IMG/VR virus record: IMGVR_UViG_3300033984_000543 | Location: 1-26,449 of that record | Direction: 5' to 3' (one strand) | DNA from: a virus | Length of the DNA: 26,449 bases | Shown: in pieces, positions 1 through 26,449 of the stretch | Layout of the letters: every line of letters begins with the position of its first letter | How positions within the stretch are numbered: position 1 is the first letter of the stretch | Notes under the pieces: model-generated | Told to the model about the DNA's origin: nothing | What the model saw: only the letters and a program-made list of their open reading frames with translations | The model's database searches: none | Made by a program: the position numbers and the translations under genes

Positions 1-1340
1 TGATGTGATGCTCCATTAATTATTGATGTTATTCCAGAACCTGGCATATAAGGATTATAAGATTCATCTTCAACATTTCCTCCCCAATGACTTTGAATCT
101 TTCCACCCATAGCATAAGAAGATATTTTTCCACCATTCTCATAAGTTTGCATAGCTCTTTCACTAGGAGGTGTGTATTCTTTTAAATGTCCACCAGCTCT
201 AAACTTATGTGCATAGTCAGCAAAGTCATCAGCATTATGATCACCAAACATTGTTATCACTTGTGGGTTGTATTCAGGATTTAAATAACCACCATCTTCA
301 TAAGTAACAATATCTCCACCATTCTGTGTGTTTGCACTATATAGACTATGAAATTGATCTGATGCATTTATTCTATCTATAAATGAATTGTTTGAATTCA
401 TTCTATTTTGTGCATTTGTTTGTTTACCTGGATTTGGATCAAACATTTGAGCAGCCATTGTAAGACCCATTCCTACTGGTCCTGGAATCATACTTGCAGC
501 ATTAGCCCATGAACTATTTCCTCCCATTGCACCAGCAAGCCAATTGCCTCCACCAGTGTCACCACCAAATAAACCACCTTTACCAAATGCACTACCACCA
601 AGGAAAGGTTTGCTATCACCACCAAGTCCACCACCACCTTGATATGCTTTAACTTCATTAGGATCTTCTAGGTCTGTATAGATATCATTTCCACCATCAT
701 ATGTATTTTGTATCTCTGTTGGGTTACCACCTATTCTTCCACCATTCTGTACATTAAATACATCTGTTCCTCTTCCTTTTGCATTATACATTGCATTAGC
801 ATTTTGTATGAATCTTGGATCATCAACTCTATAATATTCGTTAGGTTGCTTTGGTGTAAATGCATTTGATATTGCAGCATCTTTTTGTACATCAGAAACA
901 TTAGCCCAAGTTTCCATTAACTTAGTTTGATCCTGTGCTGCTTTAATTCCTTCACCTGCCTTAACCATATTATTAGCAAAATTCATTGCACCTGGTACAT
1001 CAAATCCAGGACCTTTTTGTCCTGGTGCATTTTCTGGATTAGAATATCCATCATACATACCTCCTTGATTTGCTACCTGCTCATCATTAAGCCATATGTA
1101 ATTACCTTGATCATTACCAGCACCAGCATTATTAGAAGGAAGACCACCTTGATTTTGCCAATCATTGCTTCCACCAGGAGTTAATGCTCCCCAGTTCTGA
1201 GCTTTACTAATTGCAGTACCAGTTTGAGCTTTCTTAAAAGCTTTACCATGCACTTTCATGAATGCTGCTTCAGATGGATATTTCTTATAGAACTCCTTCT
1301 CAGATTTAACTCCTGCTATTTTTAAAATTTGTGCCTTCAT
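1..1340 (-). CDS. crAss-like cargo/ejection-type virion protein, partial (runs off left edge)
   Basis: The ATG is at 1338-1340, 1 nt after the stop of the gene before it, and the frame stays open to position 1, so about 446 N-terminal residues are visible and the stop lies outside the window. It begins MKAQILKIAGVKSEKEFYKK, a start I associate with large crAss-like virion proteins. A Gly/Ala/Pro-rich stretch around GNWLAGAMGG and IPGPVGMGLTMAAQMF could be membrane-active. Further on are N-G-G and Y-E-D-G-G motifs and a block reading GGHLKEYTPPSERAMQTYEN followed by W-G-G and S-Y-N-P-Y, which matches my memory of crAss-like cargo proteins. Such proteins are packed in the capsid or tail and delivered with the DNA. 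It follows another protein of this class in the same operon. Lineage and class are fairly secure; the exact role during infection is inferred. Confidence 0.8.
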   Translation of the reverse strand, partial: MKAQILKIAGVKSEKEFYKKYPSEAAFMKVHGKAFKKAQTGTAISKAQNWGALTPGGSNDWQNQGGLPSNNAGAGNDQGNYIWLNDEQVANQGGMYDGYSNPENAPGQKGPGFDVPGAMNFANNMVKAGEGIKAAQDQTKLMETWANVSDVQKDAAISNAFTPKQPNEYYRVDDPRFIQNANAMYNAKGRGTDVFNVQNGGRIGGNPTEIQNTYDGGNDIYTDLEDPNEVKAYQGGGGLGGDSKPFLGGSAFGKGGLFGGDTGGGNWLAGAMGGNSSWANAASMIPGPVGMGLTMAAQMFDPNPGKQTNAQNRMNSNNSFIDRINASDQFHSLYSANTQNGGDIVTYEDGGYLNPEYNPQVITMFGDHNADDFADYAHKFRAGGHLKEYTPPSERAMQTYENGGKISSYAMGGKIQSHWGGNVEDESYNPYMPGSGITSIINGASH

Positions 1341-1341
1341 A

Positions 1342-4300
1342 TTAATTATATTTGTTCAACCATCCACCTGGTTGTGGTTTGTTATAGTTTGTAAAGTTAG
1401 TCAATTGATCTAAGTTCTCCAAACCTTTTTGTTCTTGTCTAATGTTTCCTCCTTGCTTTAATCTAGTGAAATATATATTTGGAACTTCATACTGATTATT
1501 ATTATATGTTGCTCTAGGTAATTTCTTGCCTGATAGTTTTTCTAGTTGTTCAATTTTAGAATTTATATCTTTTAAAGCTAATTTAGGCATATTGTTAGTA
1601 TATCCCAAACTATTTAAACTAGCTTTACCTGATTGAACATTTACATCCACTATTCCTTTCTTGAACATCATTGCTCCTGCATCAAGTGTAAGAGGATATG
1701 AATCTGTACTAAGACTACCTGAACCAATGAAGTTAGTACCTTTAGAAGAATTTTCAACTCTGTTAATAGCTTGTCTTAATTGTGTTGTAGTACTTCCTTG
1801 TGATTTAAGTCCACTGTAAATTTGATTACCTCCAGCATCAAGAACGTATTGTCCAGTAGAAGTATACATAGGTTCATAAGCATAATTAGTTTTTGCCATA
1901 CCTATTAATGATTGTGGAGAATTTGAAGGAGTTTGATAATCAATAGAATTGTCTCCAAAATTCTCTGCATAACTTCTTCCTATCTTTTTTACTAAACTTT
2001 CATTACCTGTTGGAGCTGCTAACTTAGTTTCATTTAATGACGGTCTTCCAAGATCATCAACCTCTGTGAGATCTTTTATACCTAAAGGATTACTCACTAA
2101 ATCAACTTGATTTTTATCTGTAGCAGGAACAATATTTTTGTATTTATCAAGTAGTTCTTGTTTTGTAACTCCTAATAATCTTTCTACAACAGCGTCATCA
2201 AGTTTTAATATTTCTTTATTAATTTTAACTAATGCTTCAGGGTCAGTCATTATTTTATTACGTTGCCCAAACATTGCAGCTTCGTATTTACCTAACTCAC
2301 GAATAGCAGCAATAGTTTCTTTTTCTTTTGCAGAGTATTGAACAGGTTGTGTAGGAAGTTCTTTCTTCCCAATAGATTTAACAAACTCTTTAATTATCTC
2401 AGCATCTTTCTTTTTGTTATAGATAGATATTTTCTGAGCTTTTGTTAAATTATCTTTTATTACTTTAGTGAATGTTTTTCCTTCTGGTAGAGCATTAGCA
2501 AACTCTTTTATTAAACGATGAACTTCTTCTAATGTACCTGGTTCCCCAGTACCATTTGTAATTTCTTGGATTCTCTTACCAAGAGGTGTTTTAGCAATTT
2601 TACCTTGAATGTTTAATGATTGTCTAGCTGCTTCGGATGGTTCCATTATATTTTGTAAAGCCATTCGATAATTATAATTTGCATTACCTATATAACCATC
2701 TAAATCTCCTACCGATTGAGGCATATAACTAGGAGAAACGTTATCATAAGAAGTTCTAACATTATCAATGTTATCTGTTAATTGAGTTAACTCACCTGTT
2801 TTATCAGTCTTAACATTTTGTAAATATTTTAAATGATCATATGTATCACCAATATTACCAGCAACATCTTTTCCAAACTGTTTAACTTTAGGAGCAACCT
2901 CAGAAACAGTCTCAGATAGTTTACTTATATTTTGTGGTATGTTTGCAATAGCACCTGGAGCTTTCACAACTAGTTTAGTTAATCCAGGAAGTGCTTGATA
3001 TGTCATTGGATTAAAAGCCATTGATTCCATAGGACTAACGTTACCCATTCTTTGCATACCTAATGTAGGTGTTTCTCTAAAATCTTCATATGAAGACATA
3101 TTAGTATTCTTCAAATAGTTTGCTACAGCATTACCTGGTAAGTTTAAAGGAGCAAACGCTTTAAATCCAGAAAGGTTTGCATTTCTATCTTCTTCTTCTT
3201 CTTGTGGTGTTAGACCAGCAATAGGAAAGTTTAATGGATTACCAGGAAGCAATGTATTTCCAATCTGTTGTAAACCACTTAATCCTTCAGAAAACTCATT
3301 TGGATTTAACTGTGAAGAGTATTCAGAATTGATTAATGCTTCTCTTTCATTTGGTGTAAGATTATAAATCCAATTATCTCGTTTGTTTAAATCAAACCCT
3401 CTTTGTTTTGCAATCTTTTCTAAAGCATTTGTGTTTCTATCATAATCATAGTTAGCGTTTATATCACGCAATACAGTCTCAGGGAAGTTAGTTCTATCAA
3501 TACCAAACCAATTACTTTCACCAAGTCCTTTTATGTATTCATCTTTCTTCTGATTAATGAAAGCCTCTCTACCATTCTTCTTATCATACTCAGCTCTTGC
3601 TTTTGATAATGGTGTACTCTTTCCTTTAACTACAACATCCTCAAGTTGTCCACCAAACATAGGTATATTATTTTCTCCTGCATTAGGAACTTGTATCTGT
3701 CCTTCCTTATAAATTTTTGCATACTCTGGAGAAGCTGTATTTATAGTTTCAATATCACCTTCTTCATTTTTTAATTTTATATTCTTACCTTCTTGAGCCA
3801 TAGGATATTCTGTAAACTTTTTTGCTCCTGGAAACTTTTGTGTTCCTGTATTAGGTTGTACTAATCTAGGCTTACCTTTATCTGGAACTACATATAACGG
3901 TATATCACCGTACCCATGTGTTGCCATTGTATCTCCTGATATTTCTGTTATCTCTCCTGGATGATTCCATTGTCCCATATCATCTTTAATGACTCCTCCA
4001 TCTTCATAGCTATCTAACCATCCACCATTTTTACTAATACTCTTAGGTTTCCAATCTAATCCCTCTTGATAGTATTTCATCTCTTGACCATTCTGTGCAG
4101 AAGCATCTGTTACATCAGTTTGATTTCTACGTGGTCCTTTACTTGGTGCACCATGTCTTGCATACATATTTCCTGTAGCTCCAGGAATAGACATTCCCAT
4201 CTGTGCTTGAGGAACATAATTAACTGGATAGACAAATCCACCCATTTGAAACTGACCCCCCCATGCAGGAGAATAATCTCTACCTTTGGTGTTATTACCC

Positions 4301-4386
4301 ATACCAACAAATCCTTCTGGTAATGATACAGAGGAATTGTTTTCATTTGCTTTTGTTCCGTAATTATCTAACCAACCTTTTGCCAT
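1342..4386 (-). CDS. crAss-like cargo protein with G-W-L-x-x-Y motifs
   Basis: A 1014-residue protein starting 1 nt after the preceding stop. The motif G-W-L-[DN]-x-Y occurs three times: at residues 4-9, at about 121-127 (followed by E-D-G-G) and at the extreme C-terminus (GGWLNKYN). After the second copy comes D-M-G-Q-W-N-H-P-G-E-I-T-E-I and a downstream T-E-Y-P-M, a block I recall from crAss-like cargo proteins placed just after the muzzle gene. Residues about 270-1000 are charged and helical in appearance, with Lys/Glu-rich segments. There is no catalytic motif I recognise. Family knowledge suggests a capsid- or tail-stored protein ejected into the host. The terminal W-L-x-x-Y motifs at both ends may be docking peptides; that is inference. 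Lineage confidence is good, mechanism unknown. Confidence 0.82.
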   Translation of the reverse strand: MAKGWLDNYGTKANENNSSVSLPEGFVGMGNNTKGRDYSPAWGGQFQMGGFVYPVNYVPQAQMGMSIPGATGNMYARHGAPSKGPRRNQTDVTDASAQNGQEMKYYQEGLDWKPKSISKNGGWLDSYEDGGVIKDDMGQWNHPGEITEISGDTMATHGYGDIPLYVVPDKGKPRLVQPNTGTQKFPGAKKFTEYPMAQEGKNIKLKNEEGDIETINTASPEYAKIYKEGQIQVPNAGENNIPMFGGQLEDVVVKGKSTPLSKARAEYDKKNGREAFINQKKDEYIKGLGESNWFGIDRTNFPETVLRDINANYDYDRNTNALEKIAKQRGFDLNKRDNWIYNLTPNEREALINSEYSSQLNPNEFSEGLSGLQQIGNTLLPGNPLNFPIAGLTPQEEEEDRNANLSGFKAFAPLNLPGNAVANYLKNTNMSSYEDFRETPTLGMQRMGNVSPMESMAFNPMTYQALPGLTKLVVKAPGAIANIPQNISKLSETVSEVAPKVKQFGKDVAGNIGDTYDHLKYLQNVKTDKTGELTQLTDNIDNVRTSYDNVSPSYMPQSVGDLDGYIGNANYNYRMALQNIMEPSEAARQSLNIQGKIAKTPLGKRIQEITNGTGEPGTLEEVHRLIKEFANALPEGKTFTKVIKDNLTKAQKISIYNKKKDAEIIKEFVKSIGKKELPTQPVQYSAKEKETIAAIRELGKYEAAMFGQRNKIMTDPEALVKINKEILKLDDAVVERLLGVTKQELLDKYKNIVPATDKNQVDLVSNPLGIKDLTEVDDLGRPSLNETKLAAPTGNESLVKKIGRSYAENFGDNSIDYQTPSNSPQSLIGMAKTNYAYEPMYTSTGQYVLDAGGNQIYSGLKSQGSTTTQLRQAINRVENSSKGTNFIGSGSLSTDSYPLTLDAGAMMFKKGIVDVNVQSGKASLNSLGYTNNMPKLALKDINSKIEQLEKLSGKKLPRATYNNNQYEVPNIYFTRLKQGGNIRQEQKGLENLDQLTNFTNYNKPQPGGWLNKYN

Positions 4387-4387
4387 T

Positions 4388-5254
4388 TTACTTATAAGAT
4401 ATTTGTGCAGGAGTAGTTATGAACTGACTCACTAGATGCGTTGTATTACTATTATCAAGTATATGTCTCACTTTTAATTCTTTTGCTCTTAGCGTTGCTT
4501 TCTTGAAGCTTCTAGGACCATAGTCCATATTCTTTTGATTCACTATCTTATCTATTGAAAGACTCTCACATGATGTAGTGAATAATGGAATCTGAGAACT
4601 TATCTCTGCAGCCCAGAATGTATTGTACTGGTAGAAGTTATCACTCTTAGTGTATGTGATAGTTTTGCTCTCAGCATTAAGAATAGGATATTGCATGTAA
4701 GCTTTCATGTTATGAAGAGGCTTAGCTACAAGCTCAAGTATTCCAGAACTCTGTTGTCCATTATATAAGACAGCTTTATTAAACCATTGATCATTTGTTT
4801 CTATCCTTGTGTTATCATCAAACACACCATCAAATATAGGAAGATATTTATATGCCTTAGTATAATCTTTTACATTCTGAAGAATTTCATCTTGGAATTG
4901 ATATGAAAAAGGATACTCAATGATATATGGTTCTATGTGTCCATAGAATTCATTATACTTTTGTATGTTTGTTAAATGTCTCCATAAACATCCAGTTACA
5001 GATTGTGTATATTTTATATTCTGATACTCTACTATATTGATAGGTTTAAGTGGAATAACAACAGAGAGAGTACACTCACCTGTAGAGGTAAGAATAACTT
5101 CATTTACACTAACATCAACTACATAACTTATACCTTCAATCAATGTTTTTCTAGAAACATTTTCAGCTATAATATTACCAAAAGGATCAGTGATGGTAAA
5201 TGGTCCAGCAGTTGGTCCAGTTTGTATTAATTTTATGGTTATAACTTTTGTCAT
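4388..5254 (-). CDS. C-terminal piece of split muzzle protein behind a G-P-F module
   Basis: A 288-residue product of two parts. Residues 1-72 are the G-P-F module (GPF at 17-19, later S-T-G-E-C-T), homologous to the N-termini of the 298- and 85-residue proteins at 15942-16838 and 15665-15922. Residues about 85-288 (W-R-H at 91-93, F-Y-G-H-I-E-P-Y-I-I-E-Y-P, then Y-N-G-Q-Q-S-S-G, D-N-F-Y-Q-Y-N-T-F-W, L-R-A-K-E-L-K-V-R-H, ending P-A-Q-I-S-Y-K) look like the C-terminal region that normally ends crAss-like muzzle (P22 gp10-like) tail proteins. I infer that this gene carries the detached C-terminus of the 1749-residue protein. The ATG follows the preceding stop by 1 nt (TAAGATG), so translational coupling is likely, and it lies in a different frame from its upstream neighbour. 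Confidence 0.8.
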   Translation of the reverse strand: MTKVITIKLIQTGPTAGPFTITDPFGNIIAENVSRKTLIEGISYVVDVSVNEVILTSTGECTLSVVIPLKPINIVEYQNIKYTQSVTGCLWRHLTNIQKYNEFYGHIEPYIIEYPFSYQFQDEILQNVKDYTKAYKYLPIFDGVFDDNTRIETNDQWFNKAVLYNGQQSSGILELVAKPLHNMKAYMQYPILNAESKTITYTKSDNFYQYNTFWAAEISSQIPLFTTSCESLSIDKIVNQKNMDYGPRSFKKATLRAKELKVRHILDNSNTTHLVSQFITTPAQISYK

Positions 5255-5255
5255 C

Positions 5256-6815
5256 TTAAGGAGCAGTTGTAGTGGTTGTTGTTGTTGGTACTATAGTAGT
5301 AGTAGTTGTGGTTGTTGTTACATCTTTAATAATAGGACTAACTACACATGTTCCAATTTGAGTTGCAGAATTTATACTTGATAAATCAATACTATATCCT
5401 AAATTTAATAATACAAAAGGAAATGCTTTAATTATTACATACATATTTCCAGATGCATCTGTAACATAAATATCACAATCACATTCAAATAATGTTACAC
5501 CCCCTACACTTCCAATATTAATATCAAGTTCAAGTGTTCCTGTAGAATAATTGTATTGTGATATGTAATAATCAGAACTTGTCATATCTCTATTGATTAT
5601 AATTATCTGACCTGTCTGCACATATAACGGATTACCATAAGCAACTCTATTTAATAGCAATGTAAACTTAATAGTGGCAGATGCTGTTAATGTAGTGATG
5701 TCTAATTCTGTAACCTCTTGTTGAGATGGTGTATCATTTATACCAATCAATGTAGTGTTATTTAAAGCAACAATTCCAGATGAAGTAGTAAATCCTCCAG
5801 GAAGAGTTATTGTTCTATTAAATGTTGCAGCAAATGGATTTAATACTATGTTCCATTCTTTTATATCAGTATCAATAGACCAGAATCTATTTGTTGTCAT
5901 AGCTATACCTGCAGATGATACATATCCTGGTACAGTTAATGGACTTACAACATTTAATACTTGATCTAAATAGTTTATAGTATCATTAGCTGATAATAAT
6001 ATTCCACAACATTCTGTTAATATAGGTAGAGTGGTGGTGGTGCTAGTTGTTGGACCACAATCACATGTTGATATTTCTACAACTACACCTCCTACAACAT
6101 GATAAAAAATATCAAATGTACGTGAAGAATCTGAAAGATACCATCCATCAGGAACAAATGTACAATCAAGACTATCTCCATAATAAACTATGTTACCAAT
6201 TTCTAATTCAGTTGATGTAGTGGTAGCATACACATTAAATGTATTTAATGTACCATCAAGTGGATTAGCACTAATATATTGAACAACAGGCGAAGCATTA
6301 CATGCATCTTGTAAAGTGGCAATGAATATTACTTCTGGATCTGTTCCTAATGTATATCCTTGTGTAAATATAAATTGAGTTAATAAATTATAAGGTCTTT
6401 GACATATAGTAGTAGTTGTTGTTGGAGGTACAGTGATAATTGCATCACCTACTAATTCACAACTTGTTGTAATTCCTATTCCTACAAGTGTACAATCTAA
6501 CACTGTAGTGGTAGAAGTAGTTGTAGGAGGAGAATAAAAAGTTGTAGTTGATGTAGTGCTAGGTGCCACTTTATTTAACACTCCAGCAATAGCTTTAAAC
6601 CCACCAGCATCAGCATCATCACAACATCCATTAAGTCCTGAATAAAAGAAATTGTTTTCTCCTATATAGAAATTAGGGATGTAGCTATGAAATGATATCC
6701 ATGTTTTAGTGTTTAAATTAAATGACATAGTCCAACTCTTATTACAGAAGTAGTCTGGGTCATTTAAATAAACTTGTGTTCTTAACACTACTGGTGTTTG
6801 TATTTCCTTAGCCAT
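5256..6815 (-). CDS. Middle piece of split muzzle protein carrying Thr/Ser-linked accessory domains
   Basis: A 519-residue product. Residues about 8-65 (D-Y-F-C-N-K-S-W-T-M-S-F, then W-I-S-F-H-S-Y-I-P-N-F-Y and a closing F-Y-S-G) look like an internal segment of crAss-like muzzle proteins that normally lies between the end of the 1749-residue gene's body and the start of the 288-residue gene's second half. The rest is foreign to that family: Thr/Ser linkers at about 85-105, 129-137, 253-263 and 499-519; a paired C-x-L-V-G micro-motif; a beta domain (about 138-252) with a G-W-Y and G-V-V-V-E-I-S-T-C ending; and a longer domain (about 264-498) with F-W-S-I-D, N-R-T-I and Y-I-S-Q-Y-N-Y-S-T-G-T-L-E motifs that reads like a small beta-propeller. 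It ends in bare linker. The start is 4 nt after the previous stop. Confidence 0.75.
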   Translation of the reverse strand: MAKEIQTPVVLRTQVYLNDPDYFCNKSWTMSFNLNTKTWISFHSYIPNFYIGENNFFYSGLNGCCDDADAGGFKAIAGVLNKVAPSTTSTTTFYSPPTTTSTTTVLDCTLVGIGITTSCELVGDAIITVPPTTTTTICQRPYNLLTQFIFTQGYTLGTDPEVIFIATLQDACNASPVVQYISANPLDGTLNTFNVYATTTSTELEIGNIVYYGDSLDCTFVPDGWYLSDSSRTFDIFYHVVGGVVVEISTCDCGPTTSTTTTLPILTECCGILLSANDTINYLDQVLNVVSPLTVPGYVSSAGIAMTTNRFWSIDTDIKEWNIVLNPFAATFNRTITLPGGFTTSSGIVALNNTTLIGINDTPSQQEVTELDITTLTASATIKFTLLLNRVAYGNPLYVQTGQIIIINRDMTSSDYYISQYNYSTGTLELDINIGSVGGVTLFECDCDIYVTDASGNMYVIIKAFPFVLLNLGYSIDLSSINSATQIGTCVVSPIIKDVTTTTTTTTIVPTTTTTTTAP

Positions 6816-6819
6816 TATA

Positions 6820-9800
6820 TTAATTTTTTATTAAACGAACAGAATGTTGAGTTTGTGCTTCTTGAGAACCAAGATTAGCTGTAGTATCAGTATTTCTAAA
6901 GAATATTCTACCACCCATATCAAATCCAGAAGATATACTATAATCTGAATTCCAAAAATATCCATTATATCCTATATTTGCAGGAGGGTGTGTAACTGTT
7001 CCATTTGCAAGCTGCACTCCTCCTGGCAATGCAGTGAAGCCACTAGTATTATCAGCTGGATTAGGACTGAGCCAAAGACTAGTTCCTGTTTGTTTTAAAT
7101 GTCCTCCAGCAACAGAACTTCCACCTAAACAATCTATTACAGTTTGATATTGTGAGGATGAAGGAACATTGTAACCTATTGGAGCAAATTGTTTTCTTAA
7201 TGTAGGATTTAATCTAGATGCAGTGTCATAAACACCAGCTACTGCCCACCAATTATATAGTTTTCCATAAATAGGACCGTTAGCTGGATCAAACGCAGCA
7301 TATGACCAACATCCTATTCTAGCTGCTGCATAAGCAGTTAGTTCATTTTGATTATTTGCTTGAGGAATAATAGTTCCATCTCTATATGTTACAATATCAA
7401 CATTTTTAGATGTCCAATTCACTCCACATATATTTACTACTGGATATAATGTAGTAGAAGTTGTAGTGGTTGTACTTGTACTAGTAGAGGTAGTGGATGT
7501 AGTACTACTTGTACTACTAGACGTAGTGCTTGTTGTAGGTGTATAAATAGTTGTTGTAGTAGTAGTTGATGGAACTACAACATATACAGTTTTCTCAACA
7601 TAGAACTCTTTAGTTATAGGATCATATTTTACATCTTTATCAACTGGAATATAATCTAGTTTGGTAATTATAACTCTTTCAAACTTGCTATCATATACAC
7701 CATGTAATCCAATACCATTAAAATTGTTATCTGTATCAACTCCTGGAATAGTAATTGTTTTACCACCTATAGTTTCTTGATGTGTTGGAAAATATCTAGA
7801 GATTTCAAATGATAAGTGATCTGTTAGGAATCTATTTACACCAGAACCAAATCCTCCTATCTCTTCAATCTTTGTTCCTTCAACTAAAAATACTTGTCCT
7901 CTTTTAGCATCCACTGTAATTTGTCCTTGAGGAATCTTAAGGAAGAATTTATTCTGACTTCCTACATATCCAAGATCTGTTTCAGCAAAATCAATTGGTA
8001 CAGCACTAAATATATTAGGGTTACCCAAATAAGCTGCTTGAGGATTACTTGTATTCATTGTTAATAAATTATTATATAACAATGATTTATTTTCAAATCG
8101 AGCAAGTATAGATTTATTTTGAATACCATCTAATGATATTAGATTACCATAGTTTTGAGGAAAATCAAATAATGATAATGGAGAATAGCTTAACCAATTA
8201 TTTACTCTTACATCAACATTGTTAACCTGAGGATCTGAATATACCACTCTAAATGGATAATATGTAAAGCATAAATCTGATGTCCAATCTGCTGGTAGAT
8301 GTGAAAAGAAGTTCTCTTTATTTTGTTTAGAGAATGTTACATTATAAAAATATGTATTATCATAAGCAATTGTTGTAAACTGTTCTTGTACCCAATCATC
8401 TGGAATACTTGTACTAACATGTGGCCAGAAGTTTCCTTCTCTATCATTAAATGCTTGACGAAGATCTACATTATAATTAGACTCACAATAGAAACTAGGA
8501 ATTCCATATGCAAACAAATAGAAATATCCATCATAAAATGTTCTATATGTACCAGTTCCACCATCAACGGTTGATGATATATCTTCAGGATAATTATAAC
8601 AATCAAAACTATGTGCTTTAATTGATACAATATTTATTAAACTCTTATATGTATATAGAATAGATCTAGCAGAATGCCAGAATTTTGGATAGGCTATATT
8701 ACCAATCTCATCATAGAATATATCACTATCATCTATTCCATTCACTCTATTATCTAAGAAGAATGGAAGTTTTGTTTTGTAAGCAAATTTATTTATAAAT
8801 GTATCTCCACCAAACACTACATCATCAGAATAAGAACTTATATTAAACATTCTTTGAAATCCTGTATCTACTGTTTCATAAGAATATATTTGTCCCCATT
8901 GGTTTACAAATATATTTTTTATTGATGCATAATAAGATACCACTTTAATATCTCTTTCTTTTTCAGGAGTGTTACAATAGTTTATTTTTTCACCTGCAAC
9001 AACTACATCACATGCACCTTTTCCTCCAATAATAAATCTTGAATACTCTGATATTAATGATGTACCATTAGAATCTAAAAGACTTGGTGTTTTGTTAGGA
9101 AATGGAAGAGGATCATATTTATCTATTGTTTTTGTATAGATAGAAGATTCTCTTTGGAAATTATTAATATTTTTATCATCACCAACATTCAATACTCCTG
9201 GATTCAAATATGTATTTATATCAAGTTGTCTTTGTTTAATACCTGTTAGAGTTCCTGATGTAACATTATTACCTATATCTGCAGAGTAATCATAACTAGC
9301 TATAGAGTTAAATGATTGAGCATAGTTCTTTCTTGTAATACCATTTATATAAATAGTTAAGTATGCTTGATAAGCTGTAAATACAGCTGTCATATCTACT
9401 GGACTTGATGCAATAAGAAATGAACTATCTAAAGCATCTTCTTGAGCTTGTTTAGATAGAAGTCTATATTTAGCATTTCCTTTCACTGGAACAAAATGTG
9501 CCACTCCTGCACCAAACATTACATTTTCTAACTTAAGAACATTTCCTAAGAATGGTTGTGAGAATGATGTATCAGGAGAATTAAGTACTTGTCTTCTTGC
9601 AGACTCTGGTTTATTAATAGGTGGAACTGGTTTTGATTGTCCACAAGTTTCATTTAATGGAGATCTTCTACTATAGTTTCCATAACAAGTATTTTTAACA
9701 AAAGGTGGTAGTTCACCAAGAGCTAAAGGAAGAGGATATACAGGTTCTCTTGTACATACAGCTTCAGCACTTCCAGCATATCCATCTCTATTTTCATAAT

Positions 9801-12069
9801 AAGGCCATGTATCAATATCAACTCTATTAAGAATAAGCTCAGGTTGTCCATTACAAAAAAGCCAATAATAAGGATATTGACAATAAGGAACTGTTCCCAT
9901 TCTTAATGTTCTCAATGGAGAATTATCACAAGTATATTGTATATCATATCTTAAAAAATATGGATCTGTACAGATTGCTCCATTAAATCTAAGAACATCA
10001 TAATTACCAGGACCTATACATGCTTTACCTGTTTTATATTCAGGTCTTGTTAAAGAACAGAATTCATAATTTTCACCAGCAACCATTTTATTACAGCTTA
10101 TCAGCTTAGCTGTTAATGTATCTGTATATTCATATGTACCTGATTCTTTACATTCTACAATCCAAACTTTAGATTGTCCTAAACTATCATATGCATTAGA
10201 TGATGCATTTAAGAAAGGATCTTCGTTAAGATCATTATATGGATAGTTTGGATAGTAAAGAGTTTGTTCTTGTCTTGTATATGTTCCAACATTACGAAGC
10301 ATTCCTTTACCAACAATAGATGTATTTGTACTTCTATTACCTCTTACTATTTTGAATCCAGCAATATTATCTTTTTGCTCTTGTGTAATAGAAGAGTTTG
10401 TTATCAATGCTTGAACTTGTGCTATATCCACCTTTACACCCATTGGAAATACAGCATTATTTTGCATCTCTGGTTTAAAAGAATTAGTCAATGCGTATAC
10501 AGGACTTTCAAATATAGGACTAACAAGAACATCAGGAAATTTATGATGTCTAATTCTTTGACCAGCAAGATCCCCCCATACATCTTTATTACAAGGATAT
10601 TCTTCTATAGATTCCCAATAAGCAAAATCACCATATTGATATGGTGTAGCATTTCCAATTGGATTACCTGAAGCTTGTCCTAATACAGTGGCTGTATTAT
10701 ATATCTTCCAGTAAGGACTATATCCAATTCCTGTAACAGGATCAATATAATCAGGCTCACCTATAAAGTCAGCATTAGTTGTTGGTATATCTGGATATTG
10801 TAAATCATTATATGTTAATGTTCTTCCAGGAATATGGAACCCATCTGTTTGCTTTCCATTCTTTAATAAGAATACAATTTCAAATGCATACACCTCATCA
10901 CGTAGATATCCACGTAAGTTTGTAGCATTTAACTCATTAGAATAATTTTCAGTGGAAGGAATTTTATATGTCTCCCATTTAAGATCTATTTGAGATGCTA
11001 TATCTTGGTAGTTGATTCTATCTATAGATGTAAGATTATCCCACATAAGAACATCTTGTGCAGCAGTTACATCTTGAGCTATATCATAGTAAGGATACTT
11101 TTCAAATATATCTGTAAGTGATAGATTGATTAGTGTGTTACTTTGTCCAGTGTAAGTAATTGTATCAACTTCATTTTCAATTGAGTATGTACCAACTAGT
11201 ATTGGTGTAACTACACCATTCACTGTAGCAATTACAGCTATGTTATAATACATATATAGCCCTGATATATCTAAATTTGTAATAGATAGTTCAATAGACT
11301 TACCCACCTTATAATCAAATATAGCAGTTGTTTCAAACTCATCAAACATAGGTGTAGGATTCGTAATAGAATAATATGATGTGTAAGGATTACCTGATGC
11401 ATCAGAATACTGTACAGCAAACTGGTATGTACCAGAAGTAAGATCACCACCATTATATATATTAATCACTTCAAGTTGAGGAATTCTAAAATTAGGTTGT
11501 ATCTTAAGTTGATTACAATCTAATTGATCTGTATAAGTAGGATCACAAATACTTGAATCAATAGTTGGTGTATAAGGAATGTTTTCAATGTCTAAATATC
11601 TTCTAGAATTATATCCATCTGTCCAATATATTTCAGTCTTACAATTTGTAATCTTATGGACCACTTTATGTATTGGATAATTAATATTGAAGTTAAGACA
11701 TGCTGCTTCTACTAATGTACGATATATACAGTCATTATTATCCATGTATCCAATCTGACTCATTCCTATATTAGAATTTACTAGAAAGAATATATGTTTA
11801 TTTTTTTCATTAATAAAATAAGTACCTAATAAAGAATATCCTGATGGAAACTGTAAGCAAAATTCATTAGCTTGTTCATTCTGATAATTAACAGAACTAG
11901 CATCAAAGTTTTCTAAAGCAGCATTCAGTGCATAGGTTAATGTACCAGGTTTGATTTGATTTAAAGTTTGATCCATATTTAAACCAGTAGCTCCAAAATT
12001 AGGCTGTGGTTTAATATTACTTTGATCTCCACCAAGTATTTGTTTTATTTTATCTAACTCGTCTGCCAT
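6820..12069 (-). CDS. Muzzle-type tail protein (P22 gp10-like), N-terminal bulk, with C-terminal FISUMP domain
   Basis: A 1749-residue product, the largest gene here. The N-terminus (N-F-G-A-T-G-L-N-M-D-Q, L-N-A-A-L-E-N, then Y-W-T-D-G-Y-N-S-R-R-Y-L-D-I) follows the pattern I know for the long tail-stabilising or muzzle proteins of crAss-like phages, which close the distal end of the short tail. The muzzle-like body runs to about residue 1500 (G-V-Y-D-S-K-F-E-R-V-I-I-T-K-L-D-Y-I-P, then K-Y-D-P-I-T-K-E-F-Y). Homologs continue here; this one instead enters a Thr/Ser linker (1501-1541) and then a FISUMP domain (about 1542-1749). The missing C-terminal segments appear in the next two ORFs. The gene lies between a connector gene and the cargo genes, the expected place. 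The muzzle assignment is strong, the fold of the body is inferred. Confidence 0.85.
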   Translation of the reverse strand: MADELDKIKQILGGDQSNIKPQPNFGATGLNMDQTLNQIKPGTLTYALNAALENFDASSVNYQNEQANEFCLQFPSGYSLLGTYFINEKNKHIFFLVNSNIGMSQIGYMDNNDCIYRTLVEAACLNFNINYPIHKVVHKITNCKTEIYWTDGYNSRRYLDIENIPYTPTIDSSICDPTYTDQLDCNQLKIQPNFRIPQLEVINIYNGGDLTSGTYQFAVQYSDASGNPYTSYYSITNPTPMFDEFETTAIFDYKVGKSIELSITNLDISGLYMYYNIAVIATVNGVVTPILVGTYSIENEVDTITYTGQSNTLINLSLTDIFEKYPYYDIAQDVTAAQDVLMWDNLTSIDRINYQDIASQIDLKWETYKIPSTENYSNELNATNLRGYLRDEVYAFEIVFLLKNGKQTDGFHIPGRTLTYNDLQYPDIPTTNADFIGEPDYIDPVTGIGYSPYWKIYNTATVLGQASGNPIGNATPYQYGDFAYWESIEEYPCNKDVWGDLAGQRIRHHKFPDVLVSPIFESPVYALTNSFKPEMQNNAVFPMGVKVDIAQVQALITNSSITQEQKDNIAGFKIVRGNRSTNTSIVGKGMLRNVGTYTRQEQTLYYPNYPYNDLNEDPFLNASSNAYDSLGQSKVWIVECKESGTYEYTDTLTAKLISCNKMVAGENYEFCSLTRPEYKTGKACIGPGNYDVLRFNGAICTDPYFLRYDIQYTCDNSPLRTLRMGTVPYCQYPYYWLFCNGQPELILNRVDIDTWPYYENRDGYAGSAEAVCTREPVYPLPLALGELPPFVKNTCYGNYSRRSPLNETCGQSKPVPPINKPESARRQVLNSPDTSFSQPFLGNVLKLENVMFGAGVAHFVPVKGNAKYRLLSKQAQEDALDSSFLIASSPVDMTAVFTAYQAYLTIYINGITRKNYAQSFNSIASYDYSADIGNNVTSGTLTGIKQRQLDINTYLNPGVLNVGDDKNINNFQRESSIYTKTIDKYDPLPFPNKTPSLLDSNGTSLISEYSRFIIGGKGACDVVVAGEKINYCNTPEKERDIKVVSYYASIKNIFVNQWGQIYSYETVDTGFQRMFNISSYSDDVVFGGDTFINKFAYKTKLPFFLDNRVNGIDDSDIFYDEIGNIAYPKFWHSARSILYTYKSLINIVSIKAHSFDCYNYPEDISSTVDGGTGTYRTFYDGYFYLFAYGIPSFYCESNYNVDLRQAFNDREGNFWPHVSTSIPDDWVQEQFTTIAYDNTYFYNVTFSKQNKENFFSHLPADWTSDLCFTYYPFRVVYSDPQVNNVDVRVNNWLSYSPLSLFDFPQNYGNLISLDGIQNKSILARFENKSLLYNNLLTMNTSNPQAAYLGNPNIFSAVPIDFAETDLGYVGSQNKFFLKIPQGQITVDAKRGQVFLVEGTKIEEIGGFGSGVNRFLTDHLSFEISRYFPTHQETIGGKTITIPGVDTDNNFNGIGLHGVYDSKFERVIITKLDYIPVDKDVKYDPITKEFYVEKTVYVVVPSTTTTTTIYTPTTSTTSSSTSSTTSTTSTSTSTTTTTSTTLYPVVNICGVNWTSKNVDIVTYRDGTIIPQANNQNELTAYAAARIGCWSYAAFDPANGPIYGKLYNWWAVAGVYDTASRLNPTLRKQFAPIGYNVPSSSQYQTVIDCLGGSSVAGGHLKQTGTSLWLSPNPADNTSGFTALPGGVQLANGTVTHPPANIGYNGYFWNSDYSISSGFDMGGRIFFRNTDTTANLGSQEAQTQHSVRLIKN
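6823..7446 (-). other. FISUMP domain (Fibrobacter succinogenes major paralogous domain) encoded within the muzzle gene
   Basis: Residues about 1542-1749 of the 1749-residue protein. Visible FISUMP hallmarks in order: I-C-G-V-N-W-T-S-K-N-V, Y-R-D-G-T-I-I-P, Y-G-K-L-Y-N-W-W-A-V, L-x-P-T-L-R-K-Q-F-A-P-I-G-Y-N-V-P-S, C-L-G-G, G-G-H-L-K-Q-T-G, N-T-S-G-F-T-A-L-P-G-G, G-Y-F-W-N-S and the terminal H-S-V-R-L-I-K. The family is typical of secreted Bacteroidota and Fibrobacter proteins and has a C-type-lectin-like fold. On a phage tail tip it is a natural candidate for binding host surface glycans or proteins; that function is inferred. Confidence 0.92.
7447..7569 (-). repeat. Thr/Ser linker in the muzzle gene
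   Basis: About 41 codons, residues 1501-1541, almost all Thr or Ser with a single I-Y-T-P interruption. It joins the muzzle body to the FISUMP domain. Codons are mixed (ACA, ACT, AGT, TCT), so the DNA is a degenerate rather than perfect repeat. Confidence 0.9.
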
Positions 12070-12074
12070 AATGA

Positions 12075-13049
12075 TTAGTTATTACGTCTTCTACCATATC
12101 TATTAGTACGGTTAGGAAGTTCATACATATTGAATCTATTAAGATCGTTTTTAATTCTTCTCTGTTTCTCCCAAGGAGTTTGTTTCTTAATCTCAATACT
12201 AGCCATGATGAAAGCTTCTTCATAGGCTTGTTTGTGATAGATTAACTTTTGTTGTAACTGATTAAAAGTTTCATCATTAGTTTGATTGGTAAGAGTTTCG
12301 AATATCTTAAACTTAAGGAATGCTTCTACATACTCTCTAATACGATAGTTGTCAGGAATCAATTGATTACCTATCTCATCATACTCTGTAGCATAGAATA
12401 TTAAATGCACAACACCATTTCTGAAATTAGTTACAAACTTATTATCTCGTATATCAAATGAATCATAACTAGCAGATCCAGGAGTGAACTCATGGATAGG
12501 AGGAGCTTCAGCATAGAAGTCCCAGTTGTTTGTATATTCTACTCCACAGTTTTGTCTTGCAGAGATGTTTCCAGGCTTAAGTAAATAGTCATGGGTGAAC
12601 CCTCTAGCAACAGTGTTATTTGTTTTGTAAACAGCTTGAACTAACACAGGCATACATGTACCATCACATTGTGGAACTTGACAACCAGGTCTATTACAAG
12701 GAGTTCCTCCAATAGTTAGTGGAGCCACTTGAATAGTGGTAGCAGAAGCTGCTTGAGAATAGAATGAATTAGCTGATTGATATGGATATCCTGCAACCTC
12801 TGTAGTCATCCAAGCTTCTCTAACAGCATAAAAGTTGTCAGGAAGTCTAGCTTCAAAGTCTTCAATAAATAAAACTTCATCAGTAATTACATAGGTAGTT
12901 CTTCCTAACTTCTTTAGAGCTTTGTCTAAGTAAGTAGGAAATAACAAATCGTCTACAGCACCTGTATCAAAATAAGATTTTAATTCTTCTTTAACAGTTG
13001 AGTAGACAGGTTCTGGGCTTATGAAAGCATATTTATAATAGTACGACAT
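12075..13049 (-). CDS. Head-tail connector / ring-type protein with a cysteine knuckle
   Basis: A 324-residue protein directly before the muzzle gene, with a 5-nt gap. The N-terminal part (T-Y-L-D-K-A-L-K-K-L-G-R, then F-E-A-R-L-P-D-N-F-Y-A-V-R-E-A-W) and the C-terminal part (Y-R-I-R-E-Y-V-E-A-F-L-K-F-K-I-F-E-T-L, then Y-H-K-Q-A-Y-E-E-A) are what I expect of the conserved crAss-like connector protein in this position: helices packing in a ring below the portal. Residues 118-132 add a compact cluster, C-x4-C-x4-C-x3-C, in a loop between these blocks. The C-terminus is strongly basic (R-I-K-N-D-L-N-R then N-R-Y-G-R-R-R-N-N), suitable for contact with DNA or an acidic surface. No enzyme motif is visible. 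The assignment rests on position and remembered patterns. Confidence 0.72.
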   Translation of the reverse strand: MSYYYKYAFISPEPVYSTVKEELKSYFDTGAVDDLLFPTYLDKALKKLGRTTYVITDEVLFIEDFEARLPDNFYAVREAWMTTEVAGYPYQSANSFYSQAASATTIQVAPLTIGGTPCNRPGCQVPQCDGTCMPVLVQAVYKTNNTVARGFTHDYLLKPGNISARQNCGVEYTNNWDFYAEAPPIHEFTPGSASYDSFDIRDNKFVTNFRNGVVHLIFYATEYDEIGNQLIPDNYRIREYVEAFLKFKIFETLTNQTNDETFNQLQQKLIYHKQAYEEAFIMASIEIKKQTPWEKQRRIKNDLNRFNMYELPNRTNRYGRRRNN

Positions 13050-13052
13050 AAT

Positions 13053-13532
13053 TTATTTTTTCCATTCGTTATAGATATATTGATACTTGTCGTTGGTCTT
13101 TAAGTAATGTGATAAAAGTCTTGATGTAAGTCTAGAAGGTTTGAAATACCAGAAGTCAGAATTCTTAAAACGTGCTGTTGGTTTAAACCACATCCAACCA
13201 AAAAAATAACCTTCCGTATGATAATTAAAGTTATATATAATCTTTCCTTTCTCTTTAGTTTTCTGCCAGTCAATTGGTAAGTTGATAAATTCTTTACCAT
13301 CTATATTATTTTTTAGTCTTCTTCTTTTCTTTTTATTAATAGAGAACTCTCCAAATCCATAAGGAAGCTTTGCTTTCTCACCTGTCTCTAATATATATTC
13401 TTTAAAAGATTCATTGTAGGTATATAATATATTCCTCCACTCATCAAAGGTTAACTTTATAGCTGAGTGTTTTTTGCAGAACTGATTATAGTTATCTTTG
13501 CTAGAGCTTCTCCAATCAATCTTTGTCCTCAT
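13053..13532 (-). CDS. Conserved small basic crAss-like protein of the connector region
   Basis: A 159-residue, Lys/Trp/Tyr-rich protein. Its ATG overlaps the preceding stop by 1 nt (TAATG), and its own stop is 3 nt before the connector gene, so the three genes are tightly coupled. Recognisable blocks are F-C-K-K-H-S-A-I-K-L-T-F-D-E-W, E-K-A-K-L-P-Y-G-F-G-E-F-S-I-N-K-K-K-R-R and N-Y-H-T-E-G-Y-F-F-G-W-M-W. I recall proteins of this type as conserved in crAss-like genomes between connector genes, with no settled function. The K-K-K-R-R-R-L-K-K run may contact nucleic acid. No known catalytic motif is present. It could be a minor virion or assembly protein. Confidence 0.65.
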   Translation of the reverse strand: MRTKIDWRSSSKDNYNQFCKKHSAIKLTFDEWRNILYTYNESFKEYILETGEKAKLPYGFGEFSINKKKRRRLKNNIDGKEFINLPIDWQKTKEKGKIIYNFNYHTEGYFFGWMWFKPTARFKNSDFWYFKPSRLTSRLLSHYLKTNDKYQYIYNEWKK

Positions 13533-14260
13533 TAATTAGTTGGTTTTGAGTTTGGTGCTTGTCCATCTATTCCTTCTTGACTAGTATCAGTTTTAAGTGT
13601 GAAGTAAGTCTGAAGTAATTTTTTAGATGTTATTTCTAATACTTGTTGTTCTAAATATCCAGGAAGAGCAAACTCTTTATCCAAAGGATTCTGACATAGT
13701 TGTTCATTTGTATAGTCTGGTGTACCACATCCACATTCAGGATACATGATATCATTATGTACATCTTCTTCAAAGAATGCTACAAATCTAATTGCTTTAA
13801 GTAAAGGATTGTTTACATAAAGATATCCATTAGTGATCCAGAAGTATTCTTCTTTCTTAATTACAGGAAGCTTTAAAAGATTTATATATCTATTGACAGT
13901 GATTTCTTTTAATTTCTTTCCTTGGCCACTTAGAGCATTAATAGAATACACTCCTTGTATTACATATTGGTAATTACCTTCTGATACACGTGGTAGTTTA
14001 AATTTAGTTCTAGCAATGCTACACTCATCTACATAATTACAACACTCAGAAATAGATACCTCTACCATCTCTAAACAAGGGATGGTAGTAAATAATGTAT
14101 CAGTTGCCCAGAGCTTTCTTAGATTTGTTTCTCTCTTGATTAATAACAAAGAGTTATTTCTTATCTCAGAAGCAATTGCTCTATCTGTGATAAGGCTATC
14201 AGTAGATAAAAGTTTATGTACTGAACGTACATCTGATACTAATTTTCTTAATGTTGCCAT
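13532..14260 (-). CDS. Conserved crAss-like structural / ring-type protein
   Basis: A 242-residue protein starting 2 nt after the metallophosphoesterase stop. The N-terminus (L-R-K-L-V-S-D-V-R-S-V-H-K-L-L-S-T-D) followed by L-L-L-I-K-R-E-T-N-L-R-K-L and I-P-C-L-E-M-V-E-V-S-I-S-E-C-C matches the pattern I remember for a widely conserved crAss-like virion protein near the connector. The C-terminal A-L-P-G-Y-L-E-Q-Q-V-L-E-I segment is also typical. It is cysteine-rich (S-E-C-C-N-Y-V-D-E-C near residue 75 and a C-G-C plus distal C near 175-190). The next gene overlaps it by 1 nt. A ring or adaptor role in the portal-tail stack is likely but not provable from sequence alone. Confidence 0.7.
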   Translation of the reverse strand: MATLRKLVSDVRSVHKLLSTDSLITDRAIASEIRNNSLLLIKRETNLRKLWATDTLFTTIPCLEMVEVSISECCNYVDECSIARTKFKLPRVSEGNYQYVIQGVYSINALSGQGKKLKEITVNRYINLLKLPVIKKEEYFWITNGYLYVNNPLLKAIRFVAFFEEDVHNDIMYPECGCGTPDYTNEQLCQNPLDKEFALPGYLEQQVLEITSKKLLQTYFTLKTDTSQEGIDGQAPNSKPTN

Positions 14261-14262
14261 AA

Positions 14263-15483
14263 TTATATTCGAGTTTCAAACTCTGCTATCTTACCTAGAT
14301 CAAGATCATAGACTAAAGCAAGAGCTGCTCGTACTGAGTGTACGAAGTTATTATCTAAGTGCCATCTATCTGTTCCAGACAAACTAGGCATTTGTTGTAT
14401 TCTTACTCCCTTAACCTCTTTAGCCATATAGTGATGTTTATCACCTGTATGTATCTCTCTGTATTTAGCATTACCAAATGCTTGACTATATTGAGGATGT
14501 GTTGCAAATAACAATGGTAAGTCTTCTAACTTACAATTACCATGATGCCATCCAATAAATGTATTTCCTAATGTTAATCCTTTAACAGTTGAATGCTCTC
14601 TTATAAATTCTACATCTTCTGTATTACTGAAGTAAACATCTAATGCATGAGCTAAATAAAAAGACTTAGTTCTGTCATGATTACCTTGTACAAGAACTAC
14701 CTGTACAGTACTAGAATGTTGTCTCAACATATTAATTGTATCTACAAGAACAGCAAATCCTAATTCATATTCTGAATGGTAATCCATTATAGTGTCCTGT
14801 GGTGTACCATTTGTAGTTTGATGTTGATAGTTATCAGTATGAAAGAAATCATTTGATATAGGCAACACTACGGTGTTTACATTGTAATTAGCCTCCACTT
14901 TATTAATCAAAGACTGAGCCACATTAAAATATCTCAAAGCTCTGGTTGATGGATCATTATCACCATCTACTGTTCTCTTAGCTAAATGATAATCAGCTAT
15001 AGAGATTTCTACATCTACATAGTCTTTACTATTAGTACGATCTACTTTGGTGATTGATATATTATTTGGTTTGTAGTTTTGTAGGAATTTAGCAAAGTCT
15101 TCAGGAGAGTAGTCTTTTGCTTGTTTTAGTTTTGAGAACACTGAGGAAGTAAACTTCCCACTTGGTAACATCTTAGACCAGTAGTTGGTAATGATGTATT
15201 TATCTAGGTTTATCTTGTGTAGCTTAGCTAGTTCAAGATCATCTTTAGGTTCATGGTCAGTTACAATTGTACTTTCTATTGTTCCTCTTTCAACATTCAC
15301 TTTACGTTCTTCTGTGTAGTTTTTTCCTGTATTCACAGGATCATCATCTTTTTCTCTGAGCTCTTTGAGAAGCTCATTCACTTCATATTCACTTATTCCT
15401 AATTTCTCTGCATAGAATTTTTTACTTTTCTTCTGCGTTAACAACTCTTCTAATTGACATAACAAGCTTTGATTTTCAGACAT
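14263..15483 (-). CDS. Calcineurin-like metallophosphoesterase with N-terminal helix-turn-helix-like region
   Basis: A 406-residue protein, first gene of the left operon behind the promoter candidate. Metallophosphoesterase motifs can be read in order: D164-x-H166 (A-D-Y-H-L-A-K), N211-D212 (S-N-D-F-F-H-T-D, normally G-D), G-N-H-D at 267-270, H-H-G at 313-315 and G-D-K-H-H at 347-351 (normally G-H-x-H). Most metal ligands are kept. Residues about 20-42 (K-K-F-Y-A-E-K-L-G-I-S-E-Y-E-V-N-E-L-L) look like a helix-turn-helix. The family hydrolyses phosphodiesters, including DNA ends. Why it sits with tail-assembly genes is unclear; DNA processing during packaging or ejection is only a guess. The start is supported by the stop (TGA) in the frame of the nearby upstream ATG. 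Confidence 0.88.
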   Translation of the reverse strand: MSENQSLLCQLEELLTQKKSKKFYAEKLGISEYEVNELLKELREKDDDPVNTGKNYTEERKVNVERGTIESTIVTDHEPKDDLELAKLHKINLDKYIITNYWSKMLPSGKFTSSVFSKLKQAKDYSPEDFAKFLQNYKPNNISITKVDRTNSKDYVDVEISIADYHLAKRTVDGDNDPSTRALRYFNVAQSLINKVEANYNVNTVVLPISNDFFHTDNYQHQTTNGTPQDTIMDYHSEYELGFAVLVDTINMLRQHSSTVQVVLVQGNHDRTKSFYLAHALDVYFSNTEDVEFIREHSTVKGLTLGNTFIGWHHGNCKLEDLPLLFATHPQYSQAFGNAKYREIHTGDKHHYMAKEVKGVRIQQMPSLSGTDRWHLDNNFVHSVRAALALVYDLDLGKIAEFETRI

Positions 15484-15511
15484 ATGTATTCATATTAGTT
15501 AAAAAATATTG

Positions 15512-15544
15512 TAAAGATAAACAATAGTTTTTATATATTCCAAA
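15512..15544 (-). promoter_or_regulatory. Candidate Bacteroidota-type promoter for the left operon
   Basis: On the minus strand TTTG (15541-15544) is followed after 21 nt by TATCTTTA (15512-15519), about 28 nt before the metallophosphoesterase ATG. This resembles the Bacteroidota consensus TTTG, about 19-21 nt, TAnnTTTG, with the last base differing. It lies just after a strong terminator, where a new transcription start is expected. The match is short in very AT-rich DNA, so it remains a candidate. Confidence 0.5.
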
Positions 15545-15589
15545 TAATTTTAATTAAAAACGTTATTATTTATAATCAAATTAGTTATA

Positions 15590-15622
15590 AAACAAAAACT
15601 CCCCAAGAAAAATCTTGAGGAG
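15590..15622 (-). terminator. Rho-independent terminator ending the fibre operon
   Basis: On the minus strand a 10-bp stem (CTCCTCAAGA at 15613-15622 with TCTTGGGGAG at 15599-15608, one G-T wobble) closes a TTTT loop and is followed by TTTTTGTTT. It lies 42 nt after the stop of the 85-residue gene. Confidence 0.88.
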
Positions 15623-15652
15623 AAACCTTGTAAAACCAACAAAACAAGGTTT
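15623..15652. terminator. Second hairpin next to the terminator, possibly terminating the opposite strand
   Basis: A perfect 9-bp inverted repeat, AAACCTTGT (15623-15631) and ACAAGGTTT (15644-15652), with a 12-nt loop. On the plus strand it runs into TTTTTTATTTT, so it could stop plus-strand transcription; on the minus strand it precedes the main terminator by a few nucleotides. Confidence 0.6.
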
Positions 15653-15664
15653 TTTATTTTAAGT

Positions 15665-15922
15665 TTATGGTAAACCTGTAGTAGAAGAAGTAGTTGTTGT
15701 CACTTCATCTAGCACTATATTAATAGAGTTGGTGCATTGTCCAGTTGATAGTACCTTTATGATTGTTGTAAAATCAGGTACTAGTGAAGAGGAATATCCT
15801 GCAAGCAAAGATGCTTTAGGTACTCCTGATTCAAATGCTGTTACATATCCATCTAGATTTGAATATAGATTGAAGGGGCCTGAATCAGCCCCAGCAACCG
15901 TTAGTGTTATAAATACTGTCAT
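15665..15922 (-). CDS. Minimal G-P-F module protein with stub linker
   Basis: An 85-residue product: one G-P-F module (S-G-P-F-N-L-Y-S-N-L-D-G-Y-V, then L-L-A-G-Y and S-T-G-Q-C-T-N) followed by about ten Thr/Ser residues and a short G-L-P end. It is a close paralogue of the first 75 residues of the protein encoded immediately upstream, and the two DNA sequences are still visibly alike, so a tandem duplication is likely. The lack of any domain after the linker may mean truncation, or a free mounting module. It is the last gene before the terminator. Function unknown; virion location is inferred from its paralogues. Confidence 0.72.
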   Translation of the reverse strand: MTVFITLTVAGADSGPFNLYSNLDGYVTAFESGVPKASLLAGYSSSLVPDFTTIIKVLSTGQCTNSINIVLDEVTTTTSSTTGLP

Positions 15923-15941
15923 TAGTTTTAAGTTTTATTAG

Positions 15942-16838
15942 TTATGCTGGAATCTCACAATGTGTCATATCTGTACAGTCATAAGTACTTGATCCATACA
16001 AATATGCATCTGTTGCATTATTAGGATATGCTGTATCTATTATTGTACCACAATGAATTACTGTCTGACCATCAAAAGGTGCTGTAAATTGTACTACGTC
16101 ACCCACACTCCATGATGTAGCACCTTTTGGCATATTGTAATTAAATCCACTAACACACGCTATCACTTCATAGTTAGTATATGCTATAGGAGAAGTAGTG
16201 GTAGTTGTAGTAGATGGAAAACAAGGAGATCCTTGTATTGTAGCTTCTGGATGGGTATCAGTAATTAAAGGTACGGCAGCACATATTACAACTGAAGGAC
16301 CTGCAGGACCCACTTCAATAATATCTGGTACAACAGATCCACAAGGATAATAATCTACTATATGTATGTCACCAATAACAGGTTCTATTGTGAATGATGC
16401 ACATAGTGTAAGAGGTTCTTCAGTGGTAGTTGTAGTGGTTGTTGGAGCTGCAGTAGTTGTACTAGTGGTTGTTGATGTACTAGTTGATGTTGATGTACTA
16501 GTAGATGTGCTAGTACTGGTAGATGTGCTAGTACTAGTAGATGTTGATGTAGAAGTACTTGTACTAGTTGAAGTACTAGTTGAAGTACTAGAACTTGTAG
16601 TGGTGGTTGTAGGAATTAAATCAATTACTATAAAAATAGCATTTGTGCACACTCCTGTTGATTGCACTTTAATTATAGTTGTTCCATTAGGTACAACTGT
16701 TGATGTATATCCAGCTATTAAAGCTGCTGCAGATATACCTGTTGCAAATGGTAGCACATATCCATCTGTATTTGAATATAGGTCAAAAGGACCAGCGTCC
16801 CCACCAATTGGTAATACCAATGTTATTAATGTTGTCAT
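15942..16838 (-). CDS. G-P-F module protein with long Ser-Thr repeat and two C-terminal beta domains
   Basis: A 298-residue product. Residues 1-76 are the G-P-F module (A-G-P-F-D-L-Y-S-N-T-D-G-Y-V, S-T-G-V-C-T-N). Residues 77-139 are a linker dominated by alternating Ser-Thr, then A-A-P and a Thr run to E-E-P. Two small cysteine-containing beta-rich domains follow: about 142-214 (C-A-S-F-T-I-E-P ... D-Y-Y-P-C-G ... V-V-I-C-A) and about 223-298 (Y-E-V-I-A-C ... V-I-H-C-G-T ... Y-D-C-T-D-M-T-H-C), joined by a short Thr/Ser linker. I recognise the domain style from fibre-like proteins of Bacteroidota phages but can name no function; surface binding is the natural guess. It lies between two other modular genes with gaps of 19-28 nt. 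Confidence 0.75.
   Translation of the reverse strand: MTTLITLVLPIGGDAGPFDLYSNTDGYVLPFATGISAAALIAGYTSTVVPNGTTIIKVQSTGVCTNAIFIVIDLIPTTTTTSSSTSTSTSTSTSTSTSTSTSTSTSTSTSTSTSTSTSTSTSTTTSTTTAAPTTTTTTTEEPLTLCASFTIEPVIGDIHIVDYYPCGSVVPDIIEVGPAGPSVVICAAVPLITDTHPEATIQGSPCFPSTTTTTTSPIAYTNYEVIACVSGFNYNMPKGATSWSVGDVVQFTAPFDGQTVIHCGTIIDTAYPNNATDAYLYGSSTYDCTDMTHCEIPA
16422..16610 (-). repeat. Alternating Ser-Thr linker (63 codons)
   Basis: Residues 77-139 of the 298-residue protein. The core is a strict S-T dipeptide repeat written with mixed codons, giving imperfect 6-bp and longer repeats in the DNA, for example GATGTGCTAGTACT twice on the plus strand near 16504-16535. It is the longest dipeptide tract in the window and a likely site of length variation. 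Confidence 0.9.
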
Positions 16839-16866
16839 AATTATTTATTATTTTATTATTAGTTTA

Positions 16867-17232
16867 TTATAATTGATTAGCAACTCCTGTAAATAAACAA
16901 TTTAACAGTGTAGTTGTAGTAGTAGTTGTTGGATCTGGTAACTGATCAGCAGTTCCACTAAATGTACATATTGGACAACATAAATTAAGTTGATTATCAA
17001 TATTGATTATGTCCTCTCCTATAATCATTACATCCTCTGTGATGTTTGTCACTTCTTCTATAAGTATATCTACACTAGCTGTAACATTACATACAACAGC
17101 ATCTAACTTTGCAAGGATTGTATTTAAATCATCACAAGTCTTTATATCTGTACAAGGAAGTTGAGTACCATCATATATGAAAGCACTCGTTCCTATTATT
17201 GTTGTGTTATTTATCTGAGAGCAGTTAGCCAT
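16867..17232 (-). CDS. Short fibre-base protein: Y-x-G module plus coiled coil
   Basis: A 121-residue product. Its first about 90 residues align with residues 34-116 of the 675-residue protein encoded just upstream (Y-x-G-x-x-L-x-C, C-D-x-L-N-x-I-L-x-K-x-D, N-I-T, D-I-I-N-I-x-N-Q-L-x-x-C-C). The N-I-T and I-I-N-I segments have heptad spacing and probably form a coiled coil. After C-C come two copies of a ten-residue motif, C-T-F-S-G-T-A-D-Q-L and C-L-F-T-G-V-A-N-Q-L, separated by a seven-Thr linker. It looks like the base of the larger fibre without the display domains. A role as a competing or alternative base subunit is speculation. Confidence 0.72.
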   Translation of the reverse strand: MANCSQINNTTIIGTSAFIYDGTQLPCTDIKTCDDLNTILAKLDAVVCNVTASVDILIEEVTNITEDVMIIGEDIINIDNQLNLCCPICTFSGTADQLPDPTTTTTTTLLNCLFTGVANQL

Positions 17233-17246
17233 TTTTATTTATTATT

Positions 17247-19274
17247 TTATGCTATACAAGGAGTAAGTAAAGCATTAGTTGCACCATTATTATTATTTGA
17301 TGTAATTTCTGTTGCACATATTGGAACCATACTTCCACCATCAGGAACATTTACTGTTTGAGGATCTCCTAAACAATCTAAATATTCTACTGTATGAAAG
17401 GTTCCTGGGTTAAATACAGGAGGATAAACTTCTACATTATAACATTGTGGTGAAGGAGTAGATGTAGTAGTACTTGTTGTTGTAGGAGCTGCAGTGGTTG
17501 TAGTGGTTGTTGTTGGACAACTTGCACATGTACCAGTTTGTGTAGCAAAAGTTCCAGAAGCATTGACAAAGAAACTTCTAACTAACGAAGAACTAGATTG
17601 TTTAGCATATATGGTTGTATTTGCAACACCATAAGGAATAAAATTAGCATATATATTATTTGTGTCACAAATACTTGTTGCACCACCATCAAGAGTTACA
17701 CTTATGTTATAGTAATTCTGATTACAAGCAAATGCAGAGGTTGGCCCAAACCAAATAAATACGGAAGTTCTAGTAGTTGTGGTTGTTGTTGTAGGAGCTG
17801 CTGTTGTTGTTGTAGTAGTTGTAGGTTCAATTGTAGTTGTAGTAGTAGTTGTAGGTTCTGTTGTTGTAGTAGAACTAGTTGTACTAGAAGTGCTACTAGA
17901 AGTAGTAGTAGTTGTAGGAACAGCAGTGGTAGTTGTAGTTGTAGTTACTTCTTCAGCATATCCAGTAAATTCACAATCTAATGCTACTGTAGTAGAAGTT
18001 GTTGTAGTAGGAGAACAATCTCCATTTACTGAGCAACTTGAATATAAAATAGTGTATGTACTATCTATAGCAGGGAAGTATATAGGATTATCATTTTTAT
18101 AATAAAACATTTGTATATTTCCTATTTCTGATGTCTTAATACAAAAACCACTAACTCCTGCAGTTGTATATGCAAAATCTGCATCTGATCCATCACATCC
18201 ACTACTTTTTGGAGTAATTATGTAAACTGTGTTATTAGCTTTTCCTGGTGAAGGTGTATTTCCTGTAGCATCATCTAAATCTATTTGAGATATATTAACA
18301 TTCACACATGAACAAGCAAAAGGATAAACTGTTGTAGTAGAAGTAGTTGTACTACTTGTACTACTTGATGTACTTGTTGTTGTTGTAGTTGTAGAAATTC
18401 CAACACATGATCCACCAACACAATCAGCTCCAATTGTAATAAATACATAATTATCACTTGCAAATCCTTGAGATCCACAAAATTGCAATGTTTGTTGTGC
18501 AAATATATTAGTTCCAACAAACTCACCAGCACAATCAGTATATGAAATAGTATGATTACTATCATCTGTATTCTCAAAAGTTAAACACTCACAAGGAATA
18601 GCTGTTGTTGTTGTAGTGGTTGTAGAACTAGTTGAAGTTGTACTAGAAGTAGAAGATGATGATGTTGTAGTAGTTGTTGGAGGAGTACAAGGACCATTTG
18701 GTGTCACTATAATTGTTCCAGGAACAGTTAGAGGACTATCTGTTATAACACAAATATTTGTATCTCCTGGATTTAATATAATAGCTTCTGGCTCTCCTGT
18801 ATCACAATCAGTGATAATTATAGCTACTGGATCTTCTCCTGTATTAGTTAATGAGAAGTTTTCACAAGGATGTACTGTTGTTGTACTACTTGTTGTTGAA
18901 GTAGAACTTGAACTAGTTGTTGTTGTACAACATTCACCTAATTGATTATATATATTAATTATATCACCTTCAATGTTTATTATCTCTGTAGTAATATTAT
19001 TAATTTGAATAGTTAATATATTAATCTGTGTTAATAGATTACATATAATTGAATCAATCTTTTCTAATATTACATTAAGTGTATCACATGGCTCAGCTAT
19101 TATACAAGATAATGCAGGACCATTATATACAATGGTACTAGAAGCAGTTAGATTAGTTGAACATGGATTGTTATTATTACAACCACTATTAGTAATTGTA
19201 GAACTACATCCACAAGGATCATTTATAACTACATCTGTGCAGCAAGGATTGACTGGTAAAAAAGGATATGCCAT
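17247..19274 (-). CDS. Multi-domain Thr/Ser-linked fibre protein
   Basis: A 675-residue product. Residues 34-116 are the Y-x-G module and coiled coil; the region before is Cys/Asn-rich. Then beads on a string: linker 117-133, domain 136-198; linker 200-224, domain 228-292; linker 294-315, domain 318-421; linker, the micro-motif L-D-C-E-F-T-G-Y-A-E-E-V (432-443), a long linker 444-502 with T7-x-x-P repeats, domain 503-586; linker 587-607, domain 610-675. The first, second and last domains share an I-x-Y/T-D-C-x-G core and a later Cys, so they are probably one small family copied within the gene. No enzyme motif is seen. This looks like a flexible virion fibre presenting several binding domains. 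Its neighbours on both sides share its N-terminal module. Confidence 0.8.
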   Translation of the reverse strand: MAYPFLPVNPCCTDVVINDPCGCSSTITNSGCNNNNPCSTNLTASSTIVYNGPALSCIIAEPCDTLNVILEKIDSIICNLLTQINILTIQINNITTEIINIEGDIINIYNQLGECCTTTTSSSSTSTTSSTTTVHPCENFSLTNTGEDPVAIIITDCDTGEPEAIILNPGDTNICVITDSPLTVPGTIIVTPNGPCTPPTTTTTSSSSTSSTTSTSSTTTTTTTAIPCECLTFENTDDSNHTISYTDCAGEFVGTNIFAQQTLQFCGSQGFASDNYVFITIGADCVGGSCVGISTTTTTTSTSSSTSSTTTSTTTVYPFACSCVNVNISQIDLDDATGNTPSPGKANNTVYIITPKSSGCDGSDADFAYTTAGVSGFCIKTSEIGNIQMFYYKNDNPIYFPAIDSTYTILYSSCSVNGDCSPTTTTSTTVALDCEFTGYAEEVTTTTTTTAVPTTTTTSSSTSSTTSSTTTTEPTTTTTTTIEPTTTTTTTAAPTTTTTTTRTSVFIWFGPTSAFACNQNYYNISVTLDGGATSICDTNNIYANFIPYGVANTTIYAKQSSSSLVRSFFVNASGTFATQTGTCASCPTTTTTTTAAPTTTSTTTSTPSPQCYNVEVYPPVFNPGTFHTVEYLDCLGDPQTVNVPDGGSMVPICATEITSNNNNGATNALLTPCIA
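17769..17945 (-). repeat. Long Thr/Ser linker with T7-x-x-P units
   Basis: Residues 444-502 of the 675-residue protein. It contains a run of about ten-residue units (T-T-T-T-E-P, T7-I-E-P, T7-A-A-P, T7), a 30-bp-period repeat at roughly 17772-17861, next to a mixed Ser/Thr section. Confidence 0.88.
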
Positions 19275-19286
19275 CTTATTGATTTA

Positions 19287-20423
19287 TTAAGGTCTATATT
19301 GAATGTAATAACAAGCTACCACTGGTTGAATATTTGCATGAGGAAGTCCTCCACCTGCTGGACCAGCTACATTAGTTATTGAAGCTGTAATTCCTGTAGA
19401 TGCTGGATTTGTTGCAAAAGTTGATTGTAAAGGTGTATCATTACTATTTGCATTATCAAATTTATATGTAGTACTAGATGAAGCCAATGGTCCTAGTACA
19501 CCTTTTCCATCTGGTCCAACATAATGAATATGTGTAGGATCATTAAAGTTTAAAACATTAGCATGTGTATGTAAAGGAATTTGTGTAGGTCCAAGTGTTA
19601 TTTGATTTGCACCAGCAGTATCACCTAAAGAATAATTTGGGTTAGCAGCACTAACTGTAGGATCTACAACAGGATTCAAGGTTGGTCCAGGAACACCATT
19701 GATAACACCAGTTAAAGCTCTACCTCTTAAATCGGGAGCAGCATTACCATTACATAAATATATTTTATTCCAATCACCTATTCCTGCTCCTGCAGCATCA
19801 AAATTTGTACTTATAAATGTAGAACTTGGAGGAAAAAAAGGAATAATTGCATATGGTACCATTTTATTACTAATTAAACCACTAGATGTAGTATCTAAAT
19901 AATCTTGAATCAATTGATCAAGTTCATTATATCTTACATAGTTTGTATTAACATCTAATAATAATGCACATAATGTATCTATTGTAGCTTGAAGAATAGC
20001 ATGTGTTCCTGAAGAAGGTCTTATAGAAGGTGTTACAACTGTAAGACATCGTACAGTATAATCAGCTTGAATTATATCTAATTGATCATTAATCTCTACT
20101 ATATCTGCAACTATAATATCTACTTGTTCTTGAAGATCACAAGCAGCTTGTATAAGAGCTTTTGATATATCTACAATAGAAAGATCCCCACAAGTAGGAA
20201 GATATTTTTGTACAAGAGCACATATATCTATACCAGTAAGATCAATCTTCACTCCTGTACCATCTAATGTTGATACAAGGAATGTAATCAATGCTTGTTC
20301 TACAAATGACAATGAATCACCTGTTTGAATTCCTAGGACAGGAACATCTATTCCTGTATATTTAACACATCTGTCAGAGACAATCTCTGTACATCCGTTA
20401 TAACAATTTGAGCAATTGGACAT
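19287..20423 (-). CDS. Tail fibre / collar-domain protein
   Basis: A 378-residue product. The N-terminus is Cys-rich (C-S-N-C-Y-N-G-C) with a K-Y-T-G-I-D-V-P module like that of the two downstream genes; residues about 95-122 (L-Q-E-Q-V-D-I-I-V-A-D-I-V-E-I-N-D-Q-L) form a probable coiled coil. Residues about 188-378 carry a phage tail-collar domain: W-N-K-I-Y-L-C-N-G-N-A-A-P-D-L-R-G-R at 218-235, L-G-D-T-A-G, I-P-L-H-T-H at 282-287, T-H-I-H, and the terminal N-I-Q-P-V-V-A-C-Y-Y-I-Q-Y. In this family (PF07484-like) the HxH residues bind metal in the trimeric fibre and the domain often ends receptor-binding fibres. It has no Thr/Ser linker, unlike its neighbours. It is the clearest adhesin candidate of the island. 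Confidence 0.87.
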   Translation of the reverse strand: MSNCSNCYNGCTEIVSDRCVKYTGIDVPVLGIQTGDSLSFVEQALITFLVSTLDGTGVKIDLTGIDICALVQKYLPTCGDLSIVDISKALIQAACDLQEQVDIIVADIVEINDQLDIIQADYTVRCLTVVTPSIRPSSGTHAILQATIDTLCALLLDVNTNYVRYNELDQLIQDYLDTTSSGLISNKMVPYAIIPFFPPSSTFISTNFDAAGAGIGDWNKIYLCNGNAAPDLRGRALTGVINGVPGPTLNPVVDPTVSAANPNYSLGDTAGANQITLGPTQIPLHTHANVLNFNDPTHIHYVGPDGKGVLGPLASSSTTYKFDNANSNDTPLQSTFATNPASTGITASITNVAGPAGGGLPHANIQPVVACYYIQYRP

Positions 20424-20451
20424 GTTGTTTTATTTTAAGTTATTATTTATA

Positions 20452-21705
20452 TTATAAAGCATCAAAGTGCGTATAGATTGTATTGACTTCCATTGGATTT
20501 ATTGTAGTGGTGGTAGTTGTTGTTGTACTTGAACTACTGCTAGTAGTAGTAGTAGTTGTAGGTTCAATACCACATATATCCATATCAAATGAAGTTCCAG
20601 CCAAACTTGCAGAATTATTTCCTGTTATTGTAATTGTAGTGAAAGGTGCATCTGCAACCACTTCAATGTTTCCACCTATCCTATCAATAGGATTAGACAT
20701 AGAACCTGCAACAACATTCGGAGCCTCAACTCTAAAGTCACCACATCCAGCAATTACATTTACTATTGTATTTGTAGAATTTGTTGTAAATGTGTAATAT
20801 TCTGATACTCCTAGTTGGTCATAATAACCTATTGATTCTAATACAAATTTTACTGCAGTTTGAGGAGCACTATATGTTATTGTAAATGTGAAAGCTCCAC
20901 TATTATAATTTAAAGGTATAGTTCCTCCAATTCCAACATCTCCACCAAATTGCCCACCTACACAATTAGTGAAAGGAGGTTGAATTCCAGTAAGTAATGC
21001 AGGTCCTACATATGTAGTGCTAATTACTAATCCAGAACTAAGTGTCATTGTTCCATTACCTGTAGTTCTATTTGGAAAACCTACAGGACCTGAATAACCA
21101 GCAGTACATGCTAAAACATAAGCAGTAGTGGTTGTTGTTGTTGTACTAGAAGTAGAAGAACTAGTAGTAGTACTTGTAGAACTACTAGTTGTAGTTGTAG
21201 TTGGTGGTGCTGTAGTAGTAGTACTGGTTGTAGTTGGTGGTGCTGTAGTAGTAGTACTGGTTGTAGAAGTACTGGTAGAACTTGAGCTAGTAGTAGTTGT
21301 AGATGTACTACTGGTAGAACTTGTAGTTGTAGTTGTAATTCTTTGAGTTGTACTAGTTGTTGTTGTAGAAGGGTTTGGTACAATAGTGATATCACAAGGA
21401 ACCTCTAAACAAGGCTCTGGTGTATTACATCTACTAACACAACCCACTGTAAGACGAATAACTCTGCTAGCTATCATAGCCACAGAGTATTCATGTAAAT
21501 AGTTAGGATTACAATACTTGTGAGTAAGTATCCTTCTATATGCAATTAATTGAAGCATGCTACCAGCAGGTATAGGTTGATTCAACATGTATGAAACATT
21601 GTTGTATAAACTATTACCAAGCTCAGCTAACTTGCAATCTATTTTTTTAAGTAAAGAAGGAATGTTTGCACATTCTGGGCAATTCGTTAGTCTTGGTGAT
21701 AACAT
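20452..21705 (-). CDS. Virion protein with conserved N-domain and Thr/Ser-linked beta-sandwich
   Basis: A 417-residue product. Residues 1-108 form a Cys-containing domain (C-P-E-C at 9-12, L-L-K-K-I-D-C-K-L-A-E-L-G, then I-A-Y-R-R-I-L-T-H-K-Y-C-N-P-N-Y-L) whose style I associate with conserved crAss-like virion proteins. A Thr/Ser linker at 113-193 follows. Residues about 196-380 are a beta-rich domain (F-T-I-T-Y-S-A-P, V-K-F-V-L-E-S-I-G-Y-Y, I-T-I-T-G-N-N-S, I-C-G-I) that looks like a carbohydrate-binding-type sandwich, though I cannot name a family. A second linker and a short tail (N-T-I-Y-T-H-F-D-A-L) end it. I read it as a core structural domain with a display domain added. It starts 10 nt after the 31-residue gene. 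Confidence 0.75.
   Translation of the reverse strand: MLSPRLTNCPECANIPSLLKKIDCKLAELGNSLYNNVSYMLNQPIPAGSMLQLIAYRRILTHKYCNPNYLHEYSVAMIASRVIRLTVGCVSRCNTPEPCLEVPCDITIVPNPSTTTTSTTQRITTTTTSSTSSTSTTTTSSSSTSTSTTSTTTTAPPTTTSTTTTAPPTTTTTSSSTSTTTSSSTSSTTTTTTTAYVLACTAGYSGPVGFPNRTTGNGTMTLSSGLVISTTYVGPALLTGIQPPFTNCVGGQFGGDVGIGGTIPLNYNSGAFTFTITYSAPQTAVKFVLESIGYYDQLGVSEYYTFTTNSTNTIVNVIAGCGDFRVEAPNVVAGSMSNPIDRIGGNIEVVADAPFTTITITGNNSASLAGTSFDMDICGIEPTTTTTTSSSSSTTTTTTTTINPMEVNTIYTHFDAL
21125..21369 (-). repeat. Thr/Ser linker with a perfect 33-bp tandem repeat
   Basis: Residues 113-193 of the 417-residue protein. Within it, 21194-21266 is a perfect 33-bp-period repeat, about 2.2 copies with 40 consecutive matching positions, encoding the 11-residue unit T-T-T-T-A-P-P-T-T-T-S. 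Perfect identity at synonymous sites marks a recent duplication. Confidence 0.9.
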
Positions 21706-21715
21706 GATATCAATT

Positions 21716-21811
21716 TTATTTATTCACTTTAGCAGCACATGCTGCACACACTCCGTTTGTCAATTGACAACCGCACCCTACATTAGCTCCACAGCTTGAA
21801 CATTGTGCCAT
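21716..21811 (-). CDS. 31-residue cysteine-rich zinc-ribbon-like mini-protein
   Basis: A complete small ORF, ATG at 21809-21811 and TAA at 21716-21718. Six of its 31 residues are Cys, arranged C4-x2-C7, C13-x-C15 and C22-x2-C25, ending A-A-K-V-N-K. Two CxxC pairs 14 residues apart are typical of a small zinc ribbon, with C13 and C15 extra. It starts 2 nt after the stop of the 187-residue gene and ends 10 nt before the next ATG, so it fills the gap and is likely translated by coupling. The A/T-rich leader matches its neighbours. A chance ORF would hardly place paired cysteines this way. Function unknown; a virion or assembly accessory is possible. Confidence 0.75.
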   Translation of the reverse strand: MAQCSSCGANVGCGCQLTNGVCAACAAKVNK

Positions 21812-21813
21812 AA

Positions 21814-22377
21814 TTAATAAAAGTTTATTTGGTAGTTGTTACCAGAACAACCACAGTTGGATTTAAGAAAACTGTTTAACATATTATCTGCCTGAGCATA
21901 TAATGTATTTGATTCAAATTCTGCACAGTTGTTAGCTGCTGCAATAGCTCCTTGAATAAAGAAGTTAATTGTATTTAATGTTACGCTAGATTGAGTTTTA
22001 AGGGCCCTATCGCACTCCATCATATTTAATTGAAGGAAAGCACTGTCAAACTTTTCTTGAAGCCTCTCAACACGTAATATAGTTCTCTCTACATAATTTG
22101 CATATGCAGGAGCAACTGAATATCTTAATCTGTACACTCCATCAGGAAGAGGTTGATTACAACCCACTTCTGTGATTCCTAAATTAGATGATGTAAATAC
22201 ATTGATTTCATTAGGAACGAAAGGTAGAATCTTGGTTCCAAATCCTGGTATTTCAATCTCAATAGATGGTGCTGACACCACTGGAGGATTGGTAGGATAT
22301 ACAGAAGCATCTGCAACACCAATTGTAAGTACACTATAAGTAGGAACTACTAATATATCTAATTGTAAGTTTGCCAT
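21814..22377 (-). CDS. Conserved crAss-like structural protein
   Basis: A 187-residue product. The N-terminal half is beta-like (L-D-I-L-V-V-P-T-Y, I-E-I-E-I-P-G-F-G, P-L-P-D-G-V-Y-R-L-R-Y). The C-terminal half is helical (V-E-R-T-I-L-R-V-E-R-L-Q-E-K-F, M-M-E-C-D-R-A-L-K-T-Q, then L-Y-A-Q-A-D-N-M-L-N) and ends in a Cys cluster (N-C-G-C-S-G-N-N-Y). I recall this layout, in particular the late C-D-R and N-C-x-C motifs, from crAss-like structural operons, but cannot give a position in the virion; a ring or tail-tube-interface protein is plausible. It follows an 89-nt gap with a strong hairpin and is coupled to the 31-residue gene. Confidence 0.65.
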   Translation of the reverse strand: MANLQLDILVVPTYSVLTIGVADASVYPTNPPVVSAPSIEIEIPGFGTKILPFVPNEINVFTSSNLGITEVGCNQPLPDGVYRLRYSVAPAYANYVERTILRVERLQEKFDSAFLQLNMMECDRALKTQSSVTLNTINFFIQGAIAAANNCAEFESNTLYAQADNMLNSFLKSNCGCSGNNYQINFY

Positions 22378-22391
22378 GTTTTTATAATAAA

Positions 22392-22433
22392 TATGCCAGA
22401 GGAATATGAGTGTATCCTCTTTCCCCTGGCATA
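22392..22433 (-). terminator. Strong intergenic hairpin (attenuator, processing site or partial terminator)
   Basis: On the minus strand TATGCCAGGGGAA (22421-22433) pairs with TTCCTCTGGCATA (22392-22404): 13 bp with one G-T wobble and a 16-nt loop. It is followed by TTTATTATAAAAA, a weak T-tract, and then the ATG of the 187-residue gene 15 nt further on. It lies in the 89-nt gap after the 393-residue gene. It may lower transcription past an abundant-protein gene or shield the 3' end of its mRNA. Confidence 0.65.
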
Positions 22434-22466
22434 GGTTATTTAATAATATTTATTACTTCTTCAGTC

Positions 22467-23648
22467 TTAAGGGATAAGAGTAGAAGTTGTAGTAGTAGTA
22501 GATGCAGGAGCACTAGATGTAGTAGTTGTAGTAGTAATACAAGTATTATTATCTACAACAGCACCTAAAGCAGCAACTAATACAGCTTCGATATCTGCAG
22601 CAATTGTAGCACCACCTGTTTGTGAAGCAGCATTTGGAGCAGCAATGATCACTGTAGAATCTTCTTGAATGTAATCACCCCATTGATATGCAGATTTATC
22701 ATATTCATTGAATTTGATATAATACGTATCATAAGTAGCACCACCAGATACCCAAGACTCAAAGTTCTCATTGTATCCATTCATTCTGTAAAGGTGTTTC
22801 AAATACCCAGCTTGATAGCTGTAGAAGTTTTTCTCTAGTTGAGCAATCTCTGCAGATTGTCCTGTAGCATAAGAAGCACGTTGTGTGATGATAGGCTGTG
22901 CAACAAAGTTACAAGCATCAGCAACAATAAAGTCAGCAGTAGTAGCTGGACCAGCATATACAAACGTTCTGAAAGACATTCTGTCATATTCAAAAGGGAA
23001 CGCTGCAATATCACAAGGTTGTCCATATACGGTCAATGGTTTTCCAGTAATACGAAGAATAGTTCCACCTACATTTTCAAATGTATAGAATGTAGAGAAA
23101 GAAATGTTATCAGGGTTGTTTCCTGGAGCTTTCAAGTTTAATTGATAAATCAATTCATTGATGATAGTGTTATCACTTACATCAGCACATGGGTTAGCAT
23201 CGCAATCACAACAAGGTGCTTGAATAGTTACTGAACGAGTGAAACCATTGAAATACAATGTATCAATATAAGAAGAGTGAGCACGTAAAGTTAACGTGAT
23301 AACTTCTCCACATTGTACAGTGAAATCAGTTACATCAGTAATTTGATTAGCAGCTGTTGGGCATCCTGATGCTTTATACCATTCAGTTACATTAGATTTA
23401 CAAGCAGTACCTGTTACACATCCAGCAATTCTGTCTGAACGTTTAGATCCTTGTAAATAAGTGTTTGTTCTACCTTGTGCAACGTAGAAATAAGGGAAGT
23501 TAGCAATTGTAGCAGAACTAACTGTTGCATACAAATTGTTAAAGATTCCAACTTGTCCTGCAGTCAAGTTTTGTGTCGAACCAGAGCTAGGGAGTGCAGC
23601 TTGCCCTACTGGAACCACGAAGAGCGTGGTTAATGAAAAATCAGCCAT
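22467..23648 (-). CDS. Abundant virion protein candidate (auxiliary capsid or tail component) with Thr/Ser tail
   Basis: A 393-residue product. It begins M-A-D-F-S-L-T-T-L-F-V-V-P-V-G-Q and continues with A-G-Q-V-G-I-F-N-N, Y-F-Y-V-A-Q-G-R-T-N and Q-G-S-K-R-S-D-R-I, a pattern I associate with major non-MCP virion proteins of Bacteroidota phages. A Cys-rich patch (C-C-D-C-D-A-N-P-C) lies near residue 150. Residues about 370-393 are a Thr/Ser tail (C-I-T-T-T..., ending S-T-L-I-P), so even this candidate shell or tail component carries the linker motif, with nothing after it. The nucleotide composition is slightly richer in GC than the fibre genes, and the strong hairpin that follows would fit a highly expressed gene. 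The exact role is uncertain. Confidence 0.65.
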   Translation of the reverse strand: MADFSLTTLFVVPVGQAALPSSGSTQNLTAGQVGIFNNLYATVSSATIANFPYFYVAQGRTNTYLQGSKRSDRIAGCVTGTACKSNVTEWYKASGCPTAANQITDVTDFTVQCGEVITLTLRAHSSYIDTLYFNGFTRSVTIQAPCCDCDANPCADVSDNTIINELIYQLNLKAPGNNPDNISFSTFYTFENVGGTILRITGKPLTVYGQPCDIAAFPFEYDRMSFRTFVYAGPATTADFIVADACNFVAQPIITQRASYATGQSAEIAQLEKNFYSYQAGYLKHLYRMNGYNENFESWVSGGATYDTYYIKFNEYDKSAYQWGDYIQEDSTVIIAAPNAASQTGGATIAADIEAVLVAALGAVVDNNTCITTTTTTSSAPASTTTTTSTLIP

Positions 23649-23675
23649 TTTTATTTATTTAAATGTTAATAAAAT

Positions 23676-24407
23676 TTATTCGTTTGTTTGAATCCTATAT
23701 GCTGCACTTTGGACAGCAGATTGATTCTCTGTATACATTGCTAGGTTTTGAACTGTCAAATCTAAAAGTTCATCTTCTAAATATGTTTCTAATTCACAAT
23801 CAGCATCATATGATGGTAATCCATCTAACATAATATATCCTGTCTTATTTATATACACTGGATATCTCATGTACATTATCTGTATATTCTTAGGGGTAAA
23901 AGTACCATCAGTGAATATACTGATTTCATCAGAAGCAAGAAAGTTAAATGTTTCTTGGTATTCAAATGAAGGCTTGTAATGATCATTATTTAATATGTAT
24001 TGAAGATCACCATGTTTGGCAAGATCTCGGTTAATCCATATCTTTCTATCTTTACATCTACCCTTATCAGCTAATGCATAACTGTCAACATAAAACATAT
24101 ACTTAGGTTCAAGTAGATGAACATTAGCAGACCATTGATTTAAATCAGGATCTTTTAATCTTAACGTTAATGGTTGATGATTGTAGTCTAATATAAGACT
24201 CTGTAAATCTTCATAACGTTTTTTGAATGCATCCATTCCTAATCCATTAGCAACACTGATTCCATCAACTTTTTGTTTTATCAACTTAATCTGAGCCTCA
24301 TTCAAAGCTAAGATTTTGTCTTCTAATTGAATCATTTGGTGCTCATTAGTTGATAGTTTATTTAGTTTCTGATCGATCTTGTATAATAAACTATCTACTG
24401 GTATCAT
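23676..24407 (-). CDS. Connector / ring-type structural protein
   Basis: A 243-residue product. The first about 60 residues are amphipathic helix (Y-K-I-D-Q-K-L-N-K-L, M-I-Q-L-E-D-K-I-L-A-L-N-E-A-Q-I-K-L-I). A beta-rich middle follows (V-H-L-L-E-P-K-Y-M-F-Y-V-D-S-Y-A). The C-terminal block I-Q-I-M-Y-M-R-Y-P-V-Y-I then D-C-E-L-E-T-Y-L-E-D-E-L-L-D-L-T-V-Q-N-L-A has the shape I recall for crAss-like connector proteins: a final strand, a C-E-L motif, then a helix. Spacing to both neighbours is 27 nt. The assignment as a head-tail connector component is by pattern and by position after the capsid gene; I cannot assign which ring. Confidence 0.65.
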   Translation of the reverse strand: MIPVDSLLYKIDQKLNKLSTNEHQMIQLEDKILALNEAQIKLIKQKVDGISVANGLGMDAFKKRYEDLQSLILDYNHQPLTLRLKDPDLNQWSANVHLLEPKYMFYVDSYALADKGRCKDRKIWINRDLAKHGDLQYILNNDHYKPSFEYQETFNFLASDEISIFTDGTFTPKNIQIMYMRYPVYINKTGYIMLDGLPSYDADCELETYLEDELLDLTVQNLAMYTENQSAVQSAAYRIQTNE

Positions 24408-24434
24408 ATGCTTTTATATTTTTAAACCAGCTGC

Positions 24435-25406
24435 TTATACAGCAGCTAGTTTTTTAGTTTTCAATTTACCTTCTAATATTAATAACTCATCTTGGTTATC
24501 ATCATCAGCTAGGAATTTAATTAAATCTTCTTCATCTTTAGCTATTTCAAACTCACCTTCATAAACCTTACCGTTAGGTTTGATTCTATATACTGAATGA
24601 GCTACAGCTTGTTTTACTAAATCTTTTATATGGAGTAAATCTTCTTTCATATCAGCAAATCTATTGAACACTTCAACTGGACTCAATCCTGAATATTTAC
24701 CATTCTTGAATTCTGTTTGTTTCAATACATTATCTACCAAGTTGTATACAACTTCTTCTTTTGTTTCTTCTGTTACTGGAAGACCTAAAAGTCTTGCAAC
24801 TTTTTTCTTCTTATCAGGAGTCATAGAATCAAATTTCACAATAGCTTTATTGATCAATTGTTTTTTCTTGTAGATCACTGCATTTTCAATTTCATCATCT
24901 ACAACATAGAATTGTGTATCTGCTGGAAATTCACCTCTTTCCCAAGCTTGATAGCTTGAAGCAATTGTTGGATGAACTCTCAACCATGAAAAGGCTATTT
25001 CTTGAAAGGCATTTCCTAAATCAAAATAGTTATCACCATCTAACAATTTAACAACTTGTACGTGTGTTTGATCATCTGTAGAAGTTGATAAGCCATAGTT
25101 CCAAAATTGTGAACGAGGTCCTAAATCAATATCACCTATTTCATTTTCAAGTTTTGTTCTAAGAGCTTTAACTCTTTCGATCTCTAATTCTTTTTCTAAA
25201 GGATCTTGGATTCTTTTAATGTACGTAGCATTCTCATCTAAGCCTGTTCTGTACTTTCCATCTAATTCCTTGTAAGGATATTTGAATACTCCTGTTCCAG
25301 GGATTCTTGTCATTCCTTTTTGCGATAGCCCACTATCCATTGTTTGCAATTGAGCACTATTTGAATAGTCTCTCTTGATAGTAGAAATTTTGCCTGTTTT
25401 ACCCAT
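24435..25406 (-). CDS. Head-region structural protein of unknown role
   Basis: A 323-residue product, the first gene after the tRNA. It is soluble-looking and charged. The start M-G-K-T-G-K-I-S-T-I-K-R-D-Y is basic. Two heptad-like segments (D-P-L-E-K-E-L-E-I-E-R-V-K-A-L-R-T-K-L-E and D-K-K-K-K-V-A-R-L-L-G) suggest helices, and the C-terminal region is acidic (E-I-A-K-D-E-E-D-L-I-K-F-L-A-D-D-D) with a final L-K-T-K-K-L-A-A-V. I remember a protein of this size directly following the capsid gene in crAss-like genomes, without a firm function. An auxiliary capsid, scaffold-like or portal-proximal role is possible. No Thr/Ser linker is present. Confidence 0.6.
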   Translation of the reverse strand: MGKTGKISTIKRDYSNSAQLQTMDSGLSQKGMTRIPGTGVFKYPYKELDGKYRTGLDENATYIKRIQDPLEKELEIERVKALRTKLENEIGDIDLGPRSQFWNYGLSTSTDDQTHVQVVKLLDGDNYFDLGNAFQEIAFSWLRVHPTIASSYQAWERGEFPADTQFYVVDDEIENAVIYKKKQLINKAIVKFDSMTPDKKKKVARLLGLPVTEETKEEVVYNLVDNVLKQTEFKNGKYSGLSPVEVFNRFADMKEDLLHIKDLVKQAVAHSVYRIKPNGKVYEGEFEIAKDEEDLIKFLADDDNQDELLILEGKLKTKKLAAV

Positions 25407-25440
25407 AATGTAGTTAAATTTAATAATTGGTTTTAATTTG

Positions 25441-25514
25441 TTGCGTGGGTAGGACTCGAACCTACGACCTCTGGATTATGAGTCCAGCAAGCTAACCAAC
25501 TGCTCTACCACACG
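25441..25514 (-). tRNA. tRNA-Met (anticodon CAT), initiator-like
   Basis: A full 74-nt cloverleaf: acceptor CGTGTGG with CCACGCA, D-arm GAGC/GCTT with loop AGTTGGTTA, anticodon arm CTGGA/TCCAG with loop CTCATAA, five-nt variable loop AGGTC, T-arm GTAGG/CCTAC with loop TTCGAGT, discriminator A at 25441. CCA is not encoded. Pair 1-72 is C-A, unpaired as in bacterial initiators, and pair 11-24 is A-T, also an initiator trait. Only two of the three initiator G-C pairs at the bottom of the anticodon stem are present (G29, G30, then A31). It lies in sense orientation between the capsid gene and the next structural gene. Confidence 0.93.
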
Positions 25515-25520
25515 ATTTGT

Positions 25521-25575
25521 AGAGTGGTCCCATCGAAGGGACTTGATCATGGATACTATCCATATCAAACACTCT
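25521..25575 (-). ncRNA. Three-way-junction RNA structure upstream of the tRNA
   Basis: On the minus strand AGAGTG (25570-25575) and CACTCT (25521-25526) form a perfect 6-bp closing stem. Inside are two hairpins: TTGAT+ATGGA paired with TCCAT+ATCAA (25543-25568, one bulged G, loop TAGTA), and GTCCC-TTCGAT-GGGAC (25527-25542). The second resembles a tRNA T-arm, but with a 6-nt loop and an inverted closing pair. There is no D-arm. It ends 6 nt before the tRNA 5' end, so it may guide tRNA processing or be a stable RNA or tRNA relic. Confidence 0.6.
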
Positions 25576-25578
25576 GAA

Positions 25579-25615
25579 ACTTAGTTACGTTGCTGTGCAA
25601 GAGGCTTGACTAAGT
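25579..25615 (-). other. Hairpin in the capsid-tRNA spacer
   Basis: A perfect 7-bp stem, ACTTAGT (25609-25615 on the minus strand) with ACTAAGT (25579-25585), enclosing 23 nt that can form either CAAG/CTTG or TTGC/GCAA inner pairs. It is immediately next to the three-way junction. Confidence 0.55.
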
Positions 25616-25629
25616 AGGGTTGAGATTAA

Positions 25630-25662
25630 TCCCCTCTGGGAGGGAGAGGAGGTGAGGGGATC
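25630..25662 (-). other. Hairpin after the capsid gene
   Basis: An 8-bp perfect stem, ATCCCCTC (25655-25662 on the minus strand) and GAGGGGAT (25630-25637), with a 17-nt pyrimidine-rich loop, starting about 20 nt after the capsid stop. There is no T-tract after it, so it is more likely a 3'-end stabiliser or processing element than a classical terminator. Confidence 0.6.
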
Positions 25663-25680
25663 TTTCTCGGAATTCTATTA

Positions 25681-26449
25681 TTAGAATTGTGGCATTTCCT
25701 CAATCAACACAGTTCTAGATAAATCTTCAATAAATACATCACATCTGTCTTTCATCCAGATTTCGTATCCAGGGAATTTGTTAGCACTTGACATACCTTG
25801 AGATTTAGCAAAACCTAAGTGATGACGAGTTCCATCAATATAACCCCATGTCATAGAAGGAGCACCTTTCATACGTACTTCTCTAATGTTATTCACCATT
25901 GATCCATCAGACATTGGAGAAACATCAAACACCATAAATACAGGAGTAGATTTTTTGTTTTGTCCAAACTCTAAGTTAGATTGTGGTAAATCTAATTCTT
26001 TTAAGTGAATCAATTCAACACGTCCAGTCTCACGAGTTACCATTGCATCAAATGCAAAGTTGTAAGTGATGTGTTGTCCTTCACCTTGTAAGTATCTGTT
26101 TCCAGAATCAGCCATGAAAGTAAGACCTGAGTTTAATGCATCTGTTTTCAAAGCTTGTTGGAATACATCGAATCCAGCTTCATTAGTATACATCTTAACA
26201 CTTCTATCTTTCACATCCACTCTTCTGTAGAATAAATCTCCAAATACAGAACGGATTAAGTTAGCAGAGAATTCACCTCTGTTATATTGTACCAAGTTTC
26301 CATTGTTACGCATTCTGTGGTATACACCAGCAGATGTACGTTTCAATTCTTGTTTAGAACCTCCAGATTTAACTGTACCTGGTTTAGCCCAAATCATACG
26401 TTTAACTTTCAATTCAATCATAGATTTACGCATCCAGAATTCAATGAAC
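25681..26449 (-). CDS. Major capsid protein, C-terminal part (start outside the window)
   Basis: The frame is open from the right edge to TAA at 25681-25683, giving about 255 residues; Met codons inside the window are internal, since the codons before 26433 read F-I-E-F-W. Blocks such as K-P-G-T-V-K-S-G-G-S-K-Q-E-L, V-Y-H-R-M-R-N-N-G-N-L-V-Q-Y-N, Y-T-N-E-A-G-F-D-V-F, G-Q-H-I-T-Y-N-F-A-F-D-A, V-F-D-V-S-P-M-S-D-G-S and the end R-T-V-L-I-E-E-M fit the C-terminal half of crAss-like HK97-fold capsid proteins. Hundreds of copies build the head. Position at the head of the structural run, followed by a structured 3' region, fits high expression. The lineage call depends mainly on this gene, the muzzle and the cargo genes. 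Confidence 0.85.
   Translation of the reverse strand, partial: FIEFWMRKSMIELKVKRMIWAKPGTVKSGGSKQELKRTSAGVYHRMRNNGNLVQYNRGEFSANLIRSVFGDLFYRRVDVKDRSVKMYTNEAGFDVFQQALKTDALNSGLTFMADSGNRYLQGEGQHITYNFAFDAMVTRETGRVELIHLKELDLPQSNLEFGQNKKSTPVFMVFDVSPMSDGSMVNNIREVRMKGAPSMTWGYIDGTRHHLGFAKSQGMSSANKFPGYEIWMKDRCDVFIEDLSRTVLIEEMPQF

Follow-up and report, generated by a model that had tools for sequence, protein, structure and literature searches.

In crassvirus tails, the muzzle forms a gate of roughly 1 MDa, and it has been described as one conserved chain. The variable insertions that the structural atlas of phiCrAss001 reports for the muzzle are limited to the crass and IG2 domains (PMC10172136). A literature search among open-licence papers yielded no description of a split crassvirus muzzle. 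The stretch of DNA analyzed here (the window; 26,449 nt, positions 1 to 26,449 of IMG/VR record IMGVR_UViG_3300033984_000543) encodes a tail ring protein at 12075..13049 on the minus strand (PF24228 CrAss_Ring_1, 4.2e-9) and a Crassvirus major capsid protein at 25681-26448 (PF23898, 4.9e-14), and it is therefore a fragment of a Crassvirales genome. A tRNA-Met gene (anticodon cat), also detected as Rfam RF00005, lies at 25440-25514 (-), just downstream of the capsid gene. The ring gene is directly upstream of three ORFs that the initial annotation had read, from the letters alone, as a single muzzle protein in pieces, and it is these ORFs and their relatives that we describe below.

Muzzle blocks in three consecutive ORFs

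All three ORFs lie on the minus strand, with ORF1 at 6820-12069 (1749 aa), ORF2 at 5256-6815 (519 aa), and ORF3 at 4388-5254 (288 aa). The spacing is 4 nt between ORF1 and ORF2 and 1 nt between ORF2 and ORF3, and each next ORF is shifted by one frame, as the initial annotation had stated. ORF1 matched the Pfam crassvirus muzzle family PF25731 (crAss_MUZ) with 95.4 bits against a cut-off of 27 (3.6e-27), and all three ORFs matched phrog_15100, a profile of 1783 positions, in order (ORF1 residues 29-417 to positions 12-416, ORF2 16-63 to 1540-1586, and ORF3 89-285 to 1589-1780). Matches to ORF1 and ORF2 were also found for phrog_37948. We named the blocks of the protein body, head2, and ct3, plus a GPF module, built one HMM for each, and examined the relatives. 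Head2 and ct3 reside in one ORF in Cellulophaga phage phi17:2, csAssE-Sib, Leptolyngbya phage Lbo-JY46, Flavobacterium phage FpV4, and a gut scaffold, with a head2-ct3 distance of -2 to 5 residues in these five single-ORF phage records, and the single-chain block order was also seen in several IMG/VR contigs. The pattern on which the initial annotation relied, that body, head2, and ct3 are contiguous in crAss-like muzzles, thus holds in distant phages.

Structural comparisons led to the same protein family. A profile of the single-chain relatives matched the phiCrAss001 muzzle gp44 (7qok) at 4.4e-9, with the body part being significant and with head2 and the start of ct3 aligning to gp44 residues 1193-1285, a stretch that is weak on its own. 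This profile was required, as ORF1 by itself gave no match when compared directly with PDB sequences; a profile of ORF3-type sequences likewise had no match among PDB sequences, and fold search alone found the muzzle. The predicted structure of ORF3 (pLDDT 84) matched 7qol_P (E 4e-4) and 7qok_A (5.7e-4) in Foldseek, both with a probability of 1.00, and these were the sole matches below 0.001. The joined C-terminus of a relative, locus L143, matched 7qok_A at 5.8e-10 in a fold search, using a model with a pLDDT of 59 that is good over its last third. We also tried to map the crass domain on this model and rejected the attempt because the first half of the model was too weak. In the window, the N-terminal sequence, the C-terminal fold, and the adjoining ring gene all point to a muzzle, and two chain breaks separate the blocks. 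The muzzle is therefore the set of three ORFs, none of which qualifies singly, and the sequence comparisons establish ORF1, ORF2, and ORF3 as consecutive blocks of one Crassvirales muzzle protein, in line with the initial annotation.

The breaks fall exactly where accessory domains attach, again as first proposed. The conserved muzzle body spans ORF1 residues 1-1500 (7570..12069, -), and its last strand, EFYVE, is the first arm of the site-1 hairpin. Near residue 1500 the chain leaves the body, as had been noted, for a Thr/Ser-rich linker (residues 1501-1541; 7447..7569, -) and a FISUMP (Fib_succ_major) display domain that forms the new C-terminus (residues 1545-1748; 6826..7437, -; PF09603, 2.1e-19, 70.9 bits against a curated cut-off of 33.9). 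Break site 1 (6816..6822, -) consists of a TAA stop, 4 nt, and the ATG of ORF2, and in relatives this position is a hairpin turn joining two strands of one chain. ORF2, placed by the order of the PHROG matches, has an 8-residue leader followed by the head2 block (residues 9-69; SWTMSF...WISFHSYIPNFY...FFYSG; 6609..6791, -), which holds the muzzle strands between sites 1 and 2, and a Thr/Ser-linked display arm of 450 residues with a Thr run at its end (5259..6608, -), in which a Pfam search found no known domain. Break site 2 (5255..5258, -) consists of a TAA stop, 1 nt, and the ATG of ORF3, and corresponds in relatives to a tight turn of 0-4 residues. ORF3 starts with the GPF module (residues 1-78; 5021..5254, -), a predicted beta-sandwich found almost only at N-termini, and continues into ct3 (residues 82-288; 4391..5011, -), the C-terminal part of the muzzle according to PHROG, the relatives, and the fold match. 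An Rfam search found no intron or other Rfam element at either break of the window.

The continuous chain of L143 indicates where these positions lie in the fold. Site 1 corresponds to the hairpin RFSL-NGN-TIQL and site 2 to the turn FYSG-RRDLG-SVWTH, both within the region that aligns to the C-terminal propeller end of gp44. Each of the two cuts is located in a turn that links neighboring strands, at the muzzle's beta-propeller end.

Census and history of the two break sites

Loci were collected from two IMG/VR scans, of which the best 80 matches per scan were kept, together with the five phage records, and they are not a random sample. The Leptolyngbya phage muzzle as a single query found no relatives in IMG/VR, and an alignment query succeeded. 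Among the matches listed, 143 loci have all blocks: 22 of them are unbroken, site 2 alone is broken in 95, both sites are broken in 22, and site 1 alone is broken in 4. Near-identical records are included in these numbers, and 112 representatives are left once near-duplicates are removed. No relative consisting of the body only was found among the matches listed, in which a block is missing only where a contig end cuts the locus; the exception is FpV4, the body of which was not matched by the body-C model. A break inside the body occurs in just 1 of the 156 listed loci with both body ends, through a lone stop codon, and breaks are therefore confined to the two turns. In locus L029, a lone in-frame TAA within 12300-12660 breaks the muzzle body and is either a sequencing error or a real nonsense change.

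As the window is a metagenomic contig, the breaks could be thought to result from assembly or sequencing errors in one gene, and the stop in L029 is possibly such an error. However, the arrangement of the window recurs at an identity of at least 91% in locus L002, which comes from another metagenome, and the 117 loci among the matches listed that are broken at site 2 come from many metagenomes and have the same 81-aa leader type. Breaks at two sites only, together with purifying selection on the blocks (see below), also contradict this explanation, which the census refutes and to which we give a negligible probability. The split muzzle belongs to a large uncultured crAss-like group that encodes this protein in two or three genes instead of one. 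No cultured phage with a split muzzle was found, and no host was assigned because no relatives of ORF3 were found in GTDB genomes.

The two sites have different histories on a tree of the body C-terminal region of the 112 representatives, obtained from quick maximum-likelihood runs. The state of site 2 changes once, with 89 representatives forming a fully supported clade in which all are broken, and with every outgroup joined. Site 2 therefore broke once, at the base of this clade. Among the matches listed, ct3 starts with a GPF module of ~81 residues in nearly every locus broken at site 2. Hits to this module are N-terminal in 217 of 222 cases, and it was detected in all three clade records, with no hit in nine outgroup records, of which one is short. 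A complete GPF-headed gene is present between head2 and ct3 in 12 representatives, and more than 100 nt separate the site-2 pieces in 15. Elsewhere in the window, GPF occurs as a free 85-aa ORF (15665-15922, -) and at the start of a 298-aa ORF (15942-16838, -), neither of which has a Pfam match, and three neighboring GPF-headed genes are found at 1680-5839 of locus L003, one of which is GPF plus FISUMP. GPF looks like an anchor module for display proteins, and the family of genes it heads is a practical marker of the clade. The break at site 2 probably arose when the start of a GPF-headed gene landed in the turn between head2 and ct3, bringing a new start codon. The arms that end at site 2 also contain the motif C-x-(L/F)-x-G between their Thr runs, with at least one copy in 104 of the 117 loci and several copies in short arms such as those of L023, L027, and L079.

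On the same tree, nine changes are counted for site 1, and well-supported branches force five of them, although recombination of the 3' cassette may mimic some of these changes and inflate the count. The anatomy of the site also differs between lineages. In L092-L094, on the phi17:2 side, head2 is preceded by a Cys-rich leader of 61-68 residues, in the window clade the leader has 8-12 residues, and in L025 the ORFs share 14 nt, with neither a linker nor an insert. These three different anatomies suggest separate origins, and site 1 appears to have broken several times independently, sometimes without any domain. Insertions of 110-326 residues at site 1 without a break were found in 17 of the loci among the matches listed, and FISUMP was present at site 1 only on broken chains in the loci scored. 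The initial annotation held that each insertion brings display domains plus a stop and a new start. For site 2 this is well supported, as ct3 starts with a gene-starting module that was not detected in the nine outgroup records. As a rule for site 1 it is not supported, because in L005, L011, L041, and L043 the split comes with no more than a short Thr tail on ORF1, and in L025 with no tail at all. In the phi17:2-like clade, the ORF1 arms include DUF11 with DUF285 repeats (L097) and PKD-like with leucine-rich repeats (L093), and in L094 the two pieces of the muzzle are separated by a Cys-rich ORF of 635 aa (9680-11587).

Locus L003 combines parts of both types of muzzle. Its bodyN and bodyC are closest to the window clade (79-83%), and for its head2, GPF, and ct3 the best agreement is with joined relatives (93-94% in head2 and ct3). 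Judged by these affinities, L003 is a natural recombinant with a junction near site 1, in which the body and head2 are again one in-frame chain. A simple reversal of the split was considered and rejected, as the body comes from the split clade and head2-GPF-ct3 from joined relatives.

Selection, translation, and assembly of the pieces

We compared the window with its less close relatives to estimate dN/dS, which was ~0.1 for head2 and ct3, 0.2-0.3 for bodyN and bodyC, and 0.5-0.7 for the ORF2 arm. These ratios show that the conserved blocks (bodyN, bodyC, head2, and ct3) are kept under purifying selection. Within ORF1, residues ~500-1000 have a dN/dS of 0.4-0.8, far faster than both body ends, as expected for exposed tail-tip loops. 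A role as target of a diversity-generating retroelement was rejected, since no RVT_1 was found in eight related records of 53-114 kb, the window itself being a fragment.

It could be argued that ORF2 and ORF3 have turned into independent virion proteins, such as fibers or adaptors, that act outside the muzzle fold while the body works alone. Both ORFs have gained unrelated domains (the display arm and the GPF module), other genes can separate the two pieces, and GPF also heads other genes, all of which would fit such a change of role. However, head2 and ct3 are the slowest-evolving parts of the protein and are missing only at contig ends among the matches listed, and L003 re-fuses the body and head2 in frame. 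In addition, head2 comprises ~60 residues of strands and is not expected to fold alone. We therefore regard an independent role for these pieces as improbable.

The very short gaps, and the few bases over which the site-1 frames overlap beside an A-run in the window, could instead suggest that programmed frameshifting or stop readthrough joins the pieces into a full chain. Against this, in most loci the reading frame of the downstream piece stays open for just a few codons before its start, the stops are mostly TAA, the gap modulo 3 takes all values among relatives, and some gaps are longer than 100 nt and contain complete genes. A fused product would also bury the display arms inside the chain, and ORF3 has a start of its own and is complete at ~288 aa. 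This explanation is thus highly improbable. We also rejected the assignment of the locus to programmed frameshift genes, which have a conserved overlap and a slippery site, as frames and gaps vary here and overlaps are mostly a few codons. The initial annotation had taken the gaps and frame shifts as signs of coupled production in fixed ratios, which our results do not uphold. The shift by one frame is not conserved, 15 representatives have long spacers at site 2, and the gaps resemble those of neighboring genes in these operons and so say nothing special on fixed ratios.

We consider it likely, at a probability of about 0.86, that the three ORFs encode one muzzle subunit made as three polypeptides, with strands pairing across the breaks and free ends carrying arms. 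That the pieces reassemble into one subunit is strongly inferred. The strands of ORF1, head2, and ct3 would pair across the chain breaks as they do in a single chain, and the usual hexameric muzzle would be built from 6 x 3 chains. Each break would leave free chain ends outside the fold and pointing outward, and these would hold the Thr/Ser-linked arms (FISUMP after ORF1 and 450 residues after head2) and the N-terminal GPF module on ORF3. At the tail tip, the display arms probably touch the surface of the host. More tentatively, and with somewhat less than an even chance of being correct, cuts at fixed hairpin turns of a core tail protein may be adaptive and may have served repeatedly to create free chain ends at the tail tip. 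Each break would then add attachment places for receptor-contacting arms while leaving the fold unstretched, and the pieces would be exchangeable by recombination, as in L003, resulting in a modular gatekeeper. Gate opening at infection might also be made easier by the chain breaks.

The muzzle is an essential tail-tip plug, and an environmental clade appears to build this gate from two or three chains. The natural series of joined, once split, twice split, and re-fused muzzles offers a test of how far a large self-assembling machine tolerates chain breaks, and could also be used to test whether such breaks diversify host contact. Annotators should be aware that ORF2 and ORF3 resemble orphan genes, yet are pieces of the muzzle.

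Comparison with known systems

The phiCrAss001 muzzle gp44 (7qok, 7qol, and 8ckb; PMC10172136) is homologous in its body, propeller, and C-terminus, as judged from profile and fold matches. In contrast to the window, gp44 is one chain of 1371 aa whose crass and IG2 insertions leave it unbroken (PMC10172136), and the breaks described here are further toward the C-terminus than these insertions. The gp43 of phi17:2 (2289 aa, the length of phrog_37948) has the same blocks in the same order and a 302-residue insert exactly at site 1, where its relatives L092, L093, L094, and L097 are split. However, site 2 is unbroken in phi17:2 and all of these relatives, the leader at site 1 is a different, Cys-rich segment, and neither of the two records checked yielded a GPF module.

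Podovirus nozzles have a related propeller fold at the tail tip, with Foldseek probabilities of 0.90-1.00 for SU10, Pa223, and Pam1, and with the related propellers of T7 gp12 and GP4 found weakly. Unlike the split muzzle, these nozzle proteins are single chains, as is the case for T7 gp12, and we know of no display arms at these turns in them. A propeller completed by a second polypeptide is found in Sec13 and Seh1, which are closed by strands of Sec31, Nup85, or Sea proteins (PMC9646525), and the split muzzle would resemble them in this respect. Those proteins belong to eukaryotic coat and pore scaffolds and receive one donated blade, whereas the split muzzle results from cuts at two turns of one viral protein, of which joined relatives are known.

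Follow-up and report, generated by a model that had tools for sequence, protein, structure and literature searches.

A FISUMP domain at a cut in a crassvirus muzzle protein: a candidate exchangeable surface-binding cassette

Crassviruses are the most abundant human gut phages; little is known of how they recognize and open their hosts, and their muzzle has been seen chiefly as a gate. Phage tails are known to carry modular receptor-binding domains. The window studied here (the whole analyzed stretch of 26,449 nucleotides, IMG/VR record IMGVR_UViG_3300033984_000543) carries a muzzle gene that closes in a Thr/Ser linker and a FISUMP domain, raising the question of what such a domain does on a presumed gate and how it came to stand there. 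The reading that we favor, at a probability of roughly 0.64, is that FISUMP is an exchangeable surface-binding cassette at a permissive β-hairpin tip of the crassvirus muzzle. What is unusual is that the domain docks where an otherwise conserved virion protein is cut; our literature search returned no paper joining FISUMP with phage or crAss, and none on a “threonine-rich linker” in phage tails.

The muzzle ORF, including linker and FISUMP (chain A, 1749 aa), occupies positions 6820–12069 on the minus strand. Its N-terminal part matches crAss_MUZ (PF25731; 95.4 bits against a cut-off of 27 bits, Pfam E 3.6e-27), bearing out the muzzle identity that a sequence-only reading had given to the protein body, and the core (residues 1–1500; 7570–12069, minus strand) matches PHROG 37948 (E 8.5e-89, over 903–1543); homologues of this core were found at 80 IMG/VR loci. 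The upstream neighbor, adjoining the muzzle gene, is tail ring protein 1 (12075–13049, minus strand; CrAss_Ring_1, Pfam E 4.2e-9). Both the N-terminal profile and the ring-protein neighbor are shared with the crassvirus muzzle PhicrAss001 gp44 (PMC10172136).

The same reading had assigned the C-terminal 208 residues (1542–1749; 6823–7446, minus strand) to FISUMP, and assignment and placement are both correct. PF09603 (Fib_succ_major) aligns to residues 1545–1748 with profile positions 1–187 fully covered, scoring 70.9 bits with the whole protein and 76.3 bits with the domain alone (E 2e-19 and 5e-21; curated cut-off 33.9 bits), and the NCBIfam model TIGR02145 scores 46–51 bits, with 50.9 for the FISUMP domain (cut-off 41.65 bits). 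The profile match far exceeds chance. The motifs YGKLYNW, APxGYxxP, W..PN, GGxLK and C-terminal RLIK(D/N) are all present in alignments, the window copy ending in VRLIKN-stop, and a profile search of the 26.4-kb record revealed no second PF09603 match. Whole profile, C-terminal position and (V)RLIK(D/N)-stop ending are all as in the FISUMP family at large. The linker (residues 1501–1541; 7447–7569, minus strand), read directly from the sequence, is 41 residues long as had been claimed, but Thr and Ser account for 37 of these rather than 41, the others being I, Y, P and L; counterpart Thr/Ser linkers stand at the equivalent point in L002, L166, L168, L170, L007 and L045.

The muzzle does not end where chain A does. 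PHROG profiles derived from single muzzle proteins map onto three consecutive window genes (chains A, B and C), chain A taking the core, the start of chain B a 48-residue stretch and chain C the final 190 profile positions. The chain A stop codon (6820–6822) and a 4-nt gap (together 6816–6822, minus strand) are followed by the ATG of chain B (5256–6815), in a different frame; stop readthrough from chain A into chain B was rejected on account of these differing frames. The first 66 residues of chain B (B_N; 6618–6815, minus strand) match PHROG 15100 at 1540–1586 and PHROG 37948 at 2051–2099 and are joined to the core in uncut relatives. The rest of chain B (5256–6617, minus strand), two more domains on Thr/Ser linkers, corresponds to the muzzle C-terminus of uncut relatives, B_mid and B_late matching C-terminal parts of uncut muzzles of 1.7–2.1 kaa (L063, L061 and L008). 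Chain C (288 aa; 4388–5254, minus strand) is the C-terminal muzzle piece, matching PHROG 15100 at positions 1589–1780, and its motif LWSH..TNKS..V/TFYG has a counterpart past B_N in the uncut muzzles of csAssE-Sib and Lbo-JY46. In these two distant crassviruses and a faecal contig, the core, the B_N match and a further C-terminal stretch form one ORF. Judged by sequence, the muzzle homology of the split protein is beyond doubt, and the usual single-chain state, as in the one gene of PhicrAss001 gp44, departs here to three genes.

This arrangement modifies the earlier view of a domain mounted on the tail tip through a linker: muzzle, linker and FISUMP all stand, but the domain does not simply hang from the muzzle end, for two further genes carry the muzzle on and the cassette lies at the cut. 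In the particle it may stand on a side face of the β-propeller rather than at the extreme tip.

We compared the core–B_N junction across IMG/VR relatives (66 with a readable junction; 70 after four more records, window included). Core and B_N share one chain in 52 of the 66 and stand apart in 14, or 52 versus 18 in the larger set, such that the polypeptide is uninterrupted across the junction in most relatives; in the window, the chain instead exits into linker, FISUMP and stop, the remainder of the muzzle restarting as a gene 4 nt on. Uncut relatives pass from core to B_N through a few residues, five of them (L028, L034, L038, L046 and L074) with a Thr/Ser loop at the exact junction. Where the muzzle is cut, chain A closes with nothing but a Thr/Ser tail (the bare state: L005, L011, L041 and L043), with linker and FISUMP (the window, L002, L166, L168, L170, L007 and L045), with linker, other domain, linker and FISUMP (L017, L018 and L024), or with linker and an unrelated domain (L033). 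FISUMP thus occupies the junction in 10 of 70 relatives (window included), a variable element rather than a conserved part of all muzzles, and the comparison of relatives for presence, absence or replacement of the domain finds every one of these states at the same site. The muzzle-core tree places the cut state in separate clades. Outside these records, the muzzle homologue gp43 of Cellulophaga phage phi17:2 bears an in-frame insert of roughly 250–300 residues at the same junction, although here the chain is uncut and the insert lacks a Thr/Ser linker and is absent among FISUMP matches. Because the survey states and the phi17:2 insert fall at the same point, we regard the junction as a recurrent insertion site in the order. 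Two further observations were made during the survey. One distant muzzle (L172, 3–5603; about 22–30% identity over aligned parts) has repeated secreted-protein-like domains followed by a C-terminal FISUMP, apparently an independent case. L011 holds an ORF resembling (by eye) a GIY-YIG homing endonuclease between conserved tail genes upstream of the muzzle; such elements could promote recombination near the muzzle.

Separation has left B_N under strong purifying selection although it is now part of a separate gene (omega 0.00–0.21 in cut lineages versus 0.09–0.11 in uncut lineages), and FISUMP is also constrained (dN/dS 0.51 for window versus L002; 0.21–0.60 for other pairs). Purifying selection still acts on both halves of the muzzle. 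These data bear on two ways of doing without a cut protein. One would make FISUMP an ordinary C-terminal receptor-binding domain and the next gene an unrelated small tail protein; adhesive C-terminal domains are indeed common on phage tail proteins, and the A/B gene boundary resembles any other in the cluster. We hold this to be highly improbable, and largely refuted by the homology of chain B and its continuity with the muzzle: the 66 residues that open the next gene are muzzle-like and run on from the core in the 52 relatives (of 70) counted above, and B_N is conserved as strongly as the core. The other would ascribe the cut to an assembly or sequencing artefact, namely a frameshift in a single-chain gene, as L025 (excluded from support for the cut) may illustrate in resembling a simple frameshift. 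For the window clade this is scarcely credible, and we take it as refuted by recurrence: numerous independent contigs share the cut, chain B has a proper start codon, the A–B gap differs (2 nt in L017, L018 and L024 against 4 nt in the window clade), and a whole domain of 160–200 residues lies between the halves.

How a virion protein might tolerate such a break is suggested by a local model. In the predicted structure of an uncut L003 fragment (overall pLDDT 42, residues about 530–670 confident), the junction is the turn between strands 634–642 and 645–651 (local pLDDT about 81–89), such that the break would fall at a β-hairpin tip; a cut at this position is one that strand pairing in trans could tolerate. 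A PDB sequence search with the muzzle profile gave no match, and the junction was therefore not placed on the PhicrAss001 structure; Foldseek with the muzzle-fragment model gave nothing significant (weak top matches included β-propeller peptidases, which we do not use as evidence). Crassvirus muzzles are known to differ in length through insertions within their crass and IG2 domains (PMC10172136). Relative to gp44, the window cassette lies at a later β-hairpin near the C-terminus, apparently, from chain order, outside these insertions.

Evidence for exchange and loss of the cassette comes from close relatives. Between the window and L166, nucleotide identity is near 0.9 in the flanks, 0.35–0.7 across FISUMP, and 0.97 directly past the stop, a pattern that would fit replacement of an allele bounded by a conserved linker and a conserved 3′ end, though also fast divergence. 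Loss is suggested by a nine-base string, AAAGATTAA, which encodes the FISUMP ending (I)KD-stop in L017, L018, L024 and L168 and stands non-coding just before the chain B ATG in the bare L005, L041 and L043. A scan of the 25 nt upstream of 696 ORFs (minimum length 200 aa, first 80 loci) found 8 occurrences, every one before chain B; the Fisher p of 7e-8 overstates independence, the lineages being related, and among the five bare records L005, L006 and L030 are duplicates of a single sequence. In the three bare lineages the string resembles a footprint left by a cassette since lost, and the order of events, cassette first and cut second, would follow mainly from this short footprint.

The reverse path appears in L003 (muzzle at 8001–13379), a mosaic locus. 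In the muzzle-core tree it falls within the cut clade, whereas the ring protein, the junction and chain C derive from the uncut L016/L042/L044 clade (97–99% and 84–85% identity); recombination would therefore have joined a cut-lineage core to a covalently attached B, and we read L003 as a natural re-joining of the muzzle.

Variation in the muzzle extends beyond the junction. Residues 421–780 (9730–10809) are 76% identical between window and L002 with an omega of 0.9, flanked by stretches of 94–98% identity, and probably form a second variable surface region. Elsewhere in the tail cluster, at least five other genes carry Thr/Ser tracts (15942–16838, 17247–19274, 20452–21705, 22467–23648 and 5256–6815), with a tandem repeat at 16458–16591 encoding a 54-residue Thr/Ser stretch; such tracts may act as recombination joints between tail genes. 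The cluster also contains a DNA repair exonuclease-like gene (14263–15483; PHROG 704, E 8.8e-52).

A retroelement could in principle generate variation of this kind. Fib_succ_major is a documented target domain of diversity-generating retroelements (DGRs; PMC4159848, PMC8143477), as in some Fib_succ_major and DUF1566 proteins of Bacteroides phages, and DGRs exist in crAss-like phages (PMC7290462). We searched 19 relatives' records (12 of them 96–124 kb, the window itself being a 26-kb fragment) for reverse transcriptase (PF00078) and found none; moreover, the last 49 residues of FISUMP, the expected variable-repeat site, are 98% identical between window and L002, the remainder of the domain being the more variable part. 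With neither a reverse transcriptase in these records nor a hypervariable C-terminal repeat, we dropped the mechanism, which we consider very unlikely here.

A host origin had been suggested for the window's FISUMP. Bacterial members of the family are secreted proteins or lipoproteins of Bacteroidota and neighbors, with signal peptides and usually without Thr/Ser linkers, in contrast to the window copy on a phage muzzle. FISUMP is also frequent in IMG/VR phages, mostly in ORFs without a muzzle match and often after Thr/Ser linkers. In our tree (which omits L002, near-identical to the window), the window domain falls together with five further FISUMPs from phage muzzles (SH-aLRT 99), next to which come mixed phage tail genes and secreted Flavobacteriaceae proteins, the latter further off at 42–49% identity and the deep branches weak. 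The copies of L017, L018 and L024 group with phage tail-gene FISUMPs, one from L018 itself (SH-aLRT 96), and the extra domain beside them resembles a domain of the same phages' upstream FISUMP gene; on these two grounds, copying from one tail gene to another within a phage is likely in these three. A quick tree had suggested two separate acquisitions of muzzle FISUMP, an idea set aside when an AU test did not reject a single clade (p 0.89).

Direct capture from secreted FISUMP proteins of the present host is hence unlikely, though it would accord with the abundance of signal-peptide FISUMP proteins in Flavobacteriaceae (up to 49% identity to the window domain) and with the distant L172 muzzle, whose FISUMP groups with Flavobacteriaceae sequences; against it stand the two phage groupings just described, with the same weakness of the deep branches. 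The host-derived label may hold for the FISUMP family, not demonstrably for the window copy, and the phylogeny does not support it as it was worded. As side observations, two phage ORFs carry five and four tandem FISUMP domains without Thr/Ser linkers (L187, 4314–7376; L213, 2538–5531), and the FISUMP contigs L086, L106 and L142, assigned to MAGs of Comamonas, Streptomyces and Bifidobacterium, may come from Bacteroidota and have been binned wrongly.

What might the cassette bind? A PDB sequence search with the FISUMP domain or alignment profiles A1, A2 and A4 returned no usable match, hence no fold by homology, and a FISUMP model (pLDDT 64) gave Foldseek E values above 2, not significant. Of 104 FISUMP sequences, 12 match PF07603 (Lcl_C/DUF1566) at E < 0.01, and a structural aligner's second-look list (25 entries) consists wholly of C-type lectins or Lcl-CTD except for an EgtB sulfoxide synthase. 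The C-type-lectin-like fold proposed earlier is thus indirectly supported, but at low Z (2.1–3.9) and from a model of limited confidence. The PF07603 member Lcl, a Legionella adhesin, is C-type-lectin-like by DALI and binds sulphated glycans through a domain likewise at its C-terminus (PMC11162425); Lcl differs in being trimeric on a collagen-like stalk, and the window FISUMP itself does not reach PF07603. In PhicrAss001 the muzzle forms a hexamer, and contact with the cell has been proposed for its outer loops (PMC10172136); on account of this hexamer, a virion would be expected to carry six tethered FISUMP copies.

From family, position, tether and turnover, outward-facing surface binding appears the likeliest function, and the attachment role proposed from sequence is retained in that form. 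Other uses, such as binding of environmental polysaccharide or particles, or trimerization and stability of the tail tip, we consider doubtful; the related C-terminal domain of Lcl does bind sulphated polysaccharides and form trimers (PMC11162425), and FISUMP is present in many other Thr/Ser-linked phage ORFs, but receptor choice accords better with the muzzle position and with the exchange seen between close relatives, and a trimerizing role is ill-suited to a hexamer. As a surface-binding cassette, FISUMP would recall the C-type-lectin receptor-binding proteins of DGR phages (Mtd, Bacuni phage targets, tentaclins; PMC8143477, PMC10743442), likewise lectin-like domains on phage tails with presumed receptor choice; unlike these, the window type varies by cassette exchange and loss, with no reverse transcriptase found in the relatives' records and no hypervariable C-terminus.

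We propose that an inserted linker–FISUMP–stop cassette cut an ancestral single-chain muzzle; that chains A, B and C would assemble by strand pairing in trans, displaying six copies per virion on flexible tethers; that FISUMP would bind a glycan or glycoprotein on a host from the Bacteroidota, aiding the docking of the muzzle for ejection; and that allele replacement and loss of the cassette would tune host range. The wider principle, to which we give even odds, is that a stop-containing display cassette at a hairpin tip can split an essential virion protein into separate chains with assembly retained, the cut becoming an evolutionary docking site at which lectin-like domains are swapped, from which loss leaves a permanent split and a footprint, and which recombination with an uncut relative can reseal (as in L003). 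The locus would then be a clear example of a conserved structural protein of a virus whose gene has undergone fission, with a likely account of how this happens and of how it can be undone, and the natural genome series—uncut, with a Thr/Ser loop, cut and bare, cut with a lectin-like domain—makes a possible role of the muzzle in host recognition directly testable.
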